A DNA stretch of 64,000 bases from Naumannella cuiyingiana (lineage in GTDB: Bacteria > Actinomycetota > Actinomycetes > Propionibacteriales > Propionibacteriaceae). How positions within the stretch are numbered: position 1 is the first letter of the stretch; each line of letters opens with the position of its first letter. The translations under genes and the position numbers were made by a program. The DNA lies in the NCBI RefSeq assembly GCF_013408305.1, contig NZ_JACBZS010000001.1, forward strand, positions 3,348,001-3,412,000. Direction: 5' to 3'. Shown here piece by piece: positions 1 to 64,000 of this stretch. The notes beneath the pieces were generated by a model. It did no database searches. It was not told the DNA's origin and saw only the letters and a list, made by a program, of their open reading frames with translations.

Positions 1-950
1 CGGAGCAGCCGGAGCTGCTGGGGGACCGTGATCGCACCACCGAACAGGGCCAGCGCGACGATCCAGACGGTTGAGCCGATCCCGGAGCCGAGGGTGAACG
101 TGCCCAGCGCGTCCACGGCGATCAAACCGATCGCGACCGCCCCGATCACCAGCCAGGCGGGACGGCGGTCCACGAGCCGGCCGGCGATGGCATTGCCGAT
201 CACCGAGGCGATCCCGAAGCCGGTCAGCGCGGCGATGATCATCCACGGCTCGGGATGGGTCGGCGCGAGCAGGACGGCCGCATAGGTGTGGACGGCGTAC
301 ATGGCGCAGAGCAGCGGCGACGTGGCGCCCGCGACGCGGAGAACCGCCGGGCGGCCGAGCGGGGCCAGCCGACTGGCGAGCGAGGTTGACGGGAGGCGGA
401 CCGGCGGGAGCCGGCGAGCGATGGCGATGGCGACCCCGAACGCCAACACGCCGATGGCGACCAGCGTCGCCCGCCAGCCGGCCAGGCCGATCAGCAGGCC
501 GAGCGGTACGCCGATCGCCGATGCCGAGATCAGCCCACCCATCACCACGGAGAGCGCCCGGCCCCGGCGCTCGGGCGCGACCAGGGCAGCGGTCGTGCTG
601 GCCGCCGCGGAGGTGAGCACGGAGGCCCCCAGCGCGGCGACGATGCGGCCGAGCAGTGCGAGCGGGAAGTTCGGCGCGAGCGCGGTTCCCACGCTGGCGG
701 CCGCCAGCACGCAGAGCCCGATGATCATCACCCGCCCGCGGTCCCAGGCGCCGGTGACCGCGCTCAGCACCACCGCCGCGACGGCGAAGGTGAGCGCGAA
801 TGCGGTGACCAGCTGCCCGGCCAGCGCCGGCGTGACGTGCAGGTCGGCGGCGATCTGGGGCAGCAGCCCGGCGATCACGAAGCCGTCGGTGCCGACGACG
901 AACGTGACGAGCGCGAGCAGCAGCAGCGGTGGGCGGGGCTGATCCGACAT
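1..950 (-). CDS. MFS efflux transporter (AraJ/Cmx-like), 3' end cut by the window edge
   Basis: Reading the minus strand from an ATG at 950 gives an open frame of 316 codons that runs off the window. It begins MSDQPRPPLLLLALVTFVVG and is strongly hydrophobic, with about ten membrane segments visible. Family features are the TDGFVIAGLLPQIAADL stretch in helix 1, the GRIVAALGASVLTSAAAS helix, and PERRGRALSVVMGGL followed by GVPLGLLIG, a motif-C-like stretch. This is the DHA1 drug-efflux type, a proton antiporter in the cytoplasmic membrane; the substrate cannot be read from sequence. A GGAGAA ribosome site precedes the ATG. It is divergent from the ArsR-GNAT regulator at 1032, which is its likely regulator. 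Confidence 0.85.
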   Translation of the reverse strand, partial: MSDQPRPPLLLLALVTFVVGTDGFVIAGLLPQIAADLHVTPALAGQLVTAFALTFAVAAVVLSAVTGAWDRGRVMIIGLCVLAAASVGTALAPNFPLALLGRIVAALGASVLTSAAASTTAALVAPERRGRALSVVMGGLISASAIGVPLGLLIGLAGWRATLVAIGVLAFGVAIAIARRLPPVRLPSTSLASRLAPLGRPAVLRVAGATSPLLCAMYAVHTYAAVLLAPTHPEPWMIIAALTGFGIASVIGNAIAGRLVDRRPAWLVIGAVAIGLIAVDALGTFTLGSGIGSTVWIVALALFGGAITVPQQLRLL

Positions 951-988
951 GGCTTCTCCGAACAGTTGGATGAGCGTCAAACTAGCGA

Positions 989-1025
989 ATGATTGGAAGA
1001 TCATGCAACAAACGTCGGGTAGGCT
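989..1025 (+). promoter_or_regulatory. Divergent MFS/ArsR-GNAT control region with dyad and leaderless -10
   Basis: The 81-bp gap between the divergent genes holds a dyad ATGAT-N6-ATCAT (989-1004). A -10-like TAGGCT (1020-1025) ends 6 nt before the GTG start of the ArsR-GNAT gene, so that mRNA is probably leaderless. The dyad is a plausible operator for the ArsR-type protein, by inference only. Confidence 0.45.
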
Positions 1026-1031
1026 CGGGGC

Positions 1032-1781
1032 GTGGTCCCCGAAGAGCTCTTCCACCCCGACGCGGGCGATGTCGAGTTGCCCGAGCTGCTCGCCGCCGTC
1101 GCCGACCCCGTGCGGCTGTCGATCGTCGAGCGGCTGAGCCGGGTCGGCGTGGAGTCCTGCGGGGCGATCAATGCCGACCTCGCCGTGCACAAGTCGACGC
1201 TGTCGCACCACTACCGGGTGCTGCGCGAGGCGGGGATCACGCGTACCTCGCTGCGCGGCCGGCAGCGCTTCGTGCAGTTGCGCGCCCCCGAGCTCGCCGA
1301 GCGATTCCCCGGCGTGCTGGACTCGATCATCGCCTCGGCCGCCCGCCCCGACGGCGACGGCATCCGGCTCCGGCTCGCCAGCGCGCACGACCTCGAGCTC
1401 ATCGCCGACCTGGTCTCCGCCGGGTCGCGACGGACGCGCCCGCGCGCGGCGGCCGAGTTCGCACCGCTGCTCGCCGAGCGGGAGTGCTGGCTCGCCGAAC
1501 GCGAGGGTCGGGCGGTGGGCGTCGTGGTCGTCTCCGGCGGCGAGCACGAACTGCTCCTCGACCGGCTGGTGCTGGGCGAGGGCGGGTTCGGCGAGCGCGC
1601 GGGCGAGGTGTTGTTGCGGGCCGTCGCCGAGCGGGCCCGGATCGACGGCTACGCCGAGGTCCGGATCCGCATGGACGGGTCGGCGGCGCGCCCGGGTTGG
1701 TGGCGCGAGCAGGGATACATCGCGCATGAGATCGACGGCGAGACCTGGCTGGTCCGTCGCGTCGATGAGCGCGCCGCATGA
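1032..1781 (+). CDS. ArsR-type winged-helix regulator fused to a GNAT-like domain
   Basis: A 249-aa protein. Residues about 15-95 form an ArsR-like winged helix (DPVRLSIVERLSR, then HKSTLSHHYRVLREAGITR as the recognition region, then a wing). Residues about 110-245 look like a GNAT acetyltransferase fold (RLRLASAHDLELIADLV, later GFGERAGEVLLRAVAERARIDGYAEVRIRMD). The GTG start is supported by a TAGGCT -10 six nt upstream. No cysteine cluster for metal sensing is seen, so a metal-sensor role is not indicated. It overlaps the sulfatase by 4 bp (ATGA), so the two are cotranscribed, and it is divergent from an MFS efflux gene. Inferred role: local repressor whose C-terminal domain may sense acyl-CoA or modify a substrate. 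Confidence 0.75.
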   Translation: MVPEELFHPDAGDVELPELLAAVADPVRLSIVERLSRVGVESCGAINADLAVHKSTLSHHYRVLREAGITRTSLRGRQRFVQLRAPELAERFPGVLDSIIASAARPDGDGIRLRLASAHDLELIADLVSAGSRRTRPRAAAEFAPLLAERECWLAEREGRAVGVVVVSGGEHELLLDRLVLGEGGFGERAGEVLLRAVAERARIDGYAEVRIRMDGSAARPGWWREQGYIAHEIDGETWLVRRVDERAA

Positions 1782-3187
1782 GTGCCGTGGCGCCGAACAT
1801 CGTCCTGATCCTCTCCGACGATCACGGGTACGCCGACCGCAGCACCCTCGGCCTGCGCGACGACATCGCCACTCCGCACCTGGATCGCCTGGCGGCGGAC
1901 GGCACGACCTGTACCCAGGGTTATGTGACCGCACCGATCTGCAGCCCGTCGCGGGCGGGGCTGATGGCAGGCGTCCACCAGCAACGATGGGGTGCGTACT
2001 GGTTCGACACGTCCTCGTTCGGGGACGACCGACCGAGCATCGCCGAGGTGCTGGGTGGGGCGGGCTACCGGTGCGGCTACTTCGGCAAGGTGCACTACGG
2101 CCAGGAACGCCGGGGCGATCGCGCCTGCCCGCCCCACCACGGCTTCGACGAGTCGCTCTACGGGCTCGCCGGCCAGTCGATGGGCCGGCTGCACTACCTG
2201 CACCACTCGCGCGCGGCGGAGGAACGCTACGGCCCGGCCGCGTGGCGCCACGGCGTCGGCCCGCTGCTGGCCGCCGACGAATCGGGCGAGACCGAGGCCG
2301 AGATCGAGCGGCATCTGACCCGCGAGCTCGGCGAGCGTACCCGTGGCTTCATCGGCCGCGCGGTCGCCGACCAGCGGCCCTTCTTCGCCATGGTTGCCTT
2401 CAACGCGGTGCACAACTTCAACGGCCAGCTCCCCGCGGAGGTGCTGCGGGAGAGGGGATTGCCGCCGTTCGCCGATCTTGATCCGGCCGTCGACGACTAT
2501 CTCGACTGGTACGACGGGGCGATCTGGCCGAACGATCCGAACGGCCGCGCCTACTATGCCGCCCAGTTGGCGATCATGGATGAGGAGATCGGCCTCCTGC
2601 TTGATCAACTCGACACCCTCGGCGTCGCCGAGGACACGCTGGTCGTCTACCTCACCGACAATGGCGGCTCGACCTGCAACTTTGCCGAGAATGCGCCGCT
2701 CGCGGGCGGCAAGTACTCCCTCTACGAGGGCGGCGTCCGCGTCCCGTTCCTGGTCCGCTGGGTGGGCGGCGGCGTACCGGCGGGCGGCGCGTGCGCGGAA
2801 CTGGTCAGCAGCCTGGACCTGTTGCCCACCTTCGCCGCCGCGGCCGGACTCACCGGCGAGCAGGTGCGCGAGACCGACGGAATCGATCTTGCCCCCGTGC
2901 TGCGCGGCGAGGGCGCCGGCCACGAGGTGTTGCACTTCGACACCGGCTTCCAATGGGCGGTCCGCGAGGGCGAGTGGAAGCTGCGCTCCATCGATGCCGG
3001 CGCGCACGTCGATGCGATCAACACCGTGGAGCACGCGGGCATCGAGCCGGGCGTGGCGCTGCATCACCTGGGTCGGGATCCGGGCGAGCGGACCGACCTG
3101 TCGGAGACGTATCCGCGCGTCCGTGAGCGCCTGACCGCTCTGCATGAGGCGTGGCGAGCGGAGATGGCCGCGTCCGCGCGCAGGTGA
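1778..3187 (+). CDS. Sulfatase (formylglycine-dependent, alkaline phosphatase superfamily)
   Basis: A 469-aa protein of normal sulfatase length. It carries the sulfatase signature CSPSRAG, with Cys55 as the residue converted to formylglycine, and the N-terminal metal ligands Asp14-Asp15 in LILSDDHGY. The second metal site is the TDNGG motif near residue 290, followed by GGKYSLYEGGVRVPF, a family hallmark. No signal peptide or lipobox is visible, so the protein is probably cytoplasmic. It would hydrolyse a sulfate ester after modification by an FGE-type enzyme, which is not in this window. The start overlaps the regulator gene by ATGA. The substrate is unknown; phosphonate or phosphate-ester hydrolysis by a relative is the main alternative. 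Confidence 0.88.
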   Translation: MSAVAPNIVLILSDDHGYADRSTLGLRDDIATPHLDRLAADGTTCTQGYVTAPICSPSRAGLMAGVHQQRWGAYWFDTSSFGDDRPSIAEVLGGAGYRCGYFGKVHYGQERRGDRACPPHHGFDESLYGLAGQSMGRLHYLHHSRAAEERYGPAAWRHGVGPLLAADESGETEAEIERHLTRELGERTRGFIGRAVADQRPFFAMVAFNAVHNFNGQLPAEVLRERGLPPFADLDPAVDDYLDWYDGAIWPNDPNGRAYYAAQLAIMDEEIGLLLDQLDTLGVAEDTLVVYLTDNGGSTCNFAENAPLAGGKYSLYEGGVRVPFLVRWVGGGVPAGGACAELVSSLDLLPTFAAAAGLTGEQVRETDGIDLAPVLRGEGAGHEVLHFDTGFQWAVREGEWKLRSIDAGAHVDAINTVEHAGIEPGVALHHLGRDPGERTDLSETYPRVRERLTALHEAWRAEMAASARR

Positions 3188-3251
3188 CGGCGCGCTTTTC
3201 GCCGTGGGCAGAGGGGCTGGCGCGGGCGGCCGGACCGGCTTGGCTGACCCG

Positions 3252-4242
3252 GTGAAGATGCTGATTCTGGGCGGCACGGCGATGCTCGGCCGCGCGGTCG
3301 CCGTCGACGCGATCACGCGCGGGCACGCGGTGACCTGCCTGGCGCGGGGGAGTGCCTCGGTCGCGCCCGGGGCGCGCTTCGTGGCCGGGGACCGCGACGA
3401 CCCGGCGGGCCTCGCGCCCGTGGCGGGGGAGGGGTGGGACGCGGTCATCGACGTGTCCCGCCAGCCCGGGCAGGTGCGCCGCGCGGTCGGCGCCCTGACC
3501 GCGGGGCACTGGGTCTTCGTCTCCTCGGCCAATGTCTATGCCGACGCGAGCGAGCTCGATCGCGACGAGTCCGCCGCGACCCTGTCTGCCCTGCCCGGGG
3601 ACGTGATGGAGTCGATGGAGTCCTACGGGAACGCCAAGGTCGCGTGCGAGGAGGCGGTGCGGGCAGGGCCGACTCCGGCGACGATCGCGCGGGTCGGGCT
3701 GATCGGCGGCCCGGAGGACTGGTCGGGACGGTCGGGCTACTGGCCGTGGCGGTTCGCGCACCCGAGCGGGCCGGACGTGATCGTCCCGGACGATCCGGCG
3801 TGCCCGTGCGCGATGATCGACGTGCGCGACCTGGCGGGCTGGCTGGTCTCGGCGGCCGAGCGCCGGCTGGACGGCACCTTCAATGTGACGGGGCCGAACC
3901 GACCTGGCCGAGGTCCTGCGCACCGCCGCGCTGGTCGCCGGCGGTGCGACGCCGGCCCGACCCGTCGCGCCGGCCCGGCTCTCCGCGCTCGGCGTCGCGG
4001 CCTGGATGGGGCCGATGTCGTTGCCGCTGTGGATCGACGACCCGGCCATGCGCGGGTTCGCCACCTTGGACACCGCGCGCGCCCGGGCTGCGGGCCTCGC
4101 CTGCCGACCACTGCGCGACACGCTGGCCGCCGCGCTGGCCCACGAGGAGACACGCACGGACGAGCGCGCGGCGGGGCTGAGCGACGCCGAGGAGCAGGCC
4201 GTTCGGCGCGCGATCGACGCCGATCCGCCGCGGGGCGAGTGA
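3252..4242 (+). pseudogene. NAD-dependent epimerase/reductase, broken by a one-base frameshift
   Basis: The N-terminal part reads MKMLILGGTAMLGRAVAVDA (GTG start at 3252, with an in-frame ATG at 3258). This is a Rossmann GGxxxLG nucleotide site, followed by VFVSSANVYAD and an extended SDR-like core through FNVTGP near 3895. There the frame runs into arginine-rich nonsense, while another frame continues TDLAEVLRTAALVAGGATP through a typical reductase C-terminus (MRGFATLDTARARAAGLACR) to a TGA at 4240-4242. Removing one A from the GAACC at about 3896-3900 restores GPTDLAEVL. About 329 aa would result. It may be a real frameshift or an assembly error; no substrate can be named. Confidence 0.75.
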
Positions 4243-4310
4243 GGGTGCCCTGCATGGGTCGGTACGCCGGGCCTGCGGCAGACTGACCGGCGAACCGTCG
4301 AGCCGCCCGA

Positions 4311-4325
4311 ATACCGTGGTATCTT
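4311..4325 (+). promoter_or_regulatory. Dyad and -10 upstream of aconitase
   Basis: ATACC-GT-GGTAT (4311-4322) is a 5-bp-arm inverted repeat overlapping a possible -10 TATCTT (4320-4325). The aconitase ATG at 4361 has a ribosome site GGGAG 7 nt upstream (4349-4353). The dyad is a candidate repressor site, for example for a TetR-type regulator such as the AcnR described in Corynebacterium. The regulator is not adjacent, and the sequence is not the published AcnR consensus. Confidence 0.35.
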
Positions 4326-4360
4326 GACGTCGAGAGAGTTTCCGAGCCGGGAGTTGCACA

Positions 4361-7186
<2,826 letters not shown>

Positions 7187-7204
7187 TCGCCGCCCGCGAT
7201 CCCT

Positions 7205-7256
7205 TCGTCAGTTGTCGCCGCCCGGCAGTGCGTCCGGGCGGCGACAACTGACGACA
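7205..7256. repeat. Perfect 21-bp palindromic element (copy 1)
   Basis: Arms at 7205-7225 and 7234-7254 are exact reverse complements over 21 nt, with an 8-nt loop (CAGTGCGT). The inner part of the stem is TTGTCGCCGCCCGG. It sits between the convergent acnA and MerR genes, so it could act as a terminator, but no T-run follows on either strand. A degenerate relative with the same AACTGACGACA end lies at 10196-10250, which suggests a dispersed palindromic repeat family. Confidence 0.8.
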
Positions 7257-7296
7257 AGGAGGGTGTGGCCCCGGCCGCCGCGGGCGACAGATACAC

Positions 7297-7662
7297 CTAG
7301 GCGACGACGAGCTCCTGCAGTCTCTGCAGGGTGCCGCGTTGCTCGTCCAGTTCTTCCATCCGCCGAGCCAAGGAATCCATGTGCTCGTCGAGATAGTCGG
7401 CGACGCAGGAGGCCAGCCGGTCGCCGCCTTCGAAGCAGGGCAGCACCCGGGCCACGATCGCGAGCGGCAGGCCGGCATCCAGGAAGAGGCGGATCCGGCG
7501 TACGGTCTCGGCCGCTTCCGGGTCGAAGCGGCGGTGACCGGCGCTGGTGCGGACCGCGGGCAGCAGGCCGTGCTGCTCGTAGTAGCGCACCGCTCGGACG
7601 CTGAGCCCGGTCCGCGCGGCCAGCTCACCGATGGTGATCGTTCGCTCGTGCCGATCTGTCAT
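7297..7662 (-). CDS. MerR-family transcriptional regulator
   Basis: A 121-aa MerR protein. Its N-terminal helix-turn-helix (TITIGELAARTGLSVRAVRYYEQHGLLPA) is followed by the wing SAGHRRFDPEA and a dimerisation helix (residues about 75-115) ending LQELVVA. One cysteine lies in CFEGGD and one in LASCVADYLDE; there is no clear metal site. It is divergent from the aldo-keto reductase at 7725, whose promoter has a MerR-type 20-nt spacer containing a dyad. The pair is therefore probably a regulator and its target. The inducer is unknown. Confidence 0.88.
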   Translation of the reverse strand: MTDRHERTITIGELAARTGLSVRAVRYYEQHGLLPAVRTSAGHRRFDPEAAETVRRIRLFLDAGLPLAIVARVLPCFEGGDRLASCVADYLDEHMDSLARRMEELDEQRGTLQRLQELVVA

Positions 7663-7685
7663 CGAAAGATCCTCTCCGAACCGGC

Positions 7686-7717
7686 TTGCACCTGACGCTG
7701 ACGTCAGCTCCTAGCCT
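7686..7717 (+). promoter_or_regulatory. MerR-type promoter of the aldo-keto reductase
   Basis: A -35 TTGCAC (7686-7691) and -10 TAGCCT (7712-7717) are separated by 20 nt, the long spacer typical of MerR-activated promoters. The palindrome CTGACGTCAG (7698-7707) lies inside the spacer. The ATG at 7725 is 7 nt after the -10, so the mRNA is predicted to be leaderless. Confidence 0.6.
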
Positions 7718-7724
7718 CCGTTTC

Positions 7725-8648
7725 ATGACCGCTATTGATGATGCAACACAGCCCGTCGATGAGTTCTTCCGGATCGGCGGCGATCTTCGGGTACGCCGGA
7801 TCGGGCTCGGCGCGATGCGGCTCACCGACGCCACCGGTGACGGCACCCAGGCCGGCGCCCAGATCTGGCGACCCCCCGCCGACCCGGCCGACGCGATCAC
7901 CCTGCTGCGGCGAGCAGTGGAGCTCGGCGTTCAGCTGATCGACACCGCCGACGCCTACGCACTGGGGGAGAACGAGGAACTGATCGCGAAGGCCCTGCAC
8001 CCCTATCCCGAGGACGTGTCGATCGCCACCAAGGTGGGCCTCACCCGCCCGTCACCCACCGAGTGGGTGCTGGTGGGCAACCCCGCGTACCTCAGACAAC
8101 AGGTGGAGCTGAGCCTGCGGCGGCTGCGGGTCGAGAGGATCGACCTGTTGCAGCTGCATCGCCTCGACCCGGCGTACCCGGTCGCCGAGCAGGTCGGCGC
8201 GCTCGACGAGCTCCGGATTGCCGGGAAGATTCGCCACCTGGGGCTGTCCGAGGTGAGCGTTCCTGAGCTCGACGAGGCACGCACGACCGCGCCGATCGCG
8301 TCGGTGCAGAACGCATACAACCTCTCCGCGCGCACCAGTGACCCCGTGATCGATCACGCGGCCGACCTCGGAATCGCTTTCCTGCCGTACTTTCCGCTGG
8401 CCATCGGCGACCTGGCGCGGGCCGGCAGTGTCCTTGATCAGATCGCGCGTGAGCTGGGGGCCACCGGCTCCCAGGTGGCTCTCGCCTGGCTGCTGCACCG
8501 GGCGCCCAACGTGCTGCCGATCCCCGGCACCACCTCAATCCGGCATCTGGAGGAGAACCTCGGCGCCGCTGAGGTGCAGCTGACCGCCGAGCAGGTACGC
8601 CGGATCGAGGAGGCCTCGGGCGGACGGGATCCGGGCGAGGACCACTGA
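7725..8648 (+). CDS. Aldo/keto reductase
   Basis: A 307-aa protein of the NADPH-dependent aldo/keto reductase family (TIM barrel, cytoplasmic). Visible features are RIGLGAMRLTD at the first strand, IDTADAYALGENEELIAKAL with the catalytic Asp and Tyr, TKVGLTRP in the region of the catalytic Lys, LQLHRLDP with the catalytic His, and the C-terminal cofactor region PIPGTTSIRHLEENLGA. The ATG at 7725 was chosen because it follows a leaderless -10; an upstream TTG in frame at 7686 is part of the -35 element. Its MerR neighbour suggests induction by a small toxic carbonyl or electrophile, which is inference. Confidence 0.92.
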   Translation: MTAIDDATQPVDEFFRIGGDLRVRRIGLGAMRLTDATGDGTQAGAQIWRPPADPADAITLLRRAVELGVQLIDTADAYALGENEELIAKALHPYPEDVSIATKVGLTRPSPTEWVLVGNPAYLRQQVELSLRRLRVERIDLLQLHRLDPAYPVAEQVGALDELRIAGKIRHLGLSEVSVPELDEARTTAPIASVQNAYNLSARTSDPVIDHAADLGIAFLPYFPLAIGDLARAGSVLDQIARELGATGSQVALAWLLHRAPNVLPIPGTTSIRHLEENLGAAEVQLTAEQVRRIEEASGGRDPGEDH

Positions 8649-8669
8649 CCACACGAGGGGGGTGGCGGG

Positions 8670-10141
8670 TCAGCGTCGGCGGGCCGGCGCGCCCTTGGGC
8701 GGGTAGCCGGTGACCTGCTCCTCGTCCTGCCAGAACGACACGTCACCCTTGGGTGCGAACTCCTCGACGGTGAAGATCGGGTCCTCACCGCGCCGGTACT
8801 GATCGGTGTAGGACTTCAGCATCTTGAAGGCGACCCCGGAGAGCAGGGCGAGCGCGATCAGGTTGATCAGGGCCATCACGCCCATGATCTGGTCGGCAAT
8901 CGTCCAGACCAGCGACGCGGAGGCGAGCGCACCGCCCAGGACGGCCAGCAGTGCGAGGACCCGGTAGGTGGTCAGGGCGACCCGGTTCTCACCGGTGATG
9001 AACTCGATGTTGGACTGGCCGTAGTAGTAGTTGCCGAGGATCGAGCTGAACGCCAACAAGAAGATGATCACCGCGAGCAGCACGCCGGCCCAGGGCCCGA
9101 GGTTGTTGATCATCGCGTTCTGGGTCAGCGCGATGCCCTCGCCGGCACCCCTCAGATCCGGGGTGGCGGAGAGGATGATGAACGCCGTGATCGAGCAGAC
9201 GATCATGGTGTCGAAGTAGACGCCGAGCGACTGCACCAGGCCCTGCTTCACCGGGTGGGTGACCGCGGCGCTCGCGCCGGCATTCGGTGCCGAGCCGAGG
9301 CCGGCCTCGTTGGAGAACATGCCCCGCTTCACGCCGAGCAGGATCACCGTGCCGACGGCCGCGCCGGTCACGGAGTTCGGGGTGAACGCATCCCGGACGA
9401 TGGCGACCACCATGCCCGGCACGTTCTCGATGTTCATCGCGACGATGACGATCCCGACGCCCAGATAGAGCAGCGCCATCACCGGCACGATCTTGTCGGT
9501 GATGTTGGCGATCCGGCGCAGGCCGCCGAAGATCACCAGGCCGGTCATCACGACCAGCGCTAGGCCGATGCCCAGGTTGATCCCATCCCCTCGACGCCGG
9601 CCGCGGAGGTGACCGCGTCGGCGATGGTGTTGGCCTGCAGCGAGCTGAACGCGAACGGGAAGCAGATCACCAGCACGATCGCGAAGGCGATTCCCATCGC
9701 TCGGCTGCCGATGCCCTTCTCCATGTAGTAGGCGGGACCGCCCCGGAAGCCGAACGGCTCGTCCTTGACCTTGTAGACCTGCGCCAACGTGGACTCGATG
9801 ATCGCCGAGGCGGCACCGATCGCCGCCATCAGCCACATCCAGAACACCGCGCCCGGGCCGCCGAGCGCGATCGCCGTGCCCACGCCGGCGATGTTGCCGA
9901 CCCCGACCCGCGACGCGGCCGAGACCGTGAAGGCCTGGAAGGAGCTGATGGACTGCGCCTTGCCCGAGGCGTCCGGCGGGGTCTTGTTGCCGAGCGTCTT
10001 GATCATCGCCGGGAGCAGCCGGATCTGCGCGACCCCCGTGCGTACGGTGAAGTAGATGCCGAGCAGCACCACGACCGGCAGAACCAGCCACGTCCAGAAG
10101 GTGTCGCCGACATCGCCGATGATGCTCTCGAGTGCGTCCAT
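8670..10141 (-). pseudogene. Sodium:alanine symporter (AGCS family), one-base frameshift
   Basis: The ATG at 10141 opens MDALESIIGDVGDTFWTWLV, followed by AGCS hallmarks: FTVSAASRVGVGNIAGVGTAIALGGPGAVFWMW and GGPAYYMEKGIGSRAMG. Near 9583 the frame is lost after AAGVEGMG and continues one base off as INLGIGLALVVMTGLVIFGG. From there it runs through KRGMFSNEAGLGSAPNAGA and the C-terminal helices to the TGA at 8670. Adding one C to the CCC run at 9582-9584 restores a normal protein of about 490 aa. The family imports small neutral amino acids with Na+. The fault is either a genuine loss-of-function mutation or a homopolymer error. Confidence 0.85.
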
Positions 10142-10195
10142 GACCAGCACGCTAGGCCACCGGGTGTGCCGGGTCCACCCGCCCGCTCGGCGATC

Positions 10196-10250
10196 TCGTC
10201 GTGAGGTATCGCCGCCCGGTGGGGCGTGTGGAGGGCGATAACTGACGACA
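10196..10250. repeat. Degenerate palindromic element (copy 2)
   Basis: An imperfect hairpin whose left arm reads TCGTC-GTG-AGGTATCGCC and whose right arm is GGCGATAACTGACGACA. Left parts (TCGTC, then TCGCCGCCCGG) and right part (AACTGACGACA) match the perfect element at 7205-7256. It lies upstream of the AGCS gene and downstream of the Zn-peptidase gene, within a 155-bp gap. Confidence 0.6.
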
Positions 10251-10296
10251 CGACGGCGGGGTTGGCCCTCTGCTGCCGCACATGCCGCGGATGGCC

Positions 10297-11145
10297 TCAA
10301 CCCACCCGGTCGGCGGGCGCCGTGTAGGTGCGGCAGGCGTCGGTGTCGCCGGACTCGAATCCGGCGCGGAACCAGCGCCGCCGGCTCTCCACCGAACCGT
10401 GGGTCTCGTTGCCGACGTAGCGGCCCAGCACGGGCCCGAGGGCGAAGTCGCGAATATTGTCCTTGCCCTCGGCGAACCAGACGCCGGCCAGGCACTCGGC
10501 CTGCAGTTCGGTACGCCGCAATGCCCCGGTCGAGGCGGCGTCGTCGACCGGCCAACTGTTGGTGGCCCGCTGCACGTGGTGTCCGAACTCGTGGGCCAGC
10601 ACCGTCATCGGCAGCCAGTCCGCCCGCTCGGCGTAGCGCCGCGCCCCGTCGGTGAACAGATAGATCGTCGCGTTGTCGGTGCAGTAGAACGCGAGCACGA
10701 GATTCTTGCTGCTCATCGGGCCGCACGGGGAACTCGCCTCGGCGGTGGTGACGATCTTGATCACCGGCCGATCGAGCCGTACGCCGACCCGCCGCAGCGC
10801 GGGCGACCATGCGGGCATCAGGCAGCGGTCGACGGCATTCTCGGCGAACTCGCGCAACCCGTCTGCCGACGTATCGCCGACCGCGGGCCGCGGGCAGTCG
10901 ACGGCGGGCAATGCGCCGGCCGAGTAGAGCCGCTCATCCAGCGTCGGCGCCGACCGCTCCGACCCGGTCTCGCCGCCGGACTCCCCGTCCGGTCGGCCGC
11001 CGTCGTGTTCGATGCTCACCTCGGGCGCGGGCGCATAGTCGGGGGGCGGGCCGGGCGCGGGCGGCCGGATCGCGAACCCGAGCAGGATCAGGGCCAGCCC
11101 GATGGCCGCGGCGAGCGCGGCGAGCGCCCGCGGGCGCCGGGTCAT
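10297..11145 (-). CDS. Putative neutral zinc metallopeptidase (YpfJ-like), membrane anchored
   Basis: A 282-aa protein. Residues 5-27 form one N-terminal membrane segment (ALAALAAAIGLALILLGFAI), followed by a proline/glycine/acidic linker and a peptidase domain with the zincin motif HEFGHHVQ. Further ligand-region sequences are LQAECLAGVWFAEG and VESRRRWFRAGFESGD, as in the Zn_peptidase (YpfJ) family. The catalytic part would face outside. No substrate is known for the family. The start overlaps the HIT gene by ATGA, placing it in a three-gene run (phosphoesterase, HIT, peptidase) on the minus strand. Confidence 0.85.
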   Translation of the reverse strand: MTRRPRALAALAAAIGLALILLGFAIRPPAPGPPPDYAPAPEVSIEHDGGRPDGESGGETGSERSAPTLDERLYSAGALPAVDCPRPAVGDTSADGLREFAENAVDRCLMPAWSPALRRVGVRLDRPVIKIVTTAEASSPCGPMSSKNLVLAFYCTDNATIYLFTDGARRYAERADWLPMTVLAHEFGHHVQRATNSWPVDDAASTGALRRTELQAECLAGVWFAEGKDNIRDFALGPVLGRYVGNETHGSVESRRRWFRAGFESGDTDACRTYTAPADRVG

Positions 11146-11555
11146 TCCGCTCCCGGCAGCGCGGCCCGGATCCGGGCGGCGACCTCCGCGGCCTCGCCGT
11201 CGGCGTACCTGGTGCGGGGCCAGAAGAACCCGCGCAGCCCGTCCCCCTTGGTGCGCGGCACCACATGCAGGTGCAGGTGCGGCACCGACTGGCTGACCAC
11301 GTTGTTCATCGCGACGAACGTACCCTGCGCGCCGAGCCCGTCGCCGAGCGCGCGGGCGATGCGCTGGCCCGCGGCGAGCAGCGGCTCCATCTCGGCCGGC
11401 GGCAGCTCCAGCAGGGTGTCGATGTGGCGTACCGGGCAGATCAGCGTGTGGCCGGCGAACACTGGCCGGTGGTCCAGGAACGCGATGGTGTGCTCGTCGC
11501 GGGCGATGATCTCGGCGGGTTCATCGCCGGCGATGATCTTGCAGAAGAGGTCCAT
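11142..11555 (-). CDS. HIT-family (histidine triad) nucleotide-binding hydrolase
   Basis: A 137-aa protein of normal HIT size. The triad SVPHLHLHVVPR (H-x-H-x-H) is present, as is the N-terminal CKIIAGDEPAEIIARDE and the FLDHRPVFAGHTLICPVRH stretch. Members hydrolyse nucleoside phosphoramidates or AP4A-type nucleotides in the cytoplasm; the exact substrate is not predictable. It lies 9 bp after the phosphoesterase gene and overlaps the peptidase gene by 4 bp. Confidence 0.93.
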   Translation of the reverse strand: MDLFCKIIAGDEPAEIIARDEHTIAFLDHRPVFAGHTLICPVRHIDTLLELPPAEMEPLLAAGQRIARALGDGLGAQGTFVAMNNVVSQSVPHLHLHVVPRTKGDGLRGFFWPRTRYADGEAAEVAARIRAALPGAE

Positions 11556-11564
11556 CGGACGCGC

Positions 11565-12326
11565 TCACAGATGGCGGAACTGGGTGATCAACGTGCCGTC
11601 CGGGCGTACCTCGTGGAACGCGAAGCCCGGCGGCAGATCGCGGTTCAGCAGCTCCCCGGGCTCGCCCTCCAGCGTGATCGTGGACGCCACACCGGGCGCG
11701 ATCCGCACCGGCAGCCCCGCAAAGGTGGCCGCCGTGGCCGTGTGCGCGTGCCCACAGACGATGCCGGCGATGTCGCGGTGCGCGTTCAGCACGTCGGCCA
11801 GATCGTCCGGATTGTCCAGGCGGATCGCGTCCATGGTCGGGTGCCCGAGCGCGACCGGCGGATGATGCAGCGCGACCAGCGCGGTCCGCCCGGCGGGGCG
11901 GGCAGCGAGCTGGCGGTCCAGCCAGATCAGCGAGGACTCCGCCAGATGGCCGTGGTCGATCCGCTCGCCGTCGGCCGACGGGACGGTCGAGTCCAACGCG
12001 ATCACCGTCAGCTCCGCCAGCTCGACCGCGAGGTCGAGCGGGCCGGCCGGATCGGAATCGGCGGTCACGCCGGGCAGCCCCTCGGCGAAGTCGGTACGCC
12101 GGTCGTGGTTGCCGGGGATCGCCGCCACCCGGTGCCGCCCGGCGACCCGGCGCGCCGCCTCCCGGTACTCGTTGGACAGCCCGTGATCGGTGACATCGCC
12201 CGTGTGCAGCACCAGCTCGGGATCGAACGGCAGCGCCTCGAGGTAGTCCCAGACCCGCGCATTGCGCTGCGCGGTGGCGGGACTGTTGTCGAAGTGGGTG
12301 TCGGAGACCTGCACGATGAGGGTCAC
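11565..12326 (-). CDS. Metallophosphoesterase (CpdA/Icc-like)
   Basis: A 253-aa calcineurin-like phosphoesterase. All signature blocks are present in order: QVSDTHFD, LHTGDVTDHG, IPGNHDRR, LHHPP and CGHAHTA, which bind two metals. This layout matches 3',5'-cyclic-nucleotide phosphodiesterases (CpdA), though relatives act on other phosphoesters. A GTG start at 12326 is chosen because TACGCT (12333-12338 on the plus strand as its complement) lies 6 nt upstream, giving a leaderless start, and because the sequence then begins VTLIVQVSDTHFD as in the family. Confidence 0.9.
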   Translation of the reverse strand: MTLIVQVSDTHFDNSPATAQRNARVWDYLEALPFDPELVLHTGDVTDHGLSNEYREAARRVAGRHRVAAIPGNHDRRTDFAEGLPGVTADSDPAGPLDLAVELAELTVIALDSTVPSADGERIDHGHLAESSLIWLDRQLAARPAGRTALVALHHPPVALGHPTMDAIRLDNPDDLADVLNAHRDIAGIVCGHAHTATAATFAGLPVRIAPGVASTITLEGEPGELLNRDLPPGFAFHEVRPDGTLITQFRHL

Positions 12327-12400
12327 GGGCCGAGCGTAGCCACCGGCCCGCGCGATCCGCGCCCCCGTAGGCTGACCCCGACCGGGCACCGCACCCGCCG

Positions 12401-12443
12401 GGGCACGACGCAGCCGGGCATGACGCAGCCGGGCATGACGCAG
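12401..12443 (+). repeat. 15-bp tandem repeat in the acyl-CoA dehydrogenase leader
   Basis: The unit CAGCCGGGCATGACG occurs twice exactly (12411-12425, 12426-12440), preceded by a partial unit GGGCACGACG and followed by CAG. It ends immediately before the ribosome site AAGGAG of the gene at 12457, so it lies in the untranslated leader if TAGGCT at 12368 is the -10. Confidence 0.75.
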
Positions 12444-12456
12444 AAGGAGCACCCTC

Positions 12457-13647
12457 GTGAGCAGCAGGACCACCACCGACCCGTTGGACCTGATCGACCT
12501 CGCCTCGCAGCTCAGCGAGAGCGAGCGCGCGATCGCGGCCAGCGTCCGCGGCTTCGGCGAGCAGCGGGTCCTGCCGGACATCGCGGAGTGGTACGAGCGG
12601 GGCGAGCTGCCGGAGGCGCGTCAGTTGGCCAAGGAGCTGGGCGCGCTCGGCGTACTCGGGATGCACCTGGAGGGCTACGGCTGCGCCGGTGCCAGCGCGG
12701 TGGACTACGGATTGGCGTGCCTGGAGCTGGAGGCGATCGACTCGGGCCTGCGCTCGCTGGTGTCGGTGCAGGGCTCGCTGGCCATGTTCGCGATCTGGCG
12801 GTTCGGCAGCGAGGAGCAGAAGAACGAGTGGCTGCCGCGGATGGCCGCGGGCGAGGCGATCGGCTGCTTCGGGTTGACCGAGCCCGACCACGGGTCGGAT
12901 CCGGCGGGGATGACCACCCGCGCGCGGCGCGACGGCAGCGACTGGGTACTGAACGGCGCGAAGATGTGGATCACCAACGCGCCGATCGCCGATGTGGCGG
13001 TGGTCTGGGCCAACGCCGGGGAGGCCGACGGCGGCATCCGCGGCTTCGTGGTGCCGACCGACACGCCCGGCTTCAGCGCGCCCGAGATCAAGCACAAGCT
13101 CTCCCTGCGGGCGTCGGTCACCGGCGAGATCGTGCTGTCCGACGTGCGGCTGCCGGACTCGGCGGTGCTGCCGGAGGTACGCGGGCTGAAGGGCCCGCTG
13201 TCCTGCCTCAGCGAGGCCCGCTACGGGATCGTCTGGGGCGCGATGGGCGCGGCCCGCAGCGCGCTGGAGTCCGCGGTGGACTACGCCAAGCAGCGCCGCC
13301 AGTTCGACCGGCCGATCGCCGGCTTCCAGCTCACCCAGGCCAAGCTCGCCGACATGGCGCTCGCCGTCTGGACCGGTACGCTGCTCGCGCTGCACCTGGG
13401 ACGCCGCAAGGACGAGGTCGGGCTCCGCCCGGAACAGGTCAGCATCGGCAAGCTGAACAACGTCAGCGCGGCCATCGAGGTCTGCCGCACCGCGCGTACC
13501 ATCCTCGGTGCCAACGGCATCTCACTGGAATATCCGGTGATGCGGCACGCCAACAACCTCGAGTCCGTGCTGACCTACGAGGGCACCCCGGAGATGCACA
13601 CGCTGGTGATCGGGCAGGCGTTGACCGGGGAGTCGGCCTTCCGCTGA
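12457..13647 (+). CDS. Acyl-CoA dehydrogenase, glutaryl-CoA dehydrogenase-like
   Basis: A 396-aa flavoprotein. The FAD-binding region reads CFGLTEPDHGSDPAGM followed by LNGAKMWITNAPIADV. The catalytic Glu lies in TYEGTPEMHTLVIGQALTG, close to the YEGT...GRAITG ending of glutaryl-CoA dehydrogenases, and the QFDRPIAGFQLTQ stretch is also typical. It oxidises an acyl-CoA to the enoyl-CoA (for glutaryl-CoA, oxidation plus decarboxylation to crotonyl-CoA in lysine or tryptophan breakdown). The GTG start has AAGGAG 7 nt upstream. It stands alone, with dxs downstream. Substrate assignment is moderate only. Confidence 0.85.
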   Translation: MSSRTTTDPLDLIDLASQLSESERAIAASVRGFGEQRVLPDIAEWYERGELPEARQLAKELGALGVLGMHLEGYGCAGASAVDYGLACLELEAIDSGLRSLVSVQGSLAMFAIWRFGSEEQKNEWLPRMAAGEAIGCFGLTEPDHGSDPAGMTTRARRDGSDWVLNGAKMWITNAPIADVAVVWANAGEADGGIRGFVVPTDTPGFSAPEIKHKLSLRASVTGEIVLSDVRLPDSAVLPEVRGLKGPLSCLSEARYGIVWGAMGAARSALESAVDYAKQRRQFDRPIAGFQLTQAKLADMALAVWTGTLLALHLGRRKDEVGLRPEQVSIGKLNNVSAAIEVCRTARTILGANGISLEYPVMRHANNLESVLTYEGTPEMHTLVIGQALTGESAFR

Positions 13648-13746
13648 TGTCGGCCGCGCCGCTCGTGGGCATCGGGAACGGATCGGGGACCGTCGTTCGA
13701 TGCGTACTGCACACGGAGCGTGGCGAGCGCTCCTAGACTGGTCGTC

Positions 13747-15645
13747 ATGTCGTTTCTCGATCGCATCCGCGGACCGCAGGACCTGCGCGACCTCGACGGT
13801 CGCGAGCTCGAGCGGCTCGCGGAGGAGATTCGCGGCACGCTGATCCATGCGGTCAGCCGGACCGGCGGCCACCTCGGGCCGAATCTCGGCGTGGTCGAGC
13901 TGACCATCGCCCTGCACCGGGTGTTCGACTCCCCGAACGATCCGATCGTCTTCGACGTCGGGCACCAGGCCTATGTGCACAAGATGCTCACCGGCCGGAC
14001 GGGAGACCTGCCGACCCTGCGCCAGCGCGGCGGCATGGCCGGCTATCCCAGCCGGGCGGAGAGCCCGCACGACTGGGTCGAGAACTCGCACGCCTCGGCC
14101 GGACTGTCCTGGGCCGAGGGGATGGCGAAGGGTTTCCGGCTGCGCGGCGAGGATCGCACCGTGGTCGCGGTCGTCGGCGACGGGGCGCTCACCGGAGGGA
14201 TGGCCTGGGAGGCGATGAACAACATCTCCGCCGATCCCGACCTGCCACTGATCATCGTGGCCAATGACAACGGCCGGTCCTACACCCCGACGGTCGGCGG
14301 GATCGCGCAGGCGCTCGGCGCGGTGCGTACCGACCGCCGCTACGAAGACGTCCTGGACCTGGTCCGCCGCAGCATCTCGGGTACCCCGTGGATCGGCCGG
14401 ACCGCCTATGAGTGGCTGCACGGCATGAAGGCCGGACTGAAGGATGTGCTCGCGCCGCAGGGCCTGTTCGCCGACCTGGACATGAAGTACGTCGGGCCGA
14501 TCGACGGCCACGACATCGGCGCGGTCGAGCAGGCGCTGCAGCAGGCAAAGGGCTTCGGCGGCCCGGTGATCGTGCACGTCCGGACCCAGAAGGGTCGCGG
14601 GTTCAAGGCCGCCGAGGACCATGTGGAGGACCAGTTCCACTCGATCGGGCAGATCGACGCCGTGACCGGTGCGCCGTTGTCGTCGAAGACGACGCAGAGC
14701 TGGACGAGCGTCTTCGCCGACGCGATGCTCGACCTGGGCCGGCGCCGCGCGGACGTCGTCGCGGTGACCGCGGCGATGCTCTATCCGACCGGACTGCACC
14801 GCTTCGCCGACGAGTTCCCCGAGCGGACCTTCGACGTCGGCATCGCCGAGCAGCACGCGGTGACCTCGGCCGCGGGCCTGGCCAGCGCCGGCCTGCACCC
14901 GGTGGTGGCCATCTACTCGACCTTCCTGAACCGCGCCTTCGACCAACTGCTGATGGACGTCGCGCTGCACCGCCAGGGGGTGACCTTCGTCCTCGACCGG
15001 GCCGGGATCACCGGCCCCGACGGGCCGAGCCACCACGGCATGTGGGACACCTCGATCGCCGGCCTGGTGCCCGGGCTCTCGCTGTGGGCGCCCCGGGATG
15101 CGGTCCGCCTGACCGGCGCGCTGGAGGCGGCGGCGGAGATCGCCGACGCGCCGACCATGATCAGGTTCCCGCGCGGTGGCGTACCGGAGGAGCTGCCGGC
15201 GGTGGAGCAGCACGAGGGCATGGACGTGTTGGTACGCGGGGCCGACGCCCGGGTGCTGGTCGTGGCCTACGGCCCGATGTGCCGGGTGGCGACCGAGGTC
15301 GCATCGCGGCTGACCGATCAGGGCATCGGCACCACCGTGATCGATCCGGTCCGGGCGCTGCCGGTGAACCGGGCGCTGATCACCGAGGCCGCCCGCCACG
15401 ATCTGGTGATCAGCATCGAGGACGGTGGCGAGGTCGGCGGGCTCGGGTCGCGTCTGGCCCAGGAGCTGCGCCGCGCCGGCGTGACGGTCCCGCTGCGCGA
15501 GTTCGGGATCCCCCAGCAGTTCCATGATCACGCCTCGCGCGATGAGCTGCTGGAGGACTGCGGGCTGAATCCGCAGGAGATCGCCAGGTACGCCGTCGAG
15601 GCGATCAGCAGCAGCGACTCCGATCCCGTCGCGCCCCTGCGCTGA
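13747..15645 (+). CDS. dxs: 1-deoxy-D-xylulose-5-phosphate synthase
   Basis: A 632-aa protein of standard length. It condenses pyruvate and glyceraldehyde-3-phosphate to DXP, the first step of the MEP isoprenoid pathway, using thiamine diphosphate. Seen in order: [33 protein letters not shown], the TPP motif [16 protein letters not shown], the pyrimidine-domain glutamate in [15 protein letters not shown], and [18 protein letters not shown]. The ATG at 13747 is chosen over an upstream start because TAGACT (13734-13739) lies 7 nt before it, implying a leaderless mRNA. Confidence 0.97.
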
Positions 15646-15658
15646 GCGGGCGTACCGG

Positions 15659-16813
15659 GTGCGGGGGAGGGCCGCGGCGGCGCCCCAGGCCCGCTGGCTG
15701 ACGATCGCGCTGGTCGCGGCGGGGACGATCTTCACGGCGATCAACCTGGTCAGTGTCTCGGCCCGGCCGGGCGACCTGCCGATCACCTGGGCCGCCTGGC
15801 TGCTGGCCCCGGGCATGGGAGCTGTGCTGCTCCTTGCCGGCCGGCGCTGGCCCGTCGCGGCGCTCGTGATCTCCGCGGCGCTGCTCTTCGGTTACTACGC
15901 CACCGGCCGGCCGCCGATCGGGTTCGCGATCCTGCTGGTGCCGGCGGTGGTGAATGCCGCCGAGCGCGGCCGGGTCCGGGCGGCCGCGATCGTCGGCGCC
16001 GGCCTGTTGCTGGTGGCCTTCGGGGTACGCCTGTTCGCGCTCGGTCAGGGATCGCAGATCCTCGGCAACCAGTTGCTGACCGATGCCGCGGTGTTGGTCG
16101 GCGGCCTCGCCGTCGGCGATGCGCTGCTCTTCCGCAACCGGTGGCACGCAGAGCTCGGGCGGCGGATCGCGCTGGAGCGTACCGTGCACGAGCGCGAGGT
16201 GGAGGCACGGGTGGAGGCCGAGCGGCGCGGGGTCAGCCGCGACATCCATGACGGGATGGGCCACGCGCTGGTGATCATCGCGCAGCAGGCGAGCATCGCC
16301 CGGGCGGTGCTGGGCACCGACGGCGAACGCGCCCGGGCCGCCCTGGACATGATCAGAAGCGTCGCGCGCGGCGCCCGCCGCGATGTCGACCAGGTCGTGG
16401 CGATCCTCCGCTCACCGCTGGAGCGGTCCAGGCTTCCGGTGCCGCGATTCGCCGATGTGGAGGTGGCGATCGAGGCGCTGCGCGAAGCCGGGACCGAGGT
16501 TTCCCTGACCCGGAGCGGAGAGCTCGGCTCGGTCGGCGCGCTGGTCGAGGCCAGCGCGACCCGGCTGGTCCAGGAGGCACTGACCAACGTCCAGCGGCAC
16601 TCGCGCGCCCGGCGGGTCGACATCGCCATCGTTCGCGAGCCCGGCCGGCTGCGGGTCGGGGTGGTCGACGACGGGGGAGCGGCGGCGGACTGGCAACCCG
16701 GGTCCGGGATCACGGGGATGCGCGAACGGGCGATCCTGGTCAACGGCGAGGTGACGATCTCGGCGGAGCCGGACCGGTTCGAGGTGGCGGCCAGCTATCC
16801 GTGTGAGGATTGA
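15659..16813 (+). CDS. Sensor histidine kinase (NarL-partner, HisKA_3 type)
   Basis: A 384-aa kinase. About five membrane helices fill residues 10-155, with no sizeable extracellular domain, so it is an intramembrane-sensing type. A short coiled coil leads to the phosphorylation site RRGVSRDIHDGMGHAL and the HATPase domain ([20 protein letters not shown], then VDDGG and GITGMRERA). The GTG start is a weak choice. It is followed after 3 nt by its response regulator, and the pair lies directly before the bd-family genes at 17665, so control of those genes is possible but unproven. Confidence 0.9.
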   Translation: MRGRAAAAPQARWLTIALVAAGTIFTAINLVSVSARPGDLPITWAAWLLAPGMGAVLLLAGRRWPVAALVISAALLFGYYATGRPPIGFAILLVPAVVNAAERGRVRAAAIVGAGLLLVAFGVRLFALGQGSQILGNQLLTDAAVLVGGLAVGDALLFRNRWHAELGRRIALERTVHEREVEARVEAERRGVSRDIHDGMGHALVIIAQQASIARAVLGTDGERARAALDMIRSVARGARRDVDQVVAILRSPLERSRLPVPRFADVEVAIEALREAGTEVSLTRSGELGSVGALVEASATRLVQEALTNVQRHSRARRVDIAIVREPGRLRVGVVDDGGAAADWQPGSGITGMRERAILVNGEVTISAEPDRFEVAASYPCED

Positions 16814-16816
16814 TCG

Positions 16817-17503
16817 GTGAGCGAGATCGGCGTACTGGTGGTCGACGACCAGGCGATGGTCCGGGCCGGCATCCGGGCGCTGCTCGAGCTCGGTGCGGAG
16901 GGGGACGACCGCGGCGATCGAATCGTGGTCACCGCGGAAGCCGCGAACGGAGCGGAGGCGCTGGAGGCGCTGCGTGCGGCCGACGGCGGGCGGATCGATG
17001 TCGTGCTGATGGACATCCGGATGCCGGTGCTCGACGGAATCGGGGCGCTGCAGGCGCTCCGCGCCCGCGACGACACAGCCGCAGTGCCGGTGATCATGTT
17101 GACCACCTTCGACAGCGACGAGTTGCTGTTCGACTCGCTGGAGGCGGGCGCCGCGGGATTCATGCGCAAGGACCTCGAGCCGGCCGAACTGCACGCAGCC
17201 GTACGCCGGGCGCACGCCGGGGAGGCGGTGCTCGATCCTGCCGCCACCCGGTTGGTGGTCCGACGAGCCCTCGCCGGGCGTGCCCGCGCGGCCGAGGCCG
17301 AGCGGCGGATCGCCGGGCTCAGCGGGCGCGAGCGCGACATGCTGGCCTGGGTCGGGCGCGGCCTGTCCAACGACGAGATCGCCGTACAACTGTCGCTGAG
17401 TCCGGGCACCGCGCGTACCTATGTCAGCAAGCTGTTGACCCGGCTGGACTGCCGCGATCGGGTGGCGCTGGTCGTGCTGGCCCACGCCGGCGGACTCGTC
17501 TGA
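16817..17503 (+). CDS. LuxR/NarL-family response regulator
   Basis: A 228-aa regulator. The receiver domain has the acidic pair in VLVVDDQAMVRAG, the phospho-acceptor Asp in VVLMDIRMPVLDG, Thr in MLTTFDS and Lys in FMRKDLE. The DNA-binding domain is GLSGRERDMLAWVGRGLSNDEIAVQLSLS followed by ARTYVSKLLTRL. An unusual short insertion (GAEGDDRGDRI) follows the first receiver helix. It is cotranscribed with the kinase upstream. Confidence 0.93.
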   Translation: MSEIGVLVVDDQAMVRAGIRALLELGAEGDDRGDRIVVTAEAANGAEALEALRAADGGRIDVVLMDIRMPVLDGIGALQALRARDDTAAVPVIMLTTFDSDELLFDSLEAGAAGFMRKDLEPAELHAAVRRAHAGEAVLDPAATRLVVRRALAGRARAAEAERRIAGLSGRERDMLAWVGRGLSNDEIAVQLSLSPGTARTYVSKLLTRLDCRDRVALVVLAHAGGLV

Positions 17504-17540
17504 GCAGCGCCGCCGGGTCGGACCGCGGAACGAATCGGGG

Positions 17541-17554
17541 TTGATCCGGATCAA
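17541..17554. promoter_or_regulatory. Perfect FNR-type box TTGATCCGGATCAA
   Basis: A 14-bp perfect palindrome that matches the FNR/CRP-superfamily consensus TTGAT-N4-ATCAA exactly. It is centred about 90 bp before the predicted transcription start near 17637 and about 118 bp before the GTG of the bd-family subunit I gene. That fits a class I activator position for an oxygen- or redox-responsive regulator encoded elsewhere. Confidence 0.6.
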
Positions 17555-17623
17555 TGCCCGGCATCGCTTCCGGGCTGCGCAACTGTTGATCATGTCCGCT
17601 GTTGTGGCCGGTGTTGCCGGGCG

Positions 17624-17672
17624 CAGGATGGACGTCATGACGCGCAACCCGGACCCACTCGCCCGTGGCTGA
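17624..17672 (+). promoter_or_regulatory. Leaderless -10 and 11-codon leader ORF overlapping the oxidase start
   Basis: CAGGAT (17624-17629) lies 7 nt before an ATG at 17637, the same spacing as other leaderless starts here. That ATG opens MTRNPDPLARG and stops at TGA 17670-17672, overlapping the GTG start (17665) of subunit I in another frame. Either it is a translationally coupled leader peptide, or one C too many in GCCCG near 17661-17664 has split the true start from the gene. Confidence 0.4.
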
Positions 17673-18786
17673 GCTGACCATCGCCCGACTGCTGTTCGCG
17701 ACCACGGCATCGGTGCACTACCTGTTTGTCGCCACCACCCTCGGCCTGACCCCGATCATCGCGGTGCTGTCGACGCTCTCCGCGCTCCGCGGCCGTCGGC
17801 AGCCCACGCCGATCATCGACCTGCTCGCCCGGATCTATGTGGCCAACTACGGCATCGGCATCGTCGCCGGGCTGGTGATGGAGCTGCAGATGGCGATGCT
17901 GTGGACCGGCCCGGGGACCGACGAGTACGGGCCGATCGCCGGCCTGCTCGCACTGGAGACGGTCGTCGCATTCTTCCTGGAGTCCACGCTGCTCGGCGTC
18001 TGGCTGGCCGGGCGCAAGATCATCCCGCTCTGGCTGCAGTCAGCCGTCTTCTGGGGGATCACGATCACGGCGTACGCGTCGATGATCTTCATCGTCACCG
18101 CGAACTCCTATCTGCACGACCCGATCCCGACGCCGCAGCTCACGCCCGCCGCCTTCTGGGCACTGGTGGACCGGCCGGCCACGGTCTGGCCACTGATCCA
18201 CATCGCCGCCAGCTCGTTGATCATCGGCGCCTTCTGGTGTGCGACCTTCGGGGCGAACTGGCTGCGAACGGACCCGCTGAGCGTGCCCGGTCGCCGACTG
18301 ATCCGGATCGGGGTCGGGATCGCGGCGCTGGCCAGTCCGCCGCTGGCCGTCGCCGGGTTCGCGCAGTTCGACGCGGCTCGCCCCGAGGGCGTACCGACCG
18401 ATGAGCCGGACTGGCTGCACGCGCTCGCCAGCGTGATGATCCTGACCGGGATGGCGATCTGGTTGCTGACCTGGTTCGTGCTGGGGCCACTCACCCTGAA
18501 CGGGGCGATCTTCCGCGGCAAACGATGGCTGGCCCTGTTGCGGATCGGGCTGTGGGTGCCGATGCCGATCCTGCTGATCGGCTGGATCTATCGCGAGCTG
18601 TCCCGCCAGCCGTGGTTCATCGTGGGGCGGGTCACCGTGCAGGAGGCGGCCAGTCCGATCGGTACGCCGGCCATGCTGACCCTCGCGGCGGTCTTCGCGG
18701 TGCTCTCCGCGGTCACGCTGGCGGTGGCGTGGCTGGTCTTCCGCCGGGTCCTGCGCGGTCATCCGACGACGGTCGTCGCATCATGA
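17665..18786 (+). CDS. Cytochrome bd-family oxidase subunit I-like protein without Q-loop
   Basis: A 373-aa membrane protein, clearly shorter than CydA (about 450-520 aa). Haem and proton-path residues align with E. coli CydA: His18 in SVHYLFV (b595), Glu98 and Glu106 in LETVVAFFLES, His179 in PLIHIAASS (b558) and Met258 in ASVMILTG (b558). The late motif is GWIYRELSRQPW. The region that carries the roughly 130-residue Q-loop in E. coli is only about 25 residues here (FAQFDAARPEGVPTDEPDWLH). Quinol oxidation at the usual site is therefore doubtful. It overlaps the subunit II-like gene by ATGA. Family membership is firm; the electron donor and acceptor are not. Confidence 0.85.
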   Translation: MAELTIARLLFATTASVHYLFVATTLGLTPIIAVLSTLSALRGRRQPTPIIDLLARIYVANYGIGIVAGLVMELQMAMLWTGPGTDEYGPIAGLLALETVVAFFLESTLLGVWLAGRKIIPLWLQSAVFWGITITAYASMIFIVTANSYLHDPIPTPQLTPAAFWALVDRPATVWPLIHIAASSLIIGAFWCATFGANWLRTDPLSVPGRRLIRIGVGIAALASPPLAVAGFAQFDAARPEGVPTDEPDWLHALASVMILTGMAIWLLTWFVLGPLTLNGAIFRGKRWLALLRIGLWVPMPILLIGWIYRELSRQPWFIVGRVTVQEAASPIGTPAMLTLAAVFAVLSAVTLAVAWLVFRRVLRGHPTTVVAS

Positions 18787-19340
18787 CGAGCGTGGTCGTC
18801 GCCGCGGCCGTGGTGCTGGCGGTGCTCGCCGAGGGGCGGACGATCCTGGTCTGCCTGAGCGCGCCCGCCGCGGGGGGCGCCGCCCGGCTGACCCGCCTCG
18901 GCTCGATCTTCCTGGGCACCGAGGCGTGGGTGATCGCCGTGATCGGCATGGTCAACGGCGTCCATCCCGATCTCGCCCACCCGCTGCTGGAGGCCGCGGG
19001 CGGGGGAGCGGTTGCCTACATCGCGGGCTGGATGGTGCGCGACCTGTTCCTGTGGGCCGGTCCCCGGTTGGGGCCGGGGCTGCCGGCGCGGGTGCTGATC
19101 GCGGTCGGCGCGTCGGCCCAGGTCGTCGGCGCGGCAGTGCTCGGGGTCGCGCTGGTCGCCGCGCTCGTGAGCACCGGCCCGCCGGACGCGGGCCCGCCCG
19201 GCGATCTGCTCGGGTTCGTCCTGTTGCCGGTGCTGGTGGCGGGCCTGGTGATCCAGGTCGGGCTGGTGCGGCTGCCGCCGGCCTCCTACTTCCGGTGGGC
19301 CGAGGGCGCCCGGCCGCCTGCCGACGCGCGGATCAACTGA
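18783..19340 (+). CDS. Half-length CydB-like membrane subunit
   Basis: A 185-aa protein with about five to six membrane helices. CydB normally has about 330-380 aa in two similar halves; only a stretch resembling the N-terminal half is seen. GSIFLGTEAWVIAVIGM (Glu47, Trp49) aligns with the GNEVWLVTAGG segment of CydB, and NGVHPDL with the FAAFPE that follows. The family GFDLG motif is replaced by ILVCLSAPA. The ATG overlaps the subunit I stop codon, so the two form one unit. Its 3' end overlaps the convergent dppF-like gene by 8 bp. Without context it would be called a hypothetical membrane protein; the CydB link is a motif-level inference. Confidence 0.6.
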   Translation: MTSVVVAAAVVLAVLAEGRTILVCLSAPAAGGAARLTRLGSIFLGTEAWVIAVIGMVNGVHPDLAHPLLEAAGGGAVAYIAGWMVRDLFLWAGPRLGPGLPARVLIAVGASAQVVGAAVLGVALVAALVSTGPPDAGPPGDLLGFVLLPVLVAGLVIQVGLVRLPPASYFRWAEGARPPADARIN

Positions 19341-20268
19341 GCTCGGGCAGCGCGACGAGGTGCCCGTCGCCGAGGTCGGTGAGCGGGACATCGCGCCAGG
19401 TGGGCGCACCGGGCGCGGCGGGCAGGTCCCACTCGCGGCGCGGGCGACGCTCACCGCGCCGGCGCCGCCGCGGATCCGGGGTCGGCACTGCGGCCAGCAG
19501 TTCGCGGGTGTAGGGGTGGGCCGGGTCGTCGAACAACTGGTCGCGGGTGCCGGACTCGACGATCACGCCGCGGTACATGATCGCGACCCGGGTACACAGG
19601 TGATCGACCACGCCGAGATCGTGGGAGATGAACAAGAACGCGGTGCCGCGCTGTTCGCGCAGGTCGCTGAACAGGTTGATGATCTGGGCCTGGATCGACA
19701 CGTCGAGCGCCGAGACGGGCTCGTCGGCGACCACGAACTCCGGTTCGAGCGCCATCGCGCGGGCGATCACGATCCGCTGCCGCTGGCCGCCGGAGAACTC
19801 GTGCGGGAAGCGGTCCAGGCTGTCCGGGCCCATCTCGCACAGCGCCAGTACCTCGCGTACCCGATCCCGCACGTCGTCGCGGGTGGCGCGGCCGTGCCGC
19901 AGCAGCGGTTCGCCGATCGCGTCCGCGATCTGCAGCCGCGGATTCAGGGCGCTGAACGGATCCTGGAAGATGTACTGCATCCGGGGCCGCAGCCGGGTGA
20001 GCTCGCGGCGCGACAGCCCGGACAGGTCGGTCCCGCGGAACCGCACCGCGCCCGAGGTCGGCTCGTGCATCCGCAGCACCGTCTGGCCGAGGGTGGTCTT
20101 GCCGCTGCCGGATTCGCCGACCAGCCCCACCAGCTCCCCGTCGGCGACGGTGAGGCTGACCCCGTCCACCGCCCGGACGAGTTGGTCGCGGCGGCGGCCG
20201 AACCCGCGGTCGCCGAAGTGCTTGACGAGGTCGGTGACCTCGATCAGCGGGGCGTCGGAGCCGGTCAC
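19333..20268 (-). CDS. Oligopeptide ABC importer ATPase, DppF/OppF type
   Basis: A 311-aa ATPase. Seen are Walker A GESGSGKTT, the Q-loop region MQYIFQDPFSALNPR, signature FSGGQRQRIVIARAM, Walker B FVVADEPVSALD and H-loop FISHDLGVVDHL. The C-terminal AHPYTRELLAAVPTPDP tail is typical of OppF. The GTG start overlaps the upstream DppD gene (GTGA). It is the last gene of a five-gene peptide or nickel-type import operon reading right to left (24813 to 19333). Confidence 0.93.
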   Translation of the reverse strand: MTGSDAPLIEVTDLVKHFGDRGFGRRRDQLVRAVDGVSLTVADGELVGLVGESGSGKTTLGQTVLRMHEPTSGAVRFRGTDLSGLSRRELTRLRPRMQYIFQDPFSALNPRLQIADAIGEPLLRHGRATRDDVRDRVREVLALCEMGPDSLDRFPHEFSGGQRQRIVIARAMALEPEFVVADEPVSALDVSIQAQIINLFSDLREQRGTAFLFISHDLGVVDHLCTRVAIMYRGVIVESGTRDQLFDDPAHPYTRELLAAVPTPDPRRRRRGERRPRREWDLPAAPGAPTWRDVPLTDLGDGHLVALPELS

Positions 20269-21155
20269 GACGCGGGCTCCTCGGCGGCCGGGCCGCGCAG
20301 CGTCGCCTCGCGTACCTGTTCGGAGATCGTCGGCAGGCGGTCCAGCCGTTGGCCGAGCACCGGCTTGGTCCGCAGCAGGGCATCGGTGTAGGGGTGTTGC
20401 GGATCGTCGAAGATCGAGAACACGTCGCCGCGCTCCACGATCCGTCCGCCGTACATCACCAGGACCGAGTCGGCGACCTGGGCCACGACGCCGAGGTCGT
20501 GGGTGATGAACAGCATCGCCATCCCGGTCTCGTCGCGCAGGTCGAGCAGCAGGTCGAGGATCTGCGCCTGGATGGTGACGTCCAGCGCGGTCGTCGGCTC
20601 GTCGGCGATCAGCAGCCGCGGGCGACAGCACAGTGCCATCGCGATCATCGCCCGCTGCAGCATCCCGCCGGACAGCTCGTGCGGGTAGCTGCGCATCAGC
20701 CGGTCGGGACGCGCCAATCCGACGCGATCGAGCCATTCGACGGCCCGGTCATAGGCCTCGCGGCGGCCGATCGATTCGTGCGCGCGCAACGTCTCGATCA
20801 CCTGCCGGCCGATGGTGAACACCGGATTCATCGAGTGCATCGGCTCCTGGAAGATCATCCCGATGTCGCCGCCGCGCAGGCGTTGCAGTCCGCTGCGCCG
20901 CAACGCGAGCACATCGCGGTCGGCGAAGCGGACGCTCCCGCCCGCGATCCGGCCCGGCTCGGCGACCAGCCGCATCAGCGACATCGCGGTGACGCTCTTG
21001 CCGGAGCCGGACTCGCCGACCAGGCCGACCACCTCGCCACGGCGCACGGTGAAGCCGACATCGTCGACGACTGCGCGCGTCCCGCCGGGCGCGGGGAACT
21101 CCGTTCGCAGCCCGCGCACCGTCAGCAGGGGTTCCTCATCGGCCACGCGAGCCAC
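20265..21155 (-). CDS. Oligopeptide ABC importer ATPase, DppD/OppD type
   Basis: A 296-aa ATPase with Walker [28 protein letters not shown], signature [15 protein letters not shown], Walker [13 protein letters not shown] and H-loop [11 protein letters not shown], ending in the HPYTDALLR-type tail. The start is uncertain: GTG at 21155 overlaps the permease by 20 bp, and an in-frame GTG at 21146 would overlap by 11 bp. It pairs with the DppF-type ATPase as a heterodimer energising the two permeases. Confidence 0.92.
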
Positions 21156-22095
21156 CCCCGCTCCGCGGGTCGAACGCGTCGCGCAACCGGTCGCCGAGCA
21201 CGTTGATCGCCGCCACCGTGATCAACAGCGCCATCCCGGGCGGCACCCACAGCCACCAGTGCTGCCGGAAGTCGATCAGATTGTTCGCCGCGGTGATCAT
21301 GTTTCCCCAGGAGGCGCTCGGGGCCATCACCCCGAGCCCGAGGAAGCTCAGCGCCGACTCGCTCAGGATGCCGGAGGCGACGCTGAGGGTGGCGACCACG
21401 ATCAGCAGTGGCAATACGTTCGGCAGCAGGTGATGGAACAGCTTGGAGCGGGTGCTCAGCCCGAGCACCTCGGCGGCGCGCAGGTACGGCTCCTCGCGCA
21501 GCGACAACACCTGTCCCCGCACCAGCCGGGCGATGCTCGGCCAGCCGATCAGGCTGAGCAGCACGGTCACCAGGTAGATCCGGGCCTCCGGTGCGACCTT
21601 GAACTCCGACAACAAGGCGGCCAGCACGATCAGCAGCGGCAGCCCGGGCAGGGCCATCAGCAGGTCGGCGAGCCGCATCAACACCAGGTCGAGCACGCCG
21701 CGGAAATAGCCGGACACGATCCCCAGCACCGCGCCGAGCACCAGCGAGAGCAGCATGGACGCCAGGCCGATGGTCAGCGAGATCCGCCCCGCGAGCATCA
21801 GCCTGGTGGCGACATCGCGGCCGTAGTCGTCGGTGCCCAGCCAGTGGTCCATCGTGGGGACGTGCTCGGCGATCCGCAGATTGATCTCGTCGCCGGTGTA
21901 GGGAGAGATCAGCGGCCCGACGAAGCAGAACAACAACATCAGAACCAGGACGGCGAGCGCGACGACGGCGACGGGGGTCCGCAGCAATCGCCCGATGGCC
22001 TGCGACCACAGCGAACGTGAGCGGACCGGCCGCGGCGGGCGAGCGCCGGCGGGGGCCGGCGCGGTGGCGAGCAGGGGCAGGTGCTGTTCGGTCAT
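21136..22095 (-). CDS. Peptide ABC importer permease, DppC/OppC type
   Basis: A 319-aa permease with about six membrane segments. It has the OppC-type N-terminal domain with HWLGTDDYGRDVATRLMLAGR and the EAA loop region around REEPYLRAAEVLGLSTRSKLFHHLLPN that docks with the ATPases. A 40-residue Pro/Arg-rich N-terminus precedes the first helix. The ATG at 22095 overlaps the DppB stop by ATGA. Confidence 0.93.
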   Translation of the reverse strand: MTEQHLPLLATAPAPAGARPPRPVRSRSLWSQAIGRLLRTPVAVVALAVLVLMLLFCFVGPLISPYTGDEINLRIAEHVPTMDHWLGTDDYGRDVATRLMLAGRISLTIGLASMLLSLVLGAVLGIVSGYFRGVLDLVLMRLADLLMALPGLPLLIVLAALLSEFKVAPEARIYLVTVLLSLIGWPSIARLVRGQVLSLREEPYLRAAEVLGLSTRSKLFHHLLPNVLPLLIVVATLSVASGILSESALSFLGLGVMAPSASWGNMITAANNLIDFRQHWWLWVPPGMALLITVAAINVLGDRLRDAFDPRSGGGSRGR

Positions 22096-23066
22096 CCGTG
22101 CCGCACCTTTGCCACGAGCCGGATCCGCGGGTCGGCCACGGCGTACAACACGTCGGCGAGGAAGCTGCCCACGACCGTGAGCAGCGCGAGCAGCATGGTG
22201 AGCGTCATCAGCACGTCGTAGTCGCGGGTCTGCACCGACTCGATCTGCAGCCGGCCGACGCCGGGCCAGTTGAAGATCTGTTCGGTGATGATCGCCCCGG
22301 AGAACAGGGCGGGCAGCTCGAAGGCCAGCAGGGTGATGGCCGGCAGCAGCGCATTGCGCAGGGCGTGGGAGAACACCACGGCCCGCTCGCCGAGACCCTT
22401 CGCCCGGGCGGTGCGGATGAAGTCGGCACGCAGCACCTCGAGCATGCCGGAGCGGAAGTAGCGGGTCAGCGACCCCGCGCCGAGGAAGGTCAGGATCGCG
22501 ACGGGCAGCGCCAGGTGGTGCACGATCTCGACGACCCGCGCGGGCCCGCTGGTCAGACTGCCGGTGTCCAGCATCCCGCCGGCCGGGAACAGTTGCAGGT
22601 CGATGGCCAAGATCTTGATCATCATCAGCCCGAGGAAGAACGACGGCACCGACAGCGAGGCGAACAGCGCGACGGTGACCAGCCGGTCGAACCACGAGTA
22701 CTGCCGGGTCGCCGCGAGCACGCCGGTGACCAGCGCGATCAGCCAGGTGAGCACGAACGCAGCGAAGGCCACCAGGAACGAGTTCCACAGCAGCGGCGCG
22801 AGCACCTCGGCGACCGGCCGGTTGTACTCCAGGGAGTAGCCGAGGTCGCCGCGGAACAGGTTGCGCAGCCAGATGCCGTAGCGCACGACGACCGGCTGGT
22901 CGAGCCCGTAGAGCGCCCGCAGCTCCGCGACCCGCTGCGGGGTGAGCGATCGGTTGCCGGAGAAGTGATCGCCCGGCATCAGCGCGAACAGCCAGAACAC
23001 CAGCACGGACACGCCGAACAGCAGCGCCAGCATCGTGGCGAGGCGCCTGGTCAGGTAGCCGATCAT
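22092..23066 (-). CDS. Peptide ABC importer permease, DppB/OppB type
   Basis: A 324-aa permease. It starts MIGYLTRRLATMLALLFGVSVLVFWLF, the usual OppB N-terminus, with GDLGYSLEYNRPVAEVLA in the first periplasmic region and the EAA-like loop LRADFIRTARAKGLGERAVVFSHALRNALLP. It forms the membrane channel with the DppC-type partner. It follows the binding protein gene by 25 bp. Confidence 0.93.
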   Translation of the reverse strand: MIGYLTRRLATMLALLFGVSVLVFWLFALMPGDHFSGNRSLTPQRVAELRALYGLDQPVVVRYGIWLRNLFRGDLGYSLEYNRPVAEVLAPLLWNSFLVAFAAFVLTWLIALVTGVLAATRQYSWFDRLVTVALFASLSVPSFFLGLMMIKILAIDLQLFPAGGMLDTGSLTSGPARVVEIVHHLALPVAILTFLGAGSLTRYFRSGMLEVLRADFIRTARAKGLGERAVVFSHALRNALLPAITLLAFELPALFSGAIITEQIFNWPGVGRLQIESVQTRDYDVLMTLTMLLALLTVVGSFLADVLYAVADPRIRLVAKVRHG

Positions 23067-23091
23067 CGCCGAGCGGTCGGGCCGGGCGCGC

Positions 23092-24813
23092 TCAGCTCGA
23101 CCTGATCTTCAACTTGGCGAGCGCCTGCGCCGCGTCCTCGCCGCCGGTCCGGAAGGCGTCAGCGCCCTCCACCCGGGCGTTGTACGCCGAGATCGACTTG
23201 CGGTAGTCGAGCAGGATGGTCGGCGGGTCCTCGCTGAGGCGCTGGTAGAGCTCGGCATAGATCTTCTTGCGCTCGGCCTCGTCGAAGGTGCCGACCCCCG
23301 CGGCGACCAGCCGCGTGACCTCGGGATTGCGGTAGCGGGAAAGGTTGATGTTCGGGTCGTTGGTGCCGAACTCGCGCACGGCATCGTCCGGGTCGGCGAG
23401 CCCCTCCGTGCGGAACCCGGCCAGGTCGTAGTCGCCCGAGTTGAAGCGCGCGAACGCCGTGTTGGAGTCGAGCACCTCGGGGACGAAATCGATGCCGAGC
23501 GCGGTGTAGTTCTGTTCGCCGATCGGGATCACCGGATCGTCCGGCTTGGTGGTGATGTAGGACAGCGTCAGCTTCTTGCCGTCCTTCTCCCGGATCCCGT
23601 CCGCGCCCCGGACCCAGCCCAGCTCGTCCAGCAACTGTCCGGCCCGGTCCGGGTCGAAGTCGTAGCGGGTCACACCCTCGGTCGTGTACGACCACAGCGG
23701 CGGCGCCGCGTAGGTGTCGGCCACCTGGCCGAGCCCCTTGAACCTGGCGTCGACGATCTGTTGCCGGTCGAGGCCGTAGTTGAGCGCCTGGCGGGCCTGC
23801 GTCGGGGCGAGCGCCGGGTTCGAGTTGTTCACCCAGATCTGGCCGATGTCGGGGATCACCCTGGTGTTGATCGTGGCGTAGCCGAGCTCCTTCAGCTCGT
23901 CGATGACCGCCGGATCGCTGCCGAACCCGCCCTGGTCGATGTCGCCGTTCTGGAAGTTCTGCAGCGCCGCGTCGGTGCTGGGCAACACCTTGTAGATCAG
24001 GTGCGCGATCGGGGGCTGGCCGCCGTAGTAGTGCGGGTTGGCCGTGTACCGGACCTCCTGGCCCTCGACGAACCGGTCGAGCTGGTAGGGCCCGGCGCCG
24101 AGCGGCTTGGCGTACAGGTCGCGCAGGTAGTCGAGCTTGCCCTTGGCGTACCCCTTGCCGTAATGGGCCTTCGAGATCACCGGACCGCCGAGGATGGTCA
24201 GGGCGAGCGGATTGGGCCTTTCGGTGGTGATCGTGATCGTGCGCGGGTCGATGACCGTGATCCCGGACAGGCCGGGAGCGTCGCCGTTGCGGAACTCGTC
24301 CGTGCCGGCGATCACGATGTCGGAGAAGTCGATGTAGCCGGAGTACGCGGGGTCGTTGAGCAGCGTCAGGGTGAACGCGACGTCATCGGCGGTCAGCGGC
24401 GAGCCGTCGCTGAACGTCAGCCCGTCCCGCAGGTGGTAGGTGTAGGTGAGGTTGTCCGGCGAGATCTCCCAGGATTCCGCCAGGTCGGGCTTGGGCTGAC
24501 CGGACTCGTCGCGCACGACGAGGGAGGCGAAGATCGGCACGATCGCGTTGCCGTCCCAGCCGTTCTCGTAGAAGCCGGGCAGGAAGACCCCGCCGGGCTT
24601 GAGGATCATCGAGACGAACGTGTCGGTGCGGCGGTTCGCGTTGGCGGGGCTGCGGCCCGGATCGGTGGCCGGGATCACCTCGTCCCGCAGGGTGGTCAGA
24701 TCCGCCTGCGGAGCCGTCGGGCTGTCCTCCGCCGTGGCCGCGCAGGCGCCGAGCGGGAGCGCCAGTGCGAGCGCCGCGGCGACGACGACGACCAGACCCT
24801 GCTTCGTTCTCAT
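23092..24813 (-). CDS. Peptide-binding lipoprotein (SBP_bac_5 family) of the ABC importer
   Basis: A 573-aa lipoprotein. The signal peptide ends in the lipobox PLGAC with Cys24 as the lipidation site. Family 5 features are WEISPDNLTYTYHLRDGLTFSDGSPLTADDVAFT and, later, ARQALNYGLDRQQIV and RLSEDPPTILLDYR. It binds peptides or another small ligand outside the membrane and delivers it to the permeases. It is first in the operon. AGGAG lies 9 nt before the ATG, and TACGTT upstream is a possible -10. Substrate unknown. Confidence 0.93.
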   Translation of the reverse strand: MRTKQGLVVVVAAALALALPLGACAATAEDSPTAPQADLTTLRDEVIPATDPGRSPANANRRTDTFVSMILKPGGVFLPGFYENGWDGNAIVPIFASLVVRDESGQPKPDLAESWEISPDNLTYTYHLRDGLTFSDGSPLTADDVAFTLTLLNDPAYSGYIDFSDIVIAGTDEFRNGDAPGLSGITVIDPRTITITTERPNPLALTILGGPVISKAHYGKGYAKGKLDYLRDLYAKPLGAGPYQLDRFVEGQEVRYTANPHYYGGQPPIAHLIYKVLPSTDAALQNFQNGDIDQGGFGSDPAVIDELKELGYATINTRVIPDIGQIWVNNSNPALAPTQARQALNYGLDRQQIVDARFKGLGQVADTYAAPPLWSYTTEGVTRYDFDPDRAGQLLDELGWVRGADGIREKDGKKLTLSYITTKPDDPVIPIGEQNYTALGIDFVPEVLDSNTAFARFNSGDYDLAGFRTEGLADPDDAVREFGTNDPNINLSRYRNPEVTRLVAAGVGTFDEAERKKIYAELYQRLSEDPPTILLDYRKSISAYNARVEGADAFRTGGEDAAQALAKLKIRSS

Positions 24814-24927
24814 CTGTTCCGACTCCTGGGACGTCCGGCACCCAGTGCGCCACTGAGCCAGTTGGAAACGTAGGACTCCCGCGTCCGGCCGCGGACGGCG
24901 TCCGGATCATGGACGCCGTCCGCCGCC

Positions 24928-27081
24928 TCAGGCGAGGGAGGCCACCCCGGGCTCGGCGAACCGCCGCCCGGTCGCGCGCTCGGCCGCCCCGGAGCGGTCC
25001 AGGTACGGCGTGATCCCGCCCAGGTGGAAGGGATAGCCCGCGCCGAGGATCAGGCACAGGTCGATGTCGCGGGCGTCCGCGACGACCTCCTCGTCCAGCA
25101 TTCGTCTGATCTCGTCGGCCAGCGCGTCCTCGACCCGCGTGCGGACCTGCTCCTCCGTGCTCGGCTGGTCGCCGACCGTGAACAGGGCGCGCGTCTCGTC
25201 GGAGACGAAGGGCCGGCCCTGGTCGTCGTAGTCGTAGATGCCGGACCGCTTGGCCTCGACGAGTCGGCGGAGATTCTGCGAGACCGGGAACCGATCGCCG
25301 AATGCCGCGTTCAGGGTCTCGTTGACGTGCAGCGCAACGGCCGGGCCGACCAGTTGCAGCAGCACGAACGGCGACATTGGCAGGCCGAGCGGCGCGAGCG
25401 CGCGGTCGGCGACCTCGAAGTCGGTGCCCTCGTCCAGGGTCGCGGTGATCTCCGACAGCATCCGGGTGAGCACCCGGTTGACGACGAACGCCGGCGCGTC
25501 GGCAACCAGGACGGCGTTCTTCTTCAACTGCTTGGCCACGGCGAAGGCGGTGGCCAGCGTCGCGTCGTCGGTGTCGCGCCCGCGGATGATCTCCAGCAGC
25601 GGCAAGATCGCGACCGGATTGAAGAAGTGGAAGCCGACGACCCGCTCGGGATGGCCCAGGCCAGACGCCATCTCGGTGATCGACAGCGAGGAGGTGTTGG
25701 TGGCCAGCACGCATTCGGCGGAGACGATCTTCTCCAGGTCGGCGAAGATCTGCTGCTTCAGCCCGAGCTCTTCGAAGACCGCCTCGATCACGAAGTCGCA
25801 GTCGGCGAAATCGCCCGTGTCGGTGGTGCCGGAGATCAACGCCTTGTAACGGTTGACCTTGTCCGGGTTCAGGCGGCCCTTGGCGTGCAGCTTGTCGATC
25901 TCGCCGTGCACATAGCCGATGCCCTTGTCCACCCGCTGCTGGTCGAGATCGGACATCACGACGGGTACGCCGAGCCGCCGCGCGAACAACATCGCCAACT
26001 GGCTCGCCATCAGCCCGGCTCCGACGATGCCGACCTTGGTGATCTTGCGGGCCAGCGCCTTGTCCGGGGCCCCGGCGGGGCGCTTGGCGCGCTTCTGGAC
26101 GAGATCGAAGGCGTACAGCCCCGCGCGCAGCTCGTCGCCCATGATCAGATCGGCCAGCCCGTCGTCCTCGGCGGCGAACCCGGCGGCCCGATCCCGGGTC
26201 GCGTTGGCCGCCAGGATGTCCAGCGCGCGGTAGGGGGCGGGCGCCACGCCGCCGACCTTGGAGTCGGCGAACTCCCGCGCCTTCGCGACCGCGTCGGACC
26301 ACTCCTGGCCGGTGTCCACGGCGCGCCGCTGCACGGTCACCTCGCCGGTGATCACCCGGGCAACCCAGTCCAGCGAACGCTCCAGGAAGTCCGCGCCCTC
26401 GAACATCGCGTCGGCGATGCCGAGCTGGTGGGCCTGCGGCGCCTTCAACATCCGGTTCTGGCTCAGCGCATTCTCGATGATCACCTTGGTGGCGCCCGGC
26501 GCGCCGATCAGGTGCGGGAGAAGCCACAGCCCACCCCAGCCGGGCAGCAGGCCGAGGAAGCACTCGGGCAGACCCAGTGCCGGAGCGGCCGCGTTGATCG
26601 TCCGGTAGTCGCAGTGCAGCGCGATCTCCAGGCCGCCACCGAGGGCGAGCCCGTTGATCAGGCAGAACGTCGGGACCTCCACCGCGTGCAGCTTGTCGAA
26701 CACGCCGTGCCCGATCCGGGCGACGAGCTTCGCCTGCTCGCGGTCGGTGATCTTTCCGACCTGGGAGAGGTCGGCGCCGGCGGCCAGGATGAACGGCTTG
26801 CCGGTGACGGCGATGCCGACGATGTCGGTGCGCGCGGCGGCGGCGTCGATGGCGGCGTTCAGCTCGGTCAGGCCGGCCGGGCCGAAGGTGTTCGGCCGGT
26901 TGTGGTCCAACCCGTTGTCGAGGGTGATCAACACCAGGGTGCCGGCGCCACCCGGCAGGGCGACGTCGCGACTGAGGGCGTGCGTGACGACCTCGTCGGT
27001 GGTCTGCTCGGCGGCCAGGGCAAGCGCGTCGTCCAGCGCCGGCCCGGACAGGATCTCGTCGGTCACGGTGCTCTCGCTCAC
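24928..27081 (-). CDS. fadB: Trifunctional-type fatty acid oxidation protein (enoyl-CoA hydratase/3-hydroxyacyl-CoA dehydrogenase)
   Basis: A 717-aa two-domain enzyme of beta-oxidation. Residues about 35-240 are the crotonase (hydratase) domain, with the oxyanion-hole stretch GKPFILAAGADLSQVGKI and LALGGGLEIALHCDYR. From about 335 there is a Rossmann NAD site VGIVGAGLMASQLAMLFARR, followed by the 3HCDH domains with FHFFNPVAILPLLEI, which holds the catalytic His, and the later FVVNRVLTRMLSE. The GTG start (27081) overlaps the thiolase stop as GTGA, so it is cotranscribed after fadA. It acts with that thiolase on fatty acyl-CoAs in the cytoplasm. Confidence 0.96.
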   Translation of the reverse strand: MSESTVTDEILSGPALDDALALAAEQTTDEVVTHALSRDVALPGGAGTLVLITLDNGLDHNRPNTFGPAGLTELNAAIDAAAARTDIVGIAVTGKPFILAAGADLSQVGKITDREQAKLVARIGHGVFDKLHAVEVPTFCLINGLALGGGLEIALHCDYRTINAAAPALGLPECFLGLLPGWGGLWLLPHLIGAPGATKVIIENALSQNRMLKAPQAHQLGIADAMFEGADFLERSLDWVARVITGEVTVQRRAVDTGQEWSDAVAKAREFADSKVGGVAPAPYRALDILAANATRDRAAGFAAEDDGLADLIMGDELRAGLYAFDLVQKRAKRPAGAPDKALARKITKVGIVGAGLMASQLAMLFARRLGVPVVMSDLDQQRVDKGIGYVHGEIDKLHAKGRLNPDKVNRYKALISGTTDTGDFADCDFVIEAVFEELGLKQQIFADLEKIVSAECVLATNTSSLSITEMASGLGHPERVVGFHFFNPVAILPLLEIIRGRDTDDATLATAFAVAKQLKKNAVLVADAPAFVVNRVLTRMLSEITATLDEGTDFEVADRALAPLGLPMSPFVLLQLVGPAVALHVNETLNAAFGDRFPVSQNLRRLVEAKRSGIYDYDDQGRPFVSDETRALFTVGDQPSTEEQVRTRVEDALADEIRRMLDEEVVADARDIDLCLILGAGYPFHLGGITPYLDRSGAAERATGRRFAEPGVASLA

Positions 27082-28277
27082 TTGTCGCCTCCGGTGAAGT
27101 GCGGGTTCTCCCAGATCACGGTGCCGCCCATGCCGAGGCCGACGCACATGGTGGTGATGCCGTAGCGGATGTCGGGACGGTCGGCGAACGTCTTCGCCAG
27201 GTGGATCATCAGCCGTACGCCCGAGCTGGCGAGCGGGTGGCCCAGGGCGATGGCACCGCCGTAGGGGTTCACCCGGGGATCGTCGTCGGCGATGCCGAAG
27301 TGATCGAGGAAGGCCAGCACCTGCACGGCGAAGGCCTCGTTGATCTCGAACGCGCCGATGTCGTCGATGCTCAGGCCGGTCCGGGCGAGCGCCTTCTCGG
27401 TCGACGGCACGGGCCCGACACCCATCACCTCCGGGTCGACGCCCGCGAAGGCGTACCCCACCAGCCGCATGGCGACCGGCAGACCGAGCTCTTGTGCCGC
27501 ATCGGCGGAGGCGAGCAGGCAGGCGGTCGCGCCGTCGTTCAGGCCCGCGGCATTGCCCGGCGTGACCCGTCCGTGGGGGCGGAACGGCGTCTTCAGCCCG
27601 GACAGTCCCTCGAGGGTGGTGTCGGGGCGGGGCGGCTCGTCGGCGGTCGCCAGCCCCCAGCCCAGCTCGCTGCTGCGCGCGGCGACGGGCACCAGCATCG
27701 GCTGGATCACCCCGTCGGCGTACGCCTGCGCGACCCGTTGCTGCGAGGCGACGGCGAACGCGTCCGCCCGCTCCTTGGTGATCTCGGGAAAACGATCATG
27801 GAGATTCTCGGCGGTGTTGCCCATGATCAACGCCTCGGGATCGACGAGCTGCTCGGCGAGGAAGCGTGGGTTCGGGTCGACGCCCTCGCCCATCGGGTGG
27901 TGGCCCATGTGCTCCACGCCGCCGGCGATCGTGACGTCGTAGGCGCCGAACGCGATCCCGGCCGCGGTGGTGGTGACGGCGGTCATCGCGCCCGCGCACA
28001 TCCGGTCGATGGCGTAACCGGGGACCGACCGCGGCAGTCCGGACAACAGCGCGACCGTGCGGCCGATGGTCAGACCCTGGTCGCCGGTCTGCGTGGTCGC
28101 GGCGATCGCGACATCGTCGACCCGTTCGGGGGGTAGCTCGGGGTGGCGGCGGAGCAGTTCGCGTACGCAGTCCACCACCAGGTCGTCGGCACGGGTCTCG
28201 GCGTACAGGGAGCCGGCCTTGCCGAAGGGGGTGCGCACGCCGTCGACGAAGACGACATCGCGGGATTCACGTGGCAT
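27078..28277 (-). CDS. fadA: Acetyl-CoA acyltransferase (3-ketoacyl-CoA thiolase)
   Basis: A 399-aa thiolase. The nucleophile Cys is in IDRMCAGAMTAV, and the family NEAFAVQVLAF, GHPLASSGVRL and C-terminal TMCVGLGMGG motifs carry the catalytic His and second Cys. It cleaves 3-ketoacyl-CoA with CoA, the last beta-oxidation step. The ATG at 28277 lies 7 nt after a TAATGT -10 within a TTACC-N4-GGTAA dyad, so it is predicted to be leaderless and repressible. It forms an operon with fadB. Confidence 0.96.
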   Translation of the reverse strand: MPRESRDVVFVDGVRTPFGKAGSLYAETRADDLVVDCVRELLRRHPELPPERVDDVAIAATTQTGDQGLTIGRTVALLSGLPRSVPGYAIDRMCAGAMTAVTTTAAGIAFGAYDVTIAGGVEHMGHHPMGEGVDPNPRFLAEQLVDPEALIMGNTAENLHDRFPEITKERADAFAVASQQRVAQAYADGVIQPMLVPVAARSSELGWGLATADEPPRPDTTLEGLSGLKTPFRPHGRVTPGNAAGLNDGATACLLASADAAQELGLPVAMRLVGYAFAGVDPEVMGVGPVPSTEKALARTGLSIDDIGAFEINEAFAVQVLAFLDHFGIADDDPRVNPYGGAIALGHPLASSGVRLMIHLAKTFADRPDIRYGITTMCVGLGMGGTVIWENPHFTGGDK

Positions 28278-28284
28278 GCGGGCA

Positions 28285-28301
28285 ACATTACCTGCTGGTA
28301 A
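28285..28301 (-). promoter_or_regulatory. fadA promoter with TTACC-N4-GGTAA dyad
   Basis: On the minus strand a -10 TAATGT (28290-28285) ends 7 nt before the fadA ATG. It overlaps the inverted repeat TTACCAGCAGGTAA (28301-28288). A repressor bound here would block the polymerase. The dyad resembles TetR-type operators of fatty-acid genes, but no regulator gene lies next to it. Confidence 0.5.
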
Positions 28302-28337
28302 CTTCCGAGTGGAAGCGGTGCCGGCGATCCGCCGGAG

Positions 28338-28859
28338 TCAGCGTGCGATGCGGCGAACGGTGTCCCAGGTCCGCGTGGTGATGTCCTTGCCGAATGTCCG
28401 CTCGATGACGCCCATGAATTCCCCGCCCCGCGCGCTCGGCACGTAGGCGCAGTACGCCTCGGCGCCGCGCACGGCGTACAGCGTGGCGCCGGCGCGGGCC
28501 AGCGGGAGCTCGGGCACCGTCTCCGGCTCCGCGAGGAAGAAGGTGACCACCCGCTTCGCGCCGTCCGGCACCGGCCACTGTTGCCACGGGTCGGCGGCGA
28601 GCAGCCCGCGGAGTGCCTCGATCGGGCGCAGGATGGTCAGGAACCGGCGGCCCAGCCGCTCCTCCAGCGCGTCCTCCGCCCGGCGGCGAATGGTCGCCGG
28701 CGACAGTCGCGTGCCGGCGGTGAAGACGACATTGCCGCTGGCGATCACCGTGCGCACGTCGGCGAAGCCTGCCGCCGCGAAGGCCTCGCGCAGCGCGGCG
28801 GACGGCGCATTCATCGGGCTGACGCCGCGGAGCAGCGCCGCGTAGGTGCGTCCGGCCAT
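28338..28859 (-). CDS. DUF1697 family protein
   Basis: A 173-aa protein. The N-terminus (YAALLRGVSPMNAPSAALREAFAAAGFADVRTVIASGNVVF) matches the DUF1697 pattern ALLRGIN...L..ALEALGF..V.TYIQSGNVVF, although the usual glycine-rich turn is altered to SPMNAP. The family has a two-domain alpha/beta fold and no established function. It starts 2 bp after the MerR gene stop, so the two form a unit, and by association it may belong to the same response as the divergent MBL gene. Confidence 0.8.
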   Translation of the reverse strand: MAGRTYAALLRGVSPMNAPSAALREAFAAAGFADVRTVIASGNVVFTAGTRLSPATIRRRAEDALEERLGRRFLTILRPIEALRGLLAADPWQQWPVPDGAKRVVTFFLAEPETVPELPLARAGATLYAVRGAEAYCAYVPSARGGEFMGVIERTFGKDITTRTWDTVRRIAR

Positions 28860-28860
28860 C

Positions 28861-29238
28861 TCAGCCGGTCCGCTCGAACGTCGCGTAGCTGCGGCACTCG
28901 GGACAGTCCTCGATCACCGGGTGGCGGCACCGGCCGACGTGGCGCAGGAACCTCGCTGCGGCGGCCGACCGGATGGCGCTTCGGTCCAGCCGGTCCGCCT
29001 CGGCGGACAGCAGCTCGGATCGGCGGGATCGCTGCGCGGGCAGGAGTTCCCGGATCTGCGCAATCCCGACCCCGGCCTCGCGCAGGCGATGCACGATACG
29101 CGCTGCGTCGACCTGTTGGGTGCTGAACTCGCGCTGGTTGGTGCCGGATCTGGAGGGTGCCAGGACGCCCTCGTCCTCCCAGTGTCGAAGGACATGTGTC
29201 GGTACGCCGACCAGGTCGGCCGCGGCGGAGATGCGCAT
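28861..29238 (-). CDS. MerR-family regulator with C-terminal Cys/His cluster
   Basis: A 125-aa MerR protein. Its HTH is RISAAADLVGVPTHVLRHWEDEGVLAP, and the dimer helix spans about residues 70-100. The C-terminus carries Cys104, His106, Cys112 and Cys115 (C-x-H-x5-C-x2-C), a possible zinc, iron or redox site. It is divergent from the MBL hydrolase at 29286, whose promoter has an 18-bp palindrome inside a 19-nt spacer. It is probably cotranscribed with DUF1697. The inducer is unknown. Confidence 0.88.
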   Translation of the reverse strand: MRISAAADLVGVPTHVLRHWEDEGVLAPSRSGTNQREFSTQQVDAARIVHRLREAGVGIAQIRELLPAQRSRRSELLSAEADRLDRSAIRSAAAARFLRHVGRCRHPVIEDCPECRSYATFERTG

Positions 29239-29247
29239 AGGGCAAGC

Positions 29248-29278
29248 TTGCCTTCAGGTCGACCTGAAGTCCTAGCGT
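29248..29278 (+). promoter_or_regulatory. MerR-type promoter of the MBL hydrolase
   Basis: A -35 TTGCCT (29248-29253), a 19-nt spacer and a -10 TAGCGT (29273-29278). The perfect 18-bp palindrome CTTCAGGTCGACCTGAAG (29252-29269) fills the spacer. The ATG at 29286 follows 7 nt later, so the mRNA is predicted to be leaderless. This is the classic arrangement of a MerR-activated promoter. Confidence 0.7.
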
Positions 29279-29285
29279 CTCGCGC

Positions 29286-30161
29286 ATGTACGTACGCTCG
29301 ATGGTCGCACCGCGCCGCGGCGATCGCCGTCTGCTCGCGCGTTACGCGGCCCTCGCCGATCGACCGCTGCCGCCGGCCCGCGGCACCGTGCGGCTGCAGA
29401 CCCTGCGGCAGCGTCCGCGGCCGGTACCGAGCAGGCTGACGTTCGAGCGGCTGGCCGGCGCCGACCAGCTCAGTCTGCAGTCGTTCGTCATCCATCATCG
29501 GGAGGCGACCATCCTGCTCGACCCGGCGTTCCCGCGGGAGGTGAATCGTCAGGTGATGCGCGAGCTTCAACCCATGTTGCGGCGTGCGGTGCAACCGCCC
29601 AGTGACCTGCTGCCCACCATGGACGCGCTGCGCGAGGCCGGTATCGACCCGGACCTGGCGCACAGCACGCACGCGCACTGGGACCATGTGTCGGGCCTCC
29701 TCGACCTGCCGGGCCTGCCGGCAGTGATGCACGCGGACGAGATCGCGTGGGCCGCCGAGGGTGAGCGGGCGCCCGTCGGTGGGGTACGCCGGGGGCTGGC
29801 CGGGCGGGAACTGCTCGAGTTCTCCCTCGACGGCCCGCCGATCCTCACCTTCGACCGCAGCCACGACCTGTTCGGCGATGGGACGGTACGCCTGGTCGAT
29901 CTGGCCGGGCACACCCCGGGCAGCGTGGGCGTCCTGCTGGCGACCGACGGGGGACCGGTGCTGCTGGTCGGCGACACCGCCTGGCACGGGCTGCAGATCG
30001 ACGAGCTGCGGCAGAGGTCGGGCTATCCCGGGTGCCTGGCCGACGAAGACCGCGAGCTGACCTGGCGTGCCCTGCATCGCCTGCACGTGCTCCAGGAGCA
30101 GTTGCCCGTCGTGCCCGCGCATGACCACCAGCGCGCCGCTGCCTGGCGTACCGGCCTCTAG
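29286..30161 (+). CDS. MBL-fold metallo-hydrolase
   Basis: A 291-aa protein. The metal-binding motif THAHWDH is seen near residue 125, then LAGHTPGSVGVLL (second His), LLVGDTAWH (bridging Asp) and the late VPAHDHQ. These give a binuclear metal site. Such enzymes include lactonases, glyoxalase II-like thioesterases and other hydrolases, and the substrate is not clear. A basic N-terminal segment of about 50 residues precedes the fold. It is controlled by the divergent MerR gene, by inference. The last 4 bp overlap the convergent RNase D gene. Confidence 0.88.
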   Translation: MYVRSMVAPRRGDRRLLARYAALADRPLPPARGTVRLQTLRQRPRPVPSRLTFERLAGADQLSLQSFVIHHREATILLDPAFPREVNRQVMRELQPMLRRAVQPPSDLLPTMDALREAGIDPDLAHSTHAHWDHVSGLLDLPGLPAVMHADEIAWAAEGERAPVGGVRRGLAGRELLEFSLDGPPILTFDRSHDLFGDGTVRLVDLAGHTPGSVGVLLATDGGPVLLVGDTAWHGLQIDELRQRSGYPGCLADEDRELTWRALHRLHVLQEQLPVVPAHDHQRAAAWRTGL

Positions 30162-31516
30162 GTGGCGGGCTGGAAGGCCGCGGCGAGCGCCGGTGCAACC
30201 AGGACGCGCTGCCAGGGTCGCGCGCCGAGCTGTTCCAGTTGGGCGGCAATGGTGGTGGCGTCGGCCGGTTCCGGCGGGGCCCAGGCGACCCGGCGCCAGT
30301 GTGCGGGAGTGATCAGGTTCTCGGCCGGCACGCCGAGATCGCCGGCCAGCGCATTGATCGCGTCGCGGGCGGCCAGCCAACGGGTATAGGCCTCCGGGCG
30401 GCTGCGGGCCCAACTGCGCGGCGGCGGCAACGCATCGCTCTTCACCCTCACGGGCGGTCGCTCGGCGGGGGGCAGCGCCAGCGCACGCTCGATCGCCTGC
30501 AACCAGTTCGTCTCGAACCGGCGGGCCATCCTGCGCTTGAAGCCGTCGACGCCGCGCAGCGCCGCGCGCCCGGGGCGGCGATCGGCGGCCAGCTCGGTGA
30601 TGGCCTTGTCGGCGACGATCTTGCCGGGCGCCTTGTCGTAGCGGCGCGCCAGTTCGTCGCGGGTCAGCCAGAGTTCGCGTACCACGGCGAGCTGCGCGGG
30701 CGTGCGCAACTGATGGATCCCGGCCGTGCGTCGCCACGGATCGGTGCGCGGTTCGGCCGGCACGGCCGCCCGCGCGGCGAGGTGGGCGAACTCCTGCTCG
30801 GCCCAGACCGTGCGTCCGGCCGCGGCGAGCTGTTCGGTCAGCCGGTCCCGCAGTTCGACCAACAGCTCGACGTCGAGGGCCGCGTAGTTCAGCCATGCCT
30901 CCGGCAGTGGGCGCGCCGACCAGTCGGCCATCGAGTGTTCCTTCGCCAGCCGCAGCCCGAAGGTCTCCTCGATCAGCGCGCCGAGACCGACCCGCGGCTT
31001 GCCCAGCAGCCGGCCGGCGAGCTCGGTGTCGAACAGCCGCGACGGCACCAGTCCGAGCTCGGCCAGGGACGGGGTGTCCTGGGAGGCGGCATGGATCACC
31101 CATTCCGCGTCGCCGATCACGCCGCCGAGCCCCGCCCAGTCCCGTTCGGCGAACGGCAACGGGTCGACCAGATGGGTGCCCGAGCCGGCCCGGCGCAGTT
31201 GCAGCAGGTAGGCGCGCGCGGAGTAGCGGTAGGCCTGTGCGCGTTCGGCGTCGACCGCCACCGGCCCGGTGCCGCCCGCCAGCGATTCCAGCATGGCGGC
31301 GAACGCGGCGTCGGTGTCGACGACGGCGGGTACGCCGTCGGCCGGCTCGGCCAGCAGCGGGAGCTGCGGGGCTTCCTCGCCCGCCGTGTCGTCGGGCTTG
31401 GTCGGGTCGTCGGGTTTGGTCGTGTCGTCGGGCTTGGTCGGGTTGTCGGGCTCGGCGGCGGCGGTGGGGGCCTCGTCGGCGGTCGACGCGCCCGGTGCGT
31501 CCGGAGCCGTGCTCAC
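30158..31516 (-). CDS. Ribonuclease D-like 3'-5' exonuclease with HRDC domain
   Basis: A 452-aa protein. Residues about 70-250 form a DEDD exonuclease domain: VAVDAERAQAYRYSARAYLLQL, then VIHAASQDTPSLAELGL, then LPEAWLNYAALDVELLVEL. HRDC-like helices follow, with a long C-terminal extension common in actinobacterial RNase D. The N-terminus carries PDDxTK hexapeptide repeats encoded by an 18-bp tandem repeat. The GTG start (31516) overlaps the DUF3000 stop as GTGA. It trims RNA 3' ends, for example tRNA precursors, in the cytoplasm. Confidence 0.9.
   Translation of the reverse strand: MSTAPDAPGASTADEAPTAAAEPDNPTKPDDTTKPDDPTKPDDTAGEEAPQLPLLAEPADGVPAVVDTDAAFAAMLESLAGGTGPVAVDAERAQAYRYSARAYLLQLRRAGSGTHLVDPLPFAERDWAGLGGVIGDAEWVIHAASQDTPSLAELGLVPSRLFDTELAGRLLGKPRVGLGALIEETFGLRLAKEHSMADWSARPLPEAWLNYAALDVELLVELRDRLTEQLAAAGRTVWAEQEFAHLAARAAVPAEPRTDPWRRTAGIHQLRTPAQLAVVRELWLTRDELARRYDKAPGKIVADKAITELAADRRPGRAALRGVDGFKRRMARRFETNWLQAIERALALPPAERPPVRVKSDALPPPRSWARSRPEAYTRWLAARDAINALAGDLGVPAENLITPAHWRRVAWAPPEPADATTIAAQLEQLGARPWQRVLVAPALAAAFQPAT
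31388..31455 (-). repeat. 18-bp tandem repeat inside the RNase D-like gene
   Basis: Units at 31388-31405, 31406-31423 and 31424-31441, with a partial unit to 31455, differ at only a few positions. They encode repeated PDDTTK/PDDPTK hexapeptides in a disordered, acidic N-terminal tail ahead of the exonuclease domain. Copy number is likely to vary between strains. Confidence 0.85.
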
Positions 31517-32124
31517 CGCGCCCCGCGGCGGCGGTCGGTGATCATCACGACGCCCTCCGGCAGTGGGGGCAGGCCCGCCATGGTGCACAGCAGGTCCTGC
31601 CAGGCGGCCAGGTGCGGCGCGAGCCCCGCGCCGTCGTCGAGCAGCGGCGTCCAGGACGCCCGAATCTCCATCTCGGCACGGGATTCTTCGTCGCCGAGCT
31701 GCCCGAAGGACTGGCTCGACACGCTGGTCACGGTGCCGCTGGGGTTGGTGAATCGCACGTCGCGGCTCTCCAGCGGCTCGGTCAGCCAGGACCAGCCGAC
31801 CGGATTGATCATGGGATCGGCGACCATCTCGGCGTCGATCTCGGCCCGGGCGAAGGTGACCAGCCGGAAGGTGCCGTCCCAGGCGCCGTTGCCCGCGGGA
31901 TCGTGCAGCAGGATCAGCCGGCCGTTGGCGATGTCGGCCTCCTCGCCGCCGGGTGCGTCCGGCCGGACCACATCGGCGCTGATCGCCACGGCGTGCGGAG
32001 CGATCCGCTGCGGCGCCGGCATGTCCTCGATGCGCACCTCGGCGCGCCAGGTCGCCCGGGCAAGCTCCGCACAGGCCCGCTGGAATGCCGCGGGCGTCAC
32101 CTCACTGCCGTTGATCGCCGCCAC
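31513..32124 (-). CDS. DUF3000 family protein
   Basis: A 203-aa protein. ISADVVRPDA, RLILLHDPAGNGAWDGTFRLVTFARAEID and WSWLTEPL fit the DUF3000 family of actinobacteria, which is usually found beside RNase D, as here. No function is established. The GTG at 32124 is chosen because TAGGCT (complement of 32132-32137) lies 7 nt upstream; a longer frame exists but starts in poorly conserved sequence. It is first gene of a unit with RNase D. Confidence 0.8.
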   Translation of the reverse strand: MAAINGSEVTPAAFQRACAELARATWRAEVRIEDMPAPQRIAPHAVAISADVVRPDAPGGEEADIANGRLILLHDPAGNGAWDGTFRLVTFARAEIDAEMVADPMINPVGWSWLTEPLESRDVRFTNPSGTVTSVSSQSFGQLGDEESRAEMEIRASWTPLLDDGAGLAPHLAAWQDLLCTMAGLPPLPEGVVMITDRRRGAR

Positions 32125-32210
32125 CTGCCCCAGCCTAGGCAAGGTCGGCCGCGGCGGTGCGCCCGACGCGCCGGTTCGACGGGCTGGCGGGCGCGCGGCA
32201 GGATGCACCC

Positions 32211-33287
32211 GTGCAGTGGGATGACTCGTCGCTGGTCCGCGCCGCGACCGGCCGACAGACCGACGGACCGGTACCCGTGTGGTTCATGCGACAGGCGGGG
32301 CGCTCCCTGCCCGAGTACCGCGCGGTCCGCGAGGGCACCACGATGCTGGAGAGCTGCCGGCGGCCCGAGCTGGTCGCCGAGATCACCCTGCAGCCGGTCC
32401 GCCGGCACGGCGTCGATGCGGCGATCTTCTTCTCCGACATCATGGTGCCGCTGGCCGCCGCCGGAATCGACCTCGACATCGTGCCGGGGACGGGTCCGGT
32501 GATCGCCGAGCCGATCCGCGATCTCGCCGCCGTTCGGGCGCTGCCGGAGCTGGACCCGGGCGCGCTCGGCTTCGTCACCGAGGCGGTCGGTGCGCTGACC
32601 GAGCAGCTCGGATCGGTGCCGCTGATCGGCTTCGCCGGTGCACCGTTCACGCTGGCCAGCTATCTGGTGGAGGGCGGTCCGAGCCGCGATCACGCGCGGA
32701 CCAAGGCGCTGATGGCGGCCGAGCCCCGGGTCTGGGCCGAGTTGTGCGAGAAGCTCGCCCGGATGTCGGCGACCTTTCTCGCCACCCAGGCGGCCGCCGG
32801 CGCGGCGGCGGTCCAGCTCTTCGACTCCTGGGTCGGCTCGCTGGCGCCGGCCGACTATCGCGAGCACGTCGCACCGCACTCCGCGGCGATCCTGGCGCAG
32901 ATCGGCCGCGAGCACCCGGGCGTACCGCGGATCCACTTCGGGGTCGGCACCGGCGAGCTGTTGTCCGACATGGCCGCGGCCGGCGCGGACGTGATCGGCG
33001 TGGACTGGCGGGTGCCGCTGGCCGAGGCGGCGCGACGCACCGGCGGCGGGTACGCCGTCCAGGGCAATCTCGACCCGGCGCTGCTCGGCGCACCCTGGCC
33101 GGTCCTGGCAGAGCGGGTCCGCCGGGTCATCCGCAGCGGCGCCCACGCGCCCGGCCACATCTTCAATCTCGGCCACGGCGTGCCACCGCAGACCGACCCC
33201 GCGGTGCTCACGCGTATCGTCGAGCTGGTCCACGCGGAGTCCGCGCAACTACGCGCGGCCGAACAGGCAGGAGCGGGCGAGCGGTGA
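32211..33287 (+). CDS. hemE: Uroporphyrinogen decarboxylase
   Basis: A 358-aa protein of normal length. The signature [17 protein letters not shown] near the N-terminus, [37 protein letters not shown] and [13 protein letters not shown] are all present. It converts uroporphyrinogen III to coproporphyrinogen III in haem synthesis. The GTG at 32211 is chosen because CAGGAT (32199-32204) lies 6 nt before it, exactly as at the PPK2 gene; upstream frame to 32157 lacks family similarity. It overlaps hemQ by GTGA. Confidence 0.96.
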
Positions 33288-33970
33288 AGGCGCGGGAGAT
33301 CAACGAGACGATCCGCTACACCATGTGGTCGGTGTTCGCGCGCGGCGCGGCACCGCCGGCCGAGGCCGCCGCCGACGCGCTGGAACGGGTGGCGCGGGCC
33401 ACCGAGGGCGCCGACCTGGACATCCGGGGCTGGTACGACGTGGCGGGGCTGCGCGCCGATGCCGATCTGATGGTCTGGTGGCATGCGCCCGACTCGGCGA
33501 CGCTGCAGGACGCCTACCTGGCGCTCCGGGCCAGCGAGCTGGGCGCGTTCCTGGAGCCGGTCTGGTCCCAGCTTGCGCTGCACCGGCCCGCCGAGTTCAA
33601 CAAGGGCCACGTCCCGGCGTTCATGTCCGGCGAGCAGGCCAGGGACTTCGTCTGCGTCTACCCGTTCGTCCGGTCGCTGGAGTGGTACCTGCTGCCCGAC
33701 GACGAGCGGCGCGACATGCTCCGCGAGCACGGGATGCTGGCCCGCGACTATCCGGATGTCCGCGCCAACACGGTGAGCGCGTTCGCGCTGGGCGACTACG
33801 AGTGGATGCTGGCCTTCGAGGCCGACGAGCTGCACCGGATCGTCGATCTGATGCGGGCGCTGCGCGCGGCGCGGGCCCGCCGGCACACCCGCGAGGAGGT
33901 GCCGTTCTTCACCGGTCGGCGCCGCGAACTCGCCGACATCGTGACGAGCTGGTCGGCGGCCGGCTCATGA
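33284..33970 (+). CDS. hemQ: Coproheme decarboxylase HemQ (chlorite dismutase fold)
   Basis: A 228-aa protein. It has [35 protein letters not shown] and FNKGHVPAF, followed by [38 protein letters not shown]; the central part of that stretch contains the proximal His region and a conserved Tyr. It finishes haem b in the coproporphyrin-dependent pathway of actinobacteria and firmicutes by decarboxylating coproheme. Cotranscription with hemE supports the assignment. HemY and HemH are not in the window. Confidence 0.94.
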
Positions 33971-33989
33971 TCGCCGCGGGTCCGCGACG

Positions 33990-34865
33990 ATGATCGTCGC
34001 CGCCGCCGACGGTTCCGCATTGGGCAATCCCGGCCCCGCGGGCTGGTGCTGGTTCATCGACACCGACCGCTGGGCCGCCGGCGGCTGGGCCCACGGCACC
34101 AACAACATGGGCGAGCTGATGGCGGTGCTGGACCTGTTGCGGGCCACCGCGGGCAGCGACGAGCCGCTGCTGGTGCTCTGCGACAGCCAGTACGTGATCA
34201 ACGCGATCACCAAGTGGATGGCGAACTGGAAGCGCCGCGGCTGGAAGAAGGCCGACGGCAAGCCGGTACTGAACCAGGAGCTGCTGCGCGAACTGGACAT
34301 CGCGATGACCGGCCGCACCGTGGACTTCCAGTGGGTGAAGGGCCATGCCGGGCACGCGCTCAACGAGGCGGCCGACGAGCGAGCCCGGGCGGCCGCATCG
34401 GCGTACCAGCGCGGTGGGCGCCCGGACGCCGGCCCCGGATTCGGCGGCGAGCCGGTTGCGGGTACGCCCGCCCCGGCCGGCGACGCCGGCGAGAGCGAGC
34501 CCGAGGCGCTGTTCGCACTGGAGCCCACCGACACCGAGCAGGTGGTGGCGGCGGAACGCGAGCTGCTCGATCCGGCGGTACGCGGCGACGTGGGCCGCCT
34601 TGCCGCGCTGCTCGCGCCCGAGTGGGTCGAGATCGGCGCGTCGGGCCGCCTGTGGAACCGGGCGGACATGATCGATGCCCTGGCCGCGGATCCGGCCTGC
34701 GACGCGAGCCTGGAACTGCTGGAGGCACGCCCGCTCGGCCAGGATGTGATGCTGCTGGTCTGGCGCGCGGTCGAACCGGGGGAGAGTCGGCTGCGCAGCT
34801 CGGTGTGGCGGCGTACCGCGTCGGGCTGGCGGCAGGTGTTCGCGCAGGGTACGCGCGAGCCCTGA
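33990..34865 (+). CDS. RNase H1 fused to a DUF4440/SnoaL-like domain
   Basis: A 291-aa protein. Residues 1-135 are a type 1 RNase H with catalytic acids in AADGSALGNPGP, NNMGELMAVLDLL, VLCDSQYVINAI and NEAADERAR, and the WVKGHAGH loop. A Gly/Ala/Pro linker follows. Residues about 185-290 (LDPAVRGDVGRLAALLAPEWVEIGASGRLWNR to SSVWRRTASGWRQVFAQGT) form a DUF4440/NTF2-like domain. It degrades RNA in RNA-DNA hybrids; the second domain may bind a ligand or partner. It lies 19 bp after hemQ and ends at a hairpin. Confidence 0.88.
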   Translation: MIVAAADGSALGNPGPAGWCWFIDTDRWAAGGWAHGTNNMGELMAVLDLLRATAGSDEPLLVLCDSQYVINAITKWMANWKRRGWKKADGKPVLNQELLRELDIAMTGRTVDFQWVKGHAGHALNEAADERARAAASAYQRGGRPDAGPGFGGEPVAGTPAPAGDAGESEPEALFALEPTDTEQVVAAERELLDPAVRGDVGRLAALLAPEWVEIGASGRLWNRADMIDALAADPACDASLELLEARPLGQDVMLLVWRAVEPGESRLRSSVWRRTASGWRQVFAQGTREP

Positions 34866-34868
34866 GCA

Positions 34869-34903
34869 CCTGAGTGGGGAATCCCGAGCGGGAGTCCCTC
34901 AGG
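34869..34903. terminator. Bidirectional hairpin between the RNase H and DUF368 genes
   Basis: The sequence folds as CCTGAG-GGGAATCCCG with CGGGAGTCCC-CTCAGG, apart from a TG bulge and one mismatch, giving about 15 paired bases. It sits exactly between two convergent stop codons and overlaps the second. There is no long T-run, as is common in high-GC actinobacteria. Confidence 0.6.
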
Positions 34904-35894
34904 CGGCGCGGGCCGGCTTCGGTTGCGGGGTCATCCGGCGCTCCACCAGCCACAGGACCAGGACCACCGCCACGCCCAGGACGAAGAGTCCGACGGCCGG
35001 CCACGGGTCGGGCCCGGGCGCCCGGAACGAACCGTCGGCGCCCTGCCACGGCCACAGCGCCCGGAGCGAACCCGCCATCAGGCCGAGCATCACCAGCAGG
35101 GTCCAGCGCCGGTGCTCGCGGAGCAGCCAACTGAGCACCTGGACGAAGGTGGCGAGGCCGACGATCGCCCCCAGGGCGAAGACACCGAGATAGCTCGCGT
35201 TGCGGTCGCTGACCGCGGCCAGGGTCGGCGCGTACAGGCCCATCGCCAGCAGCAGGAAGGAACCGGAGACGCCCGGCACGACCAGGGCGCAGATGGCGAT
35301 CGCGGCGGCGAGGAAGACCAGGGGCAGCGGCGGTTCGGTCGCCGACCGGGCGGGGTCGCGCAGGCCGAGCAGCAGGAACAGGGCAACGGCTGCGGCCGCG
35401 ACCACGGCGAACTCCAGGACGCGTCGGCCCGCGCCGCCGGGCGCCCTGGTCTGGGTACGCAGCATCGAGATCGGCACCAGCAGGCTGGCCAGCACCATCC
35501 CGGCAAACAGGGCCCGGGACAGTTCGGGGGAGTCCTCGACGAAACCGTGCATGATCCCGGACAGTGCGACGATCGCGGTGCCCATGCCGATCAGTGCCGG
35601 AATCACCAGCGACCAGCGCACGTCGCCCAGCTCGGACCTGAACGCCGCGCCCCGCGTCTGTCCGTGCGGCGGGCGGATCAGCGAGACGAAGCCGCGCACC
35701 ACCTTCGCGGCCGAGCCGATCAGGTCGTCGTAGCAGCCGACGACCAGGGCCACCGTGCCGCCGGAGACGCCGGGTACCAGTTCGGCCATGCCGATCAGGA
35801 TGCCGCGCAGCCAGTTGCCGAGCAGGCCGAGGAGCGAGGGTCGGGAGGAGCCGGCACGGTCGGCCGGGGTGAGTGGGCGCGCGCTGGACGTCAT
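34899..35894 (-). CDS. DUF368 membrane protein, likely undecaprenyl-phosphate translocase (PopT-like)
   Basis: A 331-aa protein with about eight to nine membrane helices. The N-terminal signature GMAELVPGVSGGTVALVVGCYDDLI and the internal repeat ALVVPGVSGSFLLLAMGLY define DUF368. Proteins of this family (PopT) recycle undecaprenyl phosphate across the cytoplasmic membrane for cell-envelope synthesis, as shown in other bacteria. TAGGCT (complement of 35928-35933) and a GGAG site support the ATG. The last bases overlap the hairpin at 34869-34903. Confidence 0.88.
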   Translation of the reverse strand: MTSSARPLTPADRAGSSRPSLLGLLGNWLRGILIGMAELVPGVSGGTVALVVGCYDDLIGSAAKVVRGFVSLIRPPHGQTRGAAFRSELGDVRWSLVIPALIGMGTAIVALSGIMHGFVEDSPELSRALFAGMVLASLLVPISMLRTQTRAPGGAGRRVLEFAVVAAAAVALFLLLGLRDPARSATEPPLPLVFLAAAIAICALVVPGVSGSFLLLAMGLYAPTLAAVSDRNASYLGVFALGAIVGLATFVQVLSWLLREHRRWTLLVMLGLMAGSLRALWPWQGADGSFRAPGPDPWPAVGLFVLGVAVVLVLWLVERRMTPQPKPARAA

Positions 35895-35985
35895 GACTCC
35901 GGTGGGGGTGGGAGGTACTGAGCGGTCAGCCTAGCCGCGTCGACGCCGATTCCCCATTCGCGGCGCAGCGGCGCCGACGCGGGAC

Positions 35986-36420
35986 TCAGCCCTGCGCCGG
36001 CTCCAGGGTCATGCTCAGCGAGTTGATGCAGTAGCGCAGATCGGTCGGGGTGCCGTAGCCCTCGCCGGAGAAGACGTGGCCGAGGTGGGAGTCGCAGGCG
36101 GCGCAGCGTACCTCCGTGCGCGGCATGCCGGGCAGCGAGCGGTCCTCGATGTAGCGGATCGCCTCATTGCCGGTCGGGGCGTAGAAGCTCGGCCAGCCGC
36201 AGTGGGAGTCGAACTTGGTGTCACTGCGGAACAGCTCCTCGCCGCAGGCGCGACAGCGATAGACGCCCTCGGTCTTGGTGTCGGTGTACTCGCCGACGAA
36301 CGGACGCTCGGTGCCGGCCTCGCGGAGCACGTGGTACTCGTCGGGGCTGAGTTGGGCCCGCCACTCGTCCTCGGTCTTCAGGACCTTCAGCTTCGGGGCA
36401 TCCTGCGGGGTGTTGGTCAT
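35986..36420 (-). CDS. msrB: Peptide methionine (R)-S-oxide reductase
   Basis: A 144-aa protein. Zinc cysteines are in [11 protein letters not shown] and [14 protein letters not shown]. The core reads [13 protein letters not shown], and the catalytic Cys is in [10 protein letters not shown]. It reduces methionine-R-sulfoxide in proteins with thioredoxin. The ATG at 36420 has an AAGGAG site 7 nt upstream and agrees with the family start. It stands alone between the ABC exporter and DUF368 genes. Confidence 0.97.
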
Positions 36421-36508
36421 GATCAACTCCTTCCGTCCGGGCAAACCGTGCCGTCGGTGCAACGCGGGAGGGGACCAGCGTATTCCACCGGTCCCGCGGC
36501 TCACGTCG

Positions 36509-37276
36509 TCAGGCGTGCACATCGCGGCGGTCGAGGTACCGGGCGGCGAGGACGGTCACGGCAGCGGTGAGCAGCACGCTCGCGATCAGCAGCGCGACCA
36601 CGGTTGGGGCGGTGAGCCGGCCGCTGTCGCCGAAGGTGCCGGTGGCCAGTTGGGTGCTGCGCGCGGTGACCGCATAGGGCAGCAGGTACGCCACCCCGGG
36701 CAGCTTCGCCATCAGCGCGACGGCCGCGACGCCCGCCCCGGCGGCGGCGATGGCCACGGGGACGGCGACGGACCGGATCGCCAGCGACAGGGCCGACTGG
36801 AGGGCGACCACCGGCAGCGTGGCGATGATCAGGACCGCGGTGATGGCGAAGTAGCGCGCCGGCAACATGCCGGGCAGGCCGAACAGCAGCGTGCCGGCGG
36901 CGATCACGACGAGCAGCAGCAGCACCTGCATGGCCGCCGCCAGCAGGCCGATGGCCAGAGTCTTCGACAACACGATCTGCCAGGACGGGACCGGCGTGGT
37001 CATCAGGGCGTTCCAGTTGCCGTCGCGGTGTTCCGTGCGCCAAGCCAGCGAGGCCAGGATGGCGAGCCCGAGGGTGAGCGGGAGCAGACCGTAGAACACG
37101 AGCGACCGCAGCCACAGGGTGTGCCAGCCGTCGGCGAGCGGCTCGCCGGAGACGACGGTGGTGAACGCGCCCGCGAAGACCATGATCACGGGCAGCCCGA
37201 CCACGACGCTCCAGCCGAGCGAGCGCCTGAGCTTGCCCAGCTCGGTGGCGACGCCGGCGAACAGATCGGTGGCCAT
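36509..37276 (-). CDS. ABC-2 type exporter permease (second permease)
   Basis: A 255-aa membrane protein with about six helices. It begins [30 protein letters not shown] and contains [28 protein letters not shown], the loop pattern of lantibiotic-immunity (LanG/MutG-like) permeases. It lies 2 bp after the other permease gene. With that permease and the ATPase at 38064 it forms a likely LanFEG-type exporter for a peptide antibiotic or lipid-active compound. Confidence 0.8.
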
Positions 37277-37278
37277 GA

Positions 37279-38067
37279 TCAGCCCTCCCTGCGGTCGAAT
37301 GCGTTGGTGAGAAGACCGAACAGCGCGGCTGCGACGACGAACATGACGAGCACGCCGAGGTAGTCCGGCGTGCGGATGATCAGGTGGCCGTCCTGGTAGC
37401 GCGCGGCCTCGGCCAGCGAGTAGTAACCCCACGGCGTGGCGTGGGCGAACCAGACGGGCAGGCCGGTCGCGAAGACTCCGATCACCGTGCCGACGAGGCC
37501 GATGCCGAGGGTGACGAGCTGGTTGCCGATCTTCGCCGCCAGCAGCAGGTGGCCGGCGAGCACGACGATGTTGATCAGCAGGGCGCAGGCGGCGTACCCC
37601 GCCCACAGCCCCGCCGGCACCGCGGTTCGGATGCCGGCAAGCCGCCCCAGTCCCAGGATGGCGAGGTTGGTGGCGATCGCGACGCAGGTGAGGATGCTCG
37701 CGCCGATGATCAGCTTGGCCCGGCACAGGGCGCCGGGGGCCGTGCCGCTGGTCTGGTTCATCAGCCAGCCGTTGCCGCGGTGCTCGATGTCGATCAACCG
37801 GCTGGCGATGACGGCGATCAACAGCGGGCAGAGCAGGGGCGCGGACCGGGAGAGCCCGGCGAGCACCACGGTCCAGTCCCTGGTGGCCGGGTCGGTGAAC
37901 TCGGCGCTGGACACGGTCGTCAGCATGACCACGCCCGCCTGGGCGACGACGAGCACGGCGGCGAGCATCCCGATGCGCAGGTGGCGCAGCTTGGCCAGCT
38001 CGTTGATCAGCACCGCCGACCGCGACGCCACGCCGGCCGACCGCCGGGCCTCGGTGGTCGCGATCAC
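37279..38067 (-). CDS. ABC-2 type exporter permease (first permease)
   Basis: A 262-aa membrane protein with about six helices. LINELAKLRHLRIGMLAAVLVVAQAG at the start and DIEHRGNGWLMNQTSGTAPGALCRAKLIIG in the middle match LanE/MutE-type permeases. The start overlaps the ATPase gene by 4 bp. It is similar in layout to its neighbour, so the channel is probably a heterodimer. Confidence 0.8.
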   Translation of the reverse strand: MIATTEARRSAGVASRSAVLINELAKLRHLRIGMLAAVLVVAQAGVVMLTTVSSAEFTDPATRDWTVVLAGLSRSAPLLCPLLIAVIASRLIDIEHRGNGWLMNQTSGTAPGALCRAKLIIGASILTCVAIATNLAILGLGRLAGIRTAVPAGLWAGYAACALLINIVVLAGHLLLAAKIGNQLVTLGIGLVGTVIGVFATGLPVWFAHATPWGYYSLAEAARYQDGHLIIRTPDYLGVLVMFVVAAALFGLLTNAFDRREG

Positions 38068-38966
38068 AGCCGGCCGCCGCTGGTCAGGTTCAAGAACACG
38101 TCCTCCAGGGACTGTTCCTCGCGGCGGACGCCGTGGATGGGTACGCCGGACCGCACCAGGTCGGCCACCACCCGCGCGGTGACCGCGTTGTCGATGCCCT
38201 CGATCCGGATGCCGCCGGCGAGCGTGGAGGCGGCGATCCGGCCGCGCAGGGCTTCCTCGGCGCGCGCCGGAACCGGGGTGTCGATCAACACCGCCGGGGT
38301 GGCCGCGGCGAACAGGTCGGCGCGGGTGCCCTGGAAGACCAGCCGGCCGCGGGAGATGATGCCGAGCCGGTCGGCGGTCTTGTCGATCTCGCCGAGCAGG
38401 TGGCTCGACACCATCACCGTGACACCGCGGCGGGCGAGGTTGCCGAGGAGTTCCCGAATCTCCTCGATGCCCGCCGGGTCGAGCCCGTTGGTCGGTTCGT
38501 CGAGGATCAGCAGACTGGGTTGCCGGGCCAGTGCCATGGCGATGCCGAGGCGCTGCTTCATGCCGAGCGAGTAGTTGGCGACCTTCTTGTCCAGTTGCCG
38601 ATCCAGCCGCACGGTCCGCACCGCCCAGTCGATCTTGTCGGCGCTCAGCCCGAGGGCGCGTCGGACCAGCCGCAGGTTCTCGGCGCCGGTGAGGTGGGTA
38701 TATCCCGGCGGCGCCTCGATCAGCGAACCGATCCGGGCGAGCTGTCGGCGCCGGGTCCGGCGGGTCATCGGCTCGCCCAGGATGCGCACCTCGCCCGCGC
38801 TCGGCCGGACCAGGGAGAGCAACAGCTTCATCGTGGTCGACTTACCGGACCCGTTCGGCCCGAGGAAGCCGTACACACAGCCGGCCGGGATCTGCAGGTC
38901 GAGCCCCTCGACCACGGTGTGCTTGCCGTACCTCTTGGTCAGGTTCGCGGTCGTCACGGTGTCCAT
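38064..38966 (-). CDS. ABC exporter ATPase (LanF/BcrA-like)
   Basis: A 300-aa ATPase. Walker A GPNGSGKST, signature YSLGMKQRLGIAMAL, Walker B LLILDEPTNGLDP and the H-loop VSSHLLGEI are intact. The C-terminal 80 residues are the usual BcrA/DrrA-type regulatory tail. It is first in the unit, with two permease genes behind it, and is divergent from a histidine kinase/response regulator pair that probably controls it. Confidence 0.92.
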   Translation of the reverse strand: MDTVTTANLTKRYGKHTVVEGLDLQIPAGCVYGFLGPNGSGKSTTMKLLLSLVRPSAGEVRILGEPMTRRTRRRQLARIGSLIEAPPGYTHLTGAENLRLVRRALGLSADKIDWAVRTVRLDRQLDKKVANYSLGMKQRLGIAMALARQPSLLILDEPTNGLDPAGIEEIRELLGNLARRGVTVMVSSHLLGEIDKTADRLGIISRGRLVFQGTRADLFAAATPAVLIDTPVPARAEEALRGRIAASTLAGGIRIEGIDNAVTARVVADLVRSGVPIHGVRREEQSLEDVFLNLTSGGRL

Positions 38967-39023
38967 GGATCCAGCGTGCTGTGATCACGCGCGCGGATCG
39001 TCGCCCGTGGGCAGGATCTTCGG

Positions 39024-39040
39024 CCTCCTACCCAAGGAGG
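39024..39040. promoter_or_regulatory. Dyad between the ABC exporter and kinase genes
   Basis: CCTCCT-ACCCA-AGGAGG (arms 39024-39029 and 39035-39040) lies in the 114-bp divergent gap. GGATCTTCGG (39014) and GGATCTTTGA (39039) form a nearby direct repeat. A candidate site for the response regulator at 40250. TTAGCAT (39070-39076) just before the kinase ATG may be its -10. Confidence 0.35.
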
Positions 39041-39080
39041 ATCTTTGATCACCCGCCGCCGCCCGGGGATTAGCATCGCG

Positions 39081-40253
39081 ATGGTGGAGGCGGTGACGAG
39101 AACGCGGGACCGGACCGGGCGGTGGCCGGGAATGATCACCGACGGCCTGGTCGCGTCCGCTGTGTTCGCCTACAACCTGCCCATCCAGGGATTCGGGGCG
39201 GGGCCGGGCGGGTACGCCGCCCTGCTGATCCCCCTCGGCCTGTGCCTGCCCTATCTCTGGCGTCGCCGCCGGCCGGTCGCCGCCTTCGCCGCCATCGTCG
39301 CGGTGGCCGCGCTCCAGTTGCTGGCGGGCGTCGGCCTGCTGGCCGCCGACGTGATGTTGCTGGCCGGCCTCTACGGCGTCGCGCGGCTTCGGTCCTGGCG
39401 GTGGTCGGTCCCGGCCGCCGCGGCCGTGGCGGGGTGGGTGATCGCCGCGGTCGCGCCGCGCCTGGGGGAGTACTTCCTGGGCCCGCGCGACCTGCTGTCC
39501 CTGCTGGGGCTGGTGCTGGTGGCCTGGTTCGCCGGGACGCTGGCGCGCACCCACAGCGACCACCTGGCGAGCCTGCGGGCGCGGGCCGAGCAGGCCGAGC
39601 AGGAGCGGCACGCGCAGGTGGAGGCCGCCGCGGTGGCCGAACGGATCAGGATCGCGCGCGAGTTGCACGACGTGGTCTCGCACAACCTGAGCGCGGTGGG
39701 CCTGCTCGCGGCGGGCGCCGCCTCCTGCATCGACACCGACCCCCGGCAGGCCAGGTCGGCCCTGCGGAGCCTGGAGGACAGCAGCCGCAGCGCCATGCAG
39801 GAGTTGCGCTCGATGCTCGGCGTCCTGCGCAGCGCCGAACCGACCGGTCACGCGCCGCTGCCGGGGATCGGGCAGTTGCGTGGGCTGGTCGAACAGTCGG
39901 TCGCGCTCGGCGTACCGGTCCGGATGACGCTCGCCGCCGGGAGTGCGGAGCTGCCGGCGGGTGTGCAGCTCGGCGCGTACCGGATCGTGCAGGAGGCCCT
40001 GACCAATGTCCGCACACACGCCCCGACGGCGCGCGCGGTCGAGGTGTGCCTGCGGCGTACCGGTGACGAGTTGTCGATCATGGTGCGCGACGACGGAACC
40101 GGCCCGGCGGAGCCGGACCGGGAGGATGCCGGTCACGGGTTGATCGGGATGCGGGAGCGGGTCGGCGCCCTGGGCGGGCGGCTGCGCGCCGGGCCACGCG
40201 CCGGCGGCGGGTTCGAGGTGGTGGCGGCGCTGCCGGTGCGGGGGTCCGGATGA
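39081..40253 (+). CDS. Sensor histidine kinase (HisKA_3/DesK-like)
   Basis: A 390-aa kinase. Four to five membrane helices lie in residues 15-155, followed by a coiled coil and the phosphorylation site [21 protein letters not shown]. The ATPase domain has [25 protein letters not shown] and [15 protein letters not shown]. The ATG at 39081 is chosen; a GTG at 39084 and a TTG at 39045 are alternatives. It overlaps its response regulator by ATGA and is divergent from the ABC exporter, a layout common in envelope-stress detoxification modules. Confidence 0.9.
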
Positions 40254-40915
40254 GCCCGGTCCGGGTCGTGTTGGTCGATGATCAGGAACTGGTCCGGACC
40301 GGCCTGCGGATGGCGCTCGGCGCCCAGCCGGGGATCCGGATCGTCGGTGAGGCCGCCGACGGGCGGGAGGCGCTCGCGCTGCTGGACCGATGCGCCTGCG
40401 ATGTGGTGCTGATGGACGTCCGGATGCCGGGGATGAGCGGGATCGAGGCGACCGCCCGGATCTCGCGACGGGCCGACGGGCCGCGGGTCCTGGTGCTGAC
40501 CACCTTCGATCTCGACGAGCACGTGTTCGATGCGCTGCAGGCGGGCGCCAGCGGGTTCCTCGTCAAGGACACCCCGCTGGCCGAGCTGCTGCAGGCGATC
40601 CGGCACGTGCACCGCGGTGACGCGGTGGTCTCGCCCGCGACCACCCGGCGGCTGATCCGGCACTTCACCGATCCGGCGCGCCGCGATCTGCCGAGGCGCC
40701 CGCCGCCCGGGCTGGCGGAGCTCACCCCGCGGGAGCGGGAGGTGTTGTTGCTGGTGGCCGACGGGCTGAGCAATGCCGAGATTGCGGCGGCCCTGACGGT
40801 CGAGGAGGTCACGGTGAAGACCCACGTCGGGCGGGTGCTGGCGAAGCTCGGGCTGCGCGATCGCACCCAGGCCGCGATCTTCGCGTACCGGCACGGGCTG
40901 GTCGAGCGCGGGTGA
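40250..40915 (+). CDS. LuxR/NarL-family response regulator
   Basis: A 221-aa regulator. The receiver has [13 protein letters not shown], phospho-Asp in [13 protein letters not shown], Thr in VLTTFDLDE and Lys in FLVKDTP. The HTH is [29 protein letters not shown] followed by [17 protein letters not shown]. Its cognate kinase overlaps upstream. Probable target: the divergent exporter genes. Confidence 0.94.
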
Positions 40916-40941
40916 CCACGCCCCGGCACTAGGTTGGCCCC

Positions 40942-42024
40942 ATGGCCAAGACGCCCGCCGCGGAGCTCGTCGTCGGGGGACGCGAGGTCCGGGTGTCCAG
41001 CCCGGACCGCGTGGTCTACGAGGCGACGGAGCGCACCCCCGCCATCTCCAAGCTCGATGTCTGCCGCTATTTCGCCGAGGTCGGTGAGGTGATGCTGCGC
41101 AGCATCGGCGAGCGGCCGACGGCGATGGAACGCTGGCCGGACGGCTGGCGGGAGGGGATGCGGCTGGCGACCGGGCCGCAGGATCGCGACGGTGACGGCT
41201 TCTACCAGAAGCGGCTGCCGAAGGGGGCGCCCGACTACGTCGAGACCGTCAAGATCACCTTCCCGAGCGGGCGTACCGCCGACGAGCTGTGCCCGACCGA
41301 GCCGGCGTCGCTGGTCTGGGCGGCGCAGATGGGTGCGCTGACCTTCCACCCCTGGCCGGTACGCCGGCCCGATGTCGATCATCCCGACGAGTTGCGGATC
41401 GACCTCGATCCCCAGGAGGGCACGGGATTCGCCGATGCCCAACGGGTCGCCGCCGTCGCGCGCGAGCTGCTGGAGGAGCTGGGGCTGCGCGGCTATCCGA
41501 AGACCAGCGGCAATCGCGGCGTACACATCTACGTGCGGATCGAGCCGCGCTGGGGCTTCGACGAGGTACGCCATGCCGCGATCGGTCTCGGCCGCGAGCT
41601 GGAGCGCCGCGATGGTGGCGTGACGACCGCCTGGTGGAAGGAGGAGCGGGGCGCCCGGTTGTTCCTGGATTACAACCAGAACCTGCGCGACCGGACGATC
41701 GCCAGCGCCTGGAGCCTGCGCGCGCGTCCCGGCGCCCCGGTCAGCACGCCGATGACCTGGCAGCACCTGGCCGAGGTGACGGACCCGGGCGAGTACAACC
41801 TGACGACGATTCCCGACTACCTCGCCGACGGCGACCCGTGGGCGGGGATGGACGATGCGGCGTACTCGATCGAGCCGCTGCTGGAGTTGTGGGAGAACCT
41901 GCCCGGCGGCGAGCTGAACTGGCCGCCCGACTATCCCAAGCAGCCGGGCGAGCCGCCGCGCGTGCAGCCCAGCAAGAAGGTCGCCGCGCACTGGGACGAG
42001 CACGGGAACCGGATCGAGAAGTAG
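40942..42024 (+). CDS. LigD-type polymerase/primase domain protein (stand-alone PolDom)
   Basis: A 360-aa protein of the archaeo-eukaryotic primase superfamily, as in the polymerase domain of LigD. Seen are the YFAEVGEVMLRSIGERP start, FYQKRLPKGAPDYVE, the metal motif LRIDLDPQEGTGF, the TSGNRGVHIYVRI strand and LFLDYNQNLRDRTIASAWSLR. In NHEJ such proteins fill gaps and prefer ribonucleotides at break ends. Ligase and nuclease domains are absent; a separate LigC-type ligase lies at 49802. TAGGTT (40930-40935) 6 nt before the ATG predicts a leaderless mRNA. Confidence 0.93.
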   Translation: MAKTPAAELVVGGREVRVSSPDRVVYEATERTPAISKLDVCRYFAEVGEVMLRSIGERPTAMERWPDGWREGMRLATGPQDRDGDGFYQKRLPKGAPDYVETVKITFPSGRTADELCPTEPASLVWAAQMGALTFHPWPVRRPDVDHPDELRIDLDPQEGTGFADAQRVAAVARELLEELGLRGYPKTSGNRGVHIYVRIEPRWGFDEVRHAAIGLGRELERRDGGVTTAWWKEERGARLFLDYNQNLRDRTIASAWSLRARPGAPVSTPMTWQHLAEVTDPGEYNLTTIPDYLADGDPWAGMDDAAYSIEPLLELWENLPGGELNWPPDYPKQPGEPPRVQPSKKVAAHWDEHGNRIEK

Positions 42025-42120
42025 AACGGCGCGAGGCGAGCGCTGCCCGATTGCGGTGAATACCTGCGCGGATGAGGTCGGATGTCTAGCATGCAAGGAC
42101 CCGATCCCGGAGGCCCCCAG

Positions 42121-44220
42121 ATGTTCCGAGCATCGTCACCCGGTCCGCGGCTGTTCGCCCGTCGTCCGATCCGCTGGCTGGTCGCGGTCGCCGCGCTCGC
42201 CGGCCTGCTGGCCGGCACCGCCCCGGCGCACGCCCTGCCCGGGGGTCCGCGGATCGCCATCGAGCCGGCGTCGGAGATCGCGCCGGGCGTGGCGCCGATC
42301 GATCCGCAGCAGGTCGCCGATCTCGACCAGCTCACCTGGGACGACTACGTCGCCACGCCGGGCGCCGACTGGTCCGACCCGGGCCGGGAGCCGACCGTGA
42401 AGAAGTGGCGCGCGGCGATCGTGCTGCTCGACTACCCCGACGAGCCGTTCCAGGTCACCCAGCCGAAGGGCTCGACACCGTGGGGCAACCCGGACCTGGT
42501 CAGCGACCTGCCCCGCGAGGACGTGCCGCAGTTCTTTGCCGACTTCCTGAACAAGCCCTCGGAGCTGAATCGTGGCCACACCCTGAACGAGTACTGGATG
42601 GAGACCTCCGCCGGCCGCTACGGCGTCGAACTCGTGCCGTTCGGCCCGTACCGGCTGCCGAAGAAGTCCTACCAGTACCACTTCGCCGGGTTCAGCGCCG
42701 GTGGTCCGCCGGAGACCCAGTGCCCGAAGGCGCTGAAGTGCAACGGCGACTTCCGCCGCGATGCGCTGGCCGAGTGGAGAGCCGACACCGGGATGGACGA
42801 TCCCATCGGCGAGTTCGACAACGTGTTCTATGTCGGCGCCGGGATGGACGAATCGGCGACCTGGCTGGAATTCGGCCAGAAGCGGTACGCCTCGCCCGCC
42901 GACATCCCGGACGAGCTCGGCCCGCCGCCGGAGTGGCGCGAGGCCGTGGCGGCCGAGACCGGCAAGGAGGCCCCGAGATGGGCCGACACCCGCTATGTCG
43001 ACTGGACCTCGTGGAAGTCCGCGGCGTCGATGTGGCCCAACGCCAGCGGCACCACCTCCATCGAGGCCGAGTCCTCCGGCGCCGCGGTCTATGCCCACGA
43101 GCTCAGTCACAACCTGTCGATCGGCGACAACTACGGCAACCCCTATGCCGCCGACCCGAGACGCGACGCGTCCGGCGTGTGGGACATGTTGAGTCGCGGC
43201 TCGTTCAACGGGCCGGGCGGGCAGCACGAACGCTGGCACGTGCCGTCGGACCGCGGCGCGGTGATGGGCGCGCAGCTCATGCTGCGGGACAAGATGACCC
43301 TGAAGATGGTGGACAAGGACGCGGTGGTCCGGACCAACCGCTCGGAGCTGACCGCGAAGGGCATCGTGCGTACTCGGGTGCAGGCGCGCGCCGTCCAGGG
43401 CCCCGACGATGCGGCCGGAATGGTCATCGGCCTCGACGGCGGGGACCGTTCCACCTGCGTCTCGCAGGGGGCGGGCGGGCCGCGCAACGAGTGGCGCTGC
43501 GACGGCGGCGGCTATGACGCCTACACCCTGGAGGTCGTCGACCGGATGGGCAGCGACTCCTTCACCGCCGACTCGGGCGTGCTGCTGGCCAAGACCAAGG
43601 ACGACCGTTGGGCGAATCCCGGCAAGTGGGTGATCGACGCGAACCCCGACGACATCGGACTGACCGACTACGTCGACGCGAGCGGTACGCCGGTGCCGAT
43701 GACTCGCGGTGATCATCGCCAGCTCAACGACGGGCTGTTCAAGGCCGGTGCCGGGTCCGGATCGGCCGCCGAGTACACCGACCGCCGCAACGGCCTGCGG
43801 TTCTACGTCCTGGGCACGAGCCGCGACGAGCGGGGCGTGCTGAGCTATGACCTCGCCGTGCGCTCGCTGGAGGGGGCCGGGCCCCAGCGCCGCGGGGTCA
43901 CGGCCAGCGCGGCAGCGGCCGAACCGCTGAACACCGAGGTGGTCCGCTGCACGTTCACGCTGACGAACACCGGGCGCGCGGCCCGCGATGCCGACTTCGC
44001 CGACGATGTCTACCGCGTATCGGGGGATGTCGCCGACGGCAGCAATTGGCGCGCGGTGGTGCCGAACGAGTTCGTCGCCGCCGCGCCGGGGGAGACCGTC
44101 ACCGTGCAGGGGTACGCCGTCCGCGAGCCCGGCGCCTCGGCGGCCGCGGTGATCACCTTCTCCGCCGCCTCGGAGGGCCGGCCCGGTGCGCGGGCGACCT
44201 CGGACTGCGCCGCCGGCTGA
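42121..44220 (+). CDS. Secreted M6-like (immune inhibitor A-type) metalloprotease
   Basis: A 699-aa protein with a signal peptide (WLVAVAALAGLLAGTAPAHA, cleavage after the last Ala). The zincin motif is VYAHELSHNLSIGDNY (HExxH with a downstream Gly-Asp), followed by SGVWDMLSRGSFNGPGGQHERW, a Met-turn-like stretch seen in M6 proteins. The C-terminal third looks like a beta-rich domain ending in FTLTNTGRAARDADF, an NEW3-like adhesion fold. The ATG at 42121 follows GGAGG by 7 nt; an earlier in-frame ATG at 42091 overlaps the likely -10 TAGCAT. Exported, acting on extracellular proteins; substrate unknown. Confidence 0.85.
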   Translation: MFRASSPGPRLFARRPIRWLVAVAALAGLLAGTAPAHALPGGPRIAIEPASEIAPGVAPIDPQQVADLDQLTWDDYVATPGADWSDPGREPTVKKWRAAIVLLDYPDEPFQVTQPKGSTPWGNPDLVSDLPREDVPQFFADFLNKPSELNRGHTLNEYWMETSAGRYGVELVPFGPYRLPKKSYQYHFAGFSAGGPPETQCPKALKCNGDFRRDALAEWRADTGMDDPIGEFDNVFYVGAGMDESATWLEFGQKRYASPADIPDELGPPPEWREAVAAETGKEAPRWADTRYVDWTSWKSAASMWPNASGTTSIEAESSGAAVYAHELSHNLSIGDNYGNPYAADPRRDASGVWDMLSRGSFNGPGGQHERWHVPSDRGAVMGAQLMLRDKMTLKMVDKDAVVRTNRSELTAKGIVRTRVQARAVQGPDDAAGMVIGLDGGDRSTCVSQGAGGPRNEWRCDGGGYDAYTLEVVDRMGSDSFTADSGVLLAKTKDDRWANPGKWVIDANPDDIGLTDYVDASGTPVPMTRGDHRQLNDGLFKAGAGSGSAAEYTDRRNGLRFYVLGTSRDERGVLSYDLAVRSLEGAGPQRRGVTASAAAAEPLNTEVVRCTFTLTNTGRAARDADFADDVYRVSGDVADGSNWRAVVPNEFVAAAPGETVTVQGYAVREPGASAAAVITFSAASEGRPGARATSDCAAG

Positions 44221-44232
44221 GTTGAGGAATGA

Positions 44233-45186
44233 TCAGTCGGCGAGCAGATAGCGTGCGACACCGCCGTCGGTGATCAAGGTGTTCACGATCCCCGCGCGCA
44301 GCGTGGCAAGGATGGCGGGCGCCTTGCGCTCGCCGCCGCCGACGACGATCACCTGGTCGATCGCGGCGAGCTGATCGACGGTCAGACCGAGCACCCGGTC
44401 GTCGAAGTCCGTCACCGGTCGTCCGGCGGCGTCGATCAGCGCGCCGCCGACATCGGCGATCACTCCGCGGGCGAGCAGTTCGGAGCGGTGGGCGTCGCTC
44501 ACCTCGTCGTGGAACCGGGAGTCCGCCGGGCTCCAGCAGCCGACGGCGACGAGGGCGATGGTCACGTCGCCGAACCTGGCATATGCCTGCCGCACCCGGG
44601 GATCCGCGCGCAGGGCCGCCGCCGCCTCCGGTGTCGACACCGTCAGCGGGGCGTACATGCTGTGCGCGGCCCCGCCCGAGACGGCCGCCACCCGGCGCAG
44701 CACCTCGACGGAATTCTCGTCCAGATTCCCGCTCATGCCGGTCAGTTGGACGATCTCGCACCCGGCGAGGCTGGTCAGGTGGCGCACGGTGGCGTCGATC
44801 GTCCGGCCCGAGGTCACGCCCAGCACGTCGCCCTCACCGACAAGGTCACCGAGCAGCCGCGCCGCGGCCGCGCCGAGCGCGTCGCGGATGACTTCCGGTG
44901 AGGTGCCCGCGGTCGTGGTGACGAGGGCCCGGTCGAGCCCGTAGCGCTCCCGCAGCTTCACCGAGAGCTCGGCATCCACCGCCTGCGGCATGGCGATCTC
45001 GATCCGCACGATCCCGGTACGCAGTGCCGCCTCGATCAGGCGTGCCACCTTGAACCGGGACAGCCCGAACTCGGTCGCGATCTGGACGCGGGTGCGGCCC
45101 TCCCAGAAGTAGCGGCGCGCCACCTCTGCCATCAGCAATTGCTCGTCGATCGCGACCGTCGGCCGGGCCGCATCCCCCATGCTCAT
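44233..45186 (-). CDS. SorC/DeoR-family sugar-responsive transcription regulator
   Basis: A 317-aa regulator. The N-terminal HTH (MAEVARRYFWEGRTRVQIATEFGLSRFKVARLIEAAL) is followed by a sugar-phosphate-binding domain with VLGVTSGRTIDATVRHL, GALIDAAGRPV and VIVVGGGERKAPAILATLRAGIVNTLITD, as in SorC/LsrR proteins. Its ATG at 45186 lies within the palindrome GCTCATATGAGC; a second ATG is at 45180. It is divergent from an ABC importer operon that it very likely controls. The effector is probably a phosphorylated sugar or polyol. Confidence 0.92.
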   Translation of the reverse strand: MSMGDAARPTVAIDEQLLMAEVARRYFWEGRTRVQIATEFGLSRFKVARLIEAALRTGIVRIEIAMPQAVDAELSVKLRERYGLDRALVTTTAGTSPEVIRDALGAAAARLLGDLVGEGDVLGVTSGRTIDATVRHLTSLAGCEIVQLTGMSGNLDENSVEVLRRVAAVSGGAAHSMYAPLTVSTPEAAAALRADPRVRQAYARFGDVTIALVAVGCWSPADSRFHDEVSDAHRSELLARGVIADVGGALIDAAGRPVTDFDDRVLGLTVDQLAAIDQVIVVGGGERKAPAILATLRAGIVNTLITDGGVARYLLAD

Positions 45187-45192
45187 ATGAGC
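45181..45192. promoter_or_regulatory. Operator 1 GCTCATATGAGC
   Basis: A perfect 12-bp palindrome that contains the SorC-type start codon on the minus strand. It is nearly identical to GCTCACATGAGC at 45270, so both are probable sites of the regulator. Its position suggests autoregulation. Confidence 0.6.
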
Positions 45193-45204
45193 ATCATAAG
45201 GCTC

Positions 45205-45233
45205 TTGACACGCTCCAGTGTGCAATCTAGCGT
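45205..45233 (+). promoter_or_regulatory. Consensus promoter of the sugar ABC operon
   Basis: A -35 TTGACA (45205-45210) and a -10 TAGCGT (45228-45233) with a 17-nt spacer, reading toward the ABC operon. Operators flank it on both sides, which fits repression by a bound or looped regulator. It implies a leader of about 70 nt. Confidence 0.65.
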
Positions 45234-45248
45234 CGACACCACGCACGA

Positions 45249-45281
45249 GCACTCATGTGGACATGGGGCGCTCACATGAGC
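45249..45281. promoter_or_regulatory. Operators 2 and 3 downstream of the promoter
   Basis: GCTCACATGAGC (45270-45281) nearly repeats operator 1 with one base changed. GCACTCATGTGG (45249-45260) carries the same CACATGAG core in the opposite direction. The centres of sites 1 and 3 are 89 bp apart, roughly eight and a half helical turns. Confidence 0.5.
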
Positions 45282-45307
45282 AGATCGCAATGAGGCGGGG
45301 AGGCGAC

Positions 45308-46864
45308 GTGGCGCCGGTGCTGTCGGTCCGGGACGTGACCAAGGGGTTCGGCGGCGTGCCGGTCCTGACCGGCGTCGGCCTCGACCTCGAGCCCGGCACC
45401 GTCACGGCACTCGCCGGTGAGAACGGGGCGGGCAAGTCGACCCTGCTGAAGATCGCCTCCGGTCAGTACCGGGCAGACGGCGGGAGCGTCAGCGTCGACG
45501 GGCACGAACTGCACGGCAGCGTCGCCGACGCCCACCGGGCCGGGGTCGCGATCGTCCCGCAGGAGCTTGCCTCGATCCCCGAGCAGTCGGTCTATGAGAA
45601 TCTCTTCGTCGGCCGTGAGCTGCACCGGTTCGGCCTGCTGGACCGGCGGTCGATGATCAAGGCCGCCCGCTCCGCGCTCGCCGACTTCGGCGTCGAGATC
45701 GACGTCACGGCGCCGATGCGCCGGCTGCCGGTCGGCATCCAGCAGATCATCGAGATCGTCAAGGCCACCCACACCGGGGCCCGGGTCCTGCTGCTGGACG
45801 AGCCGACGTCGGCGATCTCCGAGCGAGAGGTCGAGCAGCTCTACCGCGTGGTCCGGCGGCTGCGCTCCCAGGGCGTGGCAATGATCTACACCACCCACAA
45901 GATGGAGGAGATCCGGGCGCTGGCCGACCGGGTCGTGGTACTGCGCGACGGCAGTCTGATCATGGACCAGCCGATCGCGGCCGTCAGTGACGAGGACATC
46001 GTGACCGCCATGATCGGTCGCGAACTCGGCACCCTGTTCCCCGACATCACACCCGCCGGCGAGGATGTCGTGCTCGAGATCGACGGCCTGCACGTCACCG
46101 GCGCCGGCGGGCCGGTGAGCCTTCAGGTGCGACGCGGCGAGATCGTCGGCCTGGCCGGGCTGGTCGGCGCCGGTCGCACCGAGCTGCTGGAGGCGATCTT
46201 CGGGGTACGCCGAAGCGATGCGGGCGTGATCCGGGTGCACGGGAAGACCCTCGCTCGGGGCGCGCCGCGGTCGGCGATCCGGCGCGGCCTGGCGATGGTC
46301 CCCGAGGACCGCAAGGCCTCGGGTGCCGTCCTCGGCATGTCGGTGCTGGACAACGGCAGCCTGCCCCACCTCGCCCGATTCACGCGCGGCGGCGTGCTGC
46401 GGCCGCGGGCGCGGACCCAGGCCGTCCAACAGGCCATGACCTCGGTCCGGCTCCGTTCGCGGGGCCTCGGCCAGGAGGTCGGCACGTTGTCCGGGGGAAA
46501 TCAGCAGAAGGTCGTGTTCGCGCGCTGGCTGACCGGAGAGATCGATGTCTTGCTGCTCGACGAGCCGACCCGCGGTGTCGACGTCGGCGCGCGGTCGGAG
46601 ATCTACCGCATCATCACCGACCTCGCCGCCGGTGGGGTCGCAGTGATCATGGCGTCGTCCGACATGCCCGAGATCCTGGGGCTCGCCCACCGGGCGCTGG
46701 TCCTCGCCGACGGGCAGGTCGCCGGCGAGCTGGATCGGGCGGCGCTCGGTGCCGACGACGCCCAGGCCCGGATCTTCACCCTCGCCACGGGTGATCAGGA
46801 AGCTCCGCCCGCCGCGACCGGGGCGGCGACCGACGACGAGCACGGGAGTGAGGACGTTCGATGA
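45308..46864 (+). CDS. Sugar ABC importer ATPase with two ATP-binding domains (RbsA/MglA-like)
   Basis: A 518-aa double ATPase. Domain 1 has Walker A GENGAGKST, the altered signature LPVGIQQIIEI usual in this family, and Walker B LLLDEPTSAIS. Domain 2 has GLVGAGRTE, signature LSGGNQQKVVFARWL and Walker B LLLDEPTRGVD. The GTG at 45308 has GGGGAGG just upstream and gives the usual VAPVLSVRDVTKGF start; an ATG at 45290 is the alternative. It energises the carbohydrate permease that overlaps downstream. Confidence 0.94.
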   Translation: MAPVLSVRDVTKGFGGVPVLTGVGLDLEPGTVTALAGENGAGKSTLLKIASGQYRADGGSVSVDGHELHGSVADAHRAGVAIVPQELASIPEQSVYENLFVGRELHRFGLLDRRSMIKAARSALADFGVEIDVTAPMRRLPVGIQQIIEIVKATHTGARVLLLDEPTSAISEREVEQLYRVVRRLRSQGVAMIYTTHKMEEIRALADRVVVLRDGSLIMDQPIAAVSDEDIVTAMIGRELGTLFPDITPAGEDVVLEIDGLHVTGAGGPVSLQVRRGEIVGLAGLVGAGRTELLEAIFGVRRSDAGVIRVHGKTLARGAPRSAIRRGLAMVPEDRKASGAVLGMSVLDNGSLPHLARFTRGGVLRPRARTQAVQQAMTSVRLRSRGLGQEVGTLSGGNQQKVVFARWLTGEIDVLLLDEPTRGVDVGARSEIYRIITDLAAGGVAVIMASSDMPEILGLAHRALVLADGQVAGELDRAALGADDAQARIFTLATGDQEAPPAATGAATDDEHGSEDVR

Positions 46865-47886
46865 GCGATTCGACCAGCCAGGTCGCCGGTCCCGACCAGG
46901 TGCCCGACAGCACCGAGCTGGGCGGGGAGGCGCGACGCTTCTCCCGGCAGTGGTGGATCGGGCTGCTGCTGCGCAACGCGATGTTGATCGTGGTGTTGCT
47001 GGTGATCTGCTACTTCAGCTACCGCAGCGCGCGATTCTCCAGCCTCGACAACGTGCAGACGATCCTGATCGCCGCCGCGCCGTTCGCGCTGATCGCGCTG
47101 GGCCAGACCCTGGTCATCCTGACCGGCGGCATCGATCTGTCCGTCGGCAGCGTGATCGCGGTGTCGGCGATGGCCGGCGCCGCCGTTGCCAAGGCGAATC
47201 CGGGACAGGTCTTGTTGACCGTGCTGACGGCTGTCCTGGTCGGGCTGCTCGCGGGTGCGATCAACGGCTTCTTCGTCGCGGTGGTGAACGTGCCACCGTT
47301 CATCGCCACCCTCGGCATGTTGACCGCCGGTTCGGGGGTCGCGTACGCGATCGGTGGCGGCGCCCCGATCAACGGCCTGCCGCCGGAGTTCGGCGCGATC
47401 GCGAACACGACGATCTTCGGGCTGCAGATCCCGGTCCTGGTGATGATCGCCGGGATTCTCGTGCTGGCGTTCGTGATGCGACGGACGTCGTACGGGATGC
47501 GCGTCTACGCCGTGGGCGGGAACCGCAATGCGGCCGAGATCGCCGGCGTGAATGTCCGCGGAATCCTGTTCAGCGTCTACGTGATCTCCGGCGTGCTCGC
47601 CGGCCTGTCCGGGGTGATGCTCGCCTCCCGGGTGATCTCGGGCCCGCCCAATCTGGGCCAGGGCTATGAGCTCGATGCCATTGCCGCGGTCGTGATCGGC
47701 GGTGCCAGCCTGATGGGTGGCCGCGGATCGATCTGGGGCACCGCGCTCGGCCTGATCCTGATCCAGACCCTGAACAACGGCCTCGACATCTTGCTGGTCC
47801 CGGCGTACTGGCAGGACGTGATCAAGGGAGTCCTGATCGTCTTCGCGGTTGCCGTCGATGTCTGGACGGCCAAACGCCGGACCTGA
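46861..47886 (+). CDS. Sugar ABC importer permease (RbsC-like)
   Basis: A 341-aa permease with about nine to ten helices. [20 protein letters not shown] and [17 protein letters not shown], which docks with the ATPase, are the RbsC/CUT2 hallmarks, followed by [21 protein letters not shown]. It overlaps the ATPase gene by ATGA and acts as a homodimeric channel. Confidence 0.95.
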
Positions 47887-47920
47887 CCGTACCCACCACA
47901 CGCCCACCAACGAAGGAGAC

Positions 47921-49015
47921 ATGATGCGACGACGGACCCGACAGATCACCCGTCCACTGGTGGCGGTGATCACCGCCGCGCTGGTGCTGCTGGCCGCGGC
48001 CTGTGGCGCCGGTGACCCCACGCGCAACCAAGGGGGTGAGGGCGGCGAGGGCGGCGACCGGCTGCGGATCGGCGTCACCGTCTACGACATGAGCTCGTTC
48101 ATCACCGCCGGCAAGGAGGGCATGGACGCCTATGCCGCGGCGAACAACATCGAGGTGTTGTGGAACTCGGCGAATCTCGACGTGAGCACCCAGGCCAGCC
48201 AGATGGACCAGTTGATCGCCGCGGGCGTCGACGCGATCGTCGTGGTCCCGGTCCAGGCCGACTCGCTGCAGCCGCAGGTCGCCGCGGCCAATGCGGCCGG
48301 AATCCCGGTGATCCCGGTCAACGCCTCGCTGAACAATCCCGATGTCGCAGGCGACGTCCAACCCGACGACGTGCTCGCGGGGGAGAACGAGATGCAGATG
48401 ATGGCCGACGCGCTCGGCGGGCGCGGCAACATCGTGATCCTGCAGGGCCCGCTCGGGCAGTCGGGCCAGATCAACCGGCAGACCGGTATCGAGAACGTGC
48501 TGGCCGAGAATCCCGACATCAAGGTCCTCGCGCAGGACACCGCCAACTGGAAGCGCGACGAGGCGGTGAACAAGACCAAGAACTGGATCTCGGCCTATGG
48601 CGACCAGATCGACGGAGTCGTCGCCCAGAACGACGACATGGGACTCGGCGCGCTGCAGGCCCTGAAGGAGGCCGGTGCGACCGATACGCCGATCGTCGGC
48701 ATCGACGGCATCGAGGACGGGCTGAAGGCGGTGGAGTCCGGTGAGTTCATCGGCACGATGCTGCAGAACGGCACGGTCGAGCTGTCCGCGGGTCTCGCGG
48801 TCGCCGCGGCGATCGCCCGCGGGGAGCAGATCAACACCAAGCCGGTCTACATCATGCCGCGGATCACGAAGGACAATGTCGGCGTGGCGATGGAACACGT
48901 GGTCACCAACCGACAGGAGTTCCTGTCCCAGATCCCCGAGCTGACCGCGGAGAACCTGAAGACCGGCAACATCGCCTACGAGGGCATCCCCGGCCAGGAA
49001 CCGGGCGGGCAGTGA
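47921..49015 (+). CDS. Sugar-binding lipoprotein (RbsB-like, peripla_BP_4)
   Basis: A 364-aa lipoprotein with lipobox LLAAAC (Cys28). The ligand-binding fold has [51 protein letters not shown] and a hinge region near [29 protein letters not shown] lies just before the ATG. It is the extracellular receptor of the CUT2 importer. The ligand could be a pentose, a polyol or an AI-2-type compound and is not decided by sequence. Confidence 0.94.
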
Positions 49016-49815
49016 GCGCCGGTTCCGGGCTGATCACCGAGATCGCCGCTCCGGCCGACGACATCCGCGTCGACCTCACCGGTCGCAGCGCGGTCGTCAC
49101 GGGCGGGGCCTCGGGGATCGGCGCGGCGATCGCGCAGCGGTTCGCCGACTCGGGTGCCGATCTGGTGATCATGGACGTCGACGAGCGGGCCGCCGAGTCC
49201 GCCGCGGGCGCGATCGGGGAGTCCGGCGGTCGCGCGAGCGCGGTGGCCTGCGATGTGACATCGACCGAATCGGTCACCCGAGCGGTGAGCATCGCCGAGG
49301 AGCGCCTGTCGGGGATCGACATCCTGGTGAACTCCGCGGGCATCGCCCGGCTGGCACCGGCCGAATCCTTGCCGGAGGAGGACTGGGACACCACGATTGC
49401 GGTGAACCTCAGCGGGAGCTACCGGATGTGCCGGGCCGTCGGCACCGGCATGCTGGACCGCGGCCGGGGCGTGATCATCAACCTCGCGTCCCAGGCGGCG
49501 CGGGTGGCGATCGCCGAGCACGTCGCCTACTCGGCCTCGAAGTTCGGAGTGATCGGCCTCACCCGCGTCCTCGCCCTGGAGTGGGCCGGTCGCGGGGTCC
49601 GGGTGAACGCGATCTCGCCGACCGTGGTGCTGACACCGCTCGGGATCGCCGCCTGGGACAACCCCAAGGGGGTCGCCCACCAGGCGCAGATCCCGGTCGG
49701 CCGGTTCGCCGTGCCCGCCGAGATCGCCGCCGCCGCGGCGTTCCTGGCCAGCGACGCGGCCGCGATGATCAACGGTGCCGATCTGGTGATCGACGGGGGA
49801 TTCACGATCTGGTGA
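49012..49815 (+). CDS. Short-chain dehydrogenase/reductase, probably for a sugar alcohol
   Basis: A 267-aa classical SDR. The nucleotide site is [17 protein letters not shown], with an Asp in VIMDVDERA that favours NAD over NADP. The catalytic Ser region is [11 protein letters not shown] and the motif [10 protein letters not shown] carries Tyr and Lys. The GTG start overlaps the binding-protein stop, so it is the last gene of the SorC-regulated operon. By context it oxidises the imported sugar or polyol (D-threitol- or sorbitol-type dehydrogenases are relatives). No kinase is present. Its 3' end overlaps the convergent ligase gene by 14 bp. Confidence 0.92.
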
Positions 49816-50896
49816 CCGGTCCGGCGCCGAGCACCGAGCGCAGGTCGGTGCTCGGACGCGCCTCCAACTGGGCGAACGTGCACTCGGCGGGCAGCCGGTC
49901 GGGGCGGAACCGGACGAAGGCCGGGCTGCTGCGAAAGCGCAGGTCGTCCTCGAGGTGGTCGTAGGAGACCTCGCAGACGAGTTCGGGCGCGAGCAGATAG
50001 GTGGCCTCGTCCGGGCCGCCGCTGCGCGGACCGGGTTGCGGGCGCCGAGCATCCCCGGGCAGCGTCGGGGGGGCCCAGGGATGCTCGGCGTGGGCCGGCG
50101 TACCCGGCGTCAGCGCGAGCGGCAGCAACACCTCGAGCAGCCGCTCGCGGGCATCGCGGGAGAAACCGGAGCAGGCACCGACCCAGGCCAGCCGCCCCCG
50201 CTCGTCGTGCAGGCCGAGGTGCAGCACGCCGAGCAGCGGTCGGCCGGGCGCGGAGTTCTTGTGCAGGCGGAACCCCCCGATCACGGTGTCGGCGTCGCGG
50301 CGATGTTTGATCTTCGTCATCGCGCGCACGCCCGGCAGGTAGGGGCCGTCCGGTGACTTGGCGATCACGCCGTCCAGACCATTGCCCTCGAAGCGCGCGA
50401 ACCACTCGCGCGCGGTGTCGGGGTCGGTCGTCATCGGGCTCAGGAACAGCGGCCCGGAGAGGTCGGCGAACAGCGCCTCCGCGACGCGGCGCCGCTCCCG
50501 ATAGGGCAGCCGCAGCATCGCAAGATCGTCCACGGCAAGCACGTCGAAGACGATCATGGATGCCGGGCGCAGGCGTACCAGTTGGGCGACCCGGTGCGGT
50601 GCCGCCCCCGACCGCTCCAGCAGTCGGGTGAAGCGCAGGGCATCGCCGTCGATCACCACGAGTTCGCCGTCGAGCACGCAACGCTGCGGCGCATCGGCGC
50701 GCACGGCCTCGACGACATCGGGGAAGTAGGGCGTCAGGTCGCGGCCCGAGCGGCTGATCAGGCGTACCTCGTCGTGATCACGAAAGACCAGCGCGCGAAA
50801 TCCGTCCCACTTGGGCTCATAGGCCATTCCGGGCGGAATCGTCGTCGCCGGCGCCGCGAGCATCGGCGCCAGCGGGGGAGACAGCGGCAGGTCCAC
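49802..50896 (-). CDS. ATP-dependent DNA ligase (LigC-like, NHEJ type)
   Basis: A 364-aa ligase. The nucleotidyl-transfer Lys29 is in YEPKWDGFRALVF (motif I), followed by LISRSGRDLTPYFP, VLDGELVVID, ASMIVFDVLAVDD, LDGVIAKSPDGPYLPG and MTKIKHRRDADTVIGG, i.e. all ligase motifs. A C-terminal OB domain follows with ECTFAQLEARP at its end. It is a stand-alone version of the LigD ligase domain. The GTG start has TACCAT 6 nt upstream (complement of 50903-50908). With the polymerase protein at 40942 it could form a split end-joining system; Ku is not in the window. Confidence 0.94.
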   Translation of the reverse strand: MDLPLSPPLAPMLAAPATTIPPGMAYEPKWDGFRALVFRDHDEVRLISRSGRDLTPYFPDVVEAVRADAPQRCVLDGELVVIDGDALRFTRLLERSGAAPHRVAQLVRLRPASMIVFDVLAVDDLAMLRLPYRERRRVAEALFADLSGPLFLSPMTTDPDTAREWFARFEGNGLDGVIAKSPDGPYLPGVRAMTKIKHRRDADTVIGGFRLHKNSAPGRPLLGVLHLGLHDERGRLAWVGACSGFSRDARERLLEVLLPLALTPGTPAHAEHPWAPPTLPGDARRPQPGPRSGGPDEATYLLAPELVCEVSYDHLEDDLRFRSSPAFVRFRPDRLPAECTFAQLEARPSTDLRSVLGAGPVTRS

Positions 50897-50902
50897 CCGG
50901 TG

Positions 50903-50947
50903 ATGGTAGTTCGCACAGGTACGCCGAACCGCCGCGTGCGGCAGGAT
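50903..50947. promoter_or_regulatory. Back-to-back leaderless promoters for ligC-like and ppk2-like genes
   Basis: The 57-bp divergent gap holds TACCAT (minus strand, 50908-50903) 6 nt before the ligase GTG and CAGGAT (plus, 50942-50947) 6 nt before the PPK2 ATG. Two leaderless promoters facing outward would share the region in between. Confidence 0.5.
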
Positions 50948-50953
50948 GACGCC

Positions 50954-51805
50954 ATGACGACTCCGATCTCCGACCTCCTGCGGTTGCCGGCCGGGCCGGT
51001 CGACCTGTCCGCGCTCGACCCCCGCGCCACCCACGGGTTCCCCGGCAAGGACAAGTCGGACCAGCCGAAGCTGATGGCCGAGCTGGCGCCCGTGCTGGAC
51101 GATCGCCAGGAGCGCCTCTTCGCCGCCGGCCGGGCCGATCCGGAGAGCGCGCCGCGGGTGTTGATGATCCTGCAGGGCATGGACACCTCCGGTAAGGGCG
51201 GCGTGATCCGGCACGCGGTCGGGCTGATGGACCCCCAGGGCGTCCGGATCACCGGCTTCAAGGCGCCCACCGAGGAGGAGCGGTCCCACGACTTCTTGTG
51301 GCGGATCGAGCGTGCGCTCCCGTCGCCCGGCCAGGTCGGGATCTTCGACCGCTCCCAGTACGAGGACGTGCTGGTGGTCCGGGTCGAGCAGCTCGTGGAC
51401 GAGGCCGAATGGCGCTCGCGCTATGACCGGATCAACGAGTTCGAGGCCCGGTTGGCCGAGCAGGGCACCTTGATCATCAAGTGCTTCCTGAACGTGTCCT
51501 ATGCCAAGCAGGGTGAGCGCCTGATGGAGCGGCTGGACAACCCGGACAAGTACTGGAAGTACAACCCGGGCGACCTGGTCGCCCGCTCCCGCTGGGCGGA
51601 CTACCAGGCGGCCTATGCCGACGCGTTGGCCAACTGCAACACCGAGGTCGCGCCCTGGTACGTCATCCCGGCCGATCGCAAGTGGTACCGCAACTGGGCG
51701 GCCGCCCAGTTGCTCGCCGAGCAGTTGGAGCGGCTGAACCTCGGCTGGCCGCCCGCCGATTTCGACGTGGCCGAGCAGAAGAGGCTGCTCGCGGCGACCA
51801 TGTGA
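50954..51805 (+). CDS. Polyphosphate kinase 2 family protein
   Basis: A 283-aa PPK2. Walker A is LQGMDTSGKGGVIRH (Lys81). The lid and Walker B region is VGIFDRSQYEDVLVVRVE, and the conserved CFLNVSYAKQGERLMERLDNPDKYWKYNPGD block and APWYVIPADRKWYRNW ending are intact. It transfers phosphate between polyphosphate and nucleotides (ADP, GDP or AMP, depending on class; class not decided here). The ATG follows CAGGAT by 6 nt. Propionibacteria and relatives use polyphosphate heavily. Confidence 0.95.
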   Translation: MTTPISDLLRLPAGPVDLSALDPRATHGFPGKDKSDQPKLMAELAPVLDDRQERLFAAGRADPESAPRVLMILQGMDTSGKGGVIRHAVGLMDPQGVRITGFKAPTEEERSHDFLWRIERALPSPGQVGIFDRSQYEDVLVVRVEQLVDEAEWRSRYDRINEFEARLAEQGTLIIKCFLNVSYAKQGERLMERLDNPDKYWKYNPGDLVARSRWADYQAAYADALANCNTEVAPWYVIPADRKWYRNWAAAQLLAEQLERLNLGWPPADFDVAEQKRLLAATM

Positions 51806-51811
51806 CGCCGG

Positions 51812-51827
51812 GGCCGCTCAAGCGGCC
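51812..51827. terminator. Hairpin GGCCGCT-CA-AGCGGCC between convergent genes
   Basis: A perfect 7-bp stem between the PPK2 stop and the CbiX-like stop codon, which begins at 51828. No T-run follows. A likely bidirectional terminator. Confidence 0.6.
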
Positions 51828-52625
51828 TCAGGCACCGACCACGCTGAGCGACGGGCGCGCGGGCTCCGCGGTCTCGTCGAAACCGAAGTCGACCAGTTCC
51901 ATCGCCGCCACGGCGTAGCGGGCCAGCGCCAGATCAAGGACGGTCTCGTCGGCCCCGAGCGGATCGCCGACCGCGACGACGCCGGCCGACCGCGCTTGCT
52001 CGGCCCGTTCCACCCAGTGCGCATCGGCGGTCAGGCAGAGCGAGCCGACGGCCACGTTGCGCCGCCCCTGGGCGTACAGCGAGTGCAGCGCCTCCGCCAT
52101 CGCGCCGGCGCCGGCATCGGTGAAGACGGGTACGCAGGGCAGCTTGTGGTGCTGGCCCCACTGCCGGGCGCGGCGGGCGACGAGCGCCGCTCCGCGGGAA
52201 TCGGGGGTGCCCTCGGCCAGCAGCACCAGGCCGTCGAGCTCGGTGGCCCGGGCCCGGCGCAGCGCCTGCCGCAGTTGCGCGTCGACCCGGGACAACAGGC
52301 TCGCCTCCGGGCCGATCGACCCCGCGACCGCGGTGCGGATCTCCGGGTGCGTGGCGCGGGTGCGGCGTACCAGCGTCGCGACGCGCTCGTCGGTGGCGAA
52401 CGGGCTGGACAGCAGTGCGGGAACGAAGGCGATCTCGCGCACGCCGGCGCGGGCCAGGTGGCTGACCACCTGCGGTCCGGTCGGCGGACAGTGATCGAGG
52501 AACGCAGCGCGGACGTCGAGTTCGGGACGCATCGCCTGCAGCCCGACGCGCATGGCGTGGGCTACCTGGTTGACCTGAGAATCAGAGCTGCCGGCGGCCA
52601 GGACGACGAGAGTCGGTGCGTTCAT
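51828..52625 (-). CDS. CbiX/sirohydrochlorin chelatase-like protein lacking the catalytic histidines
   Basis: A 265-aa protein with two CbiX-like alpha/beta halves: PTLVVLAAGSSDSQVNQVAHAMRVGLQ with IAFVPALLSSPFATDERVATLV, then DGLVLLAEGTPDSRGAALVARRARQW with VAVGSLCLTADAHWVERAE. In active chelatases the first strand reads AHGSR, with a metal-binding His, and a second His follows the LSPG-type segment. Here these are Ala-Ala-Gly-Ser and Ser-Ser-Pro-Phe. It is therefore probably not a normal chelatase. An AT-rich dyad lies in front of its -10-like TACTTT. Role unknown. Confidence 0.8.
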   Translation of the reverse strand: MNAPTLVVLAAGSSDSQVNQVAHAMRVGLQAMRPELDVRAAFLDHCPPTGPQVVSHLARAGVREIAFVPALLSSPFATDERVATLVRRTRATHPEIRTAVAGSIGPEASLLSRVDAQLRQALRRARATELDGLVLLAEGTPDSRGAALVARRARQWGQHHKLPCVPVFTDAGAGAMAEALHSLYAQGRRNVAVGSLCLTADAHWVERAEQARSAGVVAVGDPLGADETVLDLALARYAVAAMELVDFGFDETAEPARPSLSVVGA

Positions 52626-52671
52626 GCGGACACTCTCGCGGCTCGGACACGCGTCCACAAGCTGAGATACC

Positions 52672-52692
52672 AAAGTATGAGATTGAATCTCA
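52672..52692 (-). promoter_or_regulatory. AT-rich operator dyad upstream of the CbiX-like gene
   Basis: TGAGATT-G-AATCTCA (52678-52692) has perfect 7-bp arms and directly abuts a minus-strand -10-like TACTTT (52677-52672). The local base composition is far more AT-rich than elsewhere in the window. The shape suits a Fur/Zur- or other metal-type repressor, but it matches no consensus I can name. Confidence 0.5.
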
Positions 52693-52824
52693 CATATTGA
52701 GCATCGACCTCGTGGCCTCGGGTCACGGCTGGGCGACATATCGCGCCGGCGTCTCGTCAATCGTGGCCGGATCGGCAAAACTGTGCGCGGCAGTGTGGCT
52801 CCCCCAATGCGGAAGGACGACGCG

Positions 52825-54114
52825 ATGCGACGAGGACTGATCAGGACGGCGGCCGGGCTAGGCGCGGCGCTGGTGCTGGCGGCGACCGCGGCCTGTGCGC
52901 CCGGCGGCGCCGGGGGCGAGGCGGAGCAGACGGGCGACCAGACGCTGACCTACCTGTACTTCACCGACGGTCCGGACGAGCAGGCGACGCGCGACCTGAT
53001 CGCCCGCTTCGAGCAGGAGACGGGGGCCACGGTGAACCTCGAACTGATCCCGTACGCCAATCTGGAGCAGACGCTGCAGGCCAGGCTCTCCGGTGGTAAT
53101 CCCCCCGACGTTGCCCGCCTGACCACGCTCACCCCGGTCCGCGACGACCTGGTCGATCTGACCGCGCTGCGACCGGAGCTCGCGGGGCAGTACCTCGACG
53201 GCATGGCCGGACCGGCCACCGGGCCGGGCGGCGAGCTGCTCGCGGTGCCCAGCGACCTGACGCTGAACGGGCCGATGATCAATCTCGACCTGTTCGAGAA
53301 GGCCGGCGTCGAGCCACCGACGGCGCAGCGGCCGTGGCGGTCGTGGGACGAGGTCGTCGAGGCGGCCGAGCAGGTGAAGAAGGGCGCCGGCACCGAGTTC
53401 GGTCTGGCCATGGACGTGTCGGGTCACCGGTTCTCCACGATGATGAGCCAGTACGGGACGACCGTCTTCGACGAATCGGGTACGCAGGTCGCGCTCGCCG
53501 AGGAGCCGGCCGTCGCCGCCGTGACCAGGTTCGCCGAGCTGAATGCCGACGGCGTGATGCCGCGCGACCTGTGGTTGCAGGCCGGTACGCGCTACACCGC
53601 GGCGAACGAGATCTTCCTCGCCCAGCAGGCGCCGATCTATGTTTCGGGCAACTGGCAGGTCGCGGCCTTCGCCGAGTCCGCTGAGTTCGACTGGGCGGCG
53701 GTGCCGAACCCCTGCCAGGAGCGCTGCGGCGGATTCCCGGGCGGCAAGTTCATGGGCGCGTTCAAGGCCAGCCCGCGCCAGCAGCTCGCCGCCGACTTCA
53801 TCGCCTTCATGAACTCCGCCGACTCCCAGCGCTATCTGGCGGACAAGGCCAACTTCCTGCCGACCCGCAAGGACCTGATCGAGTCCGGGGTGGAATACAG
53901 CAACCGCGATGCCGACATGCAGGTCTTCCTCGCCGATGTCCAGCAGACCCCGCCCGACACCTTCGGCACGTCGTTCTCGCCCGCCTTCAGCGCCACCAGC
54001 ACCGAGATGACCAAGGTGCTCGCCGCCGTGTTGGCGGGGCAGCAGGATCCGGCCCAGGCCGTGGCCGCCTTCCGCAAGGGCGCGGAGAAGTCGCTGCAGG
54101 ACGCGGCCGGGTGA
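52825..54114 (+). CDS. Sugar-binding lipoprotein (SBP_bac_1 family)
   Basis: A 429-aa lipoprotein, lipobox ATAAC (Cys24). Family 1 features are TLTYLYFTDGPDEQATRDLIARFEQETG, LSGGNPPDVARL, MINLDLFEKAGVEPP and FLPTRKDLIES. It binds a sugar or oligosaccharide outside the membrane. The ATG at 52825 is preceded by GGAAGGA; an earlier in-frame ATG at 52807 precedes that site and is less likely. It leads a three-gene operon with two permeases and no ATPase. Confidence 0.93.
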   Translation: MRRGLIRTAAGLGAALVLAATAACAPGGAGGEAEQTGDQTLTYLYFTDGPDEQATRDLIARFEQETGATVNLELIPYANLEQTLQARLSGGNPPDVARLTTLTPVRDDLVDLTALRPELAGQYLDGMAGPATGPGGELLAVPSDLTLNGPMINLDLFEKAGVEPPTAQRPWRSWDEVVEAAEQVKKGAGTEFGLAMDVSGHRFSTMMSQYGTTVFDESGTQVALAEEPAVAAVTRFAELNADGVMPRDLWLQAGTRYTAANEIFLAQQAPIYVSGNWQVAAFAESAEFDWAAVPNPCQERCGGFPGGKFMGAFKASPRQQLAADFIAFMNSADSQRYLADKANFLPTRKDLIESGVEYSNRDADMQVFLADVQQTPPDTFGTSFSPAFSATSTEMTKVLAAVLAGQQDPAQAVAAFRKGAEKSLQDAAG

Positions 54115-55007
54115 GCCGGCCCGTCGCACGCCGGCGGCGGTTCACGGCGCGTACGCTCGCGCCGTACCTGTTCATTGCGCCGAACCTGGTGATCTTCTTG
54201 CTGTTCACGATCTGGCCGGCGATCAACATGGTCAACATCTCCCTCTACGACTCCCGCGACGGGCGCAATTTCCGGTTCGTCGGGACCAGCAACTACTCCG
54301 AGCTGGTCAGCGATGCCGAGTTCTGGCAGGTGGCCGGTCAGACCGTCTTCTACGTGATCTGCTTCGTGATCGCGACCACAGTGCTGGCCACGGCGTACGC
54401 CGTGCTGCTGAACGACGCCTTCCCCGGGCGGGGGTTCTTCCGGGCGGTGCTGTTCCTGCCGAGCCTGCTCTCGGCCGTGGTGATCGGGCTGTTGTGGCGC
54501 TGGCTGCTGGACCGGACGAACGGTCTGGTGAACATCGTCCTCGGCACGCTCGGCCTGCCCGAGCCGGGTTGGCTGATCAACGGACCGCTCGCGATGGGGG
54601 TGATCATCGCGGTCGGGCTGTGGATCCACCTGGGCTTCTACACGCTGATCATGTTGTCCGGGCTGCAGGGAATCGACCCGACGGTCTACGAGGCGGCGCA
54701 TGTCGACGGCGCCTCGCGCTGGCAACAGTTCCGGCACCTCACCTGGCCACTGCTGCGCCCGACGACCCTGGTGGTGGTGATCCTCGGCACCATGTCGGCC
54801 TTCCAGTCCTTCGACTACATCTACTCGCTGACCGGCGGTGGCCCGGTCGGCGCGACGATGCTGATGGTGCAGTTCGTCTACGAGCGGGCCTTCGTCTCGC
54901 CGATCCGCTACGGGATCGCCGCGGCCGGTTCGGTGGTGTTGTTCATCTGCGTGTTCGCCTTCACCATGCTGAACTTCCTCAACGCGCGGCGTCGGGGCAT
55001 CGCATGA
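54111..55007 (+). CDS. Sugar ABC importer permease (MalF/UgpA-like)
   Basis: A 298-aa permease with six helices. LAPYLFIAPNLVIFLLFTIWPAINM at the start and the EAA loop YEAAHVDGASRWQQFRHLTWPLLRP are diagnostic of CUT1 importers. It overlaps the binding protein by GTGA and the second permease by ATGA. Confidence 0.94.
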   Translation: MSRPVARRRRFTARTLAPYLFIAPNLVIFLLFTIWPAINMVNISLYDSRDGRNFRFVGTSNYSELVSDAEFWQVAGQTVFYVICFVIATTVLATAYAVLLNDAFPGRGFFRAVLFLPSLLSAVVIGLLWRWLLDRTNGLVNIVLGTLGLPEPGWLINGPLAMGVIIAVGLWIHLGFYTLIMLSGLQGIDPTVYEAAHVDGASRWQQFRHLTWPLLRPTTLVVVILGTMSAFQSFDYIYSLTGGGPVGATMLMVQFVYERAFVSPIRYGIAAAGSVVLFICVFAFTMLNFLNARRRGIA

Positions 55008-55900
55008 GCGCCCCGGCGACGAACCCGCCCGATGTCGCCGCAGGGCGGCCGGCCGCGCCGACCTGGACCGGCACCGGCCGCCGCCCGCCGACGGGCTGGG
55101 CGATCGCGCGTTACGTGATCCTGATCGCCACCGCGCTGCTGATCCTCGGCCCGCTGGTCTGGACCTTCGTGTCGAGCTTCAAGACCCCCACCGAACTGGC
55201 GCAGCGGCCGCCGGTGATCCTGCCCGCGCAGTGGAGCCTGGAGAACTACACCGGGGCGCTGGAGCGATTCCCGTTCGCGACCTATCTGCGCAACTCGGTG
55301 ATCGTCACGGTCGCCGCCACCGCGTTGACGGTCGTGATCAACACGATGTGCGCCTACGGCCTGGCCAAGTACAACTTCCGCGGCCGCAACTTCGTCTTCC
55401 TGCTCGTGCTGGCGACGATCATGATCCCGCTGCAGGTGATCCTGATCCCGGTCTACCAGATGGCCTACCAGCTCGGGCTGGTGAACACGTTGTGGGGCCT
55501 GATCATCCCGCCGGCGGCGACGCCGACCGGGGTGTTCCTGATCCGGCAGTACATGCTGGGGATACCGGACGATCTGATCGAGGCCGCGCGGGTCGACGGA
55601 GCGAGCGAGTTCGGCATCTTCGCCCGGGTCGTGCTGCCGCTGTGCGGTCCGCCGATCGCGGTGGTCACCATCTTCTCGATCATGTGGCGCTGGAACGACT
55701 TCTTGTGGCCGCTGGTGATCTCCCAGCAGCAGGACAACTACACCCTCCCGGTCGCGTTGGCCCAGTTCAACGCCGAACTGATCGTGCCGTTCAACTACAT
55801 CCTGGCGATGTCAGTCGTCTCGATGGTTCCGGTGATCATCATCTTCTTGTTCCTCCAGCGCCAGATCGTCACCGGCATCGCCAGCAGCGGCCTGAAGTGA
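55004..55900 (+). CDS. Sugar ABC importer permease (MalG/UgpE-like)
   Basis: A 298-aa permease with six helices after a 35-residue Pro-rich N-terminus. FVSSFKTPTELAQRPPVILP and the EAA loop IEAARVDGASEFGIFARVVLPLCGPP define the MalG type. No ATPase gene follows, so the complex probably uses a shared ATPase encoded elsewhere, as MsiK serves many actinobacterial CUT1 systems. Its last 90 bp overlap the convergent YihY-like gene. Confidence 0.94.
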   Translation: MSAPATNPPDVAAGRPAAPTWTGTGRRPPTGWAIARYVILIATALLILGPLVWTFVSSFKTPTELAQRPPVILPAQWSLENYTGALERFPFATYLRNSVIVTVAATALTVVINTMCAYGLAKYNFRGRNFVFLLVLATIMIPLQVILIPVYQMAYQLGLVNTLWGLIIPPAATPTGVFLIRQYMLGIPDDLIEAARVDGASEFGIFARVVLPLCGPPIAVVTIFSIMWRWNDFLWPLVISQQQDNYTLPVALAQFNAELIVPFNYILAMSVVSMVPVIIIFLFLQRQIVTGIASSGLK

Positions 55901-56797
55901 GTCCTCGGCCCGTCGCGGAGTCGGGCGTACCCCCGCAAACCGGGGAAAGACCTCGGCGACGGAGGCGTTGATGGCCGCGCCGATCAGCACGGCCAGCGAC
56001 GTCAGATAGAGCCACAACAAGACGGCGATCGGCGCTGCGAGCGGCCCGTAGATCGAGGTGGTGTCGCTGGCGAAGGAGAGCACCAGGCGCAGGAGCTGGC
56101 TGCCGACCAGCCACATCACCATCGTCCACAGCGCGCCCGGCAGGTGCGAGTGCCAGGCGTGGCGTTCGGGCACCGCGAGATAGAACATCGTGGTGACCAG
56201 CCCGATCGAGAGCAACGTCACCACGGGCCAGTAGAGCCCGGCCAGCCAGGCAACCCGCTCGGGCAACAGCTCGCCGATCAGCGAAGGCCCGGTGAGGATC
56301 AGCGGGATCAGCACGATGCCGATCACCAGCAACAACAAGAACAGCGCAAAGCTGAGGGCCCGCTGCCGCACGATGCTGCGCCTGCCCTGGTAGCCATACA
56401 TCAGGCTGACGGTCTCGACGAAGACCGCGATCGCCCGCGATCCCGTCCACAGGGCGATCAGGAAGCCGATCGACACCACATCGGAGCGCCGGCTGCTGAT
56501 CACCTCGTCGATGGTGGGGGCGAGGATCGACTCGATGCTGGTCCGGGTCAGGAACTGGCCCGCGAAACCGAGGATGTCGTCGCGCAGCCCGAAGATCGTC
56601 GACGGGTCGGTCTGTGCGGCGACGAAGCCGAGCGCTCCGACCAGCGCGAACAGCATCGGCGGCAGCGACAACAGGGCGAAGAACGCGCTCTCCGCCGCGA
56701 GGCCGATCACGCGATAGCGAAACCCGGCGCGGAAGGCCAGCACACCGACCTTGCGGAGCCGTCCCGGAACGGTGTCCGTGCCGGGGATCGCGTTCAT
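55811..56797 (-). CDS. YihY/UPF0761 family membrane protein
   Basis: A 328-aa protein with about six membrane helices. AFRAGFRYRVIGLAAESAFFALLSLPPMLFALVGALGF and IYGPLAAPIAVLLWLYLTSLAVLIGAAINA are the family hallmarks (formerly annotated RNase BN, now considered of unclear membrane function). The last 30 residues, ending in an acidic GDDLALEEQEDDDHRNHRDD tail, are encoded opposite the MalG-type gene. The ATG at 56797 is near a CAGGAT on the minus strand. Confidence 0.88.
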   Translation of the reverse strand: MNAIPGTDTVPGRLRKVGVLAFRAGFRYRVIGLAAESAFFALLSLPPMLFALVGALGFVAAQTDPSTIFGLRDDILGFAGQFLTRTSIESILAPTIDEVISSRRSDVVSIGFLIALWTGSRAIAVFVETVSLMYGYQGRRSIVRQRALSFALFLLLLVIGIVLIPLILTGPSLIGELLPERVAWLAGLYWPVVTLLSIGLVTTMFYLAVPERHAWHSHLPGALWTMVMWLVGSQLLRLVLSFASDTTSIYGPLAAPIAVLLWLYLTSLAVLIGAAINASVAEVFPRFAGVRPTPRRAEDSLQAAAGDAGDDLALEEQEDDDHRNHRDD

Positions 56798-56861
56798 TGC
56801 TCCTATCCTGACAGTCCCGGCGCGCGGTCCGGGCAACGACACGCAACGCACGGAGGCGGCG

Positions 56862-57800
56862 GTGGCATCGATCCTGGTGGCAGGGGCGACCGGTTTCGTG
56901 GGACGGCGGCTGGTGCCGGCCCTCGCGGAGGCCGGGCACGATGTGCGGGCGATGACCCGCAACCCCGACGAGTACGCCGGGCCGGCCAGACCGGTGGCGG
57001 GTGATGTCGCCGACGCCGGGTCGCTGGCCGACGCGATGGCCGGCGCGACCGTCGCCTACTACCTGGTGCACGGACTCGGGTCGCGGGACTTCGAGACCGA
57101 GGATGCCCGCGCCGCGCAGAACTTCGGTGCAGCCGCGGCCCGGGCCGGGGTGCGCCAGATCGTCTACCTCGGCGGCCTGGGCAGCGATCGCGACGACCTG
57201 TCGCCGCACCTGCGCTCGCGGCGCGAGGCGGAGCGGCTGCTGGCGGCGGCAGGCGTACCCGTGACCACCCTGCGGGCGGCGATCATCGTCGGCCACGGCG
57301 GGATCTCGTGGGAGATGACGCGCGAGCTGGTCGATGCGCTGCCGGTGATGATCGCCCCGCGGTGGGTGAACACGCGGGTGCAGCCGATCTGGATCGGCGA
57401 CGCCGTGCGCTATCTCGTCGGGGTCGCGGAGCGGGAGGAGGCGCTGGGCCGCACGTATGAGATCGGCGGCGCCGACGTGCTCACCTATCGCCGGATGATG
57501 CAGGTGCTGGGGCGGATCCTGAACCGGCGGCCGCTGCCGGTGTTCATCGCCCCGGTGGCCACGCCCCGGGCATCCGCGCTCTGGCTGTCGTTGATCACCC
57601 GGGTCGACCCCGTGACGGGTCGCAACCTGCTGGAGTCGGTCTCCAACGAGGTGATCGTGACCGACGATGCCATCACCGATCTGGTGCCCGGCCCCGTGCT
57701 CGGCTATCGGCAGATGGTGCTCGCGGCGCTGCGCGAGCGGCTGGCGGCGCTGACCGGGTCAGCCGACGACGGCGGGGAGCGCGAGCAGCATGGTCAGTGA
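56862..57800 (+). CDS. NAD(P)-binding SDR, NmrA/TMR-like epimerase fold
   Basis: A 312-aa protein. The nucleotide site is ILVAGATGFVGRRLVPALAEAG and the following residues are YYLVHGLGSRDFETEDARAAQNFGAAA, typical of actinobacterial NAD(P)H-binding proteins with an atypical active site. Late motifs are TLRAAIIVGHGGISWEMTRELV and YEIGGADVLTYRRMM. The GTG start has GGAGG 5 nt upstream. Function not established; relatives are linked to cell-envelope lipid modification. The 3' end overlaps the convergent CPBP gene by 42 bp. Confidence 0.82.
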   Translation: MASILVAGATGFVGRRLVPALAEAGHDVRAMTRNPDEYAGPARPVAGDVADAGSLADAMAGATVAYYLVHGLGSRDFETEDARAAQNFGAAAARAGVRQIVYLGGLGSDRDDLSPHLRSRREAERLLAAAGVPVTTLRAAIIVGHGGISWEMTRELVDALPVMIAPRWVNTRVQPIWIGDAVRYLVGVAEREEALGRTYEIGGADVLTYRRMMQVLGRILNRRPLPVFIAPVATPRASALWLSLITRVDPVTGRNLLESVSNEVIVTDDAITDLVPGPVLGYRQMVLAALRERLAALTGSADDGGEREQHGQ

Positions 57801-58394
57801 CCACACCACATGGGTGACCGCCGGAAGCACGATCCCTCCGCTGGAGCGCCGCTGCAGGCCGGTGACCGTACCGAGCACCAGCGCGGCGAAGATCATCATC
57901 GGGTTCAGCGATCCGGCGGTGACCGCCGCATAGGCCAGGGTGCTGACCAGAACCGGCCGGCGGGCGAGCCGGGCGTAGACGGCACCGCGGAAGAACAGTT
58001 CCTCCGCGACGCCCGTCAGCGCCGTGATCGCGACCACCGCCACGAACGGCGTGTGATCGGCCTGCCCGGTGACCGCTCGCACGGCGTCCGCCAGTGCGGG
58101 AACGGCGCGCACGACGAACGCCCCGACGACGAAGACCGCCGCCAGCAACGCACCGGCGCAGACACCCGCCGCCAGGACGGACCAGAGCGGTCGCCCGCCG
58201 CCCGGATCGCGTCGCGTGGCGAGGGCGGAGCCGACCACGGCGTACAGCAGACACAGCGCGACCGACCAGCCGAAGAACTCCGGGTCGCCGGTCGCGGCAA
58301 AGATCCGGAACACGCAGTACGCGGCGATGACCAGCGTGGCGCCGATGACCGTCGGGACGACCCACGAGGGGTAGTGGCGCGGCGGTTCGATCAT
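57759..58394 (-). CDS. CPBP-family intramembrane glutamic protease
   Basis: A 211-aa protein with about six membrane helices. The CPBP catalytic motifs are EELFFRGAVYARL (Glu-Glu and Arg) and THVVWSLTMLLA (His), with a middle FAALVLG helix. It would cleave peptides within the membrane, for example prenylated or bacteriocin-type substrates. The ATG at 58394 was taken as the first in frame. Downstream come the tRNA genes on the same strand. Confidence 0.9.
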   Translation of the reverse strand: MIEPPRHYPSWVVPTVIGATLVIAAYCVFRIFAATGDPEFFGWSVALCLLYAVVGSALATRRDPGGGRPLWSVLAAGVCAGALLAAVFVVGAFVVRAVPALADAVRAVTGQADHTPFVAVVAITALTGVAEELFFRGAVYARLARRPVLVSTLAYAAVTAGSLNPMMIFAALVLGTVTGLQRRSSGGIVLPAVTHVVWSLTMLLALPAVVG

Positions 58395-58458
58395 CAGGGC
58401 TCCGTCCCTGGCCGGGAGAGCGAGGGGCTGCCGACCGTCGCCGGTCGGCAGCCCTTGG

Positions 58459-58534
58459 TGGTGGGCGATACTGGAATCGAACCAGTGACCTCTTCCGTGT
58501 CAGGGAAGCGCGCTAGCCCCTGCGCCAATCGCCC
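58459..58534 (-). tRNA. tRNA-Val (GAC)
   Basis: Minus strand: acceptor stem GGGCGAT paired with ATCGCCC, discriminator A, and CCA encoded. The anticodon loop CTTCCCTGACACGGAAG shows anticodon GAC, and the T-arm is GGTTCGATTCC. The body without CCA runs 58534-58462. Confidence 0.95.
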
Positions 58535-58535
58535 G

Positions 58536-58606
58536 AGGTGGAGACGGGATTTGAACCCGTGTAGACGGATTTGCAGTCCGTTGCCTCGCCTCTCGGCCAC
58601 TCCACC
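58536..58606 (-). tRNA. tRNA-Cys (GCA)
   Basis: Minus strand: acceptor stem GGTGGAG paired with CTCCACC, discriminator T (usual for Cys), anticodon loop GGACTGCAAATCC with anticodon GCA and T-arm GGGTTCAAATCCC. CCA is not encoded. It lies 1 bp upstream of tRNA-Val. Confidence 0.95.
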
Positions 58607-58672
58607 AGGTGAGGAGCCCAACCTTGGTGGTTGAGACCCTGGTCGAGACCACCGGGGCTGAGACCCGCTCCG

Positions 58673-58745
58673 AGCGGACGACGGGATTCGAACCCGCGAC
58701 CCTCACCTTGGCAAGGTGATGCTCTACCAACTGAGCCACGTCCGC
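58673..58745 (-). tRNA. tRNA-Gly (GCC)
   Basis: Minus strand: acceptor stem GCGGACG paired with CGTCCGC, discriminator T, anticodon arm CACCTTGCCAAGGTG with anticodon GCC and T-arm GGGTTCGAATCCC. CCA is not encoded. It is first of a Gly-Cys-Val set, a gene order common in actinobacteria. Confidence 0.95.
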
Positions 58746-58833
58746 ATCGCTGTGCCGTTTCCGGCAGCAGCGCGTGGAAGAGACTAGCCGACGACTCTGG
58801 CCGCGCACAAACCAGCGCGCTAGCGTCGGGTGC

Positions 58834-59247
58834 ATGGGACAGTGGGAGTGGGTGCGCAAGCAACTGGCGGACATCGACGCCGCGGGCGACACAGCGGCGG
58901 CCAGCGTGAAGGGGATGGCCGTCGTGGTGATGAACCAGCAGGGAGCGAAGACCGGCGAGCTTCGGCGGGTGCCCGTGATGCGGGTCGAGGCCGACGGAAA
59001 CTACGCGGCCGTGGCGAGCAAGGGCGGTTCGCCGGAGAATCCGGTGTGGTTCAACAACCTGGTCGCCCACCCCGACATCGAGCTGATGGACGGCAGCGAC
59101 ACCTTCCCGGTGCGGGCGCGGCTGGTGGACGACCCCGAGGAGTACCGAACCTGGTGGGACCGATCCGTCGCGGCGTACCCGCCCTATGCGGAGTACCAGA
59201 CCAAGACCGATCGCAAGATCCCGATCTTCGTGCTCGAGCCGCGCTGA
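58834..59247 (+). CDS. Deazaflavin (F420)-dependent nitroreductase-family protein (Ddn-like)
   Basis: A 137-aa protein of the split-barrel flavin/deazaflavin family. MNQQGAKTGELRRVPVMRVE, YAAVASKGGSPENPVWFNNLVAHPDIELMDG and TDRKIPIFVLEPR are the hallmark segments that bind the F420 tail in Mycobacterium Ddn. It probably reduces quinones or other substrates with F420H2. TAGCGT (58821-58826) lies 7 nt before the ATG, so it is predicted to be leaderless. It implies F420 synthesis elsewhere in the genome. Confidence 0.92.
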   Translation: MGQWEWVRKQLADIDAAGDTAAASVKGMAVVVMNQQGAKTGELRRVPVMRVEADGNYAAVASKGGSPENPVWFNNLVAHPDIELMDGSDTFPVRARLVDDPEEYRTWWDRSVAAYPPYAEYQTKTDRKIPIFVLEPR

Positions 59248-59274
59248 CGGTCGTCGCCGTGGCAGCATGGGCGG

Positions 59275-60111
59275 GTGAGTGAAGCCCGCCCGCGTGTCTG
59301 GATCGACGGCACGCTGTACGCCGATGCCGCCGACGCGACCGTGCCCGCCGATGATCATGGGCTGGTCGCCGGCGACGGCGTCTTCGAAACCCTGAAGATC
59401 GAGCCGTGGGGCGCGTTCGCGATCGGCCGGCACGTCCGCCGGTTGGAGAACTCCGCCAAGGTTCTCGGCCTGCCGACGCCCGAGGAGTCGGCGGTACGCG
59501 AGGGTATCGCCGCCGTCCTGGCGGGGCGGGACTTCGAGTTCGGACGGCTCCGGATCACCTGGACGGGCGGCATCGGGCCGCTCAGCAGCAATGCCGCGTA
59601 CGGGCCGCCGCGGCTGATCGTCGCAGCCGGTCCGGCGGCGCGCACCAGCGAACCGGGGCGGATCGTCACCGTGCCCTGGACCCGCAACCCCGACGACCCG
59701 CTGTCGGGGATCAAGACGACGTCGTACGCCGGCAATGTTCGCGCCCTGGCGTACGCCCATGATCACGGCGCCGGGGAGGCGCTGTTCTGCAACACCCGTG
59801 GCCAGGTCTGCGAGGCGTCCGGGTCGAACATCTTCCTCGTCTTCGGCGACCGCGTGATCACGCCGACGCTGGCCGCGGGTCCGCTGGCCGGCATCACCCG
59901 GGCCTGCGTGATCGAGCAGTCCGGCGCGGTGGAGGAGGACATCGACCTCGCCGCCGCGCAGCGGGCCGACGAGGTCTTCCTCACCGGCTCGCTGCGCGAC
60001 GTGCACCCGATCGTCGCCTGGGACGAGCACAGCTATCCGGTCGGACCGGTGACCGCCGCGATCGCCGAGGAGTTCGCGCGCCGTTCGGTCGACGAGCCCG
60101 ATCCCGCCTGA
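59275..60111 (+). CDS. PLP-dependent class IV aminotransferase, probably 4-amino-4-deoxychorismate lyase
   Basis: A 278-aa protein. It has VWIDGTLYADAADATVPADDHGLVAGDGVFETLKI at the start, the PLP lysine in LSGIKTTSYAGNVRAL, and EALFCNTRGQVCEASGSNIF and TRACVIEQ in the cofactor domain. Length and the single-domain layout fit ADC lyase (PabC, folate pathway) better than branched-chain aminotransferases, but D-amino acid transaminase cannot be excluded. The GTG at 59275 follows CAGCAT by 6 nt (leaderless). Confidence 0.85.
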   Translation: MSEARPRVWIDGTLYADAADATVPADDHGLVAGDGVFETLKIEPWGAFAIGRHVRRLENSAKVLGLPTPEESAVREGIAAVLAGRDFEFGRLRITWTGGIGPLSSNAAYGPPRLIVAAGPAARTSEPGRIVTVPWTRNPDDPLSGIKTTSYAGNVRALAYAHDHGAGEALFCNTRGQVCEASGSNIFLVFGDRVITPTLAAGPLAGITRACVIEQSGAVEEDIDLAAAQRADEVFLTGSLRDVHPIVAWDEHSYPVGPVTAAIAEEFARRSVDEPDPA

Positions 60112-60115
60112 GCGG

Positions 60116-61531
60116 CTACTCGGCGACGGCGCGGCGGCGTACCGCTGCCAGGGCCGTCACCACGCCGAGTGCCGCCAGGACGGCCAGCCCGACGAAGAGG
60201 TTGATCGCGGCCTGCGGCATGGACGGCAGGCCGGCGTTGACCAGGACGCCGGCGAGGGCGGCCCCGAGGCTCTGTGCGGCCAGGCCGACCAACGGGATGG
60301 TGGCGGCCGCCTTGCCGGCCTCTGCCGCATCGGTGACATTGCTCATCGTCGCGTAGCTGAGCACGGGGAAGCCGAAGCCGATGCCGGCGCCGGCGATCAC
60401 CAACAACACGAACCAGACGATCGCCAGGCCGGGCCCCGCCGGCTCGCGCTGGGTGAGCGCGGCGCCGAGGAAGCCCGCTGCCAACAGGCCGGGCCCGATG
60501 ATCAACAGTGCCGAGCGCGACCGCGGGGTCGCGGCGCGGGCGCCGAGCAGGCCGAAGAACGACCAGCCGACCGAGACCGCGGCACCGAAGAAGCCGGCGA
60601 CCACCGGGGCGAGGCCGGCCATGCTCTGGCCGAACAGCGGCGTGAAGGCCTCGCTGACGACGGCAATGGTCAGCATCGCATTGGTCAGCATCAGCCAGCG
60701 CATCGGCGATCCCGGCCGATAGGTGGAGTCCGGCAGTACCGAGGAGCGGGCCCGGCGGTCCCAGGCGACGAAGGCGACGAGCAGGACCGCGGCCGCGGCG
60801 AGCAGCGCGACCCGCGCCGCACCCTCGGTGATCGAGGCGACGCTCAGCGCGGCCACCGCGGCGGTCAGCAGCGCGACCGAGCCGAGCGGGAACGGCTCGA
60901 CCTGCCCGGTGCGACCGTGCCCGCGCAGTGCCCGCGGCGCGACGAACCCGAGAGCAAGGCCGGCCAGCGCGATCATCGCGAAGGCCAGCCGCCAGGCGTC
61001 GAACTGGGCGAAGAGGCCGCCGAGGACCGGCCCGACGAGCGTGCCGACGCCGAACATCGCCGAGATCAGCCCGGTGGCCATTCCCCACAGGCGTTGCGGA
61101 AGCACGGTGCGGACCAGGGCGTACCCGAGCCCGGACAGCAGCCCGCCGCCCAGCCCGACGACGGCGCGGCCGGCGAGCAGCACCGGCATCGTCGGCGCGA
61201 GCGTGCAGACGATCCCACCGACGAGGTAGGTGGCGAAGGCGAGCAGGTACGCGCCGACGGCCCCGAGCCTGGCCAGGGCCTGGCCGACGCCCATCACGCC
61301 GATGATCGAGACGACGACATAGATCGTCGTCGGCCAGGCGTACAGCTCCCGACCACCGATCTCGGCGACGACCGAGGGCATCAGGGCCGTGGTGACGAAC
61401 ATCGTGATCGCGGCCAGCAGGAAGCCGCCGGCCAGGATGCCGACGGCGCCGGCATTGCCGTCACGGAAGAGATCGGTGAAGCGCGGGGAGTCGCTGCGTG
61501 GGGCGTGGACGGATGGGGATTCCGAGGTCAT
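60116..61531 (-). CDS. MFS multidrug efflux transporter under SoxR control
   Basis: A 471-aa protein with about 12 to 14 helices. TTALMPSVVAEIGGRELYAWPTTIYVVVSIIGVMGVGQALARLG covers the first two helices, GRAVVGLGGGLLSGLGYALVRTVLPQRLWG the motif B region and GVGTLVGPVLGGLFAQFDAWR motif C. It exports drugs using the proton gradient. The divergent promoter has a 19-nt spacer containing CTCAAGTGGACTTGAG, the SoxR box type. In Streptomyces SoxR answers to redox-active antibiotics, so a phenazine- or quinone-like substrate is a reasonable inference. Confidence 0.92.
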   Translation of the reverse strand: MTSESPSVHAPRSDSPRFTDLFRDGNAGAVGILAGGFLLAAITMFVTTALMPSVVAEIGGRELYAWPTTIYVVVSIIGVMGVGQALARLGAVGAYLLAFATYLVGGIVCTLAPTMPVLLAGRAVVGLGGGLLSGLGYALVRTVLPQRLWGMATGLISAMFGVGTLVGPVLGGLFAQFDAWRLAFAMIALAGLALGFVAPRALRGHGRTGQVEPFPLGSVALLTAAVAALSVASITEGAARVALLAAAAVLLVAFVAWDRRARSSVLPDSTYRPGSPMRWLMLTNAMLTIAVVSEAFTPLFGQSMAGLAPVVAGFFGAAVSVGWSFFGLLGARAATPRSRSALLIIGPGLLAAGFLGAALTQREPAGPGLAIVWFVLLVIAGAGIGFGFPVLSYATMSNVTDAAEAGKAAATIPLVGLAAQSLGAALAGVLVNAGLPSMPQAAINLFVGLAVLAALGVVTALAAVRRRAVAE

Positions 61532-61537
61532 GCAGCA

Positions 61538-61568
61538 AACCTAGAAACTCAAGTGGACTTGAGATCAA
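61538..61568 (-). promoter_or_regulatory. SoxR-type promoter of the MFS gene
   Basis: On the minus strand a -35 TTGATC (61568-61563), a 19-nt spacer and a -10 TAGGTT (61543-61538) precede the ATG at 61531 by 6 nt. The dyad CTCAAGT-GG-ACTTGAG (61548-61563) sits between the elements as in known SoxR sites. The mRNA is predicted to be leaderless. Confidence 0.8.
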
Positions 61569-61594
61569 GGGCCGAACAGCGCGAAGATTCGATC

Positions 61595-62053
61595 ATGGAG
61601 GGGCATCCACATCCCAGCGACCTGTTGAGCATCGGCGAGATCGCCGGGCGGACCGGCGTGGCGAAGTCGGCGCTGCACTACTACGAGCAGCTCGGGTTGA
61701 TCGTGGCCACGCGTACGGTCGGGAACCAGCGCCGCTATCACCGCCACATGGTGCGGCGGATCTCGCTGATCGTGGTCGCCAAGCGGCTGGGGATCCCGCT
61801 CGCCGACGTGCAGCAGGCGTTCGGCGAGCTGCCGATGGATCGCCAGCCGACCGCCCGCGACTGGCGGCGGGTGTCGAAGGTCTGGCGCGCGACCCTGGCC
61901 CAACGCCGCCACCAGATCGAACGCCTGGAACGCGAACTGAACGGTTGCATCGGTTGTGGCTGCCTGTCGATGAGCGCCTGCAAGCTGCTGAATCCCGACG
62001 ACGAGCTGTCCCAGCAGGGGCCGGGTCCGCGGCGGCTGGAGGTCGACGGCTAG
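61595..62053 (+). CDS. soxR: Redox-sensitive regulator SoxR with [2Fe-2S] cluster
   Basis: A 152-aa MerR-family protein. HTH: LLSIGEIAGRTGVAKSALHYYEQLGLI; wing: GNQRRYHRHMVRRI. The C-terminal cluster is Cys118-x2-Cys121-x-Cys123-x5-Cys129 (NGCIGCGCLSMSACK), identical in spacing to E. coli SoxR. The ATG at 61595 was chosen; the frame stays open far upstream without similarity. It activates the divergent MFS gene through the box at 61548-61563. No soxS is expected in actinobacteria. Confidence 0.97.
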   Translation: MEGHPHPSDLLSIGEIAGRTGVAKSALHYYEQLGLIVATRTVGNQRRYHRHMVRRISLIVVAKRLGIPLADVQQAFGELPMDRQPTARDWRRVSKVWRATLAQRRHQIERLERELNGCIGCGCLSMSACKLLNPDDELSQQGPGPRRLEVDG

Positions 62054-62085
62054 GTGTATGCGCGAGGCAGGCGAGCGGTGATCAG

Positions 62086-62943
62086 TCAGGCGTGGTGCAG
62101 GGCGAGCACGTCCTGGACCACGTCGCGGATGGTGCGGGCATCGGTGTCTGTGACGTGGGTGGCTGTCTGTGTTCTCATCACGACGCCGGGCGGCTCGGGC
62201 AAGCCAGAGACCGCGTAAATGCTGTCGGGAAGCCGGCCGAGGGCGGGTAACAGGGTGTAGCCGAGATTGGTGCGTACCGCCGCTTGAATCCCGGCCAGGT
62301 CGGGTGATTCTGCACTGATGTCGTAGCGCAGGCCGGCTGCGGCGATGGTGTCTATCGCGCCGCGGCGCAGGCCGCAGTCGTGGTCGAACAGGACGAGCGG
62401 TACGCGGCGCCTTGGGGGGTGTTCGGCGGTTGCGAGCTCTCGCCCGGCGACCCATTGGGTGGGAATCGCTCCGATCTCGGTGGGGTCGCTGGTGAGTCTT
62501 TCGAGAACGAGTGCCGCGTCGAGCTGGTTGCGGTTGACGGCGTCGCGCAATCGCGCGCTGCGCCCGAGTCGTAGCTGGATGTTCTTCCGTGGCAGGGCTG
62601 CTCGTAGCTGATGCACCAGAGCCGGAAGGAGGATGTCGACGGCGTGGTCCATCGCCCCGATCGTGACGGTCTGGGTGCGGTCGATGAAGTCGTCCAGGGC
62701 GGCGTCGTGTGCTTCGAGGATTCGTGTCGCGTGCGTGAGGAAGCGTTCGCCGTCCTGGGTGAATCGGATCGCCCGACCTTCGCGGGTCACCAGCTGCACC
62801 TTGAGGGTGTCCTCCAGACGCTGAACGTGTCGGCTGACGGCAGCCTGAGTGAGGTGAAGAACCCGAGCCGCCTTGTGAAAGCCGCCGCACTGGGCAACGG
62901 CGACCAAGCTACGCATGGTGACGATGTCGAGCGTCTCGGGCAC
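62086..62943 (-). CDS. LysR-family transcriptional regulator
   Basis: A 285-aa protein. HTH: MRSLVAVAQCGGFHKAARVLHLTQAAVSRHVQRLEDTLKVQLV; effector domain: TVTIGAMDHAVDILLPALV, LDAALVLERL and GIQAAVRTNLGYTLLPALGRLP. The GTG start at 62943 gives the expected N-terminus. Third positions carry noticeably more A and T than the genes to the left. It is divergent from the MFS gene at 63033 and likely controls it through the palindrome at 62966-62979. Confidence 0.93.
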   Translation of the reverse strand: MPETLDIVTMRSLVAVAQCGGFHKAARVLHLTQAAVSRHVQRLEDTLKVQLVTREGRAIRFTQDGERFLTHATRILEAHDAALDDFIDRTQTVTIGAMDHAVDILLPALVHQLRAALPRKNIQLRLGRSARLRDAVNRNQLDAALVLERLTSDPTEIGAIPTQWVAGRELATAEHPPRRRVPLVLFDHDCGLRRGAIDTIAAAGLRYDISAESPDLAGIQAAVRTNLGYTLLPALGRLPDSIYAVSGLPEPPGVVMRTQTATHVTDTDARTIRDVVQDVLALHHA

Positions 62944-62965
62944 ACCTCATCGTAGACGATCCGCA

Positions 62966-62979
62966 AACGGTATCGATAC
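62966..62979. promoter_or_regulatory. Palindrome CGGTATCGATACCG in the LysR/MFS gap
   Basis: A perfect 14-bp palindrome midway between the divergent LysR and MFS genes, followed by a partial copy (GATACGG). The position is that of a LysR-type operator, although the interrupted T-N11-A form is not obvious. Confidence 0.5.
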
Positions 62980-63032
62980 CGATACGGAATCATTGTTGGA
63001 CCAACCGGTCAGCCTCTGGTGACGATGAAGGC

Positions 63033-64000
63033 ATGCCTCGTACCACGCGTCTCGTGCGGCCCGGTCTCGTGCTCGGTATCTGTTGTCTGAGCCTGCTGAT
63101 CGTCGGCGTGGACAATACGATCGTCACGATCGGGCTGCCACAGATCCGGCAAGACATGCACGCCTCGTTCTCGTCCGCACAGTGGACGGTGGATGCCTAT
63201 CAGCTGGTCCTGGGCGCCTTCTTGCTGACGGCGGGTGCGACAGCGGACCGATGGGGACGGCGGCTGACGTTGCAAACAGGTCTGGCCGTCTTCACGATCG
63301 CTTCGGCGTTGTGCGCCGCGGCGCCCACCATCGGTTGGCTCATCGGGTCCCGGGTCGTCCAGGCGCTGGGCGGCTCGATGATGAATCCCGTCGCGATAGC
63401 AATCGTCACGCAGGTCTACCCCGACGCCCGTCGCCGAGCCCACGCCTTCGGTATCTGGAGCGGGGTCTACGGGCTGAGCATGGCGATCGGCCCGGTGCTG
63501 GGCGGTTTCCTGGTCCAACACGCCGGTTGGCGATCGATCTTCTGGGTGAACATCCCGATCGGTGTGATAGCGATCGGGCTGTGCGCGTGGGCCGTTCCGG
63601 AGTCCAAGTCACCAACCCGACGCCGGTTTGACGCGATCGGGCAAGCACTGGTCATCGTGATCTTGCTGGCGTTGACGTACGCCATCATCGAGGGCAACTC
63701 GCTGGGGTGGGCATCGGCTCGGATCATCGTCCTGGCAGTGATCGTCCTGGTGTGTGCCGCCGCGCTGGTGTGGTGGGAGGGCCGCGTCCCCGAGCCAGTC
63801 GTCGACCCGCTGTTCTTCCGCAGCGCACCGTTCTCCGGTGCCATCCTCATCGCTCTGATCGGCATGGGCGGCACCGCCGGTTACCTGTGGGTGGTGACGT
63901 TCTACCTGCAGGATGCCCGCGGTCTTTCACCCGCCAGTGCTGGCGCGTTGATGCTGCCGATCGCGGCGATGGTGCTGATCGTTGCCCCCCTGTCGGGTCG
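63033..64000 (+). CDS. MFS drug transporter (EmrB/QacA, DHA2 type), 3' end cut by the window edge
   Basis: An open frame of 322 codons from the ATG at 63033 to the window end. It starts MPRTTRLVRPGLVLGICCLS. Hallmarks of the 14-helix DHA2 family are GVDNTIVTIGLPQIRQDM (motif D1), ADRWGRRLTLQTG (motif A), GSRVVQALGGSMMNPVAIAIV (motif B) and GPVLGGFLVQHAGWRSIFWVNIPIG (motif C). It exports cationic or amphipathic drugs by proton antiport. It is divergent from a LysR regulator. GC content is lower than in the rest of the window, hinting at transfer of the pair. Confidence 0.93.
   Translation, partial: MPRTTRLVRPGLVLGICCLSLLIVGVDNTIVTIGLPQIRQDMHASFSSAQWTVDAYQLVLGAFLLTAGATADRWGRRLTLQTGLAVFTIASALCAAAPTIGWLIGSRVVQALGGSMMNPVAIAIVTQVYPDARRRAHAFGIWSGVYGLSMAIGPVLGGFLVQHAGWRSIFWVNIPIGVIAIGLCAWAVPESKSPTRRRFDAIGQALVIVILLALTYAIIEGNSLGWASARIIVLAVIVLVCAAALVWWEGRVPEPVVDPLFFRSAPFSGAILIALIGMGGTAGYLWVVTFYLQDARGLSPASAGALMLPIAAMVLIVAPLSG

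Follow-up and report, generated by a model that had tools for sequence, protein, structure and literature searches.

Within the window, the whole 64-kb stretch of DNA analysed (G000:C1:3348001-3412000, in the 3.5-Mb genome G000), a minus-strand open reading frame at 51828-52625 runs from an ATG at 52625 to a TGA stop at 51828-51830 and encodes a protein of 265 aa. It is convergent with a gene for a PPK2-family polyphosphate kinase (50945-51805), a homologue of which is present in 28 of the 44 neighbourhood loci compared and often adjoins the chelatase-like orthologue, and divergent from a gene for a solute-binding protein; at 45218-49815 the list of open reading frames suggests genes like those of a sugar ABC transporter and, after them, a frame resembling short-chain dehydrogenases. 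A second CbiX is encoded elsewhere in the same genome, closing a reductase gene cluster behind sulfite reductase, with both histidines present in its motifs AHGSPDPR and LTRAHHARTDVP (AHG, RAHHAR). We refer to the window's own family, Propionibacteriaceae, as f1, to three other families of the same order as f2, f3 and f4, and to the sister species in the window's genus as G001; the named protein relatives come nearly all from Propionibacteriaceae metagenome-assembled genomes. The parts of the coding region are:

51828..52625, minus strand: SirB/CbiX-fold protein without the metal-binding histidines (open reading frame, profile, fold model, structure search)
52251..52625, minus strand: N-terminal half (residues 1-125), which in SirB is the catalytic one
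51888..52250, minus strand: C-terminal half, residues 126-246 (conserved columns)
52593..52595, minus strand: Ala11 codon, at the place of SirB His10 (alignment)
52494..52496, minus strand: Asp44 codon, at the place of SirB Glu43 (alignment)
52395..52397, minus strand: Ala77 codon, at the place of SirB His76 (alignment)

A profile search of the 265-aa protein matched CbiX (PF01903) in two stretches, at 68.6 bits against a cut-off of 22, bearing out a preliminary description that had recognized the chelatase fold signature in both halves from the letters alone. An AlphaFold model with 13 input sequences (pLDDT 88.2, pTM 0.83) predicts a two-domain chelatase fold, and a structure search with this model returned SirB, the sirohydrochlorin ferrochelatase of Bacillus subtilis (PDB 5zt7, 6jv6), as the top solved-structure match (Z 22.1, 2.6 Å, 224 residues); the two-domain class II chelatase fold is common to both over residues 2-246, but identity is 19% and SirB His10 and His76 are Ala11 and Ala77 in the window protein. 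Further matches were CbiK (Z 19.7) and ferrochelatase (Z 19.3). The chelatase fold is also that of FetB from Porphyromonas gingivalis, which we take to be a non-enzymatic haem-binding protein. FetB (PDB 9b86, whose title includes 'without heme group') matched with Z 19.2 at 14% identity, a likeness to the window protein's predicted structure that is one of fold only. No other catalytic family matched in the profile and structure searches, and the cut-off of the CfbA nickelochelatase profile NF033198 was missed (33.6 bits against 120).

In SirB the metal ligands are His10, Glu43 and His76, all in the N-terminal half, according to the available part of PMC11301274. Aligned with orthologues that keep both histidines, the window protein has Ala11, within LAAGSS, and Ala77, within SSPFA, at the two histidine places, as the preliminary description had read them; the N-half metal histidine pair of SirB/CbiX chelatases is absent, with no histidine near position 11 or 77. 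An acidic residue is kept at the Glu43 place, as Asp44, and the two-histidine orthologues have Asp there in 6/6 f2 and 4/8 f3 sequences (10 Asp and 4 Glu among the 14). Because the essential histidines of Paracoccus CbiX sit in the C-terminal half, according to the available part of PMC4063343, that half was also checked for a pair: in a half-against-half comparison the equivalent places in the window protein hold Glu138 and Ala202, His203 is found in 1 of 138 f1 orthologues, and a C-half pair, with nearby columns allowed, likewise in 1 of 138.

The loss is spread throughout the family. From the 142 f1 genomes with a match, 138 orthologues entered the alignment, with the partial G068, the contig-split G150 and the weak fragments G085 and G151 omitted; it also took in six orthologues from eight f2 genomes and eight of eight from both f3 and f4. 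H11 is present in 30 of the f1 orthologues, H77 in 5 and both in one (G002); both histidines are kept in all 6 f2, all 8 f3 and all 8 f4 sequences. On a looser count, 15/138 f1 orthologues have H11 with any histidine at 74-81, and 42/138 have neither. Histidines close to the old site, which the preliminary description had named as evidence against its reading, are thus found in these 15 orthologues, mostly of the genus g21, and not in the window protein. The g21 orthologues (for example L063, L202 and L206) keep H11 and carry a histidine shifted by one (AVTDHD), possibly a rebuilt metal site; siroheme reductase was not found in the g21 genomes G021 and G066.

The two halves differ in conservation, with 14 columns at or above 90% across the 138 f1 orthologues in residues 1-125 and 30 in residues 126-246, and mean pairwise identities of 0.40 and 0.54, respectively. 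Because f3 has the same kind of gap (0.68 and 0.82), this difference does not come wholly from the loss of the histidines. The C-half columns at 90% or more include E129, D131, D142, R144, R151, R154, W156, H159, H160, G187-R188-R189, R236 and Y237. Of the columns fixed in f2/f3, f1 has lost 13 in residues 1-125 and 23 beyond residue 125, among them loops that face the cleft, by position in SirB-type enzymes (11, 14, 17, 71, 77, 81 and 83, and in the C-half 136-139, 145-146 and 199-206). Kept from f2/f3 into f1 are E64, D115, R119, E129, D131, R151, R154, W156, H160, R188, R189, R236 and Y237, with R151, R154, W156, H160, R188 and Y237 unlike the f4 residue; novelties of f1 are R144, P103, P106 and L183. 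R144 is found in 99% of f1 orthologues against 0/15 f2/f3 comparison sequences, and H159 in 135/138 against 5/15. To judge from these alignments, the family has let the tetrapyrrole cleft erode and has kept a number of C-half residues almost unchanged; these residues could simply hold the fold, most of them being common to the catalytic-type f2/f3 proteins.

The gene is retained in 142 of 147 f1 genomes (115 of the 116 of high quality), and a sulfite/nitrite reductase domain (NIR_SIR) is found in 76 of the 147 (61/116). Since two of the five gene-less genomes (G101 and G113) belong to the 76 reductase holders, 68 of the 71 f1 genomes without the reductase have at least a match to the gene, at least one of which may be a weak fragment. 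By Nei-Gojobori counts, each of the 23 pairs compared has dN/dS below 1 in the N-half and the C-half alike, and the gene is under purifying selection. The C-half value is below that of the N-half in 16 of the 23 pairs only, and in the window's own pair, G000/G001 (N 0.27, C 0.36), the C-half is not the better conserved. The feature is real and conserved, an ordinary fold with an unusual fate.

Upstream of the ATG lie the following elements, the promoter boxes being proposed from their position and from relatives:

52688..52702, minus strand: operator 1, GCTCAATATGTGAGA (motif discovery, matrix scan)
52668..52682, minus strand: operator 2, TCTCATACTTTGGTA, 20 bp downstream of operator 1 (motif discovery, matrix scan)
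52678..52692, no strand: dyad of the preliminary description, formed by the adjoining inner half-sites of the two operators (genome search, matrix scan)
52653..52667, minus strand: a third site, operator-like but weaker, TCTCAGCTTGTGGAC, which overlaps the proposed -35 and is also present in G001 (matrix scan)
52655..52660, minus strand: proposed -35, TTGTGG, at the place of the relatives' conserved TTGC
52632..52637, minus strand: proposed -10, GAGAGT, separated by 17 bp from the -35 and by 6 nt from the ATG

The operator unit is a 15-bp palindrome, TCTCAn5TGAGA, present twice with centres 20 bp apart, both copies ahead of the proposed -35. A prior-free expectation-maximisation search of 33 upstream regions yielded gTCTCAnattnTGAna, often twice at 20-bp spacing. 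Scored with a matrix made without the window's genus, the pair reaches 35.9, against 17.0 at the next place in the window outside this region and a maximum of 14.7 over 30 shuffled windows; with such a matrix, the three operator sites are also the three best single sites of the entire window. The dyad singled out in the preliminary description, TGAGATT-G-AATCTCA, is AT-rich as claimed (10/15 bases A/T), yet it does not abut the -10, being half of each of two palindromes that both lie upstream of the proposed -35. Nor does it recur: elsewhere in the genome every match has three mismatches or more, and the exact dyad was ruled out as the operator, its own place being the only one and the rest 3-mismatch sites. 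Zur, CRP and LexA boxes, considered as candidates, were set aside once the de novo motif was found. A consensus sigma-70 scan of 52500-52900 found no promoter. The proposed -10 leaves only 6 nt to the ATG, which makes a leaderless transcript probable. Activators usually bind upstream of the -35, as these sites lie, which may hint at the direction of regulation, and the geometry, the two sites lying some 50 and 70 bp ahead of the presumed start, would suit a LysR-type regulator.

Among relatives, the twin operator keeps the company of sulfur genes. A 20-bp operator pair at p<=0.01 lies upstream of 71 of the 138 f1 genes, and in the 87 best pairs scoring >12 the spacing is 20 in 51, 21 in 13 and 19 in 6; the 67 upstream regions without a significant 20-bp twin operator include those of g4, g13, most g34 and the in-operon g18 genes. 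A pair model, R1, built from 21 rows (G000 and G001 among them) and searched in 30 genomes, matched this gene in f1 and the region before the reductase in f2. Upstream of the reductase, 0/200 shuffles were as good in each of 6/6 f2, 7/7 f3 and 10/14 g18 cases and at the acquired copy of G167; the g18 scan gave none in G148, G153 and G137 and a weak pair in G130 (p 0.005). No pair precedes the reductase in the stand-alone-gene f1 genomes G000, G001, G005, G014 and G009 (p 0.165-0.65) or in 11 of 12 further genomes of that kind (p 0.165-0.905), and marginal pairs precede it in G028 (p 0.045) and G079 (p 0.015); three f4 loci gave p 0.04-0.07. Other R1 sites adjoin cysteine synthase genes (cysK; G004, G027, G086 and G076), genes for an SsuA-family sulfonate-binding protein (G042 and G039), rhodanese/sulfurtransferase genes (G036 and G042) and a thioredoxin-like gene (G100), families having been confirmed for the neighbours L162, L325, L149, L164, L154 and L321 and the rest named by eye. 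Judged to be chance or unexplained were R1 matches by ilvE/citramalate-type genes (L163 and L326; two genomes), between hom and lysA (L156), by a polar amino-acid binding protein, possibly for cystine (L147), and at L152, L153, L157, L158, L159, L322 and L329; gene names at these misfit matches were given by eye, except at L147.

That the gene is regulated, as the preliminary description supposed, is thus borne out by the twin operator, and the regulon, sulfur/cysteine, can be named from the reductase, cysteine synthase, sulfonate-transporter and sulfurtransferase genes of relatives. The window gene carries the twin operator of a sulfur/cysteine regulon of Propionibacteriales, a regulon defined here by the operator. 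In the window genome the chelatase-like gene is the only twin-operator site found, with none at its own reductase gene, and for this reason the sulfur link there rests on relatives. A literature search on sulfur regulators and leader peptides returned nothing on this operator among the matches listed.

The operons of relatives also indicate what followed the operator. In 24 reductase operons, chosen for having the twin operator, operator 2 is followed at 42-44 nt by the start of an open reading frame whose product closes with a motif of the type HVDLGRTxSMMCR. Of five leader peptides typed, four match NCBIfam NF042934 or NF042936 with scores that stay short of the curated cut-offs (at best 25.9 for a cut-off of 27, and 29 for one of 45); the fifth had no NCBIfam leader match, nor did a candidate peptide from the upstream region of one stand-alone f1 gene. 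Cysteine control of the reductase operon is supported by this resemblance. These leader frames of f2, f3 and g18 thus resemble actinobacterial Cys leader peptides such as the mycobacterial attenuators of the Ms4527A type, leaderless frames that attenuate at Cys codons (Canestrari et al. 2020, cited in the available part of PMC9031893). Unlike them, the window gene has no leader peptide and has its own ATG in that place, 42 nt after operator 2, a spacing that suggests a direct fusion of the gene to the operon's promoter and translation of a leaderless transcript. At L074, L083, L209, L305 and other reductase operons the twin operator is followed by a probably leaderless, Cys-containing leader, and sulfite reductase in this order may be under double control.

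Phylogeny points to the same operon. In a tree of 62 rows, 39 of them f1, the f1 orthologues form one group (100/100), with g18 sister to the remaining f1; f2 and f3 fall together (96/83), and f1, f2 and f3 stand apart from f4 and other paralogues (100/99). The f2/f3 orthologue follows the sulfite-reductase gene cluster, in which the names cysH, cysD and cysN are our own reading of the sequences. This SirB/CbiX-type operon protein is an orthologue by the tree and shares 40-44% identity, many C-half residues and the operator type with the window protein; it has both histidines and a place in the operon, whereas the window gene stands alone with both histidines gone. In g18 genomes the gene is still about 3-5 kb from the reductase, with one or both histidines already gone. 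One g18 genome, G167, has beside its degenerate in-operon copy a second, f3-like copy with both histidines that adjoins another reductase (L304, G167:C83:13700-18500). The ancestor would have been sirB, a sirohydrochlorin ferrochelatase gene closing the sulfite-reductase operon of the order's ancestor; this operon would have fallen apart in Propionibacteriaceae, its last gene retaining the twin operator and promoter while the chelatase site decayed. The window gene thus appears to be a relict of a sulfur operon on its old promoter, descended by operon collapse.

We propose that the protein is a pseudoenzyme of the cysteine/sulfur regulon, descended from sirB through operon break-up, with chelation lost and with action through a conserved C-half face, and we put the probability of this reading at about one half. 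The TCTCAn5TGAGA pair ahead of the -35 would be bound by a regulator, and expression would follow sulfur supply; the protein would act without metal insertion, its C-half face most likely serving to bind a partner protein from cysteine, Fe-S or tetrapyrrole metabolism, which is the least certain step. Partner binding through the C-half is suggested because the gene is kept without siroheme enzymes and because the cleft was lost while the C-terminal set stayed. The protein has probably been given a second job in sulfur metabolism. More tentatively, at somewhat less than even odds, chelatases of this order already carried a second, non-catalytic C-half function before activity was lost, and this function alone keeps the Propionibacteriaceae gene, as a dedicated cysteine-starvation protein, even without siroheme enzymes.

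The preliminary description had foreseen a non-catalytic chelatase-fold protein, and this part of it stands: both histidines are gone here and nearly family-wide, with no substitute pair in the C-half. It fared less well in suggesting a metal or tetrapyrrole carrier or sensor, in which the empty cleft would still bind a metal ion or a tetrapyrrole (sirohydrochlorin, siroheme or haem) but catalyse nothing. The predicted chelatase fold (pLDDT 88), shared with FetB, and the presence of Asp44, His45 and Cys46 beside the old site would suit such a role, but the cleft loops of both halves are among the positions lost in f1, His45 is kept in 47/138 and Cys46 in 70/138 orthologues, and about half of the gene-keeping genomes are without siroheme reductase, for which reasons we consider it rather unlikely. 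That the C-half might instead house the active site of a new enzyme, around the D142-x-R144 loop with R151, R154, H159, H160, R188 and R189, is suggested by its many nearly invariant charged residues and by R144 and H159, so much commoner in f1 than in f2/f3; we hold this to be improbable, most of these residues being present already in catalytic-type f2/f3 proteins and no other catalytic family having matched.

It is very unlikely that the protein still works as a chelatase with other ligands: the 15 orthologues with H11 and a histidine at 74-81, and the essential histidines in the other half of Paracoccus CbiX, as described in the available part of PMC4063343, give this idea some footing, but the window protein offers no histidine near either N-half place and Glu138 and Ala202 in the C-half, His203 is confined to a single f1 orthologue, and the same genome has another CbiX with both histidines. 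A decaying relict without function, as the lost active site, the lost operon and the variable N-half might suggest, has the slimmest chance of all and is already disfavoured by retention in 142/147 genomes, dN/dS below 1 throughout the 23 pairs, the 30 C-half columns at 90% or more and an operator kept in about half of the orthologues.

On the pseudoenzyme reading, homology gives these proteins as sirohydrochlorin chelatases, probably wrongly in most of the family, an error that would inflate reconstructions of siroheme and cobalamin synthesis; in Propionibacter-related literature, the available part of PMC5644110 concerns a cbiX of the B12 cluster. A literature search on chelatase pseudoenzymes gave no match, and in this and the other literature searches named here we found no printed description. 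The case offers a graded natural series, from the two-histidine operon protein, through in-operon forms with one or both histidines lost, to the stand-alone pseudoenzyme under the same operator; such a series allows a second function of a tetrapyrrole enzyme to be put to a direct test, and the twin operator is a usable marker for a putative cysteine regulator of Propionibacteriales.

An Rfam search at eight loci assigned no family to a further element of f1 leaders, its matches being tRNAs and chance-type models. This element, a hairpin-like GGCWWnGGnGCC, occurs in the last 70 nt of 47 of 138 f1 upstream regions, against 2 of 6900 shuffled controls, and is absent from the window; it could be a second, RNA-level control. 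In L066, L068 and L063, among others, this element, there in the form CGGCAAYGGnGCCG, lies 37-55 nt before the ATG.
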